The notes beneath the pieces were generated by a model. The model made no database searches. It was not told the origin of the DNA and was given only the letters and a program-made list of their open reading frames with translations. The position numbers and the translations under genes are program-made. A DNA stretch of 64,000 nucleotides, from positions 62,001-126,000 of the forward strand of contig NC_021487.1 of assembly GCF_000427095.1 (NCBI RefSeq), read 5' to 3'. Shown piece after piece: positions 1 to 64,000 of this stretch. Each line of letters starts with the position of its first letter. Position 1 is the stretch's first letter. This stretch comes from Chthonomonas calidirosea T49. GTDB lineage: Bacteria; Armatimonadota; Chthonomonadetes; Chthonomonadales; Chthonomonadaceae.

Positions 1-295
1 CATTGGGCTTATAGACTTGCGGTGACGATGCCGCCCCGTCAAGCACTTGGTCTGCCAACAACAAGGTGCCTGGCATAACCTCCTCTACCAGGCCACCGCC
101 GAATCCGCAGACGATAAGATACTGAGCGCCTTGTGCAAGAAGCTGCTGCGCGCCCCGTGCTGCATTTTCTCTCCCGGCGCCGGAGCAGTGAACGATAAGA
201 TTTTGTTGCGCTGCCTCTATCGGCCGGAAGGGCTTTCTTTCTTGAGGCAGCGCAAAGAGCACTCCGATTCGCAGCTGTGCTCTCTCACATATCAA
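1..295 (-). CDS. hpnG: Hopanoid-associated phosphorylase HpnG, 5' part (runs off left edge)
   Basis: Partial: the first 98 codons are present and the rest lies left of base 1. Read from a TTG at 295-293 that overlaps the ispH stop (TTGA), the protein has RIGVLFALPQE near its start, then HCSGAGRENAARGAQ and VCGFGGGLVEEVMPGTLLLA. These resemble the nucleosidase/phosphorylase fold (MTA/SAH nucleosidase family). HpnG is known to remove adenine from adenosylhopane to give ribosylhopane, the step after HpnH, and hpnH and hpnA lie immediately upstream in the same transcription unit. No ATG is available near the expected N terminus. The TTG is preferred because of the coupled overlap; a CTG seven codons later is the alternative. 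The family call is inferred from motifs and context. Confidence 0.75.
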   Translation of the reverse strand, partial: MICERAQLRIGVLFALPQERKPFRPIEAAQQNLIVHCSGAGRENAARGAQQLLAQGAQYLIVCGFGGGLVEEVMPGTLLLADQVLDGAASSPQVYKPN

Positions 296-1221
296 GATGA
301 CTGCGCCACCGGCTCTTCCGACGGTGGTGCGATATCACAGGAAAGCACCTTTTGGCGCACGGCCTCGACGAGGTCTTCCGGAGTGGAGAGGCCGGACGCG
401 ATGCCGATGGTTTTACAGTCGGCTAACGCCTCGATGGGCAGCTCTTCGGCGTTTTGAACATGGATGGTATTGGGGTTATAGTGTCTGCATAGCGCGGCAA
501 GCTCCATGGTATTTGCACTGGTGCGAGAGCCGACCACGATCATCAGATCTACTTTTTGAGCCAACTCGATGGCGTCATCCTGCCGATTTTGTACGGGACG
601 GCAGATCGTGTTGATGATGCGTATCTCCTTACACATCATCAACATCTCGTTGATGATTTTGTGGCACAGTTCAAGCGCGTGAGTCGTTTGAAAGATCACA
701 CCGACTTTGCGCAGGAGCTTGAAGTTTTTCTTGGCTTCATGGAGTTCCTCAACGCTATCGATCACGAGGGCTGGGTTTTCAAGTGAGCCAAGGATGCCTT
801 TGATCTCTGCATGATTTTTATCTCCGATGATCACCACCTGATAGCCATCTCGCTCCAGGATTTGGGCGGCCTCTTGTGCGCGCAAGACGATGGGGCAGGT
901 GGCATCTACCACTTCGATGCCCTGCATTTTGGCTTCTTCTATTTTCGCTTTAGGCAGTCCATGGGCGCGGATGACCATCGTTCCGCCACGGCTCTGCGTG
1001 TAGTCTTCGACTTTCCGAAGGCCTTTGCTTTCGAGTTCATCGGTAACACGTTTGTTATGGACGAGATCACCGAGAATAAACACGTCTTTGCGTTCATCGA
1101 GGGCCTGACGGGTGAGATTGATGGCACGTTTAACGCCAAAGCAGAAACCCACCTCGCTGGCCATGATCACGGTTCGGCCAGACGGTGTGCTGGCCACGTT
1201 ATGGTTTTTGTTTTTTGGCAT
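292..1221 (-). CDS. ispH: 4-hydroxy-3-methylbut-2-enyl diphosphate reductase
   Basis: Last enzyme of the MEP (non-mevalonate) isoprenoid pathway. It reduces HMBPP to IPP and DMAPP with a [4Fe-4S] cluster. The three cluster cysteines are visible at C27 (GFCFGV), C109 (DATCP) and C207 (NTICRP). Substrate-binding His residues are at H55 (LVHNK) and H87 (RAHG), and the catalytic Glu region is HAEIKG (E139). Length (309 aa) is normal. The ATG at 1221 overlaps the end of hpnA by 23 bases, and a second ATG (M20) just before SEVGFCFG is possible. Its place inside a hopanoid block fits, since it supplies C5 units for squalene and hopene. The C207 segment (NTICRP rather than DTICNAT) is a common family variant. 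Confidence 0.93.
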   Translation of the reverse strand: MPKNKNHNVASTPSGRTVIMASEVGFCFGVKRAINLTRQALDERKDVFILGDLVHNKRVTDELESKGLRKVEDYTQSRGGTMVIRAHGLPKAKIEEAKMQGIEVVDATCPIVLRAQEAAQILERDGYQVVIIGDKNHAEIKGILGSLENPALVIDSVEELHEAKKNFKLLRKVGVIFQTTHALELCHKIINEMLMMCKEIRIINTICRPVQNRQDDAIELAQKVDLMIVVGSRTSANTMELAALCRHYNPNTIHVQNAEELPIEALADCKTIGIASGLSTPEDLVEAVRQKVLSCDIAPPSEEPVAQSS

Positions 1222-2209
1222 AACCTTTCTCCTGAAACCAAGCCACTGCGCGGGCGAGAGCGTCTTCGATTGGGGATTGGGGCATTCCCAATTCCCGCAC
1301 AGCGCGCGTTGAGTCGAAGTACATTTTATATCGGGCCATTTTCACCCCTTCGAAGGGGTGTGTCGGCTCTTTTTTTAATAAACGTGCGACCAGAAGGTTT
1401 TCGAGGCCTACGGCGCACCAGGCAATGGCATAAGGCAGACGAAGGCGCGGAGCAGGTAGCCCCGATATCTGGGCGAGCATTTCTAACATCTGCCTCAAAG
1501 TTACATTACGATGGCCGAGGATGTAACGTTGACCGGTGCGTCCCTTTTCCGCGGCTAGCAGGATGCCTTCTGCCACGTCTCGCACATCCACGAGGTTGAG
1601 ACCGGTGTCTACGTAAGCGGGCAGACGCCGGTTAAGAAAATCCACGATAATACGGCCTGTTGGGGTCGGTTTGATATCGTTTTCTCCCACGGGCGTGCTC
1701 GGATTCACGATAACCACATCGAGCCCTTCTGCTGCGAATTGTCGGGCGACCTCCTCGGCCAAGAATTTCGAGCGTTTGTAGTGGCCGATCATATCGGCCA
1801 GAGATACCGGTGTGTCTTCATTTCCGGGCGAACCGTCGCGAGGGATACCCAGTACCCCCACGGTGCTCGTATAGACCACGCGCCTTACGCCGGCATCACG
1901 AGCTGCGGTCAAGAGGTTTTTTGTGCCCTCTACGTTGGCTCGGTACAGCTGTTGCGGGTCTCGCGCCCACAGGCGATAGTCCGCTGCCACGTGGTAGACC
2001 ACATCGCAACCGGCTACTGCTTTGCGAAGTGAGGCGATATCGGTTAGATCGCCGCACACCTCTTCGTAGAGCGCCGGGTTAAGAGCGCACAGGTTCTCGC
2101 GACGACTCGTCGGGCGGGTAAGCACCCGAATAGGTTGGCCGCGTGCTGTAAGGAGACGGGCCACGTGAAAGCCGACGAAGCCGGTGGCACCGGTAACCAG
2201 CGAAGGCAT
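1199..2209 (-). CDS. hpnA: Hopanoid-associated NAD-dependent sugar epimerase HpnA
   Basis: Extended short-chain dehydrogenase of 336 aa. The Rossmann motif GATGFVG sits at residues 7-13, a catalytic Ser near S115 (YTSTVGV) and the YxxxK pair at Y144/K148 (YKRSK). The middle part (VNPSTPVGENDIKPTPTGRII) is typical of HpnA, the protein associated with hopanoid loci and related to dihydroflavonol-4-reductase. Its substrate is not firmly known; a role in modifying the sugar-derived side chain of hopanoids is assumed from genome context. The start lies 5 bases after the hpnH stop, so the two genes are co-transcribed, and the end overlaps ispH. Confidence 0.88.
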   Translation of the reverse strand: MPSLVTGATGFVGFHVARLLTARGQPIRVLTRPTSRRENLCALNPALYEEVCGDLTDIASLRKAVAGCDVVYHVAADYRLWARDPQQLYRANVEGTKNLLTAARDAGVRRVVYTSTVGVLGIPRDGSPGNEDTPVSLADMIGHYKRSKFLAEEVARQFAAEGLDVVIVNPSTPVGENDIKPTPTGRIIVDFLNRRLPAYVDTGLNLVDVRDVAEGILLAAEKGRTGQRYILGHRNVTLRQMLEMLAQISGLPAPRLRLPYAIAWCAVGLENLLVARLLKKEPTHPFEGVKMARYKMYFDSTRAVRELGMPQSPIEDALARAVAWFQEKGYAKKQKP

Positions 2210-2214
2210 TGATT

Positions 2215-3213
2215 TTATTTAAGCGACCAGGCAGCGAGCTGAAGTTTTCCCTTGAGGGTTTTCATCGCCTCGGTTACGGCGCTGTGCTCAAAACCGCTGT
2301 GCATTTTGCAGTTTTGGCAGCGCGGGTCTAGGCGCGATTCCCAGTACTCCCAGTTGGTGGTGTTCCAGAAGGTCTCCCAATCTGGGATGTACCGTTCGCC
2401 GATCAAGTAACAGGGAGACTTCCACCCCATGGGGGTATAGTTGACGGTAGACCAAGGGGAGCAAGGCAGCTCGCGCAAGCCGGCTGCGAATTCTAGAAAG
2501 ATGGGGGTCGCACAGACTTTGTATTTGCCGGCGAAGCTGCGTATCTGTCGAAACTTTTCGTGGATCTGCTCTCGAGTAAGAAAGATATCACGCTCCACGC
2601 TTTCGTATTCGTAGCCCGGCGAAACGAGGATGCCCTGAGCTTTCAGTTCATCCACGAGTTTGCAGAGTGCCTCAACCTCTTCTACCGAGGTCTCTTTATA
2701 CACGGTGGTGTTGATATAGACATAGTAGCCGAGCTCGGCGGCGCGCTTCATCATCTCGACGGCTTTGTCAAACACACCGGCGCGGTTGCACACATAGTCG
2801 TGGGTTTCTCGAAGCCCATCAAGATGGATCATAATGAAGAGGCGAGGGTCTGGTGGTATAACTCCAAACACCTTTGTGTCGAGTTTAAGGGCGTTTGTGC
2901 AGAGAATAACGTATTTGTCGCGCGCAAATAGCCCCTCGATCAGCTCCTTGAGCTCTGGATAGAGGGTAGGCTCGCCACCGCAGAGGTTCACGATCGGGGC
3001 GCCGCAGTCATCAACCGCTTTGAGACAGGTTTCCACGCTGAGACGATCTTTCAATTTGCCGGTATGGCGCTCTACAGAACAGCCGATACAGGCCAAATTG
3101 CAGGTATAGAGGGGCTCAAGCATGAGCACTGTAGGATAGCGGGTTATGCCCGCCTTTTCCATTTTTGCACGATGACGCGCTTGCGCCATCATAAACCCTA
3201 TCGGATAACGCAT
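2215..3213 (-). CDS. hpnH: Adenosylhopane synthase HpnH (radical SAM)
   Basis: Radical SAM enzyme of 332 aa that joins the 5'-deoxyadenosyl radical to diploptene, forming adenosylhopane, the first step to extended C35 hopanoids. The cluster motif CNLACIGC places ligands at C38, C42 and C45. NLCGGEPTLYPEL follows as the SAM-binding GGE motif. A C-terminal SPASM-like cysteine set is seen at LPCSPW, SPCYLIGE and CQNCKMHSGFE. The N terminus MRYPIGFMMAQARHR is characteristic of HpnH. It is the first gene of the hpnH-hpnA-ispH-hpnG run, and a 206-base gap separates it from fhs upstream. Confidence 0.93.
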   Translation of the reverse strand: MRYPIGFMMAQARHRAKMEKAGITRYPTVLMLEPLYTCNLACIGCSVERHTGKLKDRLSVETCLKAVDDCGAPIVNLCGGEPTLYPELKELIEGLFARDKYVILCTNALKLDTKVFGVIPPDPRLFIMIHLDGLRETHDYVCNRAGVFDKAVEMMKRAAELGYYVYINTTVYKETSVEEVEALCKLVDELKAQGILVSPGYEYESVERDIFLTREQIHEKFRQIRSFAGKYKVCATPIFLEFAAGLRELPCSPWSTVNYTPMGWKSPCYLIGERYIPDWETFWNTTNWEYWESRLDPRCQNCKMHSGFEHSAVTEAMKTLKGKLQLAAWSLK

Positions 3214-3419
3214 TGCGTGAGGAGCCTCCTTTTAGGTGTTGTATCGCTGGTCTACGAAAAATTGCCGGTTCACTTTAGTGATTGTACCCTATAATACGCT
3301 CAGACATATGTTTTGTGATACTTGGCGATCTAAGATCGCAACTAGTATCTAAATAGGCAACTGTAGCCTATGGTTGCTTCTCCATCGCGAGGAGAGACGG
3401 CTTTTGAGGCTATGCTCAA
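3214..3419. other. Intergenic region between fhs and hpnH, with a small inverted repeat
   Basis: No gene is seen. A perfect 6-bp inverted repeat (GCGATC at 3325-3330, GATCGC at 3334-3339, loop of 3) and a weaker TCTCC/GGAGA stem near 3389-3405 lie behind the fhs stop, without a U-run on the minus strand. A minus-strand TACAAT near 3286 could be the -10 of an hpnH promoter, but no good -35 is seen. Confidence 0.3.
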
Positions 3420-5096
3420 CTAGAAAAGCCCGACGATGCGCCCGGTATCGTCTATATCTATGTTTTCGGCGGCGGGAACTTCGGGAAGGCCTGGCATGGT
3501 CATGATGTCGCCGGCAAGAGCGACAACGAAACCAGCCCCTGCGGAAAGGCGCAACTCCCGAATATGGAGGATGAAGTTGGTTGGTGCGCCTCCGGCCTTT
3601 GGGTCATCGCTAAAGGAGTATTGTGTTTTTGCCATGCAGACTCGGAGACGACCGAACCCGTTTTTCTCAAGCCAGCGTAGTTGCGTCGAAGCGGCCGGTT
3701 CCAGAGCGATACCGTTAGCCCCATAAACCCGTTTCGCGATGGTCTCCATCTTGGTGAAGAGGCTGCCTTCTTCGGTGTAGAAGGGGGTAAAGTGGGCGGG
3801 TTGCTCTAGTGCCTGAAGAACCTTTGCTGCCAGCTCCTCTCCGCCTTTTCCGCCCTGTCCCCAAACATCGCAGGGGGCGACGAGCCAGTTCTTGCTTTGT
3901 GCGTAGTCTTGTACGAGCGCGATCTCTTTGACTGAATCGGAGGAGAAGCGATTGATGGCGATTACGAAGGGAACTTTGACCTGTTGCACGATACCTACAT
4001 GACGTTCGAGGTTGACCAATCCGGCCTCAAGTGCCGCGAGATTCTCCTCGTCGAGCTTCTGTTTGCGAACGCCGCCATGCGTTTTAAGGGCACGGATAGT
4101 CGCTACGATGACCACAGCATCGGGGGGTAGACCGGCGGTCGGAGCGACAATATCACAGTACTTTTCGAAGCCGAGGTCTGCCCCGAAACCGGCCTCAGTA
4201 ACAACGATCTCTCCCAAACGGCGTGCTAGTTTGGTGGCGATGATGCTACTACAGCCGTGTGCGATGTTGCCGAAGGGACCTCCGTGCACGAAAGCCGGTG
4301 TTCCCTCTAAAGTTTGCACTAAATTGGGCTTAAGTGCATCGCGCAGAAGAACCGTCATGGCCCCATGCACTTTAAGATCGGCGGCCGTTATGGGCTCACC
4401 TGCCCGATTCTGTCCGACGACAATCTTTCCTAAGCGATCTTTCAGCTCGCTAAGATGGTTGCTAAGGCACAAAATAGCCATGACCTCGGAGGCAACGGTG
4501 ATAAAAAACTGTGATTCGCGGGGGATGCCTCCTTGTTTTCCTCCTAATCCGACGACGATGTGACGTAACGCCCTATCGTTCATATCCACAACGCGGGGGA
4601 AGGAGATGGTAAGAGGGTCTATGTTAAGACGATTACCATGATGTAGATGGTTGTCTATAGCGGCCGCAAGCAGGTTATGCGCGGCGCTGATTGCATGCAT
4701 GTCTCCCGTGAAGTGAAGGTTAATATCCTCCATGGGGATGACTTGGGCATAACCACCCCCGGCAGCACCTCCTTTCAAGCCAAAAACTGGTCCCATAGAG
4801 GGCTCGCGAATGGTGACAATGGCACGTTTTCCCAGTCGGCAAAGGGCCTGGCCTAAACCCACCGTCACGGTGGTTTTGCCCTCTCCGGCGGTAGTAGGGG
4901 TGATGGCGGTCATCAGCACAATTTTGCCTTCCGAGCCGACGGGATCGTTCAAATGCCGTTCAATCGCAGAGTATCCAATTTTGGCTTTATAAGTGCCGTA
5001 AAGTTCAAGGTCGTTGAGAGTGAGACCTAAAGCGGCTGCCACCTCGGTAATGGGGCGTGGGGTAACGGATTGAGCGATAGCGAGGTCGTTATTCAT
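3420..5096 (-). CDS. fhs: Formate--tetrahydrofolate ligase
   Basis: ATP-dependent ligation of formate to tetrahydrofolate, giving 10-formyl-THF for one-carbon metabolism. 558 aa from the chosen start, normal for the family. The P-loop-like ATP site TPTTAGEGKTT lies at residues 67-77, and GPVFGLKGGAAGGGYAQVIP and EAGFGADLGFEKY are diagnostic. The frame stays open 26 codons further upstream, but the ATG at 5096 has AAGGAG 5 bases before it, overlaps the end of the uridine-kinase-like gene by 8 bases and gives the family's usual N terminus (IAQS, then LELYGTYKAKI). It is translationally coupled to the upstream kinase gene. Confidence 0.95.
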   Translation of the reverse strand: MNNDLAIAQSVTPRPITEVAAALGLTLNDLELYGTYKAKIGYSAIERHLNDPVGSEGKIVLMTAITPTTAGEGKTTVTVGLGQALCRLGKRAIVTIREPSMGPVFGLKGGAAGGGYAQVIPMEDINLHFTGDMHAISAAHNLLAAAIDNHLHHGNRLNIDPLTISFPRVVDMNDRALRHIVVGLGGKQGGIPRESQFFITVASEVMAILCLSNHLSELKDRLGKIVVGQNRAGEPITAADLKVHGAMTVLLRDALKPNLVQTLEGTPAFVHGGPFGNIAHGCSSIIATKLARRLGEIVVTEAGFGADLGFEKYCDIVAPTAGLPPDAVVIVATIRALKTHGGVRKQKLDEENLAALEAGLVNLERHVGIVQQVKVPFVIAINRFSSDSVKEIALVQDYAQSKNWLVAPCDVWGQGGKGGEELAAKVLQALEQPAHFTPFYTEEGSLFTKMETIAKRVYGANGIALEPAASTQLRWLEKNGFGRLRVCMAKTQYSFSDDPKAGGAPTNFILHIRELRLSAGAGFVVALAGDIMTMPGLPEVPAAENIDIDDTGRIVGLF

Positions 5097-5709
5097 GCGG
5101 GCTCCTTCGAGTGCTCCAAAGTTCACGAATGATAGCGGCGAGATAGGGAGCGATGCGTTGAAAATCGGCATCACCTCTTACACTGAGGTCGGCGTGGACG
5201 CGGGAGGGTTCTACGTAGGCTGCATGCCCCACGCGAGCACACTCTCGATAGTAGGTGGCGATCCAGTGGGGGTCGGTGCTTCCACGCCCACCCTGCATAT
5301 CTCGAAGAAGGCGTCGAAGAGCCCGAAGATCGGCATCGAGCTCCACAAAAAGGCGAAGATCGAATCGCTCTCGGAGTTCGGGGACATAAAGTGCCATGAG
5401 GCCTTCCACGAGAATGACATCAGGGGCATTTTCTGAGGCACAGAGTGTCTCAAGTTCGGCAATGAGCCGCGCGTTATCGGCGGAGTTTGGATGGTTGTTA
5501 TCGGGAAGGCGTTCGCCGGTGGAGGGGGAGATAAAGGTAGGGCCTCCGGGCGCGCCGCGATAGAAGTAGCGATCCATGCCGATCACCTCCGCATGCAGCG
5601 GAGGCCGACCGGCGGCAAGCGCCTGCGCAAGGTGCTGAACGAGGGTGGTCTTTCCGGATGCCGAACCACCAGCGATACCTACGATGACTGAACGTGTTTG
5701 ATTTTTCAT
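5089..5709 (-). CDS. Uridine kinase-like P-loop phosphotransferase
   Basis: 206 aa. The P-loop GGSASGKT is at residues 14-21. GMDRYFYRG and HPNSADNARL match the Asp-Tyr/Phe and NxDxP-like substrate region of the uridine kinase/phosphoribulokinase family, followed by VILVEGLMALY and LFVELDADLRALRRLLRD. Family members phosphorylate uridine or cytidine with ATP or GTP. The classic DHP of the NWDHP motif appears as NNHPNS, so the exact substrate is uncertain. It overlaps fhs by 8 bases in the same operon. The start ATG at 5709 is the only sensible one before the P-loop. Confidence 0.75.
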   Translation of the reverse strand: MKNQTRSVIVGIAGGSASGKTTLVQHLAQALAAGRPPLHAEVIGMDRYFYRGAPGGPTFISPSTGERLPDNNHPNSADNARLIAELETLCASENAPDVILVEGLMALYVPELRERFDLRLFVELDADLRALRRLLRDMQGGRGSTDPHWIATYYRECARVGHAAYVEPSRVHADLSVRGDADFQRIAPYLAAIIRELWSTRRSPHE

Positions 5710-5791
5710 CCTTCTTGTAGGCTGTTTCTTTTAGGGTGTTGTTTGTGTTTATGAAAACTAGGTGACTGAGTTCACACTCCAGATCATGGAA

Positions 5792-6826
5792 TTACCGCAC
5801 TGGTTGAAAGCAGTAGAGTTCGCGTTTTCCTTTGCCTTCATCTACGAGCGCAAGCAGGCCTATTTTCCCGTCGTCTCGTGGGTCACCGATACGCACATCG
5901 AGGACTTTGCCCGGCAGCGGATCGCTACGCCAGCTCTCTTCATAATCGTCAAAGCGAGTCAGTTGCCAGAAGGTTTTATCGCGCTCGTCAGCTTTAGGCA
6001 CATAGACGATGAGGCGGTCGCCATCGGGCGTGCCGGTTGGGCTTCCGCTTGTGCCTGCTGTCAAAACTCCAATGAGCCATCTTCTCTGGCCTTGCCAGTA
6101 GGTTTGAGCGTAGAGTATGTTGGTTGTGAGGTTTTGTCGGCCTTCAAACGGGTAGGTACCAGTGCCCCAATGGGGGTAGCCCTCCTCGGTGGGGTTCAGG
6201 TGAAGGTCATCGGTCACGAGTTTGCCTGCGTTCAGCGTCCATACCGAGGTATTATCGCCGTTACCGCAGACCAGGAGGTCGAGCTGACCAGGGCGGATAA
6301 GGCTGAAGCGGAGCGCCGGTGGGGGATCGCAGAGGCGTTCAAAACCTCCACCTTTCCACATAAAGATGCCACCAGAGGTTACGATCTGCACCATCGGCAG
6401 CTTTGGGGTTTTCACGATTTTGTTTTTAGGTGGTTGCGCATCGGTTTCGTCTGGTGCGGCAAGCGTTGGCCAAGAGTCGGCGAAGTGGCCGGCGATGAGA
6501 GGATCCGTAGCCCATCCAATAAAAGAGGCCGTAGCGTCGGTTGCAAAGCGAAAGCCATCCCAATGCGTAAGCAAAAGTCGCCGTCGAAAGTCGGTGGGGC
6601 TTTCCGTTCCGATCAACAGCAAAAGGTCGTCCTGTTGATTTTGCCGGATAGGGCAAAGCTCGAACAGTGCTGTATCATCGGGCAAAGGAGTGTGCCAGGC
6701 GAGAGTGAAGGCGGTGAGAAAGGGGTTGTCCTTACGGGCGAACGGATTGAGCTGCCCTAGGCATTGGCCGATCGCGCAGAGAAGAAAGAGCAGACAGAGG
6801 GGGGATAAGAAGCTTCGGCTTCTCAT
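5792..6826 (-). CDS. Exported protein of unknown function
   Basis: 344 aa. Residues 1-24 form a signal peptide (RSRSF, then a Leu-rich core, cleavage near CLG-Q). No lipobox Cys is placed for clear lipidation. The remainder is rich in Trp, Asp and Pro with repeated short beta-like segments such as LLIGTESPTDFRRRLLLTHW and LDVRIGDPRDDGKIGLLALV, which suggests a beta-propeller-like or FG-GAP-like fold, but no family is recognised. Its start overlaps the stop of the ATPase gene upstream (ATGA), so the two are translated together. This hints at a role near a type II secretion or type IV pilus machine. Confidence 0.6.
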   Translation of the reverse strand: MRSRSFLSPLCLLFLLCAIGQCLGQLNPFARKDNPFLTAFTLAWHTPLPDDTALFELCPIRQNQQDDLLLLIGTESPTDFRRRLLLTHWDGFRFATDATASFIGWATDPLIAGHFADSWPTLAAPDETDAQPPKNKIVKTPKLPMVQIVTSGGIFMWKGGGFERLCDPPPALRFSLIRPGQLDLLVCGNGDNTSVWTLNAGKLVTDDLHLNPTEEGYPHWGTGTYPFEGRQNLTTNILYAQTYWQGQRRWLIGVLTAGTSGSPTGTPDGDRLIVYVPKADERDKTFWQLTRFDDYEESWRSDPLPGKVLDVRIGDPRDDGKIGLLALVDEGKGKRELYCFQPVR

Positions 6827-8115
6827 CCCAGCCCTCCGTTTTCCATGCCAGGAGTCAAACCAGAGGTCATGGTGGAGTAGACAGCGGTGAAGACCTCTCT
6901 GGGGGTTGTAAGCCCGGCGAAAATTTTTTGATGGCCGTCTTCTAACATGGTACGCATCTGTTGTTTTTTACGGGCGTATTCATAGATCTCCCCGATGGTG
7001 GCTCGACGGGCGATCATTTCGCGCAACTCCGGTGTACTCACCAGAATCTCGAAAATGCCGATACGTCCTCGGTATCCCGTTTTACGGCACTGTTCGCAGC
7101 CAGCGCCTTTGTAGAAAGTTTTCCCCTGCATCGCATCGGGGTTGAGGCCTATTTCGATCAGCTCGTCACGAGGGGGCTGGTAGGGTTGTTTACAGTTAAG
7201 ACATATCGTACGTACGAGGCGCTGGGCCATAACGGCTTGGAGGGTGGAGGCGATAAGATAAGGCTCTCCACCCATGTCGATCATGCGGCCGATGGTCTCC
7301 ACCGCATTGTTCGTATGGAGGGAGGAGAGAACGAGATGACCCGTTAGGCTTGCCTGAATGCCGATTGCCAGCGATTCGGGGTCGCGCATTTCGCCGACCA
7401 TCATGACGTCGGGGTCTTGGCGGAGGAAAGCTCTCATAACGCGCGGAAACGTCATGCGTTCCGTGACCTGCACTTGGGTGATGTGGTCGGCGAACTCATA
7501 CTCAATGGGGTCTTCCACGGTAACGATGTTACGGCGAGTGCGGTCTAGCTTGTTGATGGAGGCGTAGAGGGTAGAGGTTTTGCCGCTACCTGTAGGGCCG
7601 GTAACGAGCACCATGCCATAGGCGGATTGAATGGCCTGGCTCCACTTTTGCAGCACGTCGGGTGGCATTCCCAGTTTATCTAACTCCACCCTGGCACCGA
7701 CCGGGTCGAGAATACGCAGGACCATCTTTTCCCCGTTCAACATGGGCAGCACGGAGACGCGGGCGCTTAGTTTTCGCGTGCCGTACTCCATGTCAATACG
7801 GCCGTCTTGCGGCTCTCTCCGTTCGTCTATGTGCATGCCGGCGGCAAGTTTGAGGCGTGCGAGAATGTTGGGCACGATGTCTATGGAGAGTTGCCCCACA
7901 TCATGCATAATGCCATCTATGCGATAGCGCACAAGCATGCGATTGCGTTCCGGCTGCAGGTGAATGTCGGAGGCACCGAGGTCGAGCGCTTTACGCAGCA
8001 AGAAGTCGGTCTCGCTAACGGCCTGGGTCAGTTCACCACCAAGCTCTCGCGCGATGCCGTCCTCGCGCATAATCAGTCGAAAGGCCAAAGGGCCACGGGG
8101 TGCAACCTGGGTCAT
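6823..8115 (-). CDS. Type II secretion / type IV pilus assembly ATPase (GspE/PilB family), short form
   Basis: Hexameric secretion ATPase of 430 aa. Core N2 domain: LLRKALDLGASDIHLQPE (residues 39-56). Walker A GPTGSGKT 173-180, Asp box VEDPIEYEF about 200-208, Walker B DVMMVGEMRD 236-245, His box TGHLVLSSLHTNN 258-270. A zinc-binding cysteine tetrad lies at C305, C308, C340 and C343. Typical PilB has about 560 residues; here the N-terminal N1/MshEN region is absent. A tetracysteine motif argues for PilB/GspE rather than PilT. No pilM-pilQ or gspF gene is adjacent. The start ATG at 8115 is followed closely by the conserved core. Confidence 0.85.
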   Translation of the reverse strand: MTQVAPRGPLAFRLIMREDGIARELGGELTQAVSETDFLLRKALDLGASDIHLQPERNRMLVRYRIDGIMHDVGQLSIDIVPNILARLKLAAGMHIDERREPQDGRIDMEYGTRKLSARVSVLPMLNGEKMVLRILDPVGARVELDKLGMPPDVLQKWSQAIQSAYGMVLVTGPTGSGKTSTLYASINKLDRTRRNIVTVEDPIEYEFADHITQVQVTERMTFPRVMRAFLRQDPDVMMVGEMRDPESLAIGIQASLTGHLVLSSLHTNNAVETIGRMIDMGGEPYLIASTLQAVMAQRLVRTICLNCKQPYQPPRDELIEIGLNPDAMQGKTFYKGAGCEQCRKTGYRGRIGIFEILVSTPELREMIARRATIGEIYEYARKKQQMRTMLEDGHQKIFAGLTTPREVFTAVYSTMTSGLTPGMENGGLG

Positions 8116-8200
8116 GGTTTCTGTTCCTCTTCAGCAAAGCATCGGCATAAGGGCTGTCGGTTATGGGACAAAAGCCCGTTTTCTATAGTGTACCGTATTG

Positions 8201-9115
8201 CTAGAAATTTGTGCTACGTTGTTTGCAGGCATGCAACAGACTTTCAACGACCATCTGTAGGGAGTGGAGAGCCTCTTGCAGTGCGGTTAGTTCATCCTCT
8301 TGAAGCTGCTCGATTTGGATATCGGCTAGAAGCGGCAATATGTCCAAAACCTTCTGCGCTGCATGACTACTTGGCATATGGTTCTCGACAACGGCACGCT
8401 CATCGTCCATGTGGGGAAGTTCACGGAGTTGCTGATAGATCTGTTCCCTTTGAGCGGGAGGAGTCTCCAAAATCTCCTGAGCGCGAAGGGGATCGGTACG
8501 TATGACGCGAACGAGTTTCTCGGTCTCTTCGCTGTTGAGACGCTCTTGTTGAATATGTTCCACCACCTGTTGCTGCAATTCGGGGTATGAGTTCAGCTGT
8601 TTGAGATAGCGTGCGTGTTTTTCGGTAATTTGGCCGGCTGAGGGTCTATTGGGGCTAGAGACGACGGCCTCGCCGATCTCTTCGGGGAGGGTGAGCAGGT
8701 CGAGAAGATAGTTTACCGAGCGTTCCGACAGGCCTAGCCGCTGAGCGACTTCGCGGGTGGTAAGGTTCAAGGTCTCTTTAATTTGCTGGATAGCGCGCGC
8801 TTTTTCGAGGGGCTGCAGGTCTTCGCGTTGAAGGTTTTCGATGAGCTGTTCGGTGAGGCGCTCCTCGTCGGTGATCTCTCGTACCACGCAGGGAAGGGCA
8901 TCGAGGCGTGCCAATTTGGCCGCGCGCCACCGGCGTTCACCCGTGACGATTCGGTAGTGAGGAGAGCCGGGGATGGGGGTTACGGTAATGGGGTTCAGCA
9001 AACCGTGCTGCCGGATGCTATCCGCAAGTCCCTGCAAACTCTCCTCATCGTGGTATTTACGAGGTTGTGCGGTATCAGCAAGGATATGATCAATGGGAAT
9101 CGCCCGTATTTCCAA
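8201..9115 (-). CDS. ParB/Spo0J-family partition protein
   Basis: 304 aa. The ParB N-terminal CTPase/nuclease-like domain is complete: ILADTAQPRKYHDEESLQGLA (11-31), then GERRWRA at 59-65, then TEQLIENLQREDLQPLEKA. A helix-turn-helix follows (TTREVAQRLGLSERSVNYLL), and a C-terminal helical part ends in residues that could dimerise. ParB loads on parS and acts in chromosome segregation. No parA gene is beside it and no obvious parS consensus was found in the window, so it may be a second ParB or Noc-like protein. It has its own strong promoter at 9147-9175. Confidence 0.85.
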   Translation of the reverse strand: MEIRAIPIDHILADTAQPRKYHDEESLQGLADSIRQHGLLNPITVTPIPGSPHYRIVTGERRWRAAKLARLDALPCVVREITDEERLTEQLIENLQREDLQPLEKARAIQQIKETLNLTTREVAQRLGLSERSVNYLLDLLTLPEEIGEAVVSSPNRPSAGQITEKHARYLKQLNSYPELQQQVVEHIQQERLNSEETEKLVRVIRTDPLRAQEILETPPAQREQIYQQLRELPHMDDERAVVENHMPSSHAAQKVLDILPLLADIQIEQLQEDELTALQEALHSLQMVVESLLHACKQRSTNF

Positions 9116-9146
9116 AGTTCTCCTCCGAAAACCACAGGTTTACGCC

Positions 9147-9175
9147 ATTATAACGACCTTTTACAGCGGTGTCAA
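9147..9175 (-). promoter_or_regulatory. Sigma-70 promoter of the parB-like gene
   Basis: Read on the minus strand, a perfect -35 TTGACA (9175-9170), a 17-base spacer and a perfect -10 TATAAT (9152-9147). The expected start of transcription is near 9140, about 25 bases before the ATG at 9115. It is the best consensus promoter in the window. Confidence 0.85.
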
Positions 9176-9412
9176 CAGGCTTTCGCCAGGCGGAGCAGCA
9201 CAGACCCCTCCGTTAGTAAGAGACTTTAGAGTGCGGGTACGCGAGGGTGTCGTCACGATCACTGCCACACGGCGGCTATTGCTTGCCGCCTCAGGGCCGA
9301 CACTCTGTTCTTCGGAAACATCAAAGCAGGACTGTCACTTGCTGAGCATGGAGGATAGCGGGGTCGAGCTGCGATTGTGGAACGGACTGAGGTTTTCTAA
9401 AAAATGCAAAAA
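9176..9412. other. Intergenic region with a GC hairpin between tRNA-Val and the parB promoter
   Basis: No convincing gene. A perfect 6-bp stem (GGCGGC 9271-9276, GCCGCC 9285-9290, loop of 8) is present. It could help end transcription coming from the tRNA gene or be part of a small RNA; nothing else is seen. Confidence 0.25.
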
Positions 9413-9484
9413 TGGGCAGTGCTGGATTTGAACCAGCGACCTCCTCGGTGTGAACGAGGCGCTCTACCCCTGAGCCAACCGCCC
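9413..9484 (-). tRNA. tRNA-Val (anticodon CAC)
   Basis: 72-nt cloverleaf on the minus strand. The acceptor stem GGGCGGT pairs with ACTGCCC (one G-U pair), the D arm is GCTC/GAGC, and the anticodon stem CCTCG/CGAGG encloses loop TTCACAC, giving anticodon CAC (reads GUG). The T arm is GCTGG-TTCAAAT-CCAGC. The discriminator is A and CCA is not encoded. T-rich sequence follows the 3' end. Confidence 0.95.
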
Positions 9485-9495
9485 ATTCTGCATTC

Positions 9496-9526
9496 ATTGT
9501 ACCCTCGCATAGAGCTGTTTTGTCAA
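9496..9526 (-). promoter_or_regulatory. Promoter of tRNA-Val
   Basis: Minus strand -35 TTGACA (9526-9521) and -10 TACAAT (9501-9496) with a 19-base spacer, placing the start a few bases before the tRNA 5' end at 9484. Confidence 0.65.
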
Positions 9527-9593
9527 GCTGTTATGAGGCCGTGAGTCGGTGTCTTCAGGATAAACATGATCATCGTTTTGTTGCAAGAGGTTT

Positions 9594-10172
9594 TCATAAC
9601 TGCCGAATGACCTCTTGTAGTTCGCTGATGGTGGGGTTGTCAGCGATGTCATTATAGTAGTGAGCATAGCGAATCGTGCCCTGGTGATCTACGAGAAACA
9701 CACCGGGCATTTGGAAAGGATCGCCCTGCGGAAGCAGGCTGAAATGTTTATGAAGCATGGCACGGAAGGCACTCGAAATGACGTGGCTCGTGGTGAACTG
9801 GGCGAGCGAGGCACGTCCTAGAGCAAAGGCACGATAGGCCTCTCTCGTGGGGTCACTAAGACAGATAAAGGGTGCGTCGAGGCGTTGTTGTTGACAAAAG
9901 TTTTGAGTACGTTCTGGGGTGCCTAGGGTAATAAGTGCGACTTGCACATTGGCACCGATGAACTGATCTTTTGCTTGACGAAGTTGATGGACTAGTTCGA
10001 CACAGAAGGGGCAACCAAAGTGCCTAAGGAATACGAAAAGCGTGGGACGTTGAGTCCAGAAACAAGAGAGGGCCACTGCCTCGCCGCTATCGGCTAATTG
10101 GACGGAGGCATCCGGGGCTTTTTCGCCTAACTGTAAGGTCGGCGTGGTATCCTTTTGTAGGGATGAAGGCAT
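9594..10172 (-). CDS. Peroxiredoxin-like AhpC/TSA-family protein
   Basis: 192 aa thioredoxin-fold protein. The active-site region is FLRHFGCPFC (C54 and C57, a CxxC with the redox Cys after a Gly), within a PTLFVFLRHFG strand typical of AhpC/TSA and PRX-like proteins. A later GVFLVDHQGTIRYAHYYNDI segment carries the conserved strand and turn. It probably reduces peroxides or acts as a thiol oxidoreductase in the cytoplasm. The frame is open for 29 further codons upstream, but ATG 10172 has AGGAGG nine bases before it and is chosen. It diverges from the glycosyltransferase gene at 10218. Confidence 0.7.
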   Translation of the reverse strand: MPSSLQKDTTPTLQLGEKAPDASVQLADSGEAVALSCFWTQRPTLFVFLRHFGCPFCVELVHQLRQAKDQFIGANVQVALITLGTPERTQNFCQQQRLDAPFICLSDPTREAYRAFALGRASLAQFTTSHVISSAFRAMLHKHFSLLPQGDPFQMPGVFLVDHQGTIRYAHYYNDIADNPTISELQEVIRQL

Positions 10173-10217
10173 AGACCATTCCCTCCTACACACTATTCTA
10201 CCATATTTCGGTGACCG

Positions 10218-11105
10218 ATGGATCTTTCTATTGTTATCGTAAATTACAACACATGCCAATTGCTTCGTGCCTGTTTGGCGAGTTTGCCAGCGGCGGCCGC
10301 GGGTTTAGAATACGAAGTTTGGGTGGTGGATAACGCTTCACAAGACCACAGCGCCGACATGGTGGCTGCCGAATTTCCCGCAGTGCATCTGATCGCAAGT
10401 AAGGAGAACTTAGGGTTTGCCAAAGCCAACAATTTGGCATTGAAACGGGCCTCTGGGCGATACTGTCTTTTGCTGAACCCAGATACAGAGCCCAAACCAG
10501 GCGCGTTACGACGGATGGTGGAATATCTGGATGCGCACCCCGATGTGGGAGCCATAGGGCCGAAACTGCTCAACAGCGACGGCAGCCTTCAGCGCAACGG
10601 GCGTCCCTTTCCATCTCCATTGCGCGAACTGCTCGGCTTCGATGTGATCAGGAAGCTTTTCTCGCGCTTATTAGGGCTGAAGTTCGAGTTTGGGCGTGAT
10701 GATTTTGACGTACAGTGGAACGTAGACCACGTTTCGGGCGCATGCATTATGGTGCCACGGAGGGTTATTGAAGAGGTTGGGATGTTGGATGAGGCCTTTT
10801 TTATGTTCTATGAGGAGGTGGAGTGGTGTTGGCGAATAAAGCGAGCGGGCTACCGGGTTGTCTACTTACCGCAAGCAGAGGTGGTACACCACTGGATGGG
10901 CAGCGTGAAAAGCCAGTATCGGCAGATGGCGCGCCTGCTTTTGAGGAGCAGCTTTATCTACTATCGCAAAACGGCATCGCCTCCTGTGCGTCTGCTAGCA
11001 GCTGTCGTTAATGTGGCTCGTTTGGTGCGCAACGAGTTTATCTATATGGGTGTTATGGGCAAACGCCTGCTAAGACGCCTTATCGGGAAGCGATCTGGCC
11101 TTTAG
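10218..11105 (+). CDS. GT2-family glycosyltransferase (rhamnosyltransferase-like)
   Basis: 295 aa. The GT-A fold begins with LSIVIVNYNT, the nucleotide-binding Asp region VVDNASQD lies at 36-43, and the metal-binding LLNPDTE is at 85-91. HVSGACIMVPRRVIEEVGMLDEAFFMFYEEVEWCWR is the typical acceptor and catalytic segment with ED-like acidic residues. Such enzymes add a sugar from a nucleotide donor to surface polysaccharide or glycolipid on the inner face of the membrane. It stands alone and diverges from the peroxiredoxin gene. Its end meets the 3' end of the opposite small ORF (overlap of 4 bases). The sugar is unknown. Confidence 0.88.
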   Translation: MDLSIVIVNYNTCQLLRACLASLPAAAAGLEYEVWVVDNASQDHSADMVAAEFPAVHLIASKENLGFAKANNLALKRASGRYCLLLNPDTEPKPGALRRMVEYLDAHPDVGAIGPKLLNSDGSLQRNGRPFPSPLRELLGFDVIRKLFSRLLGLKFEFGRDDFDVQWNVDHVSGACIMVPRRVIEEVGMLDEAFFMFYEEVEWCWRIKRAGYRVVYLPQAEVVHHWMGSVKSQYRQMARLLLRSSFIYYRKTASPPVRLLAAVVNVARLVRNEFIYMGVMGKRLLRRLIGKRSGL

Positions 11106-11341
11106 TGCTGATGAAGATTCTCATTCTCCTCTTGGGAGGATAGACCCGTCTTGTGAGGGGGATACTCGAATGAGCTCCTCCGATATCTTGGCATCTCGTC
11201 TATAGAGGGCTTCCTTGGCTCTGAGGATGTCGTTTCGGCTTCGTCGTTGGTCGCTCGTCGTCTTTCAGGTGTGCTATTGGCGAACTGTTCTACAATGTTA
11301 CGGATACATACAAGAATGAAGAGGATGGGATTATAAAGCAA
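11102..11341 (-). CDS. Small ORF, possible frameshifted C-terminal tail of the membrane protein at 11290-11526
   Basis: 79 codons from a TTG. It starts with a hydrophobic stretch (NPILFILVCIRNIVEQ) and continues as a very hydrophilic tail rich in Arg, Glu, Ser and Pro. It overlaps the preceding 78-codon gene by 52 bases in another frame. If the two were read through a shift near 11305, the result would be a two-helix membrane protein with a cytoplasmic tail. As a separate gene it has a weak start. No homologue is recognised. Confidence 0.3.
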   Translation of the reverse strand: MLYNPILFILVCIRNIVEQFANSTPERRRATNDEAETTSSEPRKPSIDEMPRYRRSSFEYPPHKTGLSSQEENENLHQH

Positions 11342-11526
11342 AACCCTGCAACTCGGAATATTAGAGTAAAAATATCTTTATAGGGCGAAAACGAACTTAT
11401 TCCCAAACCATCCTCATGAGACATACTCAGCATAATGCCAAAGAAGAGAAACGGCAGTACCATCACGAGAACGAAGATGACAGTTAGCAGGTCCCATATA
11501 CTTAGGTTCTTTTTTCGAGAGCTCAT
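11290..11526 (-). CDS. Small two-helix membrane protein of unknown function
   Basis: 78 aa with two hydrophobic helices: residues 9-33 (WDLLTVIFVLVMVLPFLFFG) and about 49-77. A basic start (SSRKKN) suggests the N terminus faces the cytoplasm. The ATG overlaps the stop of the large membrane protein gene upstream (ATGA at 11523-11526), so translation is coupled. It may have lost a hydrophilic C-terminal tail to a frame change (see 11102-11341). No family recognised. Confidence 0.55.
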   Translation of the reverse strand: MSSRKKNLSIWDLLTVIFVLVMVLPFLFFGIMLSMSHEDGLGISSFSPYKDIFTLIFRVAGFCFIIPSSSFLYVSVTL

Positions 11527-12905
11527 GCGTGCTGCCCCAACGATTTTTCTACAGAGGAGGACTGTTGCAAAGATCGGGTTAAGACCTCGATGCAGTTCTC
11601 CGCCTCTTGGCTAAGAACGGAATCGATTCTATCATACCTTGAATCGGAGAGGAAACTCCGAAGTACTGGTAGGGTATGGTGTTGGCCGGTTTTTGCCAAG
11701 AGCTGAAGCAGAACACGGCACGTCTGATGATCTTGGAAAAGGTTCTCCATTTCGGTTCGAGTTGCTGGGCGCGCGTCAGACGGGGAGTTCTCCATCCAAT
11801 CGCCTCGCAAATGCAAATAGTAATACGGAGAGTTGTCAGATAGGACTGACAGCACGTACACCAAACCAATAATCCCGGCGAATCGACCTGTCATGCAAGC
11901 GGCATCGAGAAGGTTCTCTGGATCTAGACAACTTTTAAGCGCCTGTCTCCATTCATCAGCACGCTGGGGACAGAGCAGTGTATAGATGCGAAGATAGCTG
12001 CGGGCGGGCAGCACCAGTCGCTCGGTTTCAGAGAGGGTGGGGATGATTTTTGCTAGTGCCTGGCGCGCACCGTAGTGTTGCCAGATATCGAACCGTTGTA
12101 GGTCGCAGAAGAGGTGGAGCTTTTCTATAAGGAAGGGAATGCTATGTTTGGTAAGCGAGGCAAGTATTTCGTTCTCAACGCGGAGTTTTCTGATCTGGAT
12201 GCGATAGGTGCGCTCCCACAACAACAAGCACACCATCGAACTACCGATGGCAACCATAAATGGAGAGTCTGTTCCGAGAGTATGCTGCATCGAGATGCTG
12301 GACAGTAGGAGAAGCGGTGTTCCGAGAAGGCCTGCTAGAATGAGGAGCATGGTTAAGCGCGATTGACGGCGTTCGAGCACTCGGAGCAAACGCTGGGCTC
12401 GTAACACGATGCGGCCCTCTCGAATCTGTGGTGTTGTTTGTAGGGCAATTTGAGTGAGGTTCTGAGACTGGCTCTCCATTAATTGAGCGATATTCGCGGG
12501 AACAAGCAGGAACACGCCATTGCCCCAGAGAGCCATCTGATGCGGGGTATCTGGATCCGCTAAGCGTTCATCGAGAGCATAGAGACGAATTTTGTTGAAG
12601 GGAATACGCTGAAGCGAGCGGCCTTGTCGGACGCTGATGCTTTCGTTGGTGACGATGAAGGTGCGGGGTCGCCATGCGAGTGCCTTTACAACGCCGATAC
12701 CGAACAGATAGAGCAGCAAGCCAAGCGTCCACAGGGTGAGCGTTGCGAGCCAGGGTGCAAATGCGGCGTGAAGGCGCTCGTAGTTATACACGCCGATGAG
12801 GACGATTAGCAACACGTCAAGGCCAAGCGCGAAACAGAGTATGGCAAAAGGCGCAGCTGAGGTCTTTGCTCTAAAGTAGCCGGCGGAGAGCGCTGTTCCT
12901 GGCAT
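11523..12905 (-). CDS. Membrane protein with a bacterial PH-like domain, unknown function
   Basis: 460 aa. Two N-terminal membrane helices (about 19-40 and 54-75) are followed by a segment like the bacterial pleckstrin-homology (YdbS/bPH) fold: TFIVTNESISVRQG, then RIPFNKIRLYALDE. Two more helices lie at about 182-203 and 214-231. The C-terminal 200 residues are soluble and helical, with Arg/Leu repeats (YLRIYTLLCPQRADEWRQAL) resembling a HEAT-like array. The call is from sequence style only. Two small genes are coupled behind it. Upstream 12906-13084 holds no gene. Confidence 0.55.
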   Translation of the reverse strand: MPGTALSAGYFRAKTSAAPFAILCFALGLDVLLIVLIGVYNYERLHAAFAPWLATLTLWTLGLLLYLFGIGVVKALAWRPRTFIVTNESISVRQGRSLQRIPFNKIRLYALDERLADPDTPHQMALWGNGVFLLVPANIAQLMESQSQNLTQIALQTTPQIREGRIVLRAQRLLRVLERRQSRLTMLLILAGLLGTPLLLLSSISMQHTLGTDSPFMVAIGSSMVCLLLWERTYRIQIRKLRVENEILASLTKHSIPFLIEKLHLFCDLQRFDIWQHYGARQALAKIIPTLSETERLVLPARSYLRIYTLLCPQRADEWRQALKSCLDPENLLDAACMTGRFAGIIGLVYVLSVLSDNSPYYYLHLRGDWMENSPSDARPATRTEMENLFQDHQTCRVLLQLLAKTGQHHTLPVLRSFLSDSRYDRIDSVLSQEAENCIEVLTRSLQQSSSVEKSLGQHA

Positions 12906-13084
12906 ATTCCATCGTCCTGTAGGGTTTTTTTAATACGACAGACGTAATGAAAGCGCTAGGCGTTTCACGACTCTACGGCTACGCCGGTAAACGCTCATCG
13001 TGCGACATATTTGGCCTATGGTTTCCGAGCTTGCGTCCCAATGGAGATAGGTTTCGGACTGCGCTCGCCTACCTAGTTACATCC

Positions 13085-13522
13085 TCAAGAGTTTATATTA
13101 GGGAAATGACAGATCTGGCTCTCCAGTGCGGCCTCCTCAATAAGCTCGGCTACGGTAGTGGAACGAAAGGCGTTTTCAATGATGGCCACAGCGCCATCAA
13201 TGCGTCTATGGAGGGGGCACAGGTTTTCACCGTGCGCGGCCAGCCGAAGCGGGCAGGTGCGTATACGCGGTATGGGGTCTACGGCATTGACTACCTCGTA
13301 GATGGTGATTTCGTAAGGGGCTTTCAAAAGGCGCGAGCCGCCATAAAGGCCGCGTTGTGAGCTGATGAGCCCTACCCGACTTAGGTTTTGCAGCACCTTT
13401 GAAAGGTAACCTACTGGTACTCGTGTAGCTTCAGCGATCTCTTTTGTTGTTTTTGCGACATTCGGCTCCTTTGCCAGATAGACAATGGCACGTAGAGCAT
13501 ATTCAGCGGTCTGTGAGATCAT
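13085..13522 (-). CDS. Rrf2-family transcriptional regulator (NsrR/IscR-like)
   Basis: 145 aa winged-helix regulator. MISQTAEYALRAIVYLA is the Rrf2 start, helix-turn-helix at about 26-45 (TTKEIAEATRVPVGYLSKVL), wing around SSQRGLYGGSRL. Iron-sulfur ligands in this family form C-x5-C-x5-C; here C90 and C102 keep the outer spacing but the middle Cys is replaced by Ala (A96), while an extra Cys is at 138. It diverges from ric and a hemerythrin-like gene, targets of NsrR in other bacteria, so sensing of NO or cluster damage is likely. The open frame extends 33 codons further, but the ATG at 13522 gives the family N terminus. Confidence 0.83.
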   Translation of the reverse strand: MISQTAEYALRAIVYLAKEPNVAKTTKEIAEATRVPVGYLSKVLQNLSRVGLISSQRGLYGGSRLLKAPYEITIYEVVNAVDPIPRIRTCPLRLAAHGENLCPLHRRIDGAVAIIENAFRSTTVAELIEEAALESQICHFPNINS

Positions 13523-13564
13523 GGTCGTCCAAATCGTTCTCCAAAAAATTTTTTTACCAAAAGG

Positions 13565-13620
13565 TTGACATGTAGTGTACCCCAAAGCATATAATATTGA
13601 TAAGTGGATGATGATATCCA
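13565..13620 (+). promoter_or_regulatory. Promoter of ric with a candidate Rrf2 operator
   Basis: -35 TTGACA (13565-13570) and -10 TATAAT (13590-13595), spacer 19. Directly downstream a dyad TGGAT-n6-ATCCA lies at 13605-13620, where a repressor would cover the transcription start. The divergent Rrf2 gene is the obvious candidate to bind it. The dyad is short, so the operator part is less certain than the promoter. Confidence 0.55.
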
Positions 13621-13659
13621 AAATAAACTGCTTACCATCTAAACCGCGGAGGGTTTCTG

Positions 13660-13722
13660 ATGCGTTACGCGCGATTATGGATTGTTGTAGGGCTCGTGGT
13701 GGGGTCGCTTATAGATAGTTAG
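13660..13722 (+). CDS. Possible 20-residue leader peptide
   Basis: ATG at 13660 preceded by GGAGG about seven bases upstream, followed by MRYARLWIVVGLVVGSLIDS and a TAG. It lies between the promoter and ric, is hydrophobic with a basic start, and could be a small membrane peptide, a leader, or the broken start of a lost gene. The good ribosome-binding site is the only strong support. Confidence 0.3.
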   Translation: MRYARLWIVVGLVVGSLIDS

Positions 13723-13859
13723 TTATCGTCTTTCAACAAGCGGCTTGTATTGCTACCTCTCATGGGCAAGGCCGCTGCTTTCGTGCTTTCACGGTGCACT
13801 AGACAATCTCGATGTTGAGAGAACGAGGTTACGAACCTAAATCTCAAAGGAGGTAAGAA

Positions 13860-14594
13860 ATGATTGAGATTGATGTTCAGAAGACAATAGGGCAGCTTGT
13901 AGTGGAGCGGCCCGATAGAGCGCGTGTGTTCGAAGCGTTCGGGCTAGACTACTGCTGCGGAGGGAAGAAGACCATCGGTGAGGCGTGCGCCGAAAAGGGC
14001 AAGAACGCAGCTGAGGTACTTGCCGCCCTCCGCGAGCATGATGCAGCAACACCGCCAGCTTCAGAGAGAGATTGGGGCCAGGCTACTTTGAGCAAGTTGG
14101 TAGATCACATTGTTGCGACACACCACGAGTACCTTCGCAGAGAGCTTCCCCGACTTCAAGAGATGGCTGCGAAAGTGGCTTTGATGCATGGCGATCGGCA
14201 TCCGGAGATGGTACAGGTGCATGAGCTTTTTAAGCGTTTTCAGAGCGATCAGGAGTTGCACATGGCCAAAGAGGAGACTGTGCTCTTTCCGATGTGCAAG
14301 CTGCTCGATACGGCTACGGAGATGCCACCTACCTTTTGCGCCGGCACATTGCGGCACCCCATCCAGGCAATGGAGCGCGAGCATGACATTGCTGGAGACG
14401 ACCTCGCCGAGATGCGCCGATTGACAAACGATTTCACCCCACCCCCAGATGCCTGTAATACATTTCGTGTGTTACTGGCTGGGCTTGCCGAGTTAGAGGA
14501 GGACATGCATATGCACATCCATAAGGAGAACAATATTCTCTTTCCGCGTGCGCTTGTGAAGGAGGATAGCCTACGGGCGGCGAAAGCCGGGTAG
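13860..14594 (+). CDS. ric: Iron-sulfur cluster repair di-iron protein (RIC/ScdA/YtfE)
   Basis: 244 aa. The N-terminal ScdA domain carries YCCGG (31-35) after FEAFGLD, and the hemerythrin-like four-helix part carries the di-iron ligands: DHIVATHHEY, HGDRHPE, HMAKEETVLFP, MEREHDIAGDDL and HMHIHKENNILFP. RIC proteins restore Fe-S clusters damaged by nitric oxide or oxidants and may reduce NO. A very strong site, AAAGGAGG, precedes the ATG. Transcription comes from the promoter at 13565 facing an Rrf2 regulator, and a second hemerythrin-like gene follows 76 bases later. Confidence 0.93.
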   Translation: MIEIDVQKTIGQLVVERPDRARVFEAFGLDYCCGGKKTIGEACAEKGKNAAEVLAALREHDAATPPASERDWGQATLSKLVDHIVATHHEYLRRELPRLQEMAAKVALMHGDRHPEMVQVHELFKRFQSDQELHMAKEETVLFPMCKLLDTATEMPPTFCAGTLRHPIQAMEREHDIAGDDLAEMRRLTNDFTPPPDACNTFRVLLAGLAELEEDMHMHIHKENNILFPRALVKEDSLRAAKAG

Positions 14595-14670
14595 ACGTGG
14601 GAGGATAGAGGGCTGGAGGATTCTCTTCAGCCCTCTAAAAAGAGAGTAGAATCTAAGGAGGAGATAGGAA

Positions 14671-15270
14671 ATGGCGCTACAGATTGGAGCAAAGGCTGAA
14701 GGCAGCTTTCGTGAGCCGCTGCAGCTACTAAGCGATTGTCATCGCCGCATCGAGCGGTTTCTGCAACAGCTCATTCATGTGGCTGAGCAGACCGAGGGTG
14801 ATGGATTAAACGAAGCCTATCGGGATGAGCTAGATACGGCCTTGCGGTATTTTGAAAACGCAGAGCCACTGCATACGGCCGACGAAGAGGTCTCTTTGTT
14901 CCCTCGCTTGCTCGCCAAGAAGCATGAGGAGGCCGAACGCATTATCAGGACGTTAGAGGCCGATCACGATGTGGTAGGAGCGCTACATAAGGCGGTTGGG
15001 GAGATTGGGAAAAGGTGGTTGGCGAGAGGATATCTAGAAAAGCAGGAGCTCGAGGAGCTGCTCGAAAAGCTCTATTTTCTGCGTAACACCTATCGCCGTC
15101 ATATAGGTATGGAAGATCAAGTGCTTTTTCCTCTTGCGGCAGCGCTATTGAGCGCGGAAGAGTTAGAGGTTATCGGGCACGAGATGGCCGATCGGCGTGG
15201 AGTGCCGTTCGATACGCCGCCGGGAATGCGTTGTGCGAGCCGCAGATCAAAACAGGAGCAGCCAAAATAA
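14671..15270 (+). CDS. Hemerythrin-like HHE-domain protein
   Basis: 199 aa, one hemerythrin HHE cation-binding domain. Candidate iron ligands are in SDCHRRIERF (H24), EPLHTADEEVSLFPR, LEADHDVVGALHK and YRRHIGMEDQVLFP. The HxxxE pairs are in the order expected for a four-helix di-iron site. It lacks the ScdA N-terminal YCCGG of its neighbour. A good ribosome-binding site (AAGGAGGAGATAGG) lies upstream. With ric it probably deals with NO, oxygen or free iron; the exact chemistry is unknown. Confidence 0.85.
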   Translation: MALQIGAKAEGSFREPLQLLSDCHRRIERFLQQLIHVAEQTEGDGLNEAYRDELDTALRYFENAEPLHTADEEVSLFPRLLAKKHEEAERIIRTLEADHDVVGALHKAVGEIGKRWLARGYLEKQELEELLEKLYFLRNTYRRHIGMEDQVLFPLAAALLSAEELEVIGHEMADRRGVPFDTPPGMRCASRRSKQEQPK

Positions 15271-15304
15271 GACCGAAGTTACCATAAAAAGGAGGAGTGT
15301 TCTA

Positions 15305-15538
15305 TTGCGCGACCGCGTGTTATCTATTCGCCTGACCCCCGAAGAGTACGAATGGTTGCGACGTCGAGCCTACTGGGAAGGATGCTCTATGGCCGCTTTG
15401 GTGCGGAAGGAGATCCATCAACGGATCGCCGAGGAGGGATATCTCCGCCCGCCTGATGATGAACCGCAAGACTTCGGCTATGAAAAAGAGATGATGCAGT
15501 TTGTGCTAGCCGTTCAGAATGGGGAGTTATCTTACTGA
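15305..15538 (+). CDS. Ribbon-helix-helix-type small protein
   Basis: 77 aa from a TTG at 15305 preceded by AGGAGG at nine bases. VLSIRLTPEEYEWLRRRAYWEGCSMAALVRKEI matches the strand-helix-helix pattern of CopG/Arc-like DNA-binding proteins, followed by an acidic tail (PPDDEPQDFGYEKEMM). The frame is open further upstream into the hemerythrin-like gene, but no ribosome-binding site is seen there. It is the last gene of the ric run. It may be an orphan antitoxin-like or regulatory protein, but no toxin gene is adjacent. Confidence 0.6.
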   Translation: MRDRVLSIRLTPEEYEWLRRRAYWEGCSMAALVRKEIHQRIAEEGYLRPPDDEPQDFGYEKEMMQFVLAVQNGELSY

Positions 15539-15749
15539 GGCCATGGTGTTAGGGGACGGCTTCCGACGTTAAAAACTGCTCACCCGTGAGGGCCAGTGCG
15601 ATCACTATCGGCCGAGCTGTGAGTCGGTTGTGGCGCGCTGTTGTCCGAGTAGCGAGAGAGCGTCGAAAGGATGCACTCGCTGTTTGAATACCTGTGGGTT
15701 GTGCGTGTAGAGAGGCTGGCGTTCATAAAATGTGTGCACCCGGAGACAG

Positions 15750-15775
15750 TAGGAGCGTAGGTTCCTACGCCCCTA
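15750..15775 (+). terminator. Hairpin between convergent operons
   Basis: TAGGAGCGTAGG pairs with CCTACGCCCCTA with one mismatch, giving a long stem with a tiny loop. T-rich sequence (ATTTTTCG) follows about five bases later on the plus strand. It separates the ric operon from the sugar ABC operon. The rest of 15539-15836 shows no gene. Confidence 0.45.
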
Positions 15776-15836
15776 TTGTGATTTTTCGTTCTAAAAATAG
15801 TCGCACCTGTCCGATCAAGGAAGTGAGCCGTTCACG

Positions 15837-16691
15837 TTAGCCCTTTAAACCGGTGACAGCGATCCCCTCGATGAACTGTTTTTGAGTGAAGAAGAAGAGC
15901 ACGATAACCGGAGCTACCACAATGGTCGAGGCAGCCATGAGGAGATTCCATTGCGTACCCCCATTTTGGCTTTGATAGTTTTGTAGGCCTAAACCGAGTG
16001 TGTACATGTTCTGATGGGCTAGATAGATAAGAGGGCCGAGAAAGTCGTTCCATACGCCCATAAATGTGAAGAGGGCAACGACGGCCAAGGCTGGCTTTGC
16101 CAAGGGCAGGATGACCTCTCGGAAGATGCCCCATTCAGAACATCCATCAATTTTTGCCGCCTCTGAAAGCTCGAAAGGAATGGTGAGAAAAAATTGACGC
16201 AATAGAAAGATGTAGAAGGCGCTGCCGAACCAAGCCGGCACCCAAAGAGGGCGATAGGTGCCTGTCCAGTGAATCTTTTCGAAGAGCACAAACGTGGGCA
16301 CCATGAGGACCGGGAAGGGGATCATCATGGTGGCCAGGGTGAGCTTAAAGACGAGGTCGCGGCCGGGCCAGCGAAGCCGTGCAAAACCGTAGGCCACTAA
16401 GGCATTGGAAAAGACGGTGCCGCTGACCACAAGGATTTCAAGAATGAGGGTGTTGCGACCATAAATAAGAAAGGGGATATAGTGTAGCTGATTGCTCTCG
16501 TAGGTGAAGGCAGCGACATAGTTTTGCCATTCAATAGGATGTGGGATCCATATGGGAGGCATATGCATGGTCTGATCGATCGGCTTCAGCGACGTTGAGA
16601 TCATCCAGAGCAGAGGAAAGGCGAATACAAAGGAAAGCGTAATGAGCACCGCATGTATGAGAAGGGAGGTTAGGAAACGTTTTTTGTGCAT
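15837..16691 (-). CDS. Carbohydrate ABC transporter permease (MalG type)
   Basis: 284 aa with six membrane helices. The cytoplasmic EAA loop is EAAKIDGCSEWGIFREVILPLAKPAL, which docks to the ATPase. It belongs to the CUT1 sugar uptake family with the MalF-type partner at 19179-20060 and the binding protein at 20057-21451. The frame runs 16 codons further upstream into the kinase gene, but ATG 16691 (HKKRFLTSLL) gives the normal short cytoplasmic start. No ATPase gene is in the cluster, so a shared MsmK-like ATPase elsewhere is likely. The sugar is unknown. Confidence 0.87.
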   Translation of the reverse strand: MHKKRFLTSLLIHAVLITLSFVFAFPLLWMISTSLKPIDQTMHMPPIWIPHPIEWQNYVAAFTYESNQLHYIPFLIYGRNTLILEILVVSGTVFSNALVAYGFARLRWPGRDLVFKLTLATMMIPFPVLMVPTFVLFEKIHWTGTYRPLWVPAWFGSAFYIFLLRQFFLTIPFELSEAAKIDGCSEWGIFREVILPLAKPALAVVALFTFMGVWNDFLGPLIYLAHQNMYTLGLGLQNYQSQNGGTQWNLLMAASTIVVAPVIVLFFFTQKQFIEGIAVTGLKG

Positions 16692-16713
16692 GGCGAATGA
16701 CGTTCTCCGTGTA

Positions 16714-19164
16714 TTAAACAGGTTTTGATTTGGGTGCATCGAGAATTTCGCGCACTCTGCGGGCTAGGGTAGAGGGCGTAAAAGGTTTTTGTAAGAAAGC
16801 AGTGCCCTCATGGACGAGGTTTTGCACTTTTGTGTGTTCTTCCGTATAGCCGGAAATGTAGAGTACCGGCAGGTTGGGTCGGATGCGATGAGCTTGAGCC
16901 ACAAGTTCTAATCCGCTCTTTTGGGGCATGACCACATCGGTTATAAGAAGATCAATGGGTTTTGGGTATTTTGCGAGAATTTCCAGAGCTTCGTCGGGAC
17001 TTTCTGCCGTGAGGAGATGATAGCCCTTGCGCGTTAAAGAGAGCGTTAACGTTTGTAGCACAAGCGGCTCGTCTTCGACAAGCAGAATCGTCTCATTTCC
17101 GCTTGGGGATGAGGAGGAAACAGGAGCAGGTTGTACGTCCGACTCCTCATAGCTGCGCGGTAGAAAGATATGAAAGGCAGCTCCTTCCTGCAGGGCGCTA
17201 TCTGCAGCGATATATCCGCCCGCTTGCCGAATGATGCCATAGCAAGTAGATAGCCCCAGCCCGGTTCCCTTGCCGACCTCTTTTGTGGTAAAGAAAGGCT
17301 CAAAGATACGTGCAAGCACATCGGCACTCATTCCCTCACCGTCATCGCGGAATAGAATGTAGACGTACTCCCCAGGCGGAATCACCGTCTGAGCGAAGGT
17401 AAGCGTTTCAGAGACGGTTCTATTGTGAGTCTCGATGAGAATATGCCCTCCATGAGGCATGGCGTCACGCGAGTTGACCGCCAGATTCATGAGCACCTGT
17501 TCCATTTGACTCCGATCCGCTTTGACCGTCCAGAGGTTATTGCTGGGGCGAAAAGTCAGTTCGATGTCTTCCCCAATAATGCGGCGCAGGAGCTGCCCGA
17601 TGTCTACAATGAGACGATTGATGTCGAGATTTTGCGGACGCGTGATCTGTTTTCTAGCGAATGCGAGGAGTTGGGAGGTAAGTTGCTTTGCACGTTCGGC
17701 AGCTTGCTGGGCATGGTGCAGATGCGTTTGCGCCTGGGCATCGGATTGAATGTGATCTTCTAAAAGCTCCAGGTAGCCCACGATGGCAGCGAGCAGGTTA
17801 TTGAAGTCATGTGCGATGCCACCAGCAAGTCTACCGATGCTTTCCATTTTTTGTGCCTGAAGCAGTTGTGTCTCAAGGCGTCTACGTTCGGTGACGTCGC
17901 GGGCTAGAACAATACGCGCTTCCCTACCGGCATAGTTGGTATCATGTGAGGTAATCTCGACCTCGAAGATGGTGCCGTCTTTCCGTTTATGCCTCCAAAG
18001 AGTAGGAGGAGAATAACCGGCTTTCAGGTGAGCAAGGCGTTCTTCTAATGCCTCCCAATCTTCCGGCGGGCGAATATCACGGATGGTCATTTTAAGGAAT
18101 TCGTCTCGGCTATATCCATAATGCGCGATCGCGGCATCGCTTACATCGAGGAACTGGAGGGTGTGGATGTCGAAGACCCAGACGGGGTCTGGGATGCTAC
18201 GAAATAGGGAACGGTAGCGTTCTTCGCTCTCTTGGAGAGAGAGTTGAATTTGCAGGCGAGTATAGAGATGGCCAAGTGTAGAGGCGTAGAGGCGAAGAAG
18301 CTCTAGACGCTGCGGGGTAAAGTGTTGTCCAGAAAGTAGGTTATCGGCGCTTAGAAAGCCAATACAGCGGTTATGATTCCAGACGGAGGCAAAAACCAAA
18401 GTTCCATGACCTACTGGCTCCCCAAGAGCGTTACAGAGCGTGGAATTTTCGATGACGGCGATGGCTTGGGGGCTATGCTGTATTTGATGCAAAGCGTCGA
18501 GGGCTGGAAGAGGGCGTTGAACCGATCGCTCATCCACGGTTTTGCCCCCTTCATCTGTACCAAAGGTGCCTTTAATAAAGTTCTCTTTTAGGCACCAGAT
18601 ACCAAGCCTATCAAAGCCGAGCCGTTCTCGTCCTAACTCCACAGCAAGTTTATAGAAGGTCTCTTTGTCAGGGGCAAGGGCAAGTTGATAGGTAATCTCT
18701 TGAAGTGCGGTAAGTTTCTGAGTAAAAAGGCGATCCTCTTCATGGGCGCGTTGCAGAAGCTCCTCCACGCGTTTTCGGTCGTTGATGTCACGAAAATAGA
18801 CCGAAAGCCCGTGGACGTAAGGATAGGCGTGGACTTCAAACCAGGTCTCTAAAGGCGGATAGAACTCTTCAAAAGCAACAGAGCATCTCTCTTCAATCGC
18901 CCGATGATATTGCACATAAAATGTGGAACCCACTGCCTCGGGAAAGACTTCCCATATATTTTGCCCCAGTAACTCTTGTCGCGAACGACGAAGTAGCTTT
19001 TCGGCGTTACTATTGACGTACACAAAGCGCCAGTTCGTATCCAAGGCAAAGAAAGCATCGGTGATACTTGCTAAAATAGCCTGGGCTTGCAGGCCATCTT
19101 TGTCTAAGAAGCCTTCCAAGGTTGGATTAGTCGCGAAGGTATCAGAAGCTTGTTGTTCGCTCAT
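16714..19164 (-). CDS. Hybrid sensor histidine kinase with C-terminal receiver domain
   Basis: 816 aa, soluble (no membrane helix). Order: PAS at about 25-130, GAF-like about 150-305, second PAS about 315-430 ending in ARDVTERRRLE, HisKA with H452 (GGIAHDFNNLLAA), HATPase with N-box NLAVNSRDAMP, G1 FRDDGEGM and G2 GKGTGLGLS up to about 670, then a receiver domain with VEDEP and phospho-acceptor D743 (ITDVVMP) to the end. It could pass phosphate within itself to D743. No DNA-binding partner is adjacent. It lies between the two permease genes of a sugar ABC operon, 14 bases after the MalF-type gene, with AAGGAG before its ATG. Confidence 0.93.
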   Translation of the reverse strand: MSEQQASDTFATNPTLEGFLDKDGLQAQAILASITDAFFALDTNWRFVYVNSNAEKLLRRSRQELLGQNIWEVFPEAVGSTFYVQYHRAIEERCSVAFEEFYPPLETWFEVHAYPYVHGLSVYFRDINDRKRVEELLQRAHEEDRLFTQKLTALQEITYQLALAPDKETFYKLAVELGRERLGFDRLGIWCLKENFIKGTFGTDEGGKTVDERSVQRPLPALDALHQIQHSPQAIAVIENSTLCNALGEPVGHGTLVFASVWNHNRCIGFLSADNLLSGQHFTPQRLELLRLYASTLGHLYTRLQIQLSLQESEERYRSLFRSIPDPVWVFDIHTLQFLDVSDAAIAHYGYSRDEFLKMTIRDIRPPEDWEALEERLAHLKAGYSPPTLWRHKRKDGTIFEVEITSHDTNYAGREARIVLARDVTERRRLETQLLQAQKMESIGRLAGGIAHDFNNLLAAIVGYLELLEDHIQSDAQAQTHLHHAQQAAERAKQLTSQLLAFARKQITRPQNLDINRLIVDIGQLLRRIIGEDIELTFRPSNNLWTVKADRSQMEQVLMNLAVNSRDAMPHGGHILIETHNRTVSETLTFAQTVIPPGEYVYILFRDDGEGMSADVLARIFEPFFTTKEVGKGTGLGLSTCYGIIRQAGGYIAADSALQEGAAFHIFLPRSYEESDVQPAPVSSSSPSGNETILLVEDEPLVLQTLTLSLTRKGYHLLTAESPDEALEILAKYPKPIDLLITDVVMPQKSGLELVAQAHRIRPNLPVLYISGYTEEHTKVQNLVHEGTAFLQKPFTPSTLARRVREILDAPKSKPV

Positions 19165-19178
19165 CTATCGCAAACTCC

Positions 19179-20060
19179 TTAATTGCCGCCATAATGCACA
19201 TGACGTTCGCTAAATTTAAGGGCGGCAAGGGTTAAAATGAGGATCACAACAAACAGTATCCAACCCATGGCACAGGCGTAGCCCATTTTATGGTAGATGA
19301 AGGCGTTATCGAAAAGGTACATGGCATAGAAATAGATGGAGCGTGCCGGTGCGCCCTGAGGTGAGATGACGTAGGGTACCGTAAAGATTTGAAGGGTACC
19401 GATAATGCCCATGATGACGTTGAAGAGGATGACGGGGGAGATCATGGGAAGGGTAACATGGAGCGTTTTGGCCCACCAGCCCGCTCCATCGAGGTCAGCA
19501 GCCTCGTAGAGTTGTCGGGGCACATCCTGCAGTCCGGCCAAGTAGATTACCATAGCGTTGCCGACACCCCATGCCGAAAGCACGACGAGAGCCGTTTTTG
19601 ACCAGGCCGGATCGCCCAGCCAGTTAGGGCCTTTAATGCCAAGATCCTGCAAGAAGGCGTTGAGGATGCCGTACTGTCCGTTAAATATCCATTGCCAGAG
19701 AATGGCGAGAGCCACCATGGGAACAAGGGAAGGAATGAAGAAAATAGTTCGGTAAAAGGCCATCCCGCGCACCTTTGTATTTAGTAGCAGGGCCAACGAG
19801 AGCGCCACCAAAGCGCTGATGGGCAACGCCCAGAGAGTATAGACGACAGTGTTTTGAACCGTTTGCCAGAAAATAGCGTCGTGGACGAGGTCACGATAGT
19901 TAGCGAGCCCGATGAAGACGGGCGGATAGAGAACGGAGTAGTCGCAGAAGCTGAAGTAGATAGAGGCGACCACCGGGTAGAGCAGGAAGGCAGTGAACCC
20001 AATGAACCATGGAAGAACGAAGAGGAGCGCAGTGCGCGTTTCGCGTCGGCTCTGTTTCAT
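19179..20060 (-). CDS. Carbohydrate ABC transporter permease (MalF type)
   Basis: 293 aa, six membrane helices. The EAA loop is YEAADLDGAGWWAKTLHVTLPM. The N terminus RRETRTALLFVLPWFIGFTAFLLYPVVASI is typical of CUT1 permeases of the MalF/UgpA group. Its ATG overlaps the stop of the binding-protein gene (ATGA-type overlap at 20057-20060). It forms the channel with the MalG-type partner that lies beyond the kinase gene. Confidence 0.9.
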   Translation of the reverse strand: MKQSRRETRTALLFVLPWFIGFTAFLLYPVVASIYFSFCDYSVLYPPVFIGLANYRDLVHDAIFWQTVQNTVVYTLWALPISALVALSLALLLNTKVRGMAFYRTIFFIPSLVPMVALAILWQWIFNGQYGILNAFLQDLGIKGPNWLGDPAWSKTALVVLSAWGVGNAMVIYLAGLQDVPRQLYEAADLDGAGWWAKTLHVTLPMISPVILFNVIMGIIGTLQIFTVPYVISPQGAPARSIYFYAMYLFDNAFIYHKMGYACAMGWILFVVILILTLAALKFSERHVHYGGN

Positions 20061-21451
20061 TGGTTAGCTCCTTGCGTAGGGAGAGTCTGATCCTCGTGCA
20101 TGACCTGTTGACGTAGATGTAGGCGTCGCAGGTATTCATCTAACTTCGGTTGCATCTCTTTTTGCACCTCTTCGAGGGCTTGTTCGGGTGTTTTTTCCAT
20201 GAGTGTTACCTCATCTATCGCATTAGAGAGGGCGCTACTATACTCAGGCCATATGCCCATTTTGGGCGGTGTGATCACGTTTTTACTATAGGCTAGCCTC
20301 ACGAACAACTTGATATAGGGGTTAGGGTGAGTCGCATAAAACTGGGGGTCTACGTGGCGCAGCGGAGAGAACTTTCTTTGAAGGCCGCACAGCATTTCGC
20401 TGCCCTTACGCGATTCGATGAACCGAATAAAGGCGAAAGCGGCGTTCGGATGTTTTGCCCCATGCGGGATCACTAAGACGTCCTCGTCGGCCACAGAGGT
20501 ATTGGCCAGATCCGGCCGGTCAGCAGGATAAGGGAAAGGCACAACGCCCCATATGCGTTTCGGTTTTTCCATTTGAGGCGCGAAGCGACTAATAAAGTTA
20601 TACATCCATACGCCCTGAAGCTCCATGGCGACCTTGCCATCGAGGAAGCCGTTTTGAGGGGAAGAAAAAGTTCCTAGGCCACTTCGGAAGGACTGCAAAT
20701 TGCCCGGCCCATATTTTTGGGAGTAAGATTGTATCCACTGATAAGCCCGGATATTACCGGGATCGGTGGCCGTGATTTTATCGCTTCCATTCCACAGTTT
20801 GCCGCCAAAGAAATAGCCCCACGCCCAGTTCCACCATCCTGGCTCTGTGGGTAGAAAACCGACTTTCTGTATATTGCCGTTGGCATCACGAGTGGTGATC
20901 TTGGCGGCATCGGCATCCAGTTCTTCGATTGTTTTCGGTGGGTGAGTGATACCGGCGGCAAGTAGCATGGCCATGTTGTAGTGCAGAGCGGTGGTAGCAG
21001 GTGTGCTTGGAAGTGCGTATTGATGGCCGTGATAGTGCCCCATATCCCAAAACACGGGGATAAAGTGGTTGCGGTCTAGCCCATAGCGTTTGCAGTAGCT
21101 ATCGAGGGGAATAATCGCGTTATCGTCGGCATATTGGGCCACATTGGGGCCGTAGAGGCCGGCTACGTCGGGCGGGTCTCCTCCGGCGATGGCAAGAAGG
21201 GTTTTGTTCTCAATGCCGCTGACGGTGAGGAGATCTACATGAATGCGATTTTGAGAGCGGTTAAACGCTTCGACCGTCTTGCGGATGGCATCGCCTTCGA
21301 AGTCCGTCCATTTTTCCCAGTAGATAACGTGGATTTTGCCATCGTGATAGGTAGGGTGCGCGATCATCTCGCTATAGATAGCTGTCGCGATAATCAGGAC
21401 GGCTATCATGGGAAGGCCGAGTCGGTTCAGCGGCAGGGGCGAACGTTTCAA
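20057..21451 (-). CDS. Extracellular solute-binding protein, family 1 (sugar ABC transporter)
   Basis: 464 aa from a TTG at 21451 that has AAGGAG ten bases before it. Longer in-frame starts run through a likely -10 box and are rejected. The hydrophobic segment MIAVLIIATAIYSEMI near residue 15 is a signal anchor without a lipobox. The mature part starts with KIHVIYWEKWTDFEGDAIRKTVEAFN, the fold of maltose-type binding proteins, and contains GGDPPDVAGLYGPNVAQYAD and later GKVAMELQGVWM. First gene of the operon feeding the MalF and MalG type permeases. The ligand is not known. Confidence 0.87.
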   Translation of the reverse strand: MKRSPLPLNRLGLPMIAVLIIATAIYSEMIAHPTYHDGKIHVIYWEKWTDFEGDAIRKTVEAFNRSQNRIHVDLLTVSGIENKTLLAIAGGDPPDVAGLYGPNVAQYADDNAIIPLDSYCKRYGLDRNHFIPVFWDMGHYHGHQYALPSTPATTALHYNMAMLLAAGITHPPKTIEELDADAAKITTRDANGNIQKVGFLPTEPGWWNWAWGYFFGGKLWNGSDKITATDPGNIRAYQWIQSYSQKYGPGNLQSFRSGLGTFSSPQNGFLDGKVAMELQGVWMYNFISRFAPQMEKPKRIWGVVPFPYPADRPDLANTSVADEDVLVIPHGAKHPNAAFAFIRFIESRKGSEMLCGLQRKFSPLRHVDPQFYATHPNPYIKLFVRLAYSKNVITPPKMGIWPEYSSALSNAIDEVTLMEKTPEQALEEVQKEMQPKLDEYLRRLHLRQQVMHEDQTLPTQGANQ

Positions 21452-21587
21452 CAGAAAAGCGCTCCTTGCAGAGTTTCGAACATTATGCTCTATTGTACCC
21501 TCTGCGCACGAAGAATCGAGCAAGCTGTACGTTTGTGTGCGCCACCTGTGTCACAATGTTTAGGATGTTTTGCAGGGGAGGGACGCG

Positions 21588-22412
21588 ATGCAGCAAGTTG
21601 CGAGCCTAGTGACGCCAGATGAACGTTTTTGGGCCGATGTAGCTGCCATTGAAAAGGCCTCGACCGGGGTGCTCTGTTTTGCTGCAGAGGATTTACAGAC
21701 ACGGAAGGTCGTGCAACACAACGCGGAGCATAAATGCCGTACGGCCAGCGTTATCAAGCTGCCTATTCTAGTGCATGTTGGTTTAGAGGTCGCGGAGGGC
21801 CGACGGGCGTGGGAGGAACCTTTGGTGCTGACCGATGAGGAAAAGGTGCCTGGGTCGGGCATCCTCTCGCAACTGACGGCAGGCCTACAGCTTACTTTGC
21901 GCGACGTGTGCGTACTGATGATCGTTCTTTCCGATAACACCGCCACAAATATGATTATCGAGCATATTGGCGGGGTGAACCCTATTAATGCACGGATGAG
22001 AGCGCTTGGGTTGGAGACAACCACCTGCTTTCGCAAGGTGTATGCCAGAGATGCCCTTCCCAATCCCTATGGCTTAGGCGTGACAACGCCACGGGAGATG
22101 TTGCAACTTCTTGAGATGATCGCAACCGGTAGCTTGGGCAGTGAGGCCCTATGTGAAGAGTTTTTAGCTATTCTCTCCAAGCAGCACTATCGCGATTGCA
22201 TCCCGCGCTATCTGCCGGAGGAGTGGCGTTATGCTGGCAAGACAGGTTCGATTGATGAGGCTCGCAACGACGTCGGCATCGTTACCGATGCAGTAGGAAA
22301 TAGGTTCGCACTGGCGCTGTTCTGTCAGGAGCTGCAGGTGGTGTGTTGGACGGCGGATAATCCGGGTGAAATCGCTTTGGCTCAGCTTGCAAAACGGCTT
22401 CTTTTAGAGTAG
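21588..22412 (+). CDS. Class A beta-lactamase-like serine hydrolase, cytoplasmic form
   Basis: 274 aa. The three serine-hydrolase motifs of the penicillin-binding fold are present: SxxK (S54-V-I-K57), SDN (115-117) and KTG (218-220). The Glu166 motif ExxLN of true class A beta-lactamases is not evident: the matching loop reads ARDALPNPYGLGVTTPREM. No signal peptide is visible, so activity on cell-wall penicillin targets is doubtful. It may be an esterase or peptidase of this fold. ATG 21588 has GGGGAGG before it; an upstream TTG would add 6 residues. Divergent from the sugar transport operon. Confidence 0.78.
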   Translation: MQQVASLVTPDERFWADVAAIEKASTGVLCFAAEDLQTRKVVQHNAEHKCRTASVIKLPILVHVGLEVAEGRRAWEEPLVLTDEEKVPGSGILSQLTAGLQLTLRDVCVLMIVLSDNTATNMIIEHIGGVNPINARMRALGLETTTCFRKVYARDALPNPYGLGVTTPREMLQLLEMIATGSLGSEALCEEFLAILSKQHYRDCIPRYLPEEWRYAGKTGSIDEARNDVGIVTDAVGNRFALALFCQELQVVCWTADNPGEIALAQLAKRLLLE

Positions 22413-22464
22413 CGGAGCAGGGATGCAGGACCAGCACGGGCGCAATGCCTTTGCCCTTCCCTTT

Positions 22465-22586
22465 GGCTAGGTTGGCGGATAGGATCGCGGCTAGCCCCAT
22501 TGCAGTTGGGCTGCTGTAAACCGGCCGTACGATTCGGAGGCAGGTCCGAATGCGCGCCAGACCAAAGCTGGCGTCTTTAGGCGCGC
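22465..22586. other. Structure-rich convergent intergenic region
   Basis: Four inverted repeats follow each other between convergent genes: GGCTAG/CTAGCC (22465-22470, 22491-22496), GCAG/CTGC (22502-22505, 22511-22514), ATTCGGA/TCCGAAT (22532-22538, 22545-22551) and GCGCGCC/GGCGCGC (22552-22558, 22580-22586). None has a U-run. They may end transcription from both sides or be part of an untranslated RNA. Confidence 0.35.
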
Positions 22587-22592
22587 GATCGT

Positions 22593-23441
22593 TTACGGCT
22601 CTGATGTGATTTTCGATTCTGGGTTGGGTTCGACGTGCCAGGGCGTGTCTTCGATGGGCGTGTTCTGAGGTGGAGGCGGCATAAGCGCATAGCGTGCAAG
22701 CAGAAGGCAGGTGGCGCGCGTTACCAGTTGTAGCGGGAGCGCGGGGTAGAGCAGGATCCAAGCAATACCGGTGAGAAAGCAGAGCAGCACGAGCAGTGCG
22801 GTGATACAAAGAAGGCCTAGAGTATAGAGCGGATTCCCCAGGGTAAGAAAAAAGGAGCGACGAATAGCGGCCAAAGCTCCACGGCGCGCCCGCCGGTTTT
22901 CTTCGTCAAAAACCCCGTTCTCCTGTAAAACCAGCAGTGGGTATTGGTAGAGCAGAAGCAGTGACCAGCAAAGGAGGATGTAAGCCCAAAAGAGGGGGAG
23001 GAGGGTACCGAAAGGATGATGCCTGTAAGTATAAAAAAGGAGGTTTGCAAGCAACCCGAAGGTAATGACCAGCTGAATGAGGCCAAGGCGCATGGCTGGC
23101 CAGTAGTGTTGACGAAAGCCCTGAAGCAGATAAGCCCAGGATACCGAGCGCCCCGTGCAAATTCGGTAGGCGACAAAACAGTAGGCCGTGAAAAAGGGCG
23201 GAAAAATGGGTAGTGTCAGCAGGATAAGCAGAAAATAGCTCGCATGAGGGGGGCTGTGAAAAAGCTTTATGGCGCTGAGAGGAACAGAGATGAGCAGAGG
23301 GATTAGCAGACTGTGGAGCAGGCTGAAGGATATGGCCAAGCCAAGATGATCCCAAAAATCGCGCAGAGTAAGGCGCAACACCTGAAAAAGCGTGGGTCTG
23401 AAAGGGCTTTGCGTGGCAGAGTCGCTCATTGTGGACTTCAT
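22593..23441 (-). CDS. Integral membrane protein of unknown function (DUF624/YesL-like style)
   Basis: 282 aa with about six membrane helices: roughly 32-55, 66-90, 115-135, 145-168, 205-230 and a last one near 235-255. Cytoplasmic loops are Arg-rich (ENRRARRGALAAIRRSFF). The layout, with TLRDFWDHLGLA at the start and an amphipathic RRSFFLTLGNPLYTLGLL segment, recalls YesL/DUF624 proteins, which occur near sugar transporters, but the match is weak. AAGGAACAG precedes the ATG at 23441. It is divergent from the LacI-type gene. Confidence 0.5.
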   Translation of the reverse strand: MKSTMSDSATQSPFRPTLFQVLRLTLRDFWDHLGLAISFSLLHSLLIPLLISVPLSAIKLFHSPPHASYFLLILLTLPIFPPFFTAYCFVAYRICTGRSVSWAYLLQGFRQHYWPAMRLGLIQLVITFGLLANLLFYTYRHHPFGTLLPLFWAYILLCWSLLLLYQYPLLVLQENGVFDEENRRARRGALAAIRRSFFLTLGNPLYTLGLLCITALLVLLCFLTGIAWILLYPALPLQLVTRATCLLLARYALMPPPPQNTPIEDTPWHVEPNPESKITSEP

Positions 23442-23466
23442 CTGTTCCTTTTTGTGCGTGTTTCTC

Positions 23467-23495
23467 TTGACAGTAACCTCTTTTCATTGTATCAT
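23467..23495 (+). promoter_or_regulatory. Promoter of the LacI-family gene
   Basis: TTGACA (23467-23472), 17-base spacer, TATCAT (23490-23495). It lies about 50 bases before the start codon at 23552, so the leader is short. Confidence 0.65.
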
Positions 23496-23551
23496 ATATA
23501 CGAAGGGTGACAGGTGTTAGATATAAAGTAGAGAAAAGGTGACAGAAAACT

Positions 23552-24580
23552 ATGGGGGTTACGATTCGCGAGCTGGCAGAAGCAAGTGGGGTGGCGCCAT
23601 CCACCGTATCATATGTTATCAACAACGGCCCACGCCGTATAAGCGCTCGTACACGAGCGCGGGTAGAAGAGGCCATGCGTCGTCTCAACTACACTCCCAA
23701 CGCACTGGCGCGTGGATTAGTGCAGAAACGCATTCATACCATTGGGGTCGTCTTCACACACTACGATCACCTCGTGCCAAATCTGTATTTTATGACGGTG
23801 TTGCAAGGCATTCTAGGGGCAACGATGGAGCGTAACCAGAACGTGTTGTTGTTTACGGACAATTTAGAGTGTGACGTTACTAAGAACCTGATGCGTTGGT
23901 GCGATGGACGCTGTGATGGCCTTGTGATTGTCGCATTACCGCACAACCCAACGGTAATAGATGAGTTGCTTGCACGCGAGGTACCCTTTGTGCTAGTAAA
24001 CTACATGACAGACCGCAAGGATGTCACCTGCATAGATGTAGACAATGTGTCAGCCGCTCACCGGGCAGTTAACTATCTTATCGAGATGGGACATAAAAAG
24101 ATCGCCATTTTTTGTGGTCATGATAGTACGGACAGCACCCACGAGCGATTGACTGGTTATCGTCAAGCCCTCATGGAGGCTGGTCTCCCTATTTGCGAAA
24201 AATGGATATTCCCAGGCAAATATTTTGAGGAGTTTGGGTACCATCAGGCGGAGAGGCTACTGGCTCTGCCCCAAGCGGAGCGGCCAACAGCCGTCTTCTG
24301 CTCAAACGATGAGTTGGCGATTGGAGCGCTGAAAGCGTTTGCTGAGCATGGAGTAAAGGTACCTGAAGAGATATCGCTTATTGGCTTTGATGACATTATT
24401 ACGGCATCAACCATCCAACCCCCGCTTACCACGATGCGGCAGCCGCTAGTCGAGATAGGAGCACGAGCTACGGAGCTGTTATTGGAACAGATCGAACACA
24501 AACGCGCCCCCGGCATCAAAGAGCTTATGCCAACGGAGCTCGTGATTCGGGGGACCGTGGCAGAGCCGCCCTGTCGTTAG
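23552..24580 (+). CDS. LacI-family transcriptional regulator
   Basis: 342 aa. The N-terminal helix-turn-helix and hinge are complete: VTIRELAEASGVAPSTVSYVINN (3-25), then RISARTRARVEEAMRRLNYTPNALARGL. The effector domain is of the periplasmic binding type: TIGVVFTHYDHLVPNLYF, CDGLVIVALPHN, CIDVDNVSAAHRAVNYLIEMGHKKIAIFCG and the C-terminal PLTTMRQPLVEIGARATELLLEQI. A sugar or nucleoside effector is likely. Targets are not visible; the sugar ABC operon 2 kb to the left is a possible one. Confidence 0.92.
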   Translation: MGVTIRELAEASGVAPSTVSYVINNGPRRISARTRARVEEAMRRLNYTPNALARGLVQKRIHTIGVVFTHYDHLVPNLYFMTVLQGILGATMERNQNVLLFTDNLECDVTKNLMRWCDGRCDGLVIVALPHNPTVIDELLAREVPFVLVNYMTDRKDVTCIDVDNVSAAHRAVNYLIEMGHKKIAIFCGHDSTDSTHERLTGYRQALMEAGLPICEKWIFPGKYFEEFGYHQAERLLALPQAERPTAVFCSNDELAIGALKAFAEHGVKVPEEISLIGFDDIITASTIQPPLTTMRQPLVEIGARATELLLEQIEHKRAPGIKELMPTELVIRGTVAEPPCR

Positions 24581-24642
24581 TAATAATAACCTTATTGTAG
24601 CACAAGCCTCTCCTGGTGGTGCTAAGAGCTGTAACCCTTTAG

Positions 24643-24671
24643 TAGACAGTGGCCATTATCTGCGCTATAAT
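24643..24671 (+). promoter_or_regulatory. Promoter before the DUF488 gene region
   Basis: TAGACA (24643-24648), 17-base spacer, TATAAT (24666-24671). A weak hairpin, AATGGT/ACCATT followed by TTTT, near 24739-24760 could stop part of the transcripts. Confidence 0.6.
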
Positions 24672-24731
24672 GCCTGTTCATGAATGGAATAGCGCGAATG
24701 TGGCTGCTGTTAGAAAAGCCTCCTGACCTAG

Positions 24732-25090
24732 GAAGGCAATGGTAAACAAAAAACCATTTTTCAGATAACCCCCGTCTTTCTTTTGCCTCCCTGTAGGCTG
24801 CAACAGCTGTTCCGACTCGTCAGGCCCAACGGGGCGATAGGCATCGGCATTGATGAACCATATCCTTGTTGCCTAAGCTTAAAGGAAATTAAAGGAAATC
24901 ATCCGAAATTATTCTCAGGCACTCTTGGGAGAAGATTTCACGCGACGACCAGGCCTTTCTGATAAAGGTCGAACAGACTCCTGCGCATGCGCAGCCGGCG
25001 CTCTCGGAATTTGCCGATGGTAATTTGCAAAAGGCCATAGATGGCCAGCCGTCCCTAGAAGTAACAAGACCTGGAGGATTCGGAAGGTGA
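24732..25090 (+). pseudogene. Possible decayed gene upstream of DUF488
   Basis: This gap between the LacI gene and DUF488 has no intact gene but shows protein-like open stretches in two frames without start codons. Frame one (24732-24957, after a TAG) reads LQQLFRLVRPNGAIGIGIDE, which resembles the region after motif II of SAM methyltransferases (RxLRPGG). Frame two (24893-25090) reads HSWEKISRDDQAFLIKVEQT and ends with a TGA that overlaps the DUF488 start as GTGA, as in a coupled operon. The gene may have been broken by small indels. The assignment is weak. Confidence 0.3.
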
Positions 25091-25449
25091 TCAAAGTGAA
25101 ACGGGTCTATGAGCCAGAAGAACCAGATGACGGAAAGCGCTATCTGGTAGAGCGGTTGTGGCCGAGAGGGATGAAACGGGAAGCGCTGCACATCTACGAG
25201 TGGTTAAAAGAGTTAGCCCCGTCGCCTGAGTTGCGACGGTGGTTTGGGCATGATCCATCGAAGTGGCCGGAGTTTCAGCAGCGTTATCGTGCCGAGCTCG
25301 CGCGGGCCGAGGCTTCCCTCCTGCAAGAGTTAGTTAAAGAGGCTCGCCAGGGGAATGTGACCTTGCTCTATAGTGCGCGCGATACGGAACATAACAGCGC
25401 GCTTGTACTAAAATCCTTTTTAGAGGAGCAGCTTCGAAGGGGGGATTGA
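25087..25449 (+). CDS. DUF488 family protein (YeaO-like)
   Basis: 120 aa from a GTG at 25087, with GGAGGATTCGGAAG before it. KRVYEPEEPDDGKRYLVERLWPRGMKRE, WLKELAPSPELRRWFGHDP and VTLLYSARDTEHNSALVLKSFL are the hallmarks of the small DUF488 proteins. Function unknown; members are compact cytoplasmic proteins with conserved Arg, Trp and His residues that suggest a nucleic-acid or nucleotide role. The start overlaps a preceding stop codon, which suggests a lost partner gene upstream. Confidence 0.85.
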   Translation: MIKVKRVYEPEEPDDGKRYLVERLWPRGMKREALHIYEWLKELAPSPELRRWFGHDPSKWPEFQQRYRAELARAEASLLQELVKEARQGNVTLLYSARDTEHNSALVLKSFLEEQLRRGD

Positions 25450-25528
25450 CAGAGGGCGCGAAAAAATGTCTTAATCTGTTATCCTCGATGCAAGAAAGCG
25501 GCTTCTCAGAAGTTAGCTCTGAAGGCTT

Positions 25529-26242
25529 ATGATCGAACTCCGCAATGTATCGGTGATCTATCCGGAAGGAGTTCCCGCGTTATCACACATCAATTTCTGT
25601 GTGAAACGGGGAGAGTTCGTTTTTGTGGTAGGACCGAGCGGTGCAGGTAAATCCACATTGCTAAAGCTGCTCTATCGAGCCGAGGTGCCCACACAGGGCG
25701 AAGTTACCGTGGACGGTATCTGTGTGAGCCGACTGAGGCCCCGCGACATCCCATTTTTCCGTCGCCGCTTAGGGGTAGTGTTTCAGGATTTTGGGCTTTT
25801 GCCCGATCGCACGGTGTATGAAAATGTGGCCTTTGCGCTACGGGTTATTGGGGCCGGGCGCAGCCAGATTCGGCAGCGTGTGCCCGCGGTATTGGAGATG
25901 GTGGGTTTGGCAAGTCGCCCCGACGCCTTCCCGCACCAGCTTTCGGGCGGTGAGCAGCAGCGGGTGGCCATTGCCCGCGCTTTGGTCAACGAGCCACATC
26001 TTCTGCTTGCCGACGAACCAACCGGCAATCTAGACCCGGAGACCTCGGCGGGCATCGTTGACCTGCTGGCCTATATCAACGCGCAAAAGGGGACGACGGT
26101 GGTGGTTGCCACGCACGATGTGGCGATCGTGAACCGATTGCAGCGACGCGTGCTCGAGTTTTCCGATGGAAGATTGGTACGTGACGATTCGCAGGGCGCC
26201 TATGCAACCGTCGTGATGAGGGAAGACAATGAAGCTCGATAG
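25529..26242 (+). CDS. ftsE: Cell-division ABC ATP-binding protein FtsE
   Basis: 237 aa. Walker A GPSGAGKS (35-42), Q-loop [18 protein letters not shown], signature [15 protein letters not shown], Walker [15 protein letters not shown] and the H-loop VATHD. FtsE with FtsX drives the periplasmic amidase activator EnvC at the division septum; the Q-loop sequence is typical. It overlaps ftsX by 14 bases, and envC follows ftsX, which settles the identity against related LolD-type ATPases. Confidence 0.93.
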
Positions 26243-27122
26243 TCTCTTTTTCCTCGTACAAGAAGCGTGGCTGAACATCCGTCGGCATGGCCTAATGTCG
26301 TTGGCAGCTTTGGGTACCGTGACGGTTGCCCTCACCGTGCTTGGAGGGTGTTTGTGGTTGGGGTTTCGCATCAACGAGTACATTGCGGCGCAGCCCCAAA
26401 AATTCAACGAGATCGATCTGTTTTTGCGCGTGAACGTGCCTAGGGATAAAGTCATCGCCCTAAAGCACCAGATCGAGACGCTCCCGGCTGTAGCCGCGGT
26501 GCATCTGGTAACGAAAGAGGAGGCATGGGCGATGCTGGAGCACGAAGAGCCAAAACTAACCCAAGCCATGCCTATGAACCCCTTGATGGATAAGCTAACC
26601 GTTCAGGCGCGCGATAGCGCCGATGTTGGAAAGTTAGCGGCTTTCTTCCGCAATAAGAAGCATTTTCCGCAACTACAACAGGTAAACGATGCCAACACCG
26701 AAGTTCAGATGCTAAGAGCCTTCGCTCGAATGGTGCGTGTTTTAGGAGGCACGGCTGCGATCGCGCTTTTTGTTGCGACCCTATTTAGCGTTCAGAACGT
26801 CATTCGACTCACGGTTTTTGCGCGCCGACGCGAGATTCGCATCATGCAGCTGGTGGGTGCAACCGCCTCCTTTATTCGTTTTCCTCTCCTGCTAGAGGGA
26901 GCTTTTCATGGCATTTTAGGGGGAGCCATCGCCTCTGGCTTGCTCCTTTTTGCCGCCCGTCAGGTGAGCCGTTTTGTAAGTAGCCTCCATTCGCCGCTCG
27001 TGGGAGATATTCCATCGCGGATAACGCCCTTTGAAGTGATAGCTGGGCTTATCTGCGTGGGGGCATTTATCGGTATCACCGGCAGCCAGCTTGCGATCCA
27101 TCGGTTTTTGAGGCAGACATGA
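26229..27122 (+). CDS. ftsX: Cell-division protein FtsX
   Basis: 297 aa. One N-terminal helix (about 23-45), a large extracytoplasmic domain with FLRVNVPRDKVIALKHQIETLPAV and LVTKEEAWAMLE, then three helices near 170-190, 220-245 and 265-288. MQLVGATASFIRFPLLLEGAFHGILGG is the conserved FtsX segment. It forms the type VII ABC transporter core that passes FtsE ATP hydrolysis to the murein hydrolase activator encoded next. The ATG overlaps ftsE, and the stop overlaps the next start (ATGA). Confidence 0.93.
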   Translation: MKLDSLFFLVQEAWLNIRRHGLMSLAALGTVTVALTVLGGCLWLGFRINEYIAAQPQKFNEIDLFLRVNVPRDKVIALKHQIETLPAVAAVHLVTKEEAWAMLEHEEPKLTQAMPMNPLMDKLTVQARDSADVGKLAAFFRNKKHFPQLQQVNDANTEVQMLRAFARMVRVLGGTAAIALFVATLFSVQNVIRLTVFARRREIRIMQLVGATASFIRFPLLLEGAFHGILGGAIASGLLLFAARQVSRFVSSLHSPLVGDIPSRITPFEVIAGLICVGAFIGITGSQLAIHRFLRQT

Positions 27123-28423
27123 GACATACTTCCTCTATCCTTATCATCCTCTGTATGCTCCAATGCTTGCTTTCTGGACGCAGCTGCATTGGCTCTCCTC
27201 TACATCCTCCCTCGAACCACACGAGGCCATCGAGGCAATCGCCCAAAAAGACTCAGAAAGTAACGGCCGAACTTGCGCGCGAGGCGGTGAGAAAGAAACG
27301 GCAGTTGGCCTCTCAACTGCACGGTCTACGAGGTCATATCGCTGCAGTGCGTGCAAAAATTCGCGCTACCCGAGTTAAAGAGCGTCATCTTCACGTTGTT
27401 CTGCATGTCACGAAGCAGCAGGTAGATGCAGCACGTGCGCGTTTACAGGACATTAGTGACCGCATGAGCGCTCTAGAGCATCAGCACCAGGTGGTGCTGG
27501 AGCATTTGGCAGCCACCCAAAAGAAGCTGGCTTTTCAGCGAAAAATGCTGGCCGAGCGCATTCGCGAGAACTATATGCGAGGCCAGATAAGTTATGCTGA
27601 AGTGTTATTAAGAGCGGCCAGCGTTTCCGATCTCCTATCACGCGGGGTGTATGTGCGGCAGATTGTTCGGAGCGATATGGCCCTGATCAACTCAGTGCAG
27701 CGAGATATCGTGCAAATTCAGATAGATAAGCGCCGTTTGGAGGCCCAAGAGGCTCAGCAACAACAGCTCGCTGCGCTTTACGAGCAGCGGAAGAAAGAGT
27801 ATTTGACGTTGCAGTGGGCGCAGGAGGAGGCGTTAAGCCATACGGTGGCTTTGCGAACTCAAGAGGAAGAAGAACTGGACGAACTGGAAGGCGAGGCCGA
27901 GGCGATGACGGCGCGTATTCAGTTTCTTTCGGGGCTTTTGGAGGAGAGGCGACGTGAGGAGGAGGCAGCCTGGCGTGCGGCCCATCCCAATGCGCCGAGG
28001 CGTGAGCTGCGCCAAGCTGAAGAGCATTTTGCCATCGCTCCCATCTGGCGCGGTGAGCTGATAAAGCCGGTGAATGGGGTTATCACCTCGGAGTTCGGAA
28101 TGCGATATCACCCAATTCTGCATCGCTATCGCATGCATACCGGGGTAGATATCGCCGCGCCGGAGGGGACGCCCATTCATGCGGCTGGAGATGGCACCGT
28201 TATTGTGGCCTCCTATTTGAACGGATATGGCTATACCGTGGTCATAGACCATGGGCGTGGTTTAACCACGCTCTACGGTCACTGCTCTGAGCTGTTGGTG
28301 CATGTGGGGGAGACGGTGCATCAAGGGCAGATCATCGCGCGTGTAGGGGCTACCGGTTTAGCTACAGGGCCGCATTGCCATTTTGAAGTACGTGTAGACG
28401 GGCGACCTGTAAAACCATTCTAA
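27119..28423 (+). CDS. envC: Murein hydrolase activator, EnvC type (coiled coil plus M23 domain)
   Basis: 434 aa. Signal peptide at 1-20 or so, then a long coiled coil (about 40-265) rich in Arg, Glu, Gln and Leu, then a LytM/M23 domain at 310-434. The zinc motifs are HTGVDIAAPEG (HxxxD) and HCHFEV (HxH), with YGHCSELLVHVGETV between. As the zinc set appears complete, it may cut peptidoglycan itself rather than only activate amidases as E. coli EnvC does. Third gene of ftsE-ftsX-envC, coupled to ftsX. Confidence 0.9.
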   Translation: MRHTSSILIILCMLQCLLSGRSCIGSPLHPPSNHTRPSRQSPKKTQKVTAELAREAVRKKRQLASQLHGLRGHIAAVRAKIRATRVKERHLHVVLHVTKQQVDAARARLQDISDRMSALEHQHQVVLEHLAATQKKLAFQRKMLAERIRENYMRGQISYAEVLLRAASVSDLLSRGVYVRQIVRSDMALINSVQRDIVQIQIDKRRLEAQEAQQQQLAALYEQRKKEYLTLQWAQEEALSHTVALRTQEEEELDELEGEAEAMTARIQFLSGLLEERRREEEAAWRAAHPNAPRRELRQAEEHFAIAPIWRGELIKPVNGVITSEFGMRYHPILHRYRMHTGVDIAAPEGTPIHAAGDGTVIVASYLNGYGYTVVIDHGRGLTTLYGHCSELLVHVGETVHQGQIIARVGATGLATGPHCHFEVRVDGRPVKPF

Positions 28424-28437
28424 TCGGCGTGCCGCTA

Positions 28438-28464
28438 GAGCGAAGTCCTTTCTCGCTCGATTTT
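28438..28464 (+). terminator. Terminator of the ftsEX-envC operon
   Basis: GAGCGA (28438-28443) pairs with TCGCTC (28453-28458), followed by GATTTTCT. It lies in the 41-base gap between envC and the convergent folE gene. Confidence 0.55.
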
Positions 28465-29028
28465 CTACGCCTCTTTGAGGTCGAGCAAATTCATGAATTC
28501 CATTCTTGTGCTGCGATCGGTTCGGAAGACGCCCAACACGTGGCTTGTTACCATGTCGCTGCTCTTCTTTTCCACCCCACGTGCCATCATGCACAGGTGT
28601 TTTGCTTGCAGGACGACCCCCACTCCTTTCGGTTTGAGAATCTCTTGCACGGCCTCGGCGATCTGCACGGTAAGACGTTCTTGGACTTGCAGTCGGCGGG
28701 CGAACATTTCCGTGATACGGGCTAGTTTGGAGAGCCCGATAATTCGCCCGTCTGGGATATAGGCAATATTAGCGTGGCCGAAGAAGGGAAAAAGGTGGTG
28801 TTCGCACATTGAAAAAAACTCGATGCCACGCACGATCACCATATCGTCGGAATCGGCTTTAAAAATGGCGCCGTTCACGATGTCCTCTAGGTTCATCCGA
28901 TAGCCGCGCGTAACAAATCGCATCGCTTCGGCAGCTCGGTGCGGGGTTTTGATAAGCCCTTCACGTTCCGGATTTTCGCCTATCTCTTCTAGGAGAGAGG
29001 CATAGATCTCTTCAAGTTTCGATTTCAT
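28465..29028 (-). CDS. folE: GTP cyclohydrolase I
   Basis: 187 aa. Turns GTP into 7,8-dihydroneopterin triphosphate, first step to folate, biopterin and the queuosine precursor. Zinc ligands C75 and H78 are in [12 protein letters not shown], and C146 in [28 protein letters not shown] and [12 protein letters not shown] are conserved. It overlaps the tandem PTPS gene by 4 bases and is the last gene of an operon that begins with a nucleoside-type ABC importer, so its substrate supply may be linked to purine nucleoside uptake. Confidence 0.95.
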
Positions 29029-29828
29029 CGTTGTTCCTTGTCGTCTTCTTCCGAGTACTCAAATAGATTCCTTGGCGTCTCATAGAGGCGCAACCGATAG
29101 AGGCGTGCCGGTGCTGGTATGCACGGGCGCAGGCGTTCCCATATGGTTTTTACGATCATCTCCGCCGAAGGTACCACATGAGCGAACTCTGGAACATCTA
29201 AATTGAGGTAACGGTGATCGTAGCGGGAAAGAACTTCGCGCTCCACGACGGCGTCAAGGCGTTCCGGCGGAAGCACTCTGCCGGTTATCGGGTTAATGGG
29301 GCCGCAGATCGTCACCTCCAGTTCGTAGTTATGCCCATGACCGTTAGGGTTATTGCATTTCCCGAACAGAGTACGGTTCTCTTCTGCCGAAAGAGAATCG
29401 CTATGGAGACGATGAGAAGCAGAAAACTCATAAATTTTTGTCAGGAGCATGTGAGAGACCTCCTTAAGCGAAGAGAGCCACTCTGTATAGAGGACAGGGG
29501 TTGGTTGCAGCCGAACAGAGTGCAGATGAATATCTGAAGGTAGAAAAGGGTGAACGGTTCCGGCGATATAGGTAGCGATATTCTCTGGGGTTGCCAGGTG
29601 TGCTTGAAAAAATGACAGGCGATCATTCAGACATTTCCCATCTATTTGGTTGAGAACGTGCTCTTTTACAATACGATCTAGCTCCTTGATATTAACCAGT
29701 AATCCGGTGCGTTCGTTGATATGGCCACTTACGGCCACGTCGAGGGTGTAGGTATGGCCAGTTAGCTCTGAACCTTGGATATCTCGGTGGGCGGCAGCAA
29801 AATAGAGACGACGTGTCATGATCAGCAT
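29025..29828 (-). CDS. Tandem 6-pyruvoyl-tetrahydropterin synthase / QueD-like protein
   Basis: 267 aa with two PTPS domains. The C-terminal one (about 128-260) keeps the zinc and catalytic set: H139 (SASHR), C158 ([13 protein letters not shown]), H164 and H166. The N-terminal one (about 5-115) has AAAHR (H14) and TGHTYTL (H25) but lacks the catalytic Cys and one zinc His (T23), so it is probably a structural partner. Family members act on the product of FolE, giving 6-pyruvoyl-tetrahydropterin (biopterin route) or 6-carboxy-tetrahydropterin (queuosine route). Next to folE, in one operon with the nucleoside importer. Which product is made cannot be told. Confidence 0.85.
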
Positions 29829-29847
29829 AGGTTCTTTGGTCCTCTAT

Positions 29848-30792
29848 TTACTCTTTACGATAGGGACGCCCAAGTGCTGCAGGAGCGCGTGTGGAGCGGC
29901 TGCTGCCGAAGAGAATCAGCATGGTGACGAGGTAGGGCAGGGCAAGAAATAGCTGATAGGGAAAATGATCGAGATTAAGCCGGTGCAAAAGCGTAGTAAG
30001 GTGGAAGATTGCAGCGATATGCCGATAGAGCCCATCGAAACCAAGGGCTTGGGCTTGAAACTGCAGAGCATTGGTGAAACCGAACAGCAGTGAGGCTACA
30101 AGGCATCCGATAGGGTTCCAGCGGCCTGCTGTAACAATGGCGAGGGCGATAAAGCCCTTACCTGCCGACATATTCGGCACGAAGGTGTTGGAGTCGGCGA
30201 CGGAAAGAAAGGCGCCGGCAATACCTGCCATCGCTCCATCAAAAATAAGAGCAATAGCGCGCGTTCTGCGAACGGAGATGCCGGCTGCGTCGGCTGCAAG
30301 AGGCTGTTCGCCGCAGGCGCGTAACTCAAGCCCACTGCGTGTGGAGTAGAGCCACCACCAAACGAGGGCGACGGCCGGAAGGGCAAGCGGCGTTAGGAGG
30401 GTTACCGTGTGATGAAGGAGTGGGAGCTGGGCCGTGATAAGGCTTTTATCGTGTAAGGCGAAAAGAAAGCGATAGAGCGTGCCTGTGATGCCAAGCGCAA
30501 AGAGGTTGAAAACGACTCCGGTAACGACTTGATCGGCATGCAGGACAAGAGCAAAAAAGCCGAACAGCAGGGCGAAGGCAACGCCAGTTAACATGCCGAT
30601 ACCTACACCGATGTACGGGTTTCCAATATGATATGTTGTGAGACTAGCTGTAAAGGCACTGGCTAGTAAGATACCTTCTAGGCCCACATTGATAACGCCC
30701 GCGCGCTGGGCCACCGTTTCGCCGAGCGAGGTGTAAAGAAGGGGGGTTGTCTCTGCGAGGGTGCCTAAGAGAACTCCGGTAACGATGCTCAT
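29848..30792 (-). CDS. Nucleoside-type ABC transporter permease 2 (BmpA-associated)
   Basis: 314 aa with eight or nine membrane helices. ETTPLLYTSLGETVAQRAGVINVGLEGILL is the conserved start of the second permease in BMP-family importers (NupQ/YufQ type), and GKGFIALAIVTAGRWNPIG follows the cytoplasmic coupling loop. It pairs with the permease at 30803-31909 below one ATPase. Its start lies 10 bases after that gene. Confidence 0.9.
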   Translation of the reverse strand: MSIVTGVLLGTLAETTPLLYTSLGETVAQRAGVINVGLEGILLASAFTASLTTYHIGNPYIGVGIGMLTGVAFALLFGFFALVLHADQVVTGVVFNLFALGITGTLYRFLFALHDKSLITAQLPLLHHTVTLLTPLALPAVALVWWWLYSTRSGLELRACGEQPLAADAAGISVRRTRAIALIFDGAMAGIAGAFLSVADSNTFVPNMSAGKGFIALAIVTAGRWNPIGCLVASLLFGFTNALQFQAQALGFDGLYRHIAAIFHLTTLLHRLNLDHFPYQLFLALPYLVTMLILFGSSRSTRAPAALGRPYRKE

Positions 30793-30802
30793 CCTTGTTA
30801 CT

Positions 30803-31909
30803 TCAATCCTTCAGTTCAGTGGGGTAGTGTTGACGCCAGGCGTTGACACCGATGATGGCCAAGACAGCAGCTGCTTGTACGATGGCGATGAGGCTGGCGG
30901 GCACCTGCAACGTCTGCTCTGCGTTGACAGAGCCGGCCTCAAGGGCGCCAAAGAAGAGGGCAGACAGGAGCGTGCCTATAGGATGTAGACCGCCAACCAA
31001 AGCTACCGGGATAGCGGTATAGCCCCAACCCGGCGAAAAATTGGCGCTTAGGCGCTCGCTTGTGCCAAGCAGCTGAACAACGCCAGCCAGACCGCAGAGG
31101 GCGCCGGAAAACGCCATGGCTCGAACACGGATCCGGTCTACCAACACACCTGTGGCACGTGCGGCATCGGGGTTTTGGCCAACAAGGCGTAGGTGAAAGC
31201 CTGGAAGTGTTCGATAGAGGTAGAGCCAGACGATGGGCACGGCCAGGAAGGCAAGAAAAACGCCACTATGGAGTCTTGTTGTGACGCCTCCAGACCATGA
31301 GGGCGGTAGGATGTGGGCAAAGAGAAGCTTATCGGGCAACAGGTTGGATTCGGGATTGCTGTGGGAAGATTCTTGAAGAGGCCCTACTACTGCAGCTCCG
31401 ACGAGATAGAGGGCGATGTAGTTGAGCATAATCGTGCTGATGACTTCCTGCACATTGCGCTTTACCCTAAGCCAACCGGCAATGGCCCCCCAAAGTCCGC
31501 CTACGAGGGTACCGCACACAAGCATAAGCAGAATGAGCAGATTAGGGTTAACCACCTGCTGAAGCTGGGCGAGAACGGTGGCGGTCAGCGCCCCCATAAG
31601 GAGCTGACCGTCGCCGCCGATGCTAAACATGCCGGCTTGCCACGCCACAACAATGCTGAGCCCGGTAAGCAGGAGAGGGGTGGCCCGCACAAGGGTTTCG
31701 GAGAGGGCATAGGCAGGTGAGATGGAACCTCCGCCGAACGCGCCCTGTTGTAATGCGAAGAGCGCCTTGCTCGGAGCGACCCCAAAAATAGCGAAAGTTG
31801 CGACTAAAAGGATGAGAAAGCCGATGATGTAAAGAAAAGCAATGCTCAGAAAACGAAGGAGATGGTAGATGGCCTTGGGTTTTGTGGGGAAGCTTTTGGA
31901 GAAGGACAT
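30803..31909 (-). CDS. Nucleoside-type ABC transporter permease 1 (BmpA-associated)
   Basis: 368 aa, about nine helices. TLVRATPLLLTGLSIVVAWQAGMFSIGGDGQLLMGAL and GYTAIPVALVGGLHPIGTLLSALFFGALEAGS are typical of the first permease of the NupP/YufP type. The ATG at 31909 shares its A with the ATPase stop codon (TGATG), giving tight coupling; a TTG one codon earlier is also possible. Binds purine or pyrimidine nucleosides in known relatives; the substrate here is inferred. Confidence 0.9.
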   Translation of the reverse strand: MSFSKSFPTKPKAIYHLLRFLSIAFLYIIGFLILLVATFAIFGVAPSKALFALQQGAFGGGSISPAYALSETLVRATPLLLTGLSIVVAWQAGMFSIGGDGQLLMGALTATVLAQLQQVVNPNLLILLMLVCGTLVGGLWGAIAGWLRVKRNVQEVISTIMLNYIALYLVGAAVVGPLQESSHSNPESNLLPDKLLFAHILPPSWSGGVTTRLHSGVFLAFLAVPIVWLYLYRTLPGFHLRLVGQNPDAARATGVLVDRIRVRAMAFSGALCGLAGVVQLLGTSERLSANFSPGWGYTAIPVALVGGLHPIGTLLSALFFGALEAGSVNAEQTLQVPASLIAIVQAAAVLAIIGVNAWRQHYPTELKD

Positions 31910-33489
31910 CAAGGCGCCTCCTTGGTAAAGGCACCACCGAGCAGCAGACCGATTTGAGTGGCATCGCGTTGGGTAAGGTCTATGGGGTGCATTTGACGAT
32001 TGGAAAGGATGACGGTGCGGTCTGCCAGAGCTGCCAACTCGTCGAGGTCAGTAGAGATGAGTACGATAGAGGCCCCGCGTTGTTTGGCGTTCAGAAGTTG
32101 GGTATGCACGAATTGGGTGGCGTTAATATCGAGACCTCGCACTGGGTTAACAGCTACGATCCACTCGGCACGGTGGTGCAGAGCGCGTGCGACGACGATC
32201 TTTTGCTGATTGCCACCAGACAGAGCCGAGGCGGGAAGCTTTGCACTTGGGGTTCGAATATCGAACTCACGAATCAGCGTTTCGGCAAGATCGTGCAGAG
32301 CTGCACGACGCAGGAAAGGGCCGATACGATATTTGGCCTCCTTCACCGCTTCAAACAGAAGGTTTTCTTCTACCGTCATAGTGAGGGCTAGCCCATGACG
32401 TCGCCGATCTTGGGGGATATAGCCGATGCGAGGGGAGTGTCCTGGCTGAAACGCTCCTTCGTACCAAAATAACTGGCCGGATTGCGGAGATCGTAACCCC
32501 ACAAGCGTTTCGGCAAGCTCTGTTTGGCCGTTACCATCTACGCCACCAACGCCGAATATTTCTCCTGGATAGACCTCGAAGGAGATATTTTCCAGTACCT
32601 TCTCTCCCTTATCGCCGAGTACGGTAAGATTTTCGGCTCGGAAGGCGGGCGTCTTGGTGTGAAGGGGGCGTGAGATCGAGTGGCTTTCTGGTGCACGCTG
32701 TGTTGCAGGTGCTTCGCCAACCATCCATTGGGCAAGCAGGGCCGGATGAACCTGATGAATGGGCGCTGTAGCCACCTTATGCCCTCTACGCAGCACGGTC
32801 ACGCGGTCGGCAATGGCCATGACTTCGGGCAGTTTGTGCGTGATGAAGACAATCCCTTTCCCTGAATCGCGCAGCGCACGCAGAACGCGAAACAGCTCCT
32901 CGATCTCTTCACCAATGAGCACAGCGGTGGGCTCATCGAAGATAAGCCATTGTGCGTTGGTCGCCAAGGCTTTCGCGATCTCGATACGCTGTTGAATACC
33001 CACGGGAAGATCCTCCACACGTGCGTGCGGATCGAGCTGCCAGCCGAGCGCAGCGGCCTGGTTTAAGGCCGGCTTGGCAGCCTCTTCGGCGCGATAGCGC
33101 AGAGTGTGTAAAGAGATGTCGGCGTCGAGAGCGAGGTTTTCCTGTACCGTAAAGGCCGGTACAAGGGTAAAGTGCTGGTGCACCATTGCGATGCCAAGCC
33201 GGCGAGCCTCTCTAGGGGAACCGATATGAACGGAGACATTGTTGATACGAACGGTGCCTGCATCGGGCTGGGTCATACCCGATAGAACATGCATAAGGGT
33301 TGATTTTCCAGCGCCGTTTTCGCCAAGCAGGGCGTGAATTTCGCCGGCTTGCAGCTCGAAATCTACAGCATCTAGGGCGACCGTGGTGCCATAGCGCTTG
33401 GCGATCTGCTGCATCTGCACCGAAGAGATTGTAGGTGAAGGCGCTACGAGCGGAGTTTTTGATCCCGCAGTGTCACGCGCTAAGTTCAT
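31909..33489 (-). CDS. Nucleoside-type ABC transporter ATP-binding protein (two domains)
   Basis: 526 aa, two fused nucleotide-binding domains. The first has Walker A GENGAGKS (56-63) and LIFDEPTAVL as Walker B. The second has the degenerate Walker A GVDGNGQTE normal for this subfamily and the signature LSGGNQQK. Together these are the single-chain ATPase of RbsA/NupO/YufO type importers. It starts 2 bases after the binding-protein stop and drives the two permeases that follow. Confidence 0.92.
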   Translation of the reverse strand: MNLARDTAGSKTPLVAPSPTISSVQMQQIAKRYGTTVALDAVDFELQAGEIHALLGENGAGKSTLMHVLSGMTQPDAGTVRINNVSVHIGSPREARRLGIAMVHQHFTLVPAFTVQENLALDADISLHTLRYRAEEAAKPALNQAAALGWQLDPHARVEDLPVGIQQRIEIAKALATNAQWLIFDEPTAVLIGEEIEELFRVLRALRDSGKGIVFITHKLPEVMAIADRVTVLRRGHKVATAPIHQVHPALLAQWMVGEAPATQRAPESHSISRPLHTKTPAFRAENLTVLGDKGEKVLENISFEVYPGEIFGVGGVDGNGQTELAETLVGLRSPQSGQLFWYEGAFQPGHSPRIGYIPQDRRRHGLALTMTVEENLLFEAVKEAKYRIGPFLRRAALHDLAETLIREFDIRTPSAKLPASALSGGNQQKIVVARALHHRAEWIVAVNPVRGLDINATQFVHTQLLNAKQRGASIVLISTDLDELAALADRTVILSNRQMHPIDLTQRDATQIGLLLGGAFTKEAP

Positions 33490-33491
33490 TG

Positions 33492-34559
33492 CTAGCCTGC
33501 TTTCGGTATAACAAGGGTTCCATCTATGATCTTTTGTTTGGCCGCATCTATTTTTTGTTTTAGCGCCGGGGGGATCTTAGGCTCTAGTTTAGGATTGTAG
33601 ACAAAACCGATAACGCCTGACTTAAGGCCATAAGGCGTTGCATTTGGTTTAAAGGTACCCTCTTTTGCGGCCTGTATAATGTTAAGAAAAGCCGGGTAAA
33701 GGTTGATCGGCGCGCTTGCCAAAATCACATCCGGAGCGTTGCCATTTTGGTCACTATTCGTTCCTAGCGCATAGACAGGGTGACCAGGTCGGTTGCTCTG
33801 TTCGACGGCATTGAAGACCCCCTGCGCGGCGTTATCGAGGTCTTGGATAATGACATCCGCGCCACGGCCGATGAGGGAGAGAGTGGCCTGTTTCGCCTTG
33901 CCAACATCGTCCCAGTCGTTGGTGAAGAGAGGTTGTAAAACGTTGATTTTGGGGTTGATGGCCTTGGCGCCGAGCGCATAGGCTGAGAAAACGCTTTTGA
34001 CCGGACCTATGGGGTCGGCACCAACAGCGCCGATGATGCCGCTTCTGCTCATTCCGGCAGCTAACATGCCCTCGAGATAGGCGCCATCCTCCAACTTGAA
34101 GACGATGGGAGTCACGTTGGTCGCGACCTGACTACCCGACGAGATGACAAATAGCGTTTTGGGAAATTCGGGAGCAATGCGTAGCGCCGGCTGTTCGTAC
34201 TCCTCTCCATGACCGATGACCACATTGTAGCCTTGGGAGGCAAAAGCGCGAAGGCTTTCTAGTTGGCTATCGGCGGAGGTTGCCTGCTCTTTAAAGGCGA
34301 TCTGGCTATCGCTTAGCCCCAACTTTTTGGCTACCGCTTTTAAGGCCTCGTAGGCGCCTTGGTTCCAGCCATGGTCGGTAGTGGAACCGGACATAATGAG
34401 GGCGACTCGAAAAGGCTGTTGTCCAGAAGGCGCTCCAGGGGGGGCGTTTGTCGGGCTGGAAGCGGCATTTTGTTGACGCCCACAACCAACTGCCCAAACC
34501 AGAAGCGACAGAAGCAGAGAGATAGCGGCCGCTCGTTGCAGCGATCTGTCAAAGTGCAT
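33492..34559 (-). CDS. BMP-family substrate-binding lipoprotein (nucleoside ABC transporter)
   Basis: 355 aa. Signal peptide with a lipobox ending at C26 (LLVWAVGC), so lipid-anchored outside the inner membrane. FRVALIMSGSTTDHGWNQGAYEAL, VVIGHGEEYEQPALRIAPEFPKTLFVISSG and the C-terminal GVIGFVYNP match BmpA/PnrA (Med) proteins, which bind purine nucleosides. The frame is open 14 codons more, but ATG 34559 has GGAG six bases before it and begins the signal peptide. First gene of the operon BMP-ATPase-permease-permease-PTPS-folE. Confidence 0.9.
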   Translation of the reverse strand: MHFDRSLQRAAAISLLLSLLVWAVGCGRQQNAASSPTNAPPGAPSGQQPFRVALIMSGSTTDHGWNQGAYEALKAVAKKLGLSDSQIAFKEQATSADSQLESLRAFASQGYNVVIGHGEEYEQPALRIAPEFPKTLFVISSGSQVATNVTPIVFKLEDGAYLEGMLAAGMSRSGIIGAVGADPIGPVKSVFSAYALGAKAINPKINVLQPLFTNDWDDVGKAKQATLSLIGRGADVIIQDLDNAAQGVFNAVEQSNRPGHPVYALGTNSDQNGNAPDVILASAPINLYPAFLNIIQAAKEGTFKPNATPYGLKSGVIGFVYNPKLEPKIPPALKQKIDAAKQKIIDGTLVIPKAG

Positions 34560-34589
34560 GCAGCTCTCCGTGAATGGTGTTTGGTGTAC

Positions 34590-34595
34590 ATTATA
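34590..34595 (-). promoter_or_regulatory. -10 box of the BMP operon promoter
   Basis: Minus strand TATAAT at 34595-34590, 31 bases from the start codon. No good -35 is seen 17 bases upstream, so an activator may be needed. No known riboswitch class was recognised in this leader. Confidence 0.4.
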
Positions 34596-34704
34596 CGTCA
34601 CAATACCGTATTTTTACTCATTATCAGGTGATGATATGGAAATAGGGGAAAGAGTGGACCCCTAGGCGGTGTTTCAAGGAAGGAACCCTTCGTTCAATGT
34701 GCTG

Positions 34705-35175
34705 TTAAGAGGAAAGGTGATTCACGAACAATAGCGGCAGAGTATTCGATGTAAGACGGCCTGACCAGACGTTAAATCGCTTTGACAAGGGGTCTGAGCT
34801 TACCGTATAAACCGCTCTAAGCATAAGAGTAAGAGAGTGCTGAGCAGAAGGAAGGGGAAAGCGTTGCCATTCTTCGGAGGCAAAGTAGATGTCAAAAATC
34901 TGTAGTTCGGTGGGATTCAGGAGAATATAGTCAGGGGTATTTTGTTTCCAATTGATGGATTTCCGCTTAATAGGAACCATGCCGTGCGGCGTCTGCATTT
35001 CAAACGACAAGGCCTCATAGCCCCAGGAGCAGGCCTCGCTCCAAATACGAATAGGATCTTGCGAGATATTTTCGAGGACGACATGAAAATGTGAGGCGTG
35101 GCTCGTAAGAAAAACCGTTCTCGAGCCACGCCATAGGGGCACGGCAATAGCTAGTCGGAGCGAAGAGGTTGACAT
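34705..35175 (-). CDS. Protein of unknown function, beta-sandwich style
   Basis: 156 aa without signal peptide or membrane helix. FHVVLENISQDPIRIWSEACSWGYEALSFEM and SINWKQNTPDYILLNPTEL suggest beta strands of an Ig-like or C2-like domain; proteins in Planctomycetes and Armatimonadota show the same 'NISxxPxRIW...CSWGY' pattern. No catalytic residues are evident. It is single, between the BMP operon promoter and the PEP-CTERM-like gene. Confidence 0.5.
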   Translation of the reverse strand: MSTSSLRLAIAVPLWRGSRTVFLTSHASHFHVVLENISQDPIRIWSEACSWGYEALSFEMQTPHGMVPIKRKSINWKQNTPDYILLNPTELQIFDIYFASEEWQRFPLPSAQHSLTLMLRAVYTVSSDPLSKRFNVWSGRLTSNTLPLLFVNHLSS

Positions 35176-35310
35176 GTCTCTTTTTCCTTCGATGAGGTGG
35201 ACTCAGGGACGATCCTTGAGATATGTTGTGACAGCGATAGCCATTTACAGGGAAGGTGTCAGGAATCCACTGGTTTTAGCCTTGCGGCGGTTTCCATAAG
35301 CATTTCCAAT

Positions 35311-36207
35311 TTAACTCTTCGTTACGGAGGATTGCTTGTTCCGTTTATGCCATAGGGCAACACCGAGTAGGGTGAGTGCCAAGGTAAGATTTGTGGAGAG
35401 CTCTGGTGTTGAAGCTGCAGGACAGTAGAGGGCGAGATCTTTTCCAAACGCCCATTTCCAGCCGGCAAACCCGGAGTTATTCAACGCTTCCGTAAGATAG
35501 TTGACAGGGGGAGTCTGGGTAACATCTATCTGCTTTGTAGGGTCAATACCTTGACCGTTGTTATCGAAGCTATTGAAAACCGGATTTCCGTTATTGTCTC
35601 TACCGACCGTCCACTGGTAACCGAAGAGGATGTCAAACTCATTTTTGATCTTGGGGCCAGTAAATACAAGATAGGTTTGCCAAGTGGTTTTAACGTTCTT
35701 ACCATTACAGATACCAGGATAGTCGTCTGTCCAGCTCTTTCCGAGGAACCCTGGGCCACCATTGTAGTTTTTATCATGTCTTTGAGCATAGTTGGGATAG
35801 GCATACTTTCCGTTGTCATCGTTTTCGTAGTAGGGCGAGGTGTCGGCTCCTCCGTTGGGTTTTTGGTAGTCCCATCCTCCCGAAGGTGGATCCACTGCGA
35901 CGCTAAGAGGGTTACCCTTGTAGGTGGCTGGACAATCGTCTTGAATGATGATCTGAAACCATCGGAACTGACATCCCATTTTATCGTCCATCAGATAGTT
36001 GTACTTTTGTTTTAGCAGGAAAGTCCCGGTTTCCTGCCCACTATTTGCACCAGACAGTCCGACAGAGTAGCTTAAGTCTCCGATAACGACCTGTTGATTG
36101 TTCAGAGTAGCCGTTACGTCGAATGCAAAGGCCGTTTGTCTTGTGGTTAAGAAAAATCCGACCAGGAAAACGGAAAACACAGCTTGATATACACGCTTTA
36201 CAGACAT
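35311..36207 (-). CDS. Secreted protein with a PEP-CTERM-like sorting tail
   Basis: 298 aa. Signal peptide (about 1-28, ending AFAF), mature part rich in Asn, Gly, Tyr and Asp with paired Cys (FRWFQIIIQDDCPA, GICNGK). The C terminus is TPELSTNLTLALTLLGVALWHKRNK: a Pro-Glu motif, a hydrophobic helix and a basic end, the plan of PEP-CTERM exosortase substrates but with ELS in place of the usual EPS. It is probably exported, cut by an exosortase and placed in the outer layer or polysaccharide matrix. Mature domain unrecognised. Confidence 0.6.
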   Translation of the reverse strand: MSVKRVYQAVFSVFLVGFFLTTRQTAFAFDVTATLNNQQVVIGDLSYSVGLSGANSGQETGTFLLKQKYNYLMDDKMGCQFRWFQIIIQDDCPATYKGNPLSVAVDPPSGGWDYQKPNGGADTSPYYENDDNGKYAYPNYAQRHDKNYNGGPGFLGKSWTDDYPGICNGKNVKTTWQTYLVFTGPKIKNEFDILFGYQWTVGRDNNGNPVFNSFDNNGQGIDPTKQIDVTQTPPVNYLTEALNNSGFAGWKWAFGKDLALYCPAASTPELSTNLTLALTLLGVALWHKRNKQSSVTKS

Positions 36208-36438
36208 ATGGATTGTTTCCTTTCCGCAATGTTAATAGATAGATGCTTTGAACGGACTAAGTTGTTGCCAAAAGTAGTTGCCACAGATACTTGCCGGACA
36301 TATTAGGTCAGCAAAGGAGTAACCTTGCCTGTTCAATCGTAAATTGAGCAGAAACTCACCTATTTGAAAATGCTTGCATCCGTTCTCCTGTTTTGACAGT
36401 TAGGACAGATGCTGGCATGAAGAAGGAGGATGTAGAAT
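36208..36438. other. Divergent intergenic region, PEP-CTERM-like gene to tolC
   Basis: 231 bases. It must contain promoters for both sides. TTGACA at 36395 on the plus strand has no good -10 at 17 bases. No RNA motif or clear operator recognised. Confidence 0.25.
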
Positions 36439-38226
36439 TTGAACGCCATACAATGGGGTGGAAAACTAGGTGGACGAAGAAGAGGTCTGCTCGTTTCTGT
36501 GGTGACCGGCCTGTTGGCTTTGCCGCTAACAGCCTATGCACAAACGTCTCAAGGGCAAGCGCCGGTGAAACCGCTACCGGTGCCAACCGGTGTGGTGCCC
36601 TTACCCCAACAAGCGCCACCAACAACGCCGCTTGGTCCTGTTCCGAAGCCGGCTCTGCCGCTGCCGAAGCCCTCCCAACCGCTGATGAGCTCTCCTGGCC
36701 TTGACGCTCTGCAGAGCTATCTGCAGGGAAAGCCAGTCACCATAGACCAAGCGGTGGCTATTGCTTTAGGTACGAATCGGGAGCTGGCTCAAGCAGTGGC
36801 CGCACTCCTGACTGCTGAAGGACGCACGGAGGAGGCACGCACGGCCTTCAATCCAACGGTGGGAGTAAGCGCACAGATAACAGAGTTTAATCGTGGCAAT
36901 AAGGCGAGCTTCGGCGGATTGACTCTGCCTCTGCTCTACACCTTCAACCCAGTTGTGGTTGCACAGGCGACGCTGCCGCTCGACGTTTTTGGCACGCTGA
37001 AGGCGGCCAAAACCCAGGCGCAGTTTCAAGAGGTGGCAGCTCGGTTAGAGGTGAATCGCATCCGCAACCAGATCGTGTTTCAGGTGAGGAACGCCTTCTA
37101 TCAGGTGCTGCAGGCGAGGGCGCAGCTGGCCGTTGCCGCCGATACGTTGCATACAACTCTCCTGCGGCTAGATACAGCCCAAAAAAGCTACGCTGCCGGC
37201 GTCTCACCGCGCTTCGATGTGATTCAATCACAAACCGATGTCGCCGCCGCGCAGGATGCCTATCTTCGTGCCCAACAGCAGTTGAGCTTGAGCCTCACCA
37301 ATCTAAAAAACGTGATGGGACTTTCCATTTCAGCCCCACTAGAAATAACCGATGCCGGAGCTGTAACCACTCCTCCTGGGGTGCCACTCTATACTGCAGC
37401 ACCTCAGAACGCCCCTACGACAGCTCCATCAGGTGAGACAAATGCCGGTGGTGGGCAGACGACACTTTCGCCTGATGAGCAGATGCGCAGAATTATGCCA
37501 GGGGCGGCAACTTTGGCGGAAGAGGGTATTGGCGGAGGTAAGCCGTTGACTGTTTCCGACCCTCTCAACCTCGGGCCGGAGTACCAAAAGCTCGTTCAAG
37601 AAGCTCTGCACCAACGACCGGAGATATTAGAGGCTGAGGCGCAGATTGATGCGGCAAAAGCCGGGTTGACCCTTGCGAACGCCAGCGAACTGCCTACCTT
37701 TGGCCTAGGTTTTAGCTATACGCTCAATCCCAACGCCGCTGGCTTTACCTTGTTTAACCAGGCTGCGGTCACGCTCAATGTGAATATTCCCATTTGGGAT
37801 GGCGGTTTAGCGCGCGCTCGCAGAGAGGCAGCCCATGGCCAGTTAGCACAGGCTCAGGTAGCCTATCGCAATGCGGTAGACTTGGTAAGCGCCGATGTGC
37901 GACAAGCCTATATTAACCTTATCCAGGCTCAAGAGCGTGTGGCGGTTGCTAATGTGACCCTTGCACAGGCGCAAGAGGCCTATCGTCTCGCGCAGGTGCG
38001 CTATAACGCGGGCGTATCACAGCAACAGGGGGTCTCGCCTATTTTGGAGCTAAGCACCACCCAAACCTCGTTGACACAGGCTGAGAGCGATCAGGTAGCA
38101 GCGCTCTACGCCTACAACATCGCGCGGGCCCAGCTAGATGCGGCACTTGGTCGCGCTGCCTTCGTGGGACAAGAACCGGGATATGCTTCTGCTCCATCTA
38201 CGAAAGAGGTGCCTCCCGCTAAATAG
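36439..38226 (+). CDS. TolC-family outer-membrane efflux protein
   Basis: 595 aa from a TTG at 36439, AAGGAGG nine bases before. Signal peptide ends near TAYAQ (residue 34). After a Pro-rich linker (residues 40-80) comes the OEP fold in two repeats: TIDQAVAIALGTNRELAQAVA with NQIVFQVRNAFYQVLQARAQLAVA, and PEILEAEAQIDAAKAGLTLANASELPTFGLGF with VSADVRQAYINLIQAQERV. It forms a trimeric channel through the outer membrane, so the organism is a diderm. No inner-membrane pump or adaptor gene is adjacent. Confidence 0.88.
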   Translation: MNAIQWGGKLGGRRRGLLVSVVTGLLALPLTAYAQTSQGQAPVKPLPVPTGVVPLPQQAPPTTPLGPVPKPALPLPKPSQPLMSSPGLDALQSYLQGKPVTIDQAVAIALGTNRELAQAVAALLTAEGRTEEARTAFNPTVGVSAQITEFNRGNKASFGGLTLPLLYTFNPVVVAQATLPLDVFGTLKAAKTQAQFQEVAARLEVNRIRNQIVFQVRNAFYQVLQARAQLAVAADTLHTTLLRLDTAQKSYAAGVSPRFDVIQSQTDVAAAQDAYLRAQQQLSLSLTNLKNVMGLSISAPLEITDAGAVTTPPGVPLYTAAPQNAPTTAPSGETNAGGGQTTLSPDEQMRRIMPGAATLAEEGIGGGKPLTVSDPLNLGPEYQKLVQEALHQRPEILEAEAQIDAAKAGLTLANASELPTFGLGFSYTLNPNAAGFTLFNQAAVTLNVNIPIWDGGLARARREAAHGQLAQAQVAYRNAVDLVSADVRQAYINLIQAQERVAVANVTLAQAQEAYRLAQVRYNAGVSQQQGVSPILELSTTQTSLTQAESDQVAALYAYNIARAQLDAALGRAAFVGQEPGYASAPSTKEVPPAK

Positions 38227-38236
38227 GGACTGTTAC

Positions 38237-38272
38237 GGCCGCTGTGCTTAGCTTTTTCGAAGCGCAGCGGCC
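38237..38272. terminator. Strong hairpin between tolC and the convergent DUF423 gene
   Basis: GGCCGCTGTGCTT (38237-38249) pairs with AAGCGCAGCGGCC (38260-38272): 13 base pairs, one G-T, loop of 10. It overlaps the DUF423 stop. No U-run on either side, but the position between convergent genes suggests transcription arrest. Confidence 0.5.
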
Positions 38273-38643
38273 GCTAAAAGCAACCAGCCAGCAAGAAAGC
38301 AGAGGCCTCCTAAAGGCGTAATTGCCCCGAAAACTCTGATGCCGGAGATGGCGAGAACGTACAGGCTGCCAGAAAAGAGAATAATACCTACGATGAAGAG
38401 CCAACCGACCAGAGAGAGGTGGAGGCTGGGCTGTGTGCGTTCCATAAAAAGAGCCACTCCAAGAAGCGCCAACGTGTGCACCATATGGTATTGGACCGCC
38501 GTATGATAGACTTCTGTCATCTGTAAGGCGGCCAAATGCGCCTGCAGACCGTGCGCGCCAAAAGCGCCTAAGGCTACCGAAAGAAAGCCGCTAATACCAG
38601 CCAGAAAGACAAAGTTTCGCGCCGAACTTGATGATTGCCCCAT
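38248..38643 (-). CDS. DUF423 family membrane protein
   Basis: 131 aa, four membrane helices. FLAGISGFLSVALGAFGAHGL, then YHTAVQYHMVHTLALLGVAL and FGAITPLGGLCFLAGWLLLA are the DUF423 signature (YwdK/YgdD family). Function unknown. The ATG at 38643 has GGGGGAG six bases before it and is preferred over one 9 codons upstream. Stands alone, convergent with tolC. Confidence 0.88.
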   Translation of the reverse strand: MGQSSSSARNFVFLAGISGFLSVALGAFGAHGLQAHLAALQMTEVYHTAVQYHMVHTLALLGVALFMERTQPSLHLSLVGWLFIVGIILFSGSLYVLAISGIRVFGAITPLGGLCFLAGWLLLAAAALRKS

Positions 38644-38827
38644 AAAAATCTCCCCCTTCATTCTACCCACTCTTCACGTAGGGCGTAGCAGGAGGATAGT
38701 ATGCCTTTTCTGTATCCATTGATTAGATAGCAATAAATGTAAAACTCTCTTTATGCAGGAAAACGGGACGCGCTTAGCTAAGAAGACTTTACTTGAAATA
38801 ACAAGGGCAAGGGAGTTCAGAAACAAA

Positions 38828-41800
38828 ATGGGTCTTATGCGTAGGTTATCGCTGTCGCTTATCGGTGTGCTTGCGGTGTTACAGGGCGTTCGTGCAAGCG
38901 CCAATCCCGCGATTCAACAGCCGCGAGACGGACACGTTATCTCAATTGAGGCCCTAGGCAAGACAGGGCACTACATAGGGTTTGAGGTGTTTGAGAACGG
39001 AAAGCCCATTGTGCCCGTCCATTTCACATCCGAAGGAGTTATCTTTGCCCCACATGCCGATGTGATTCGGCATGGAGACCTATCGCGACTTGTTTTTCCC
39101 TCATTAAAGACGGTCCCTAACTCTGGGCTTCAACTTTCTCATAGTCGTATTGAGGTGACATTGCGGGCGGGACATTTTCCAAAAGTGTTTTTCGATCTTA
39201 CCGTGGCGCATTTTTCTCCTACCGAATGGCAGCAGAAGGTAGGTAAACAGCCGTTCCATTTTCTCAAAATCCTGATGCCGAGCGCGCTTTTATGGCAGCA
39301 TGGCGGGTGGCTTAACGCCACACCTCGTGCCGATCTGTTCCCCCTACTTTTAGATGTGCATGGTGGGACGCCGGAACTATCGGCCTATCCTTATAATCGC
39401 GAATGGTCTACGACACCTCCGGTGTCCGCCCAACCCCTTCCGCTAACCGGTTTATGGGATCCGGAACATGGTCTCTACGCTGCTTGGGATTTTCAAGAGG
39501 CACGCCTCACCGATAACTCTGAACGGGATATTGCATCGGGTTTTTGTAATCGCCTGATCACGCCGACCAATGGTGAGGTACCACCTACCGATGCCCTCAA
39601 AGAGGGGGTTAACGACGATGGCGAGTCGGCACTGACTCCCTTACAGCGTCGTGAGCGCAATGCCGATAGAGAGGGGAGAAGCAAGTTTGTAGCGCTAGTC
39701 TATCCCTATGGAGGGTTAGGGTACCAGCAGTGTGTCTATCCTACCGATGGGGCGCATATCGCTTCCTTCGCCGACCTTGTGTTTAGCCGAAGCCTTGGCC
39801 CTACTGCAGACCCAAACTCCTTTAATTGGCAACGGTGGTGGCGGAATCCCTTTGTACGGGCAAGGCTGCCGCGGGTTCCCACGACGGTAGATCTTTCCTA
39901 TATTGGAGCTGCAGGGCATATGAACAACCCGCCCGAAGCACCAGGCGGCAGTCTTTTGGCGGGGCCAGAGGGCAACTTTCAGATTCCGGGAAGCCTACTA
40001 ATTGATGGATGGTATTGGCACAATGAGAGCGCTGTGGCGGCGCCGGTTAAACAGGGGGATAGCACGCGGATAGAGGCGCTTGAACGAGAGGCGGCCATCT
40101 TTCTAAAGTACACCAAGCGATTCTCCGTGAACGGAAAGCCCTGTGCCTATTGGGAGAAGCCTCTTGTGGGGCGTTGGACTGATCCATGGGGTGGGCAGCC
40201 TGTAACCACTTTGCACAACGCGAATGGTTTCGCAGCCGCGCGCTTGCTGCTCGATCTGTACCACTACGTGGGGAAGAAAGAGTATTTGCCCTACGTCGAA
40301 GGGGCTTATAACTGGGCAACTCAGATGGTGTGGACACGCTGTGAGTTTGCCGATGTACCCTCCTCGCCCTTCGCTATCGGGGCTACACTTCCAATCGCTT
40401 TCCTGTTGGACTACTACTTCACCTTCAAAAACGACCCAGCGCATCACACACGGGCTGTTCAAGCTTTGGAGCTAGCGCGCTCTTATGTTTATCGGTACAT
40501 GGTCATGTGGACTGCCGACAGCCGGAGGGATGATAGCGTCTCTAGCGCCTTTCTTTGGGAGCCCAATTCGGGAAGAGACTGGACGGGAGCGGCCTGCGCT
40601 AATGAGGTTTTCTGGGACTTAGATACCCTCGCGCAGGTAGCTGTGCATACGGGCGACCCCATTTTGATGTGGGCTTTGCAAGGCTCTCTTTCACGTTGGT
40701 ATCGCCTTTATCAAGATAACTACCATTCATCGCTCAATGACTATCTCCCATCTGAGTTCGCCGAAGAGTATGGCTTGGCACCCGGCAGTCCCTTCTATCC
40801 CGGTCATCATGCCCACTACGGATTTGGAGTTGATTTCGCCATGATGGACCCGGTTGGAGACACGGTGGTACGTGTGCTCGCAGGCGAGAAGGCTGCTATG
40901 GCTTTTGATCGGGATGGCTCGCAGTTGCGACTTGCCCGTTATGTCTGCACCGGAGATGGTGATTTCGCGTTTCGTTTGGTGGGGGAACCGTCAGGCCCGT
41001 TTGGCGTTACCATCACCTTTCCCTATGGGGATCTATCTGCCAAGCCGATTGTCGTTCGCTCGCCAAATGGGGACGAGCGTGCTATTGAGGTTCAGCGCGA
41101 TCCGAAAGCGCTTTGGACGGTGGTGGTGCGTGGAGTATATGTTGGGGACACCGTGATCGTTGGGCATCCCGATCTTGCTCACGCGAAGCCGCTGCCTACG
41201 AAGCCGCCGCTAACAGCGGCTGAAGCGCCCATAGCAGCGCAGGCTTATGCGCCTTTCGTTTCATTACCGCTGTCCACCGATACCACCCTCCCTACGAGTT
41301 GGAGCGACAAACAGGCGTTTGCCGGCCTATGGGTAGGGTTAAAATGGATAGACTGGGTTCCGTTTGTGCGTTCTGAGGGGCCTTTGAGAGGGGCGTCGAA
41401 GCCTGTTCGATGGGCGCGCCCACTTGAGGGGCTGCAGGACGTCTACTTGCTGTACACAGCCCTACCTCAGGGGCAAGACACAGCGGTGGCGCCGCAAGTG
41501 CTTTTGGAGAACGGCCAACAAGCAAAGCCGATCTATGCAACCCCTGCGCTTGCCTGGGAAGCATGGCCACCTGTTATGTCGGCTCGGCTACTGTTGGCGG
41601 GTTATGAGGTTCCTGTGGGACAGCGTGTCGTGGGTATCGATCCAAATGGGCGGACGGTTATCGCCGCTGTGGGCTTGCCGAGTGGGGCAAGTCAGGCGGT
41701 GGCTGATCAGGTGGCTAAGGCCATGCAGCAAGACGTACAGCGTTGGGAGGCCATGCTGCGATTCGAGCGGATCGCCGATTCCATCCGAGCGCTTGCAAGC

Positions 41801-42517
41801 CAAGTGCCACAAGGGGCGTTTGCTATTCTACCTTACACGCAAAACAGCAGTTCCGTGGTAAATCTCCTAGACTTTGGGGATTTTCGGTCTCGATGTGACC
41901 AACTAACGCCGGAGCAGCTTGTGAACCCGCAGATCTTCAATGCGGAGAAGTACAAGGCGGTTTTTGACCTCGATGGTGAGGACTATCTCGATACGGTACA
42001 CCAGCCTCATGACGCGGCAGAGGCTCTGCAAAGCTACCTTCAACAAGGTGGAACCCTTGTATTGCTAACCGGCCTTCCCTACCCACTCTACTATGCGCAG
42101 GCTTCTGGGCAGCTTTCTCACGCCGATCCCTTACTGCCGCGCCTCGGATTACCGCTCTATAATGCCATTGAGACGATGCCGCAAGATAGGCTAGAGGTGC
42201 AGGAGATCGAAGGGCAACATGTGTTGACCGATCTACCTCAGCGGTTTGCCTATCCGGATGGTGACCCCCGCTTGCGAAGCGTAGACCTGACCTCGTTACC
42301 AGCAGGAGCGACCTTAGAGCCGATCTATCGGGTGGTGGGTGCCTCCGGTAAGGACTATGGGGTTGCGGCGGCTCTCGTCACGTTGCCCCCAGGACCGGAT
42401 GGAAAACGCGGGCGGATTCTCTATATCTCCGATGTGCTGCTGCATGACGATCGGTATAGTCCGCTCATCCTCGAAGCCGTCGTGCGGTGGGTGGTACAGG
42501 GGGCCGCGGGCTCGTAG
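38828..42517 (+). CDS. Large exported protein, glycoside-hydrolase-like, with C-terminal glutamine-amidotransferase-like domain
   Basis: 1229 aa from ATG 38828; the frame is open 25 codons more. Signal peptide (MGLMRRLSLSLIG, then about 20 residues). The middle, about 380-650, resembles an alpha-toroid of glycoside hydrolases or polysaccharide lyases: NGFAAARLLLDLYHYVGKKE, GAYNWATQMVW, ANEVFWDLDTLAQVAVHTGD. A beta-rich part follows. The last 250 residues include RIADSIRALASQVPQGAF and DAAEALQSYLQQGGTLVLLTGLPYP, reminiscent of the GATase1-like domains at the end of some beta-galactosidases. Probably acts on polysaccharide outside the cell; no named family is recognised. Confidence 0.6.
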   Translation: MGLMRRLSLSLIGVLAVLQGVRASANPAIQQPRDGHVISIEALGKTGHYIGFEVFENGKPIVPVHFTSEGVIFAPHADVIRHGDLSRLVFPSLKTVPNSGLQLSHSRIEVTLRAGHFPKVFFDLTVAHFSPTEWQQKVGKQPFHFLKILMPSALLWQHGGWLNATPRADLFPLLLDVHGGTPELSAYPYNREWSTTPPVSAQPLPLTGLWDPEHGLYAAWDFQEARLTDNSERDIASGFCNRLITPTNGEVPPTDALKEGVNDDGESALTPLQRRERNADREGRSKFVALVYPYGGLGYQQCVYPTDGAHIASFADLVFSRSLGPTADPNSFNWQRWWRNPFVRARLPRVPTTVDLSYIGAAGHMNNPPEAPGGSLLAGPEGNFQIPGSLLIDGWYWHNESAVAAPVKQGDSTRIEALEREAAIFLKYTKRFSVNGKPCAYWEKPLVGRWTDPWGGQPVTTLHNANGFAAARLLLDLYHYVGKKEYLPYVEGAYNWATQMVWTRCEFADVPSSPFAIGATLPIAFLLDYYFTFKNDPAHHTRAVQALELARSYVYRYMVMWTADSRRDDSVSSAFLWEPNSGRDWTGAACANEVFWDLDTLAQVAVHTGDPILMWALQGSLSRWYRLYQDNYHSSLNDYLPSEFAEEYGLAPGSPFYPGHHAHYGFGVDFAMMDPVGDTVVRVLAGEKAAMAFDRDGSQLRLARYVCTGDGDFAFRLVGEPSGPFGVTITFPYGDLSAKPIVVRSPNGDERAIEVQRDPKALWTVVVRGVYVGDTVIVGHPDLAHAKPLPTKPPLTAAEAPIAAQAYAPFVSLPLSTDTTLPTSWSDKQAFAGLWVGLKWIDWVPFVRSEGPLRGASKPVRWARPLEGLQDVYLLYTALPQGQDTAVAPQVLLENGQQAKPIYATPALAWEAWPPVMSARLLLAGYEVPVGQRVVGIDPNGRTVIAAVGLPSGASQAVADQVAKAMQQDVQRWEAMLRFERIADSIRALASQVPQGAFAILPYTQNSSSVVNLLDFGDFRSRCDQLTPEQLVNPQIFNAEKYKAVFDLDGEDYLDTVHQPHDAAEALQSYLQQGGTLVLLTGLPYPLYYAQASGQLSHADPLLPRLGLPLYNAIETMPQDRLEVQEIEGQHVLTDLPQRFAYPDGDPRLRSVDLTSLPAGATLEPIYRVVGASGKDYGVAAALVTLPPGPDGKRGRILYISDVLLHDDRYSPLILEAVVRWVVQGAAGS

Positions 42518-42554
42518 ACTATTGCCTGGGCTGCTTCATAGGCCTCATAATCGG

Positions 42555-43385
42555 TTAGGGCCATTGGTTGTTTTGGCCTAGGCTCCAGTAGTTCCCGTTG
42601 GTGGCGAGGGTAGAGGTGTGCATTGCCTTAACATGTCCGTCGCAGAAAAAGGTGTTGTTGGTGGATTTGGGATCGGGGAGCGTGGGGCCGCCGCTGAGGC
42701 TGTTGCGTACGAAGGAGGCGCTATGGCGGCCTGCGAGTGTCCACCAGGCGCCGTTTGAGCCGGAAGGGATATTGGAGCCGGAGACATCGAAGTAGCTGAG
42801 TAACAGGGCGGCTCCGGGCTGTTTGCCGTTGCAGAGCCAATCGAAAGTTTCGGCTAGGAGAACGGTGTTGGCTGGTGCGGTAACCGCGGCGATGGAGGCG
42901 GGAGTATGGGTGCCGCTGTGGGAATCGGGGCCGCGCCAGTTGACGATGTCGTCGCTAATGCCATAGGAGGAGATATAGCCGTTGCCGGCGCAGTCGGCCA
43001 GTTGAGAGTTTTTATCTGGCGTGGTATCTGGGCAGGTAAAGATGGCCGGTAGGTCGGTGATCAGCGCCTGCCCCAAATGACCGTGGCCGATGACGTTGCC
43101 CTGAACGTAAGGACATACAAGTTGCGGCCAGAACTGGTTTGGGGACACGAAGGCCGACTGATTGTTAATGTAGATAAGCGTGCTGTAGTAGGGGCAAAAG
43201 ACCTCGTCATAGTCTTGTGCATACATCAGCACGGCTTGGCCCACTTGGCGCACATTCGAGAGACAGGCGGCGGCTCTGGCGGCCTCGCGTGCCCTAGCGA
43301 ACACTGGAAAGAGCAATGCAGCCAGCAGTGCGATGATCGCTATAACCACAAGCAGCTCAATGAGGGTAAATGCACGGTGTTTCAT
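42555..43385 (-). CDS. Type II pseudopilin-like protein (DUF1559)
   Basis: 276 aa. The prepilin cleavage/methylation N terminus is [34 protein letters not shown], with cut before F and conserved E. The following region [23 protein letters not shown] and the C-terminal [11 protein letters not shown] (H-x-x-G type) are the DUF1559 plan, abundant in Planctomycetes and Armatimonadota. Exported by the type II or IV pilus system. It may need the PilB/GspE-like ATPase at 6823-8115. Confidence 0.92.
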
Positions 43386-43405
43386 AGAGGGTTCTTCCTT
43401 TGCTA

Positions 43406-45631
43406 TCAGAAGCCTGCAGCGCTATTCGGTATGCTGTTGTGAAACATATAGGGTGGGGGCGTTGGCGCCGGGGGGCGCGGTCCTCGTACCTCACAGTGAA
43501 AGTGGGTTTGGTGTTCTGAGGGGTTATTTTGCCAGTCTAAAACAAGATCGAAGTGGCGTTTGAGGAGCTTTTCCACTTTAAGGAGTTTTGGTGTTACACT
43601 TGGATTGTCATGATCTTTGACCCACATCGTTGTTCTGTTTGAAAAAACGAAGCCGGCTATGTCTATCGCTTGACCGTAGGCATGCGCGGAGAGATGGGCG
43701 AGATCGTTACGGATCGTCCGGTCGTTATAGACTCCCAGATGATGAATACCGACGAGCCCCAGCGTCTTATGGGCTAGGAGTAGAAAAGCGGCAAGGTGTT
43801 GTTTTAGGCATGGGGCCACGTTAGGGATAGAGGCAGGAATTTGTGGGTTCACGAAGCTGTAGAAGGAGACTCCAAGCCAGTGGGCTGGAATAAAGTCGGT
43901 GGCGCCTCTATCGTATACGTCGCGGTAGGGGCGCACAAAGCGGTCAATGGGTATTCGGGCGGCCTGTTGAAGTTGAGCTGTTGTATATCGGTCACCAAAG
44001 AAGGCACTAAGGCGACCGAGAGCTGTCTGTTGCCAGTGCGCCATTTTGTCGAGGGGGACATACTGCGCTTCACCGGTAGCAGCAAGCTGAGGGTCGGGTT
44101 TTGGGGGATGCGACACAAGGCCTGCAAGCAGCGCGCTTTGGGCGAGGGTGAGTTTGTCTGGGGTGGTATAGAAATACCCCCATGCGGCTTGTGCGATGCC
44201 GTGATACCCCAGGCCGTAGTCAATGGTGTTAAGATAGAGCTCAAGGATCCGCTTTTTGGGCAGTAGGCGGTTCATCAGCAGGGCAATAAGGATCTCCTCT
44301 AGCTTGCGGGATAGGGTTTTACGCGGCGTGAGAAATAGGTTGCGGGCTAGCTGTTGTGTGATGGTACTGCCCCCAAGCTTGATCTCTCCGGCGCGAATAT
44401 CTATCCGCATGGCGCGATCGGTAGCGTTCCAATCCACCCCTGCGTTCTCGTAGAAAGAGCCGTCCTCCGTGGCGATCGTGGCGTCTTGCATGGTCTGGGA
44501 GATATGGTTAAGAGGCACATACACGCTGTAGCCCGCCGGCTTGCCGTTACCCCTGTAGGGCAAGATCAGGTGGTAGGCATGATACAGAAACGCGGCAAGC
44601 CACATTAGGCAAAGATCGCAGGGGAGTGCAGCCGCCACTAGTAGTCTCCGTCGCCGGGCGCGAAGGCCTGTCAAGGTTTCTGCAGAGGGTTCAGGCTTTG
44701 GGAAGTGGGTTAACCCGGGCAGAGCGAGAGAGAGGGCGAGCGGCCATGTGCCGAGTGCTGAGGCGTCGGTGAGAAAAGCGGGGCGAATAGCATTAAACAG
44801 CAGAAGCGTTAAAAGCGTGCCTGAGGCGCTTGCGGCGAGCAGCGTTTCATAGGAGTGTGCCTGTGATGTAGATAAGAGAGCGCGTTGAAATGCTACGAGG
44901 CCAGCTACGATCAGCAAAAGAGCAAGGCTGATGGTAGCGATAGGCCCCTGCTCCATGAGATAGGTTCTAGCGAAGGAAGAGGTTTGAAAAGTGCCGAGGC
45001 CAGTGCCAAAGGGGTCGGTTTGAAGGAGGTGGAGCGGATGCGGCAGCACCGAGAGAGCTACAAGAACGATGAGACCGAAAGTGAGGCAACAAAACAGAGA
45101 CCAGCGGAGCTCGCATGGCGCTCTTTGGGTTAGAAGACATAGGGCGGTGAGGGCGGGAGCAAGCAGTAATAGGAGGCGTAGGGACAGGGGCAGCGCGCAG
45201 ATGAGGATGGCGAACACCCCAAGAGCAACAAGCGGCCACGCTATCTTTCGCACCTTGCCGTGCCATAGGCCGGCGACAGCAAGCGCGGTGGGCAAGGTAG
45301 CCCAAAGTCCCACGCTCGGCCCGCCATGAAGCAGTAGCCCAACGACCATCAACAGATCGAGGAATCCCAACAGGCCGAGCCAAACTTTGTAGAGATCGCG
45401 TGCGATGAGGAGCAGAGCAAGCCCAGCAAATGCGGCCGCCGTGATATACCCCGCAAGACGATACGGGTAGAGATCGGCCGTGGAGAGGAACCAGTCTTTC
45501 ACGATGCTTTCTGTCCATAACAGATAGCAAAACGGTAGAAGAATGAGACCCAATCTGCGCAGCACGGTATGCCCTACCGATGTTTCTTTCGACGATTGGG
45601 TGGTTATGTCCAAGTTGATCGTGGTGGGCAT
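43406..45631 (-). CDS. Polytopic membrane / GT51 peptidoglycan transglycosylase / extensin-like fusion
   Basis: 741 aa. Residues 20-310 form about nine membrane helices; the stretch [23 protein letters not shown] recalls O-antigen ligase or SEDS proteins. One more helix is near 330-352. A GT51 transglycosylase domain follows (380-515): catalytic Glu in [12 protein letters not shown] (E389), [11 protein letters not shown] (421-431), [13 protein letters not shown]. The C terminus (600-720) is like the extensin-like/M15-type peptidase domain, with zinc-type residues H650, D657 ([12 protein letters not shown]) and HTHFHC. Likely makes and edits peptidoglycan. Upstream is the sigma factor gene, 50 bases away. 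Confidence 0.75.
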
Positions 45632-45681
45632 CAGGAACCTCTTTGCCGGAGCTCTCTGCGAAGTTTAAAGCTGATGGGCGA

Positions 45682-46341
45682 TCAAGGTAGCTCCTCCGGA
45701 TTGGAGGGGTAGGGATTCGAGTCGTCCCTCGATTCGCTTTGTTCCTTTGTTGCTTGCCGTTTCCGAAGGAGCCTGCGCGGTTTCTGATGGGATAGTGTTG
45801 GCTTTGCAACATCTTCTTCGATGATAAGGCGCAGCTTTACTCTTGCCCGATGCAGGTGCATTTTCGCTCCGCTTACAGTGATGCGCAAAGATGACGCTAT
45901 CTGCAGCAGCGACTCCTCTCCGTAATAGTACCGTTGCAACACGTCCTGTTGGAGGGGAGTTAACAGCGGGAGGATCTGCTGAAAGAGGCAGCGAAGCTCG
46001 GCGCGAAGGAATTCGGGCTTAAAGTTCATCTGGAGATCGCGTTCGGGTATCTCATCAAGACAAGTACAGGGCTTTAGAGCGCGGAGGTAGTTACAGGCGA
46101 AGTTGTGGGCTGAGCGATGGAGGTACGGCTTATTGCTCATGAGGCCATCAGAGAGCGCTTTGTGAAAGAGGTGCACGGCAAAGTCATGGGCACAGTCTTC
46201 ACGTTCGAGGCAAGGGATTCCGACACGGCAGGCTTGAACGAAGCCGATTTTCACCAACTCCTCGAATGCCGCCAATTCGTCCTTTTCTTCTTTAGACCAT
46301 AGCGTATCGGAGACTGATAATGCAGTGGCATCTGAGTTCAT
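45682..46341 (-). CDS. RNA polymerase sigma-70 family factor (ECF-like)
   Basis: 219 aa. Region 4 is clear: LTPLQQDVLQRYYYGEESLLQIASSLRITVSGAKMHLHRARVKL (about 130-173). Region 2 is weaker (EDCAHDFAVHLFHKAL, YLHRSAHNFACNYLRA). A basic then acidic tail of about 40 residues (RRLLRKRQATKEQSES) extends past region 4. Directs polymerase to a special promoter set; no anti-sigma gene with a zinc finger is adjacent. The ATG is preceded by AAGGAAGGAAGG. Confidence 0.82.
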   Translation of the reverse strand: MNSDATALSVSDTLWSKEEKDELAAFEELVKIGFVQACRVGIPCLEREDCAHDFAVHLFHKALSDGLMSNKPYLHRSAHNFACNYLRALKPCTCLDEIPERDLQMNFKPEFLRAELRCLFQQILPLLTPLQQDVLQRYYYGEESLLQIASSLRITVSGAKMHLHRARVKLRLIIEEDVAKPTLSHQKPRRLLRKRQATKEQSESRDDSNPYPSNPEELP

Positions 46342-46562
46342 CCTTCCTTCCTTTCCATAGCATAAAAGAAGCCATCATGGGCTTCTGTCCAACTCATGGG
46401 GGCACCGCCCCGGCAGAGCGATCGAAAGCGTATAAAAAGGTTCTATCTATATTAACACACAAATAAGGCAAAAAGTCACCGAGCGTAGAAAAATTTTTTG
46501 CTGAGATCTCAAACGAGACGTCTTGAAATTTGCAGCTCTAACAATGCGTTGTTAGGCATCCA

Positions 46563-47642
46563 TCAGCTGTTCGGTTTCCCTTGGTGGGCTCTATTACGTA
46601 AGAGAAGAGTTGCTATAATAAGTGTCACAATTAATAACGGAAGAATGATGAAAATAGAGACGAGAAGTACTTGCCGTTTTGTAATGTGCTTTCCAGGTAC
46701 ATGGGATTGCTTACAGGCGAGGTGAAACGTACTATCTGGGAATTGTGTGTTTATATCGCTTAAATCCAGATGAAAAACCGGAGAGGGAACCATGTAGGCC
46801 TCGAAGTCCACTTTTCCGGAAGGATGGGTTGTTTTTAAGTGGGTTTCCACTCGATATTCAGTAGGAACCCAAATTCCAGCTATTTGCTGACCCCGCGTAA
46901 AAATCACGACGACTTGGGAATCACCGTTCGTAGTTTGAATGCGCACTGGAAAGAAGTAGTGTCCGATCGGGGCAAACCACAGGTCTTGCGGCACATCAAG
47001 AGCCGGTGGTTGCTGCCCCAGAAACCGGACGTGGAAACAGTTCCAACCCCCGATTCTGTCTGTGCCCACCACCGAAAGAGAGGTAGAACGCGTCAGATAG
47101 TAGGCTATCAAAGAAGGGCCGGACTGAATCATCTTGGCATCGAAGTTTGGATAGAGAAGAAGGTCGTTCAGAAAAATCGGCAATCCCTCAGCGCGTATAG
47201 GAGCTAGATAGTTTTCTACGGACTCATCGCTTGTATGATGCGCACAATGAAATTGATGGGAGAAAAATTGATTCTCCGCCGTATCGAAGCCCTTTCCATC
47301 GTAGGCGTACTCTTGTTCGTCCTTGTGATTGGGGGAGTTGTCCGTGAAGAGCACGTGAAACTTATTGCCACTAACCACCGTTTCTATCTGCTCCTGATAG
47401 AGCGGAGATGGTGTGGCATTTTTCAGGGGCATGTTGGGGGTCACGAAGACCCGCATTCGATAAGACGAGAGAGCGTTGTTCACGTTTTGAACATACTGTT
47501 GCCAGCCGTTGAGGAGAAGTTGTGGCGAGGGCAGTTGCGATTGGGCGTAGCCCGTAGAGACGCTCAACAAGATACATAGGCCTGAAAGTAGAAGCGCCTT
47601 GGGCTTCGTCACGGTCATCAACCGTTTGAATGATAGCTTCAT
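46563..47642 (-). CDS. Membrane-anchored exported protein, LolA/RseB-like style
   Basis: 359 aa. Signal peptide (about 1-33), extracytoplasmic domain, then a C-terminal helix (about 323-345) and a short basic tail, so a type I membrane protein. The pattern ALSSYRMRVF, YQEQIETVVSGNKFHVLFTD, YAYDGKGFDTA and GGWNCFHVRFLG is that of the LolA/LppX or RseB-like half-barrel fold binding lipids or lipoproteins. Coupled by a TGA/ATG overlap to the DUF1573-like gene before it. A link with the sigma factor downstream is possible but speculative. Confidence 0.5.
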   Translation of the reverse strand: MKLSFKRLMTVTKPKALLLSGLCILLSVSTGYAQSQLPSPQLLLNGWQQYVQNVNNALSSYRMRVFVTPNMPLKNATPSPLYQEQIETVVSGNKFHVLFTDNSPNHKDEQEYAYDGKGFDTAENQFFSHQFHCAHHTSDESVENYLAPIRAEGLPIFLNDLLLYPNFDAKMIQSGPSLIAYYLTRSTSLSVVGTDRIGGWNCFHVRFLGQQPPALDVPQDLWFAPIGHYFFPVRIQTTNGDSQVVVIFTRGQQIAGIWVPTEYRVETHLKTTHPSGKVDFEAYMVPSPVFHLDLSDINTQFPDSTFHLACKQSHVPGKHITKRQVLLVSIFIILPLLIVTLIIATLLLRNRAHQGKPNS

Positions 47643-48733
47643 TTCTTATTATCTCCTTCTTTAGCGATAGTAGCAACTCGAGTGGAAGATCTCTGAACAA
47701 AGGCTGAGATAGGAATAGCAATAAGCGTTTTACCACCTCCTTTCAGCTGGACATAGGCATCTATCTCGCCTGGACGGTCTGTTAGAAGCCGCACCGAGAA
47801 AGAAGCTTGATGGGCGGAGTGCTTCAGCAGATGCGCCTCAAGGCTTGGGGTTGTACAACGAACCGTGAGGTCGGCTGGCAGCAGCTCGTCGGTGACGATC
47901 TGAAACGTTTGCAGGGGAGAAGGGCTGTTTTGCGCAACCAGCCCAAAGGTGTATTGGGGCGGATGAACTTGCCACTTCGAGCGAATCTGACCGGTGATCG
48001 GGATGTCCGTCGAACCGGTTTGGTGTAGTGCGTCAAACTGCACGTGCACAAATCCTGAAAACGGTCCCTCCGGTGCCTCCCCATCTGCTTTGCATACAAG
48101 CACATGGCCTCTGCCAGGCAAAAGCTTTTGGGAGAGATGAAGCCAAGGGATCTGTGAGGAGATATGAATGCTGTAGATGCTGGAATAGGGGTGAAAAGGG
48201 ACGAGAACGGGATCTGTAGCGCAGCCAGGGGCGCAGCGAACGAGTGTGGGCAACCTCCACACAGGCTGTGCCTCAAGGATGGGAGAATAGACGTGAACCC
48301 CGATCGGTACTTTGGCGACGGCTCCTTGCACAGAAGCGAAAAGGCCTTCGAGGAGATCTCCAGAATCAGGACAGGTGATCTGGTAGGCGATGGTCACCTC
48401 TTTATGCGGGGGCAGGATGGGAATGGAGGTAGCGCCCAAGATTTTAGTGCAGAAGCAGCTTGTGGTGAGAGTGATATTAGACAGCGTCTTCTCGGTGGAG
48501 TTACGAAGGGTTACCCTGCCACGAATCACCCCGGGAAGCACCGCCATGGAGATATGCGACGGAACAAAGTTCAGACCACGCGCGACCGGCTGACCTAAGC
48601 CTAACATCCTTCGTAGCCAGGATAGACCGTGAGAGTAGCCATCGGGAATAACAAACATAAAGGCCACCATAAACCACAGGATGACAATGCAGAACCATTG
48701 CACGGTGTATCTATTCAGAAGCCTTTGTCTCAT
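47639..48733 (-). CDS. DUF1573-like exported protein
   Basis: 364 aa. Residues 8-30 form one hydrophobic helix. The mature part has Ig-like strands of the DUF1573 type: GRVTLRNSTEKTLSNITLTTSCFCTKI, then PPHKEVTIAYQITCPDSGDLLEG. A Cys pair (SCFC) is the usual DUF1573 metal-binding-like site. Two further repeats of the fold follow. It overlaps the next gene by 4 bases (ATGA), and sits behind the O-antigen-ligase-like gene, so an envelope or polysaccharide role is likely. Confidence 0.6.
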   Translation of the reverse strand: MRQRLLNRYTVQWFCIVILWFMVAFMFVIPDGYSHGLSWLRRMLGLGQPVARGLNFVPSHISMAVLPGVIRGRVTLRNSTEKTLSNITLTTSCFCTKILGATSIPILPPHKEVTIAYQITCPDSGDLLEGLFASVQGAVAKVPIGVHVYSPILEAQPVWRLPTLVRCAPGCATDPVLVPFHPYSSIYSIHISSQIPWLHLSQKLLPGRGHVLVCKADGEAPEGPFSGFVHVQFDALHQTGSTDIPITGQIRSKWQVHPPQYTFGLVAQNSPSPLQTFQIVTDELLPADLTVRCTTPSLEAHLLKHSAHQASFSVRLLTDRPGEIDAYVQLKGGGKTLIAIPISAFVQRSSTRVATIAKEGDNKK

Positions 48734-48837
48734 CGCCGTCTTTTCCTAAATCCCCAGGTTGGGTACTGGTTCACCTAACGGATGGGGTCAATTTAGCGGT
48801 GATCTCATTTATAAAGACACCTGATAGCGGCGCAGGG

Positions 48838-50178
48838 TCACACTGCTGGAGGCGATTTTGACACGATGACATCGAAGCGCCTGCCTAGCGCCAAACCTGT
48901 TAGAAGGAGCAGAGAGATTAGGCCGGCGTATAGCTCGACGTCGAGAAACACACTGGGGTCGAAGAGGCCCGTAACTATCAAGGCCGTCCATGCGCCTAGT
49001 GTTGCGACAACGAGACCGTTTTGAGTTGGTGGCAGATCGGGCGATTGGAGCTGTCGGCATAGCCAGTAGAAAAGGGCGAGAACGAGCAGTAGAAAAAGCG
49101 TCAATCCAACCGCGCCATAGCCGTGGAGGAAACCGATGCAAAGATTATAATCTACTATAATATTATAATTGTAGGAGAACTGTTGCGTGCCCTCTTCAAG
49201 CCACCGGTCGTAAGCCCTAGAGATGAGGGTATGAATGCCCGCCCCGTTAGAGAGGTCTGAGGGATGAACGAGCGCGTTAGCGCCAAGCCAGGGATAGTTG
49301 GAGAGCGAGGATTCGAGCCCGCTGAACCAGTCTGAGATTCGCGTTCTTGTAGAGTTATCGTGCTGAAGCAGCTGCGTGGAGATATGTTTATCGCTGCGCA
49401 GCCAAAAACAGCCTATGATCAGCACGGCTGCGGAGAGGATCAACACGTAGCGTCGTGGGCGACTTTGAAAAAGGGCGATGCAACCTAGGCCAGCGGCCAA
49501 TCCAACATAACAACCGCGGGTGTAGGTTAAGAGAAGGAGCACCAGCACAAAAAAGGGTGCGTTCAATCGCCAAGGCGTCCGCCACGACAGGGGATGTTGC
49601 AACAGCTCCGCTAACAGGATAAAGAAGAACACAAGCATGTGCGGGGTCAGATCAAAGGGGTTGCCATAAAGGCCGGAGGCGCGATAGCCCACATAGGGGG
49701 AGTGGAACTGATGAAAGTGCAAGGCATAGGCGAGATAGGCGATCACCACATGCAGTGCTAGCAGCACCTTAAGGGTTGTCAGTGTCAGCTGACGTTCGCG
49801 GCCCTGCAAACACTGGGAGAGAAAGAAGAGCGACCAGCCCGCGAGAAAAGACGAGAAGGTTGAACAAAGTAGGAGCACATAGATGCAGAAACAGATAGCC
49901 GAGGCATTTACTAGCCCCAGTTTCGCCGATCGGGCACGCGAGTACCACGCAAGGAGGGCAACACTTCCGAGGAGACAAAGCCCCCAAGCCGCGTGGGGTA
50001 TCAGGGTAAAGGGGTAACCATCCAGTTCAAATGTTGGATATCTCACAAAGTGAAGGGGCAGCAACGCCGCAGGTAGGAAGAACCCGACGATCAACACAAA
50101 GACCAAGCCGCCCAGCTGTCCTGTGGAGTCTGCCGAATCCGGTTGTTTTGTGCGCAGCGCAAAAGGAGTTTGAATCAC
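48838..50178 (-). CDS. O-antigen ligase / polymerase-like membrane protein (Wzy/WaaL superfamily)
   Basis: 446 aa, about twelve membrane helices. PFFVLVLLLLTYTRGCYVGLAAGLG carries the TRG motif, followed by a large periplasmic loop with NPWLGANALVHPSD-like sequence (SNYPWLGANAL) and FLHGYGAVGLTLFLLL, typical of the Wzy_C superfamily. It joins or polymerises polysaccharide units outside the inner membrane. Upstream 50179-50487 has no gene; possible -10 near 50308. Confidence 0.75.
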   Translation of the reverse strand: MIQTPFALRTKQPDSADSTGQLGGLVFVLIVGFFLPAALLPLHFVRYPTFELDGYPFTLIPHAAWGLCLLGSVALLAWYSRARSAKLGLVNASAICFCIYVLLLCSTFSSFLAGWSLFFLSQCLQGRERQLTLTTLKVLLALHVVIAYLAYALHFHQFHSPYVGYRASGLYGNPFDLTPHMLVFFFILLAELLQHPLSWRTPWRLNAPFFVLVLLLLTYTRGCYVGLAAGLGCIALFQSRPRRYVLILSAAVLIIGCFWLRSDKHISTQLLQHDNSTRTRISDWFSGLESSLSNYPWLGANALVHPSDLSNGAGIHTLISRAYDRWLEEGTQQFSYNYNIIVDYNLCIGFLHGYGAVGLTLFLLLVLALFYWLCRQLQSPDLPPTQNGLVVATLGAWTALIVTGLFDPSVFLDVELYAGLISLLLLTGLALGRRFDVIVSKSPPAV

Positions 50179-50487
50179 TTTGCTCTCCTGTGCTCTTAGG
50201 ACTTATTCCTTGGTGTGTCCTGTCTCCAAGGTAAACATTATGAACGATACAAAAAGGGCCAAGGCCAAACTACTAGAAGGTTATCGGGTTCTTTGCACCT
50301 TCATCTATAATAACACCTAAAACCGTCTGGAAGTCACTATAAGATCCGCTTTTTGCTGAACCAAGGGTGCCGCAAGGTTTGGCGGAAAAATGGCAACGAT
50401 GCTCTGAATGGCGAGGAAATGCACGATGAAGCAAAGCCATCTATTGAGGTGCTCTTTGCTAGGAGGCTTCCACGAAAAGTGAAAGTT
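50179..50487. other. Gap between the wzy-like gene and the pyr operon terminator
   Basis: About 310 bases with no supported gene on either strand. A TATTAT-like -10 for the wzy-like gene may lie near 50310 on the minus strand. Nothing else recognised. Confidence 0.3.
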
Positions 50488-50507
50488 GGGCAGGTAAGCA
50501 CCTGCCC
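50488..50507 (-). terminator. Terminator of the pyr operon
   Basis: GGGCAGGT pairs with ACCTGCCC with loop of 4 (perfect 8-bp stem). On the minus strand it is followed by AACTTTCACTTTT. It lies about 60 bases after the carB C-half stop. Confidence 0.7.
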
Positions 50508-50565
50508 ACGTTGGACTGGCTGGTATAGCCTCTTGAATAGGGAGGCGCGGTTTATAGACCCCTGT

Positions 50566-52143
50566 CTAGATGGGTTGAAGGTATTCCGTTATGGTGGCGA
50601 CTTCTGGAGTGCCGGAGCGGCGGGCTTTGAGAGCGACGAGCAGGGCGCGAGCTGTGTCCAGGCTGGTTAGACAAGGTACACCGGCCTCCACGCTCGCGCG
50701 ACGTATGCGGGCGGCCTCACGCTCAATGCGACGATCGCTTGAAAGTGTGTTGATGAGCAGCGCGATCTGACCGCTGCGAATAAGGTCTACAATGTTGCCC
50801 TCTCCCTCATGGAGCTTTTTGACGACGTTTGCCCGAATGCCATGTTGATTAAGGAAGCGGGCTGTGCCCTCCGTGGCAAAGATGCGAAAGCCGAGCTCTT
50901 CGAACTCTCGTACAATGGGTACACTCTCGGCCTTATCGGCATCGGCAACCGTAACAATGAGGCTGCCGCCTCGGGGTACGCCGATTCCCGATGCGATGAG
51001 GGCCTTGTAAAGCGCTTGAGGATAGTCGCGCGCGATGCCCATGATCTCTCCGGTGGATTTCATCTCTGGGCCGAGGTTGATATCCACCTGAGTAAGTTTA
51101 AGGAAGGAAAAGACGGGGGCTTTTACGGCAATGGATGGCGATTCAGGGTAGAGACCCGGCTGATAGCCCTGATCGCGAAGGGTATATCCGAATATGGCTC
51201 GCGTCGCCACTTTTACCATTGGAATGCCCGTTATTTTGCTAAGATAGGGAACGGTGCGGGAGGAGCGCGGGTTTACCTCGAGAACTTGGGCTGTATCGGT
51301 CTCGTTATCCACCACAAACTGAATGTTCATAAGACCTCGCACCTCGAGTCGCTTTGCCAAGAGCGTGGAGGTCTCAACTACCTGAGAGATAACGTGCTTG
51401 GAAAGGGTCTGAGGAGGATATACAGCCATACTATCGCCAGAGTGAACGCCGGCGCGTTCGATATGCTCCATAATGCCAGGAATAAGGCACTCCTCACCGT
51501 CTCCAATAACGTCCACTTCCACCTCGCGCCCAAGAATATATTTGTCCACAAGAATGGGAGCACGAGGTGAGACATCCACTACATAGTTCATGTATTGCTC
51601 AAGTTCCGCGCGGTTGTACACGATCTCCATTGCGCGCCCTCCAAGCACATAGCTGGGGCGTACGAGAACGGGGTAACCGATCTCTTCTGCCACCTCCAGC
51701 GCTGCCGAAATGCTGGTGACAGCGCGCCCAGGTGGTTTTGGAATGCCAAGCTCGGTCAGAACCTTCTCGAATCGGTCGCGGTCTTCGGCGAGGTCAATGG
51801 AGTCGGGTGAGGTGCCTAGAATGGAAACACCGGCTTCATGGAGGGGACGAGCCAGATTAATGGCCGTTTGGCCGCCAAACTGCACGATAACTCCATCCAC
51901 CTCTTCATGTTCGAGGACGTTGAGAACGTCCTCCAGTGTGAGCGGCTCAAAAAACAGTCGGTCGGAGGTATCGAAGTCAGTGGAGACGGTTTCGGGGTTG
52001 TTATTCACGATGATGGCCATATGGCCGAGTTCGCGGAGGGCCCAGATGCAATGAACGGAACAGTAGTCAAATTCGATGCCCTGCCCGATGCGAATGGGGC
52101 CGGAGCCAATGACGGCAACTTTCATCGGTTTGCTATTCAGCAT
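50566..52143 (-). CDS. carB2: Carbamoyl-phosphate synthase large subunit, C-terminal half
   Basis: 525 aa, equal to the second half of a normal CarB. ATP-grasp carbamoyl-phosphate domain: [20 protein letters not shown] at the start, [19 protein letters not shown] with the AMEI signature of the second synthetase domain, and [15 protein letters not shown] methylglyoxal-synthase-like regulatory domain follows (about 395-520): [24 protein letters not shown]. It makes carbamoyl phosphate from carbamate and ATP for pyrimidine and arginine synthesis with carB1 and carA. Last gene of the pyr operon. Confidence 0.95.
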
Positions 52144-52172
52144 AGTGTGTACTCTTCACCATCCTTTCAAAA

Positions 52173-53207
52173 TCAGTTCATATGAAGCAGTTCGATGACG
52201 GCCTGCTCGGTCGCCTGTGCTCTTTGGCGCACCTGTGCGATGGTGTCATAAAGCTCATTCGAGGCGCTTTGTAGCTGCGGTTCGTAACGCGGCACCGATT
52301 GGAGGCGCACAAGGGCATTGCGGGCCGCTAAAATCGTCTGTTCGATGGCCTTTTGCTGCGCTGAAAGGCGCTCGAGGTTGCGCTGCAGCGCGCGCAGCCC
52401 TTCGATGCGTTCCAGGCAGAGCTGCATAGAATGCTCAAAGGTGGCACGTGCCGCGGGATCGGTCGCTGCATCCCGTTGGAGGGCCAGTTCGGCGTACTCC
52501 TCGGATAGCCTTTGGAGGTTCTCTTCTTGATGAAGCTTAAGGAGGTTTTGGCGAATAGTTTCAAGTTGTCGTTTCGATTCCAACAGGCGGCTAAGGTGGT
52601 TCAGCGTCGAGCGAAGTTCGCGCTCCTGTTCCGGCTCGGAAGGAGACGTTTGGGCGAGGAGGAGCAGAATATCGCCATAGGCTCGCTCTGCCTCAGAGAG
52701 ATGGAGGAGAGGGAGAGCTGCCGCCAATTCCTCGGGAGGAATGGTATTGTCGAGCGGCACCAAGCGTTGGCGTAGAGCACCTATGCCACAGCCCAGAACG
52801 CAGAACAGGATGAGGAACCATAGCATTTGAAGGAAGACGGGCGCAGGGAACACAAATCCATAAACGATGTAGGTCGTCAAAAGGAGTAGAGCAAGAAAGC
52901 CGATGCCTGCCGTAAGGTAAAGCTTACGGTTTCTTTGGCGACGACGGCGTTTCAGGTAGCTGGTGTAGGCTTTCGCCTCTACGGGTGTAGGGGGGCGTTT
53001 TTGAATCCATCGAGGGCCGGAGACGGCCGACCAGGTAAAGTGGAACGGCAGGGTTCCTTTCCAGGCGATGTTATCCAGCAGATAGCTCCCCGGCGCCACT
53101 TCAAGCCGTGCAGCCAGTTGGGTTGCAATCTCTTTATCTATGTCCTTTAAGCCGATCTGCATGGCGTGCTGTAACCTTTGGCTTTTTATGTCTATTTCGT
53201 GCCCCAC
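52173..53207 (-). CDS. Membrane protein with C-terminal coiled coil, unknown function
   Basis: 344 aa from a GTG at 53207 (an ATG 15 codons later is the alternative). N-terminal soluble part has EIATQLAARLEVAPGSYLLDN, then two helices (about 96-140), then a long Glu/Arg/Leu-rich coiled coil (about 175-340) with EELAAALPLLHLSEAERAYG. No family recognised. The gene lies inside the pyr operon between the methyltransferase and the C half of carB. The start overlaps the methyltransferase end by 16 bases. Confidence 0.55.
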   Translation of the reverse strand: MGHEIDIKSQRLQHAMQIGLKDIDKEIATQLAARLEVAPGSYLLDNIAWKGTLPFHFTWSAVSGPRWIQKRPPTPVEAKAYTSYLKRRRRQRNRKLYLTAGIGFLALLLLTTYIVYGFVFPAPVFLQMLWFLILFCVLGCGIGALRQRLVPLDNTIPPEELAAALPLLHLSEAERAYGDILLLLAQTSPSEPEQERELRSTLNHLSRLLESKRQLETIRQNLLKLHQEENLQRLSEEYAELALQRDAATDPAARATFEHSMQLCLERIEGLRALQRNLERLSAQQKAIEQTILAARNALVRLQSVPRYEPQLQSASNELYDTIAQVRQRAQATEQAVIELLHMN

Positions 53208-53995
53208 ACCTGCATCATACGCGCCATTCCAAAAACGACGCTTTCGTCGTTGGCCATTCTCCGCAGCTGCTGACAGATATCGTTAATCTCCTCTCTGGTC
53301 GCAAGGCCAGCGGCTACCAGGTTCTCGGTAGCCTCTTCGATTGTCCACCCTGGGAGAAGCTTTTGCGCGCCTTCTGCGAAGATGGGCTGAGCAAGGTTCA
53401 CCTGAACCGAGTGAAGCCCGAGGTCACGAACCAAGGAGAAGAGCTTGCGGCCGATGGTGAAGTCTGCTCCTTGTTGAGCGCCGGCAGCCCGGTAGAGTTC
53501 GAAGCAGCGTTCATAGGCGGGCGAAGGAGGCCAACAGAAAACCGCCGTGAAATCACCATCTTCAACAGCCAGGACACCTCCTGGTTTCAGCAACGAAGCC
53601 ATCTCGCGAAGCGCCCGTTGAGGATGGGCAAGGTGCATGAGCAAGAAGCGGCAAAAAACCATGTCAAAGGTGCCATAGGGCAGTCCTGTGGCATAGGCTG
53701 AGGCCGTATGAAACCGGAGGTTCGTAAGACCGGCCTTTTGGGCTAGCTGTGTGGCCGTCTGTGTCTGCTCGGCACTCGCATCTACGCCGATAACCGAGCC
53801 GCTAGAGCCCACTTGGAGGGCGATCCACTGGGAGACGATCCCTACACCGCACCCAATGTCGGCCACATGCAGGCCCTCTCGAAGGCCTGCACGCTTAAGA
53901 AAGGCCTGGGTGTCGGGGCCGTGGGTGGCCTCGACCACCTTTAGTCGTTCGATGGCCGTGTCGCCGGTGGCCAATACGTATTTTTCATGAGCCAT
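53192..53995 (-). CDS. SAM-dependent class I methyltransferase
   Basis: 267 aa from ATG 53995; GGAG precedes it and it overlaps the carB1 stop region by 11 bases. Motif I is [17 protein letters not shown], then [50 protein letters not shown]. These are UbiE/Methyltransf_11 or 31 style. The substrate is unknown. Co-transcribed within the pyr operon between the two carB halves, with no clear link to pyrimidine synthesis. Confidence 0.83.
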
Positions 53996-55712
53996 GAGTT
54001 GTCTCCACCAAAGCCTCATCCTCCTGGTCGTAGCAGGAGTAGAAATAGGGGGTGGCCGCCTCAAACTCGGCGGCACAGGTATCTACCATTTTATAGACCG
54101 GTTGGATACCTAGACGTTTACGAAGAGCGCGAAGTTTCGCCTCTGGGATCTCCGCAAACTCAGCAATGACCCTATCGGGAAAGCCGGCATGTTTTGCTTC
54201 TCGCAAGAGGCGGGTGACGAGGGGATAGTTTGTTGGCTCATTGCCCAAGTCCTCTTCCTGTAGAGCCAGTCGCGCGATAGCGCGTGCGTTAAGTCGTAGT
54301 TTTGTCTCCAATTTCACCAGCCCCTCAATCTTTCTCAGGAACCAGGGGTCAATATGACTCAACGCATGGATCTCTTCCACCAACATACCGCGACGGAAGC
54401 CTTCAGTGATCGCCCATAGGCGTTCGTCATTGGGGACACGAATAGCCTCCTCCAGTTCAATATCGCTTAACAGATGTGATTTTCGGTTGGTGAGGCCGTA
54501 GATGCCGATCTCTAGAGAGCGAATAGCCTTCATCAAGGCTGCCTCAAAGGAGCGGTCTATAGCCATAACCTCACCGGTGGCCTTCATCTGGGTTGTGATA
54601 CGTCGGTCGGCCAAGACGAACTTGTCGAAAGGCCAGCGTGGGATTTTGACCACACAGTAGTCGAGCGCCGGCTCAAAACAGGCCAAAGTTTTACGGGTGA
54701 CCGCATTTTCGATCTCATCGAGATGCAGCCCTATCGCGATTTTGGCGGCCACTCTGGCAATGGGGTAGCCCGTAGCTTTAGAAGCCAGTGCAGAGGAGCG
54801 AGAGACACGTGGGTTTACCTCGATGACATAGTAGGCGAACGATTTGGGATCGAGGGCTAGCTGTACGTTACATCCGCCTTCGATGCCCAACGCACGAATG
54901 ATTTTGAGAGAGGCCGAGCGCAGCATCTGGTACTCTTTATCCGTAAGCGTCTGGGAAGGAGCCACAACGATGCTGTCACCCGTGTGCACGCCCATGGGGT
55001 CTATGTTCTCCATGTTGCAGACCGTGATGGCCGTGTCGTTGGCATCGCGCATGACCTCATATTCGATCTCTTTCCACCCGTTGAGGTATCGCTCTACCAT
55101 GACCTGATGGCGCATAGAGAGAGAAAGCCCTCGATGAGCGATCTCGTAAAGCTCCTCTTCGTTGTGGGCAATGCCTCCTCCTGTGCCGCCGAGCGTGTAG
55201 GCTGGTCGCACGATAAGCGGCCAGATTCCTGCTGAAATAGGCTCGGATAGCTGGTCTTCGTCGGTGATGATCCACGACTCGGGAACCGGTTCCCCAATAG
55301 CCCGCATGAGGTTGCGGAACTCCTCGCGGTCTTCCGCCTTTCGAATGGCCTCAAGGGGTGTTCCGAGAAGGCGAACCCCATATTTTTCCAGAATACCGGC
55401 TTCGGCAAGCTGGGTAGCTAGATTGAGGCCGGTTTGACCTCCGAGGGTGGGGAGCAGCCCGTCAGGGCGTTCGCGTTCGATAACACGTGTGGCGAATTCG
55501 ACGTTGAGCGGCTCAATATAGACCCGGTCGGCCATATCCGAGTCGGTCATGATGGTGGCGGGGTTGGAGTTGATGAGCACCACCGAAATGCCCTCTTCAC
55601 GCAGAGCACGACAGGCTTGGGAGCCGGCATAGTCAAACTCAGCGGCTTGCCCAATGACGATGGGGCCGGAGCCGATGACCATTACCTTCTTTAATGACTT
55701 ATCTTTTGGCAT
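53985..55712 (-). CDS. carB1: Carbamoyl-phosphate synthase large subunit, N-terminal half
   Basis: 575 aa, equal to the first half of CarB. The carboxyphosphate domain has [41 protein letters not shown] with the TGGGIA signature of the first synthetase domain, and [17 protein letters not shown]. The oligomerisation domain follows (about 400-555) and the protein stops after [20 protein letters not shown], exactly where the second half should begin. The second half is a separate gene at 50566-52143. Splitting at this joint is known in Methanocaldococcus and Aquifex. Confidence 0.95.
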
Positions 55713-55728
55713 AGTACCTCTCTGTGAC

Positions 55729-57433
55729 TTACTCTATGGAGGTGGGCACAGCGTAGACAACGACGCCGAAGCCCACAACTTTGCAATGTAGTAAAGGCTT
55801 CTGTTGAAATATCGTAGGATATCTACGACGCCACCATTGTAGGTTACGTCGCCCGTCGAGCAGAGCGAGATAGCGTGGATGTGATCGGTAGTGTGCTAGT
55901 GGATCGCGATCGTTGCAGAGACCTGGCAGTACCGGCACGTTCACAAAACGATTGAACAGGCAGAGCCCAGGAGCCGCATCGCCAAACAACACGCTGTTTT
56001 TAGGAAGCATCGACGCTAGCTGAAGGCTCGTCTGTTTTTGGGTATAGCTTAAATGGGTCAGCCAATCGGTTGTCCAGGCAATTTGGAAAAATATCCACAC
56101 CCCAATACATAGAGCGCGAAGCATGTTCAGCGAGGGCTGGGTCAGCAGCTTTGGAGGCGGCATAAGTAGAAACGCGAGCCCACCGCAACACAGCCCCAAA
56201 AGAAACGGGATGCCATCTTCAAATCGCCCTGGCAGATTGAGCAGACGACCGATTTGAAACCCTACATAGCCTGTCAGCAGACTTCGCGACGGGCGATGCG
56301 TAGCTACCGTGCGGAATACGAGAGGAAACCTTTGTAATGCCACGGCGGCCAGCACGGCGAGAGCTGGGTAGAACAGCACATAGTAACGAGAGGGCGCATA
56401 GCTTGAAATGATACAGAAGAGGACGAAGACTGTTAGCCAGCCGAAGAGAAAAGCAAGCCCATCGGTTTGGGGTGCCTGGAACCACCGTTCCTTTTTTATG
56501 AGCAGAGCTGCGCTAAGAAGAAGCACCAGCAGCGTCTCGACGGGCAGATGAAGGAAGAGATAAGGAGCAATACCTCGATGATGGCCAAAGAGATTTACCA
56601 ATATATTCTCACGTAATGCCCACAGGCTATGAGGAAGTAGCTGATGGTTAAGATAGTAGCGGTTCATATGTTGGATCTGTTTAGCATGTGGGAGATACCA
56701 CCAGAGGAGATAGAAGAGGAGGGAAGCGAGGAACCCTCCACTCCACCAGCCCAACAAGCGCCATCGTCTTGTCCATCCCAACACCCCCAACGGCACCCCC
56801 CACACCAGCGCCCCAAGCCCTCGAACCCCATACACCGCTCCCAACACCAACCCACTCAGCCCCATCCACACCCCGCCTCGACCTCTCTCTGCCGCGAGCA
56901 GTCCTTCCACCCACAACGCCCACCCTAAGCTAAGGAAGAAAGCTCCGCCGAGTGTCATGAGGGCGAGGCGGTTGTAGAGGAAGTTGGCATGGCTCAGTCC
57001 CCACAGGAGGGTAGCGAGGAGGGCGGTAGGGGTATCGAAGAGGCGTTGGGTTGGGAAGAAGAGGAGGGGGAGGGTCAGGAGGGAGAAAAGGACGCTGAGG
57101 AGGCGGTCTTGGAGGAGGCCGGTACCGAGGAGGTGGAAGGTAGCGATTTGGGCGTAGTGGAGGTAGGGCATGATGAGCTCATTATTGAAGTCATCGGTGA
57201 TGGGGTGATGGAAGAGGAGTTGGTTTCTGGCGTTATGGAGGTAGAAGCCTTCATCGGTGAGGAGGGCGCTGCTCCAGGAGAGGCGAGGATATGCATCGCT
57301 GTCTAAAGCGTAGAGCCGTACTGCAAATAAGAGACCAAGCAGAGCTAGGAAAGGAAGGACGTTTCGCCGATTATTTAAAGATAATGGCTTTCCCTGTCGG
57401 TACGTCTGTTGTATGTTGTTGGCTTGGCTTCAT
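55729..57433 (-). CDS. GT-C (PMT/ArnT-type) glycosyltransferase, probably requires a +1 shift
   Basis: About 565 residues. From M at 57171 the frame gives 480 aa ([15 protein letters not shown] on), but the same frame stays open upstream and encodes helix [18 protein letters not shown] and the catalytic first loop [17 protein letters not shown], with the Asp-Glu expected in PMT_2 enzymes. No ATG, GTG or TTG is in this frame before it. An ATG at 57433 overlaps the lepB stop but its frame ends at a TAA (57373-57371) after 20 codons (KAIIFK); a +1 move there joins it to [12 protein letters not shown]. Ten or more helices; likely adds lipid-linked sugar. Either shifted on purpose or broken. Confidence 0.7.
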
Positions 57434-58083
57434 TGACTCTCTGAATCTTTTGGTGGTTTGGTATGATAGAGGGTCAGGACGTACTTGGCGGTAATGTCAC
57501 GGATATGCAGTGGCCCCCAAAAGCGGCTATCGTCGCTATTATTGCGGTTATCTCCTAAGACAAAGACGCAGTCGGATGGCACTGTTAGTGGTTGAAGGAC
57601 GGCGTAGGGGTAGTAGAGGTTTGGGTTGTTAACCGGAATGGTTGTATAGTTTTCATGTAGCGGCTTGCCGTTGATGTAGACGGTATTGCCAAGTATCTGC
57701 ACGGTTTCTCCTGGCAAAGCCACGATTCGCTTGATAAGGATCTCCCCGCTTTTAATGGAGGTGGCGTCGGTGCCAGGAAAATTGGCAGCATCTCGTTCTT
57801 GAGCCGCTTTTGTAAAGTGGAAGGTCACCACATCCCCACGGGAGGGGAGGATGCCAAAGGGGTAAGCAGCCCACGCTCGCATAAGCAGCACATGGTCGCC
57901 TGGCTTCAACAGGGGTTCCATAGAGCTGGAAGGGATGTAGCCTGTAGTGAAGGCCAGGGCCGTGTAGCCAAGCACAAGCAGAAGAAAGAGCGAAAAATAG
58001 TAGCGATTTCTGTTTTTCAGCGGTAACTCTTGAATGTTGGCACTTGGTGTTGCCCGATCGCTGTCGTGGTTAAAGATCTTCAT
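57430..58083 (-). CDS. lepB: Signal peptidase I
   Basis: 217 aa. One N-terminal helix (about 29-48), then the catalytic Ser S54 in IPSSSMEPLLKPGD and Lys K119 in ILIKRIVALPGETV. Box E CVFVLGDNRNNSDDSRFWGPL is complete. Cleaves signal peptides from exported proteins at the outer face of the inner membrane. Its start overlaps carA by 4 bases (ATGA), so the gene is part of the pyr operon. The stop overlaps the ATG of the next gene. Confidence 0.95.
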   Translation of the reverse strand: MKIFNHDSDRATPSANIQELPLKNRNRYYFSLFLLLVLGYTALAFTTGYIPSSSMEPLLKPGDHVLLMRAWAAYPFGILPSRGDVVTFHFTKAAQERDAANFPGTDATSIKSGEILIKRIVALPGETVQILGNTVYINGKPLHENYTTIPVNNPNLYYPYAVLQPLTVPSDCVFVLGDNRNNSDDSRFWGPLHIRDITAKYVLTLYHTKPPKDSESQ

Positions 58084-59210
58084 TTCTTCGCCTCTACCTG
58101 CTCAAGAATCTCAATGAACCTATGAAAGAGATTCGCGCTATCGTTAGGCCCAGGAGAGGCTTCAGGGTGATACTGGATCGAGAAGATGGGTAGCTCTCGA
58201 TGACGCAGCCCCTCAACCGTGCCGTCGTTAAGGTTGATCTGGGCAACTTCCATCCCATCGCGCAGTTTATCGGGATCAACGGCATATCCGTGGTTTTGAG
58301 ACGTGATGTAGACGCGCCCGCTTTGTAGGTCTTTCACAGGATGGTTGCTGCCGCGGTGCCCGAACTTGAGCTTGAAGGTTCGACTGCCGAAGGCATACCC
58401 TAGCAGTTGGTTGCCAAGGCAGACCCCCATGATCGGTTTGCGTTCGACCAGAGCGCGAACGGTGTTCACAATATAGCCGAGGTGTGCCGGGTCGCCAGGG
58501 CCGGGCGAGAGAACAATGCCGTCGGGATTCTCTCGGAGAATCTCCGATGCAGTAGCCGTGCAGGGGTAGACGGTAACCTGACAATTCAGTGCGGCCAAGC
58601 TGCGCAAGATATTGAATTTTACGCCGCAATCTATAAGGGCAAGGCGCCATCGCGCTTCGTGCGAAGTTTTAGGGGAAGCGATAGGAGTTGGCGCCTTATC
58701 TCCTGGGTACCACCGATAGGGTTGTTCGGTGGTGACAAGTCGGGTGAGGTCTGCCGATTCGTAGCGTGGCGCTGAACGCAGACGTTCAAGGGCTTGTTGA
58801 GGAGTCTCCTCGGTGGAGATAGTGCCCATCATGACTCCACGGATGCGCAAGGTGCGTGTAAGCGCGCGCGTATCTACTTTGGAGATGGCAACGATCCCGC
58901 GCTCCTTAAGAAAATCGTGAAGATTCCACTCGGCGCGCCAGTTGCTTGGCGTTTCGGATACCTCACGCACCACAAGGCCGCTTACCTGCACCTTCCGCGA
59001 CTCGAAGTCGTCGGGATTGATGCCGTAGTTACCGATGAGCGGGTAGGTGAGAGTGACGATCTGATTGGCATAGGAGGGATCGGTAAGGATCTCCTGATAA
59101 CCGGTCATGCCGGTATTAAAAACGACCTCGCCTGTGGTGTATCCACATGCTCCCAACGATTCGCCTTCAAAAACGGTTCCATCCTCAAGAACAAGTATCG
59201 CTTTACTCAT
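58080..59210 (-). CDS. carA: Carbamoyl-phosphate synthase small subunit (glutamine amidotransferase)
   Basis: 376 aa. The N-terminal CarA domain carries GYTTGEVVFNTGMTGYQE; the C-terminal class I amidotransferase triad is C264 (MGVCLGNQLLGYAFG), H348 and E350 (QYHPEASPGP). It frees ammonia from glutamine and passes it to CarB. Both CarB halves lie further down in the same operon, after lepB and the glycosyltransferase gene. Confidence 0.96.
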   Translation of the reverse strand: MSKAILVLEDGTVFEGESLGACGYTTGEVVFNTGMTGYQEILTDPSYANQIVTLTYPLIGNYGINPDDFESRKVQVSGLVVREVSETPSNWRAEWNLHDFLKERGIVAISKVDTRALTRTLRIRGVMMGTISTEETPQQALERLRSAPRYESADLTRLVTTEQPYRWYPGDKAPTPIASPKTSHEARWRLALIDCGVKFNILRSLAALNCQVTVYPCTATASEILRENPDGIVLSPGPGDPAHLGYIVNTVRALVERKPIMGVCLGNQLLGYAFGSRTFKLKFGHRGSNHPVKDLQSGRVYITSQNHGYAVDPDKLRDGMEVAQINLNDGTVEGLRHRELPIFSIQYHPEASPGPNDSANLFHRFIEILEQVEAKK

Positions 59211-59237
59211 AGCTTTCTTTCCTTCAATATTCCTTTT

Positions 59238-60866
59238 CTAAGATAGCTCTCCATAGACACGCTCTCCCTGTATAAAAGTGGCTACGACATTGAGGCGTTC
59301 CCATTCCGAAAGAGGAACTTTCATGGGGTTTTCAGAAAGAATAACGAAATCGGCCCATTTCCCGGCAGAGAGAGTACCGCGATCATCATCGGTGCGGGTC
59401 GCGTAGGCAGGGCTAGCGGTATAGGCGTAAAGGGCGACTTCGACCGGGACCCTCTCTTGTTCATTGAGAACGAGGCCGGAAGGAGTTTTGCGTTCCATGG
59501 CAGCATGTATGCCATCGAGAGGAGCGCCGGGAACGACAGGGCAATCTGAGCTGAAAGCTTGTGCCACTCCTTGGGCTTCGAGCGTTGCATAGGGGGAGAG
59601 CGCATTGGCTCGTTCCATCCCTAGAGCGGCGATATAGGCATCGCCGAGCTGTGAAAGAAATTCCGGCTGACCGATAGACCAGATCCGTTGGCGCCTCAGA
59701 CGAGCGATCAGATCGGTGTTGAGGAGCATGCAGTGCTCTATTCGGTGACCAGGGCGTGGGCGCGGGTGGGCGCGTTGCGCCTTAGCATAGCAGCGCAGGA
59801 CAAGATCTATGGCGGCATCGCCAATAGCGTGAGTGGCGATCTGCCAACCCTTCTGGTGAGCCGCCAGGATATAGGCTTCTAGCTCTTCAGGTGGATGAAG
59901 GAAGAGACCATAGTTGTCGGGCATGTCTTGGAAGGGCTGCGATAGGCGGCAAGTACGGGTGGTGATGGCACCGTCAGAAAAGAGCTTTGCCTGCCCAATA
60001 TGGAACTGGTGCCCGCTGATATCGGGATGGTGAAAGTCATGAGGAGCGGGTGGGTTGTTTCTGGCGGAGCGCATGACATCGGCCCAGGCGATCATGCCGT
60101 TGACACGTACCTGCAGTACTTTGGTGTGCACCGCTTGGACGTAAGCCTCGATCTCTTCAGGCAGCGTATTGGCGTCGGATGCAGAGGTGATGCCGCGCTC
60201 AACGAGGTAACGGTTGGCAAGTTTTAGCGCTTCAAGCTGCTGTGCTCGCGTGGGGGGAGGGATAATCTTGTCAAGATTTTGCCAAGAGGCCGTTTCAAGG
60301 AGCACTCCGGTTGGCTCGCCGTTAGCGTCGCGTACGATGGTGCCCCCGATGGGGTCTGGGGTTTCCCTTGTAATGTTCAAAAGCTTGAGGGCGTGGCTAT
60401 TGACGACGGCCGCATGACCAGAGGTATGCTCGATGCGCACCGGGCGATCGGTACAGACCTTATCCAGATCGTACCGTGTGGGATGTGCGGGCGGAGTAAG
60501 ACGGTTGTGGTCATAGCGATTACCTAGAATGCATGGTGCATCCGGCTGCTCTTCGAGACGCTTGCGCAGGAGCCGAACGATATCGTCTGTCGATTTGGCT
60601 ACCGAGGGAGAGAGGTCTACTTGCATGAGCGCAAGTCCTAGAGGCAGTATATGCATGTGACAGTCGAAAAAGCCTGGAAGAAGGGCCTTCCCTTGGAGGT
60701 CAATCTGTTTGGTGGTGGAACGTGCGAGAATTTTAACCTCCGATTCTCTTCCGACGGCAAGAATGCGACCATCGGAGCCGATCGCAAGAGCTTCTGCCAC
60801 GGGGTTTTCCGGCTCCATCGTAAGGATAGGTCCTCCGCTAAAAACCGTTTGCGCTCTGCTAATCAT
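59238..60866 (-). CDS. Amidohydrolase family 3 protein (YtcJ-like)
   Basis: 542 aa. Metal motif PGFFDCHMHILPLG near residue 63-76, HTSGHAAVVNSHAL, GQAKLFSDGAITTRTCRLSQPF, and HAIGDAAIDLVLRCY with the zinc-type His. HRIEHCMLL and DCPVVPGAPLDGIHAAMERK complete the amidohydrolase_3 pattern. Substrate unknown; relatives hydrolyse amides, formamides or imines. It overlaps the pyrC stop by 8 bases and sits in the pyr operon, so it may serve in nucleobase breakdown or salvage, but no direct evidence. Confidence 0.85.
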   Translation of the reverse strand: MISRAQTVFSGGPILTMEPENPVAEALAIGSDGRILAVGRESEVKILARSTTKQIDLQGKALLPGFFDCHMHILPLGLALMQVDLSPSVAKSTDDIVRLLRKRLEEQPDAPCILGNRYDHNRLTPPAHPTRYDLDKVCTDRPVRIEHTSGHAAVVNSHALKLLNITRETPDPIGGTIVRDANGEPTGVLLETASWQNLDKIIPPPTRAQQLEALKLANRYLVERGITSASDANTLPEEIEAYVQAVHTKVLQVRVNGMIAWADVMRSARNNPPAPHDFHHPDISGHQFHIGQAKLFSDGAITTRTCRLSQPFQDMPDNYGLFLHPPEELEAYILAAHQKGWQIATHAIGDAAIDLVLRCYAKAQRAHPRPRPGHRIEHCMLLNTDLIARLRRQRIWSIGQPEFLSQLGDAYIAALGMERANALSPYATLEAQGVAQAFSSDCPVVPGAPLDGIHAAMERKTPSGLVLNEQERVPVEVALYAYTASPAYATRTDDDRGTLSAGKWADFVILSENPMKVPLSEWERLNVVATFIQGERVYGELS

Positions 60867-62151
60867 GCGAATCCACCTCTATTTTTCTGCCGTTCAGCAG
60901 GGTGAAAAGAGGTTTCCCTTTCACGGTAGCTCCATGAAACGGCGTATTTTTTGACTTTGAATGGAGTTTTGTGCGGTCAACCGTCCATTCGCAATCGAGG
61001 TCAAACACCGCCACATCGGCAGGGGCATTTGGTTGCAACGTGCCGAGCTTGTGTGGGATTGACAGAATGCGCGCCGGGTTGTAGGTTAGCCGTGCGATGA
61101 GATCGTTAAGGGTGAGTTTTCCAGACAGCACGAGATGGGTATAGCCCAGGGCAAAGGCGGTCTCAAGGCCAACGATTCCGAACGGAGCTGCTTCGAACTC
61201 CGTCTCTTTCTCGTGAGCGGCATGCGGAGCATGGTCTGTAGCGATGCAGTCTATGGTACCATCAGCCAACGCCTCTTTAATCGCCTCGCAGTCCTGTGCG
61301 GTACGCAGAGGGGGGTTCATTTTGGCGTCGGTGTTGTAGCCGAGGCAGGCCTCTTCGGTGAGAGCCCAGTGATGGGGGCAGGCCTCACCGGTAACCGGCA
61401 AGCCTTTTGCTTTAGCCTGGCGCAGAATCTGAACGGTTCGTGCCGAGGAGATGTGCAGGAGGTGAAGACGGCAGCCGGTATATTCACAGAGGAGGATATT
61501 ACGAGCTACCGCAATATCTTCGGCGACCCGCGGCATGCCGGCAATGCCGAGCACGGTGGAGATGTAGCCTTCGTTCATGGCGCCGTGGGCGGTTAGCGAT
61601 TTGTCCTCATTATGGGTCAGCAGCGGAAGGTCGAGCATGGCACAATACTCCATCACCCTCCGCATCGTCTCGGCGCTTTGAATGGGGAAGGCGTCGTCGG
61701 AGATGGCGATGGCACCGGCCGCCTTCAGATCGGCCATCTCGGTTAGTTGGCCTCCTTCCATGCCTTTAGTGGCTGCCGCGATGGGGAACACCCTGGCCAA
61801 GCCACATCTTTCTGCCCGTTCACGAATGTAGTGGACAACCGGTGCGCTATCTATGGCTGGGTTCGTATTGGGCATGCAGCAGACAGAAGTGAACCCACCT
61901 GCGGCAGCGGCACGCGTTCCGCTTTCGATGTCCTCTTTATATTCAAAGCCAGGCTCACGCAGATGGACGTGGATATCTATAAGTCCTGGGGTTACAAGAA
62001 GACCATCCACGGGTATTACCTCATCGGCTTGGCGGGTTTCGCCTGGAGGGGTAATACCAACAATGCGACCGTCTTCAATCAGAAGGTCGCCCACGCGATC
62101 GAGGTTCTGAGAGGGGTCGAGAATGCGCCCTCCGGCCAAAATCGTTCTCAA
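60859..62151 (-). CDS. pyrC: Dihydroorotase
   Basis: 430 aa. Third enzyme of pyrimidine synthesis, closing carbamoyl aspartate to dihydroorotate. Type I plan: LIDIHVHLREPGFEYKE places the zinc His pair at H61 and H63 and substrate Arg R65; CCMPNTNPAID, HNEDKSLT, LHLLHISSA and CIATDHAPHAAHEKE carry the remaining ligands, the last containing the catalytic Asp. Start is TTG at 62151 with GAGGAG seven bases before, one base after the pyrB stop. Confidence 0.95.
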   Translation of the reverse strand: MRTILAGGRILDPSQNLDRVGDLLIEDGRIVGITPPGETRQADEVIPVDGLLVTPGLIDIHVHLREPGFEYKEDIESGTRAAAAGGFTSVCCMPNTNPAIDSAPVVHYIRERAERCGLARVFPIAAATKGMEGGQLTEMADLKAAGAIAISDDAFPIQSAETMRRVMEYCAMLDLPLLTHNEDKSLTAHGAMNEGYISTVLGIAGMPRVAEDIAVARNILLCEYTGCRLHLLHISSARTVQILRQAKAKGLPVTGEACPHHWALTEEACLGYNTDAKMNPPLRTAQDCEAIKEALADGTIDCIATDHAPHAAHEKETEFEAAPFGIVGLETAFALGYTHLVLSGKLTLNDLIARLTYNPARILSIPHKLGTLQPNAPADVAVFDLDCEWTVDRTKLHSKSKNTPFHGATVKGKPLFTLLNGRKIEVDSHD

Positions 62152-62152
62152 T

Positions 62153-63085
62153 TCAGCTCTCCTCAGATTGGGGCACGCCCATCAGTAGATAAAGCACGGC
62201 CATGCGAACGGCGATCCCGTTGGTCACCTGTTCGGTTACGGCACATTGCAATCCGCACTTGCCATCGGCGACCTCGGCAGATATCTCAACGCCTCGATTC
62301 ATAGGGCCTGGGTGCAGCACAAGCACATCCGGCTTTGCGTACCGCAGGGTGGAGGCGGAGATACCGTAGAGCCGAGAGTATTCACGAAGTCCTGGAAGAA
62401 GCCCACGGTCTTGACGCTCCGTCTGAATGCGGAGGACATTCACCACATCGGCCCCTTCAAGCCCTGCACTTAGGTCGTAATAAACGCTGACTGGAAGCCG
62501 ATCGACATCTTTTGGCATAAGGGTTCGCGGGCCAACAAGGCGCACTTTAGCACCGAGCTTTGTAAGCCCCCAAATGTTGGAGCGAGCGACTCGGCTATGC
62601 GCGATATCCCCCACGATGGCCACGGTTAAGTCCTCAATGGTGCCTTTGTAGTGCTGGATGGTGAAAAGGTCTAGCAACGCTTGAGTAGGATGTTCATGGC
62701 GACCATCACCGGCATTCACCACGGGGATCTGTAGGAGCTTTGCAGCAAATTCTGGGGCGCCGGCAGCGTAGTGGCGCATCACAATGCAATCGGCCTTCAA
62801 AGACTGGAGGGTCAGCAAGGTATCTTTGAGCGATTCCCCTTTCGCTACCGAGGATTGGGCGACGGCGATGTTGATGGCTTCGGCGCTCATGATTTTGGCG
62901 GCCATTTCAAAAGAGGTGCGGGTACGCGTGGAGTTTTCATAGAAGAGGGTTACCATAGCGCGGCCGCGCAGCGTGGGTACCTTTTTAACAGGGCGCTGCA
63001 AAATCTCTTTGAAGCTGGCAGCCGTCTGTAGGATATGCAGGATATCCTGTTTCGATGTTTCGCGCAGAGTCAGTAGATGACGCAT
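62153..63085 (-). CDS. pyrB: Aspartate carbamoyltransferase, catalytic subunit
   Basis: 310 aa. Joins carbamoyl phosphate and aspartate. Carbamoyl-phosphate motif STRTRTSFE at 52-60, SVAKGESLKDTLLTL as the 80s-loop with Ser and Lys, HPTQALLDLFTI, and the aspartate-binding VNVLRIQTERQ and LHPGPMNRGVEI. No pyrI is next to it, as in the PyrR-regulated class. Start at 63085, 26 bases after the pyrR stop. Confidence 0.96.
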   Translation of the reverse strand: MRHLLTLRETSKQDILHILQTAASFKEILQRPVKKVPTLRGRAMVTLFYENSTRTRTSFEMAAKIMSAEAINIAVAQSSVAKGESLKDTLLTLQSLKADCIVMRHYAAGAPEFAAKLLQIPVVNAGDGRHEHPTQALLDLFTIQHYKGTIEDLTVAIVGDIAHSRVARSNIWGLTKLGAKVRLVGPRTLMPKDVDRLPVSVYYDLSAGLEGADVVNVLRIQTERQDRGLLPGLREYSRLYGISASTLRYAKPDVLVLHPGPMNRGVEISAEVADGKCGLQCAVTEQVTNGIAVRMAVLYLLMGVPQSEES

Positions 63086-63110
63086 ACCCTAGAAGTTCCT
63101 TCCTTTGTTG

Positions 63111-63815
<705 letters not shown>

Positions 63816-63848
63816 TCAAGGTAGGATAGAACAAACCGCACATCCCTT

Positions 63849-63868
63849 GTCAGCCTCACCGGACCGAC
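63849..63868 (-). promoter_or_regulatory. PyrR-binding loop in the pyr leader RNA
   Basis: Minus strand GGTCCGGTGAGGCT at 63865-63852 matches 13 of 14 positions of the known PyrR consensus ARUCCNGNGAGGYU. It is closed by GTC/GAC and, with a bulge, CCTT/AAGG, giving the usual purine-rich internal loop on a hairpin. It lies about 155 bases before the pyrR start. No U-run terminator is seen after it, so control may act on translation. Confidence 0.85.
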
Positions 63869-63914
63869 TTAAAGGTTCACGCTTTTTCTGCCTACTTTCG
63901 TAAGCGTCCCCATC

Positions 63915-63944
63915 ATTCTACCGCAAGACATGCGTGCCATGCAA
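63915..63944 (-). promoter_or_regulatory. Promoter of the pyr operon
   Basis: Minus strand -35 TTGCAT (63944-63939), 18-base spacer, -10 TAGAAT (63920-63915). This gives a leader of about 215 bases that contains the PyrR loop. Beyond it, to base 64000, no gene is seen. Confidence 0.6.
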
Positions 63945-64000
63945 GCCCTCTTGTAGGTTTTGGGGCAAAAAATAGAGGAGTGTGATCTCTGTGAACGGAG

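What the first reader, a model, noticed from the sequence alone, without database searches (positions are those of the whole stretch)
43406..45631. Three-part fusion: ligase-like membrane domain, GT51 transglycosylase and extensin-like peptidase domain
Seen: motifs for all three in one open frame. Transglycosylases are usually fused to transpeptidases (class A PBPs). Here the C-terminal part is a zinc-peptidase-like extensin domain and the N-terminal part has about nine helices with a pattern like Wzy or SEDS proteins. This would pair strand synthesis with peptide cutting, a composition I do not recognise from described enzymes.
Basis: partly seen in the sequence, partly recalled or inferred. 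Interest (0 to 1): 0.65.

Follow-up and report, generated by a model that had tools for sequence, protein, structure and literature searches.

The report
Wall-strand polymerase fused to peptide cutter
A gene shared by a small group of Armatimonadota bacteria joins an enzyme that makes cell-wall sugar strands to a zinc enzyme of a type that cuts wall peptides, behind a worn-out sugar-ligase membrane domain, and it sits in a conserved, undescribed gene cluster next to a pilin gene.

Summary
One intact 741-codon frame (43406-45631, minus) encodes a roughly 350-residue polytopic membrane domain, a GT51 transglycosylase (Pfam E 2.5e-49) and an Extensin-like_C domain (E 4.7e-11). Both GT51 catalytic glutamates and the HxxxxxxD...HxH zinc motif are invariant in eight proteins from seven genomes, so it is neither a chance frame nor an assembly join. 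The GT51 models on Aquifex PBP1a (Z 20.9). The C-terminus models on hedgehog/MepA-type metallopeptidases (Z about 8). The N-terminus is a degenerate Wzy_C (O-antigen ligase) domain, not SEDS. It aligns along its length with the Wzy part of Wzy-GT51 proteins from other Armatimonadota, but lacks the four arginines found in all 20 intact Wzy proteins compared. These GT51s form a clade apart from class A PBPs. Their genes lie in a recurring cluster: LolA-like, DUF1573-like, Wzy_C ligase (separate or fused), GT51 (with or without Extensin), and a DUF1559 prepilin downstream. Most likely the protein is a specialised wall synthase whose transpeptidase is replaced by a stem-peptide hydrolase, held beside a Wzy_C ligase and a pilin. 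The architecture is shown; activity and substrate are inferred. No description was found in the held literature.

The parts
43406..45631 (-). Three-part protein P0001 (741 aa): degenerate Wzy domain, GT51, Extensin-like_C (LAS/M15-type) domain
   Evidence: Pfam hits; eight homologous GT51-Extensin proteins in seven genomes, this one included
44564..45631 (-). N-terminal polytopic membrane domain (residues 1-356), degenerate Wzy_C/O-antigen-ligase relative without the four conserved arginines
   Evidence: hhalign against the Wzy part of Wzy-GT51 proteins, 274 columns, score 66 against 17-29 for reversed controls; conserved-column analysis
45461..45499 (-). [13 protein letters not shown] (residues 45-57): motif D-x-x-x-S-x4-Y shared with Wzy-GT51 fusions
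   Evidence: merged alignment; K45, D46, S50, P56 invariant within the fusion family
44084..44527 (-). GT51 transglycosylase domain (residues 369-516); catalytic glutamates E389 (44465-44467) and E446 (44294-44296)
   Evidence: Pfam E 2.5e-49; alignment to Aquifex PBP1a 2oqo/3nb6; fold Z 20.9 to 3d3h; invariant columns
43760..44083 (-). Conserved linker between GT51 and Extensin domain (residues 517-624) with DRGAT...IPAxWxGVSFY; the structure match to hedgehog/MepA begins within it (residue 568)
   Evidence: alignments A1/A2/A6; fold ranges
43487..43759 (-). Extensin-like_C domain (residues 625-715); putative zinc motif H650-x6-D657 (43661-43684) and H710-F-H712 (43496-43504)
   Evidence: Pfam E 4.7e-11; invariant H650, D657, H710, H712; fold match to hedgehog/MepA
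42555..43385 (-). DUF1559-type prepilin (pseudopilin), next gene downstream
   Evidence: Pfam N_methyl and SBP_bac_10; NCBIfam TIGR02532; prepilin motif within 11-217 bp downstream in 13 of 18 related loci
45682..46341 (-). Sigma-70/ECF-type sigma factor, next gene upstream, 50-bp gap
   Evidence: Pfam Sigma70_r4_2 E 2.3e-8; homologues in the G029 and G021 clusters
46563..47642 (-). Secreted-looking protein of the cluster, called LolA-like here by eye (no Pfam hit)
   Evidence: homologues at the equivalent place in L042, L043, L047, L055, L095
47639..48733 (-). DUF1573-like protein of the cluster
   Evidence: homologues in clusters; the L043 homologue has a weak DUF1573 hit, E 0.005, below cut-off
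48838..50178 (-). Intact Wzy_C (O-antigen-ligase family) protein with the four conserved arginines
   Evidence: Pfam Wzy_C 31.5 bits against a cut-off of 31.7, E 1.8e-7; over cut-off in the genome search, 34.9 bits; conserved columns

Best explanation
The protein is a specialised extracytoplasmic peptidoglycan synthase. (1) SHOWN by sequence and fold: a polytopic domain derived from a Wzy_C ligase but stripped of its conserved arginines anchors the protein; an intact GT51 domain follows; a LAS/M15-type metallopeptidase fold (Extensin-like_C) ends it. (2) INFERRED from established GT51 biology: the GT51 domain polymerises lipid II into glycan strands outside the membrane. Because GT51 is extracytoplasmic and no membrane segment follows it, the Extensin domain lies on the same side. 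(3) INFERRED: that domain binds zinc through H650, D657 and H710/H712 and cuts stem peptides of the nascent or neighbouring wall, most likely as a DD-carboxypeptidase or endopeptidase. It would therefore produce strands that cannot donate cross-links, or open local space, where a class A PBP would cross-link. (4) INFERRED from gene order and domain fusion: it works next to the Wzy_C ligase and the prepilin of its cluster, to fit a pilin-based or glycosylated surface structure into the wall under control of the adjacent sigma factor.
For: Domain hits over curated cut-offs. Catalytic E389 and E446 align with the Aquifex PBP1a GT domain and are invariant. Fold Z 20.9 to Aquifex PBP1a (3d3h) for GT51; hedgehog/MepA Z about 8.2 for the C-terminus. 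The C-terminal domain alone (pLDDT 83) matches hedgehog, MepA, Ply500, Zn DD-peptidase 1lbu, LdcB and VanXY, all one superfamily. H650-x6-D657 and HxH invariant. Wzy origin of the N-terminus. System GT51s form one side of a 100/99 branch, apart from 32 class A PBPs. Cluster conservation, against 46 DUF1559 matches in the 3.44-Mb genome. A separate class-A-PBP-like GT51 protein in the same genome can cover housekeeping synthesis. In G209 a free Extensin-like_C domain is joined to a peptidoglycan-binding domain PF01471.
Against: No activity, metal or substrate was tested. Extensin-like_C proteins appear biochemically undescribed in the held literature, and the fold also includes hedgehog, which is not known as a peptidase. 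Pfam covers only positions 76-166 of 176. Foldseek alone gives only E 7.6e-3. N-terminal model confidence is poor (pLDDT about 40). The link to pilin and ligase rests on gene neighbourhood only.
Confidence: 0.5

Rival explanations
1. Wall-anchoring or glycan-ligation system: the GT51 makes short lipid-linked glycan strands, the Extensin domain strips or trims their peptides, and the neighbouring Wzy_C ligase (fused to the GT51 in other Armatimonadota) transfers the strand, or another lipid-linked glycan, to the adjacent prepilin or to an envelope polymer.
For: Each fully covered cluster has an intact Wzy_C protein and a GT51, either separate or fused as Wzy_C-GT51. A prepilin gene lies directly downstream in 13 of 18 loci. 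WaaL-family O-oligosaccharyltransferase genes were adjacent to pilin genes in 21 of 31 cases (PMC3643930). The Wzy part of L051 matches the O-glycosylation ligase model TIGR03097, E 3e-14, below its cut-off.
Against: No precedent known to me for a GT51 product as donor of a Wzy_C ligase. Many Wzy proteins here have lysine in place of the WaaL/PglL histidine. The chemistry of the carried glycan is unknown.
Confidence: 0.2
2. The Extensin domain is not a peptidase but a peptidoglycan- or glycan-binding module that places the GT51, much as hedgehog keeps the zinc fold without a known peptidase role.
For: The best fold match is the hedgehog signalling domain; no bacterial Extensin-like_C activity was found in the held literature.
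Against: The full HxxxxxxD and HxH motif is invariant across distant members, including two-part versions. MepA, Zn DD-peptidase, Ply500 and LdcB, all enzymes, also match.
Confidence: 0.2
3. An ordinary auxiliary transglycosylase: the N-terminal and Extensin parts are evolutionary baggage with no coupled role.
For: Relatives with a short N-terminus (G029, G021, G024) or without Extensin (G022, G026, G013) exist.
Against: GT51-Extensin linker and zinc motif are conserved from Chthonomonadales to the distant G078, with two copies in G078.
Confidence: 0.1

Closest known systems
Class A penicillin-binding proteins (e.g. Aquifex PBP1a GT domain, E. coli PBP1b)
   Same: GT51 fold and both catalytic glutamates; fused to a second, peptide-acting domain on the outer face of the membrane
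   Different: No transpeptidase domain; the second domain is an Extensin/LAS-type metallopeptidase fold; polytopic rather than single-pass anchor (class A PBPs have a single membrane segment, PMC4632607); separate clade
Monofunctional GT51 transglycosylases (MtgA/Mgt)
   Same: GT51 without transpeptidase
   Different: Below the TIGR02070 cut-off (136 against 182.65 bits); two extra domains
Extensin-like_C / LAS (M15, MepA, hedgehog) metallopeptidases
   Same: Pfam Extensin-like_C hit, H-x6-D and HxH motif, predicted fold
   Different: Here fused C-terminally to a GT51; the known M15 enzymes are separate hydrolases
Wzy_C ligases: WaaL, PglL/PilO O-oligosaccharyltransferases
   Same: N-terminus shares ancestry; an intact Wzy_C protein and a pilin gene lie in the same cluster, as for many PglL genes (PMC3643930)
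   Different: N-terminus of this protein lacks the conserved arginines and most of the large loop; no Wzy_C system known to me includes a GT51

Membership tests
Class A penicillin-binding protein | GT51 domain with catalytic glutamates | tested here: met
Class A penicillin-binding protein | C-terminal transpeptidase domain | tested here: not met
   No transpeptidase match in Pfam; NCBIfam PBP models match only over the GT51 region and far below cut-off
Monofunctional transglycosylase MtgA (TIGR02070) | Score over curated cut-off | tested here: not met
   136 bits against 182.65
GT51 family (PF00912) | Profile score over cut-off, catalytic residues, fold | tested here: met
   167.6 bits against 27; E389/E446; Z 20.9
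GT51 family (PF00912) | Lipid II polymerisation | not testable with these tools
   needs biochemistry
Extensin-like_C (PF06904) | Profile score over cut-off | tested here: met
   43.6 bits against 25.4, profile positions 76-166 of 176
LAS/M15-type metallopeptidase | HxxxxxxD and HxH zinc motifs | tested here: met
   H650, D657, H710, H712 invariant in eight proteins
LAS/M15-type metallopeptidase | Fold | tested here: met
   hedgehog Z 8.5, MepA 8.1, 1lbu 6.3, LdcB 5.2; modest values but one coherent superfamily; Foldseek alone E 7.6e-3
LAS/M15-type metallopeptidase | Peptidase activity | not testable with these tools
   needs biochemistry
Wzy_C / O-antigen ligase (N-terminus) | Homology | tested here: met
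   hhalign 274 columns, score 66 against 17-29 for reversed controls; no Pfam Wzy_C hit by single sequence
Wzy_C / O-antigen ligase (N-terminus) | Conserved arginines of the intact ligases | tested here: not met
   four arginines present in 20 of 20 intact proteins compared, absent here
SEDS (RodA/FtsW) | Pfam profile match | tested here: not met
   no match up to E 10 for any of six N-termini

The most novel reading that the evidence does not exclude
An undescribed Armatimonadota envelope system in which a GT51 transglycosylase and a Wzy_C ligase act as a pair (one fused protein or two genes): GT51 strands, trimmed by the Extensin metallopeptidase, are made for and attached to, or threaded around, a pseudopilin surface structure.
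Probability: 0.2. Interest if true: 0.85.

Novelty: new variant of a known kind. Interest (0 to 1): 0.62.

Why it matters
Textbook bifunctional wall synthases pair strand making with cross-linking. Here strand making is paired with a peptide-cutting fold in one chain, and related genomes fuse the same GT51 to an intact Wzy_C ligase. If the enzyme works as its parts suggest, it separates strand polymerisation from cross-linking and points to a dedicated way of building wall around, or glycan onto, a pilin-like structure in a phylum whose envelope is hardly studied. It also offers a handle on Extensin-like_C, a bacterial domain for which no tested function was found.

Tried and rejected
Chance or assembly fusion: rejected, as the GT51-Extensin join recurs in seven genomes with a conserved linker. 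SEDS N-terminus: no profile match. Defence system: no PADLOC hit in six cluster proteins. Spread beyond the phylum: one genome-contig scan found only Chthonomonadales-type loci, but it used a single peptide pattern and does not exclude others; plasmids gave none and phages only matches in or near the GT51 part. Profile search of the C-terminus against PDB sequences found nothing. The full-length AF2 model is unreliable for residues 1-368, so no fold claim is made for the N-terminus. Whether all GT51-Extensin proteins share one fusion event is unresolved: their GT51s are one group in only 34% of bootstrap trees.

Full report
WHERE. The window is bases 62001-126000 of a single 3,437,861-base contig. 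Related records are titled Chthonomonadales/Chthonomonadaceae.

OBSERVATION. The minus-strand frame 43406-45631 encodes 741 residues. Pfam finds Transgly at 369-516 (E 2.5e-49) and Extensin-like_C at 625-715 (E 4.7e-11), both over curated cut-offs, and nothing over cut-off in residues 1-356. NCBIfam class-A-PBP models match only across the GT51 part and far below cut-off, so there is no transpeptidase. The genome has one other GT51 protein, an 835-aa open frame at 1.705 Mb that groups with class A PBPs, one Extensin-like_C domain, and three Wzy_C matches.

CONSERVATION. Searching relatives found the same arrangement in G011 and G001, with a copy cut off at a contig end in G014. G078 has two copies, one carrying a further Peptidase_C39 domain, E 3.6e-13. 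G029, G021 and G024 have a version with a short membrane N-terminus. Extensin-like_C occurs in only 8 of 291 genomes of the phylum, and in seven of those (this genome included) it is joined to GT51. The eighth, G209, has it with a peptidoglycan-binding domain. Across eight GT51-Extensin proteins the GT51 glutamates E389 and E446, and H650, D657, H710 and H712, are invariant (six of them again).

GT51 PART. Aligned to Aquifex PBP1a, the EDxxF and RKxxE motifs match directly. The model matches Aquifex 3d3h at Z 20.9 over 171 residues. In a tree of 54 GT51 domains, the 20 domains of this kind of locus (8 with Extensin, 8 fused to Wzy_C, 4 short or truncated) form one side of a 100/99 branch, opposite 32 class A PBPs. 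Two distant short GT51s (G205, G240) fall with the PBPs.

C-TERMINAL PART. Predicted alone it has pLDDT 83. Its structural neighbours are hedgehog (Z 8.5), MepA (8.1), Ply500, Zn DD-peptidase 1lbu, LdcB and VanXY, which belong to one metallopeptidase superfamily. Foldseek by itself gives only a weak top hit, sonic hedgehog, E 7.6e-3. H-x6-D plus HxH is the LAS-type zinc motif (established knowledge). The fold match begins at residue 568, so the structural domain is larger than the Pfam match.

N-TERMINAL PART. No single sequence hits a Wzy_C or SEDS model in Pfam. With the GT51 region cut off, a profile of six N-termini aligns over 274 columns to the Wzy part of Wzy_C-GT51 proteins: score 66, probability 95%, E 2.5e-8. 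Reversed templates give 17-29. A shared motif, [13 protein letters not shown] here, corresponds to the D-x-x-x-S-x4-Y segment of Wzy-GT51 proteins. Four arginines present in all 20 intact Wzy proteins compared are missing, as is most of the large periplasmic loop. It is therefore best called a degenerate Wzy domain. Its fold could not be predicted reliably.

CLUSTER. In the window the order on the minus strand is Wzy_C ligase (48838-50178), DUF1573-like (47639-48733), LolA-like (46563-47642), sigma factor (45682-46341), this protein, DUF1559 prepilin (42555-43385). Similar sets occur in G011, G001, G029, G021, G024, G022, G013, G033, G201, G200, G193, G057 and G078, with gene-by-gene variation. 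In f1 and f3 lineages and in G078 the intact Wzy_C protein is a separate gene. In G057, G193, G033, G047, G200 and G201 it is fused to the GT51, and no second Wzy_C protein was seen nearby. A prepilin motif follows the GT51 gene within 11-217 bases in 13 of 18 loci. The genome has 46 DUF1559 matches in 3.44 Mb, so chance adjacency at this rate is very unlikely, although the loci are not phylogenetically independent.

INTERPRETATION. Shown: composition, conservation, intact catalytic motifs, degenerate N-terminus, cluster. Inferred: lipid II polymerisation, zinc peptidase activity, partnership with the ligase and the pilin. PglL-type genes lie next to pilin genes in 21 of 31 cases surveyed (PMC3643930), which makes a pilin-glycan link plausible but does not show it. 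Class A PBPs are described as GTase plus TPase enzymes with a single membrane segment (PMC4632607); this protein fails both points and should not be filed as one.

LIMITS. The search outside Armatimonadota was a single scan with one peptide pattern. Literature searches covered only the held open library and found no description of the fusion or of bacterial Extensin-like_C function. Novelty is therefore stated relative to that library.

Noticed in passing
L051:1061-3169 (G057), L091, L092, L093, L094, L095, L054, L055: Two-domain Wzy_C-GT51 fusions with intact Wzy arginines and neither Extensin nor transpeptidase, in several Armatimonadota families; no description found.
   Followed up: partly
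L048:7582-10029 (G078): GT51-Extensin protein with an additional C-terminal Peptidase_C39 domain (E 3.6e-13); weakly like the pilus-system C39 peptidase FilB.
   Followed up: no
L048:3131-7120 (G078): 1329-aa protein with long membrane part, a partial GT51 match covering only profile positions 89-157, and DUF3466-type repeats, next to the GT51-Extensin gene.
   Followed up: no
L043:2650-3162, L055:2490-2903, L093:6013-6480, L094:4482-4844 and 6114-6485, L095:4377-4865, L096:606-992, L052:4569-5033, L048:12182-12604: Small secreted-looking proteins with about 8-13 cysteines lie in or near most related clusters; none was found in the window's own cluster. The two tested match no NCBIfam model.
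   Followed up: partly
L044:3508-4236, L045:14403-15131, L052:3828-4532, L097:1364-2116: DsbA/thioredoxin-like protein in the clusters that carry a cysteine-rich protein in family f3 and in G013.
   Followed up: no
L050:6385-7224 (G209): Free-standing Extensin-like_C protein joined to a peptidoglycan-binding domain PF01471, which hints that the domain acts on the wall.
   Followed up: no
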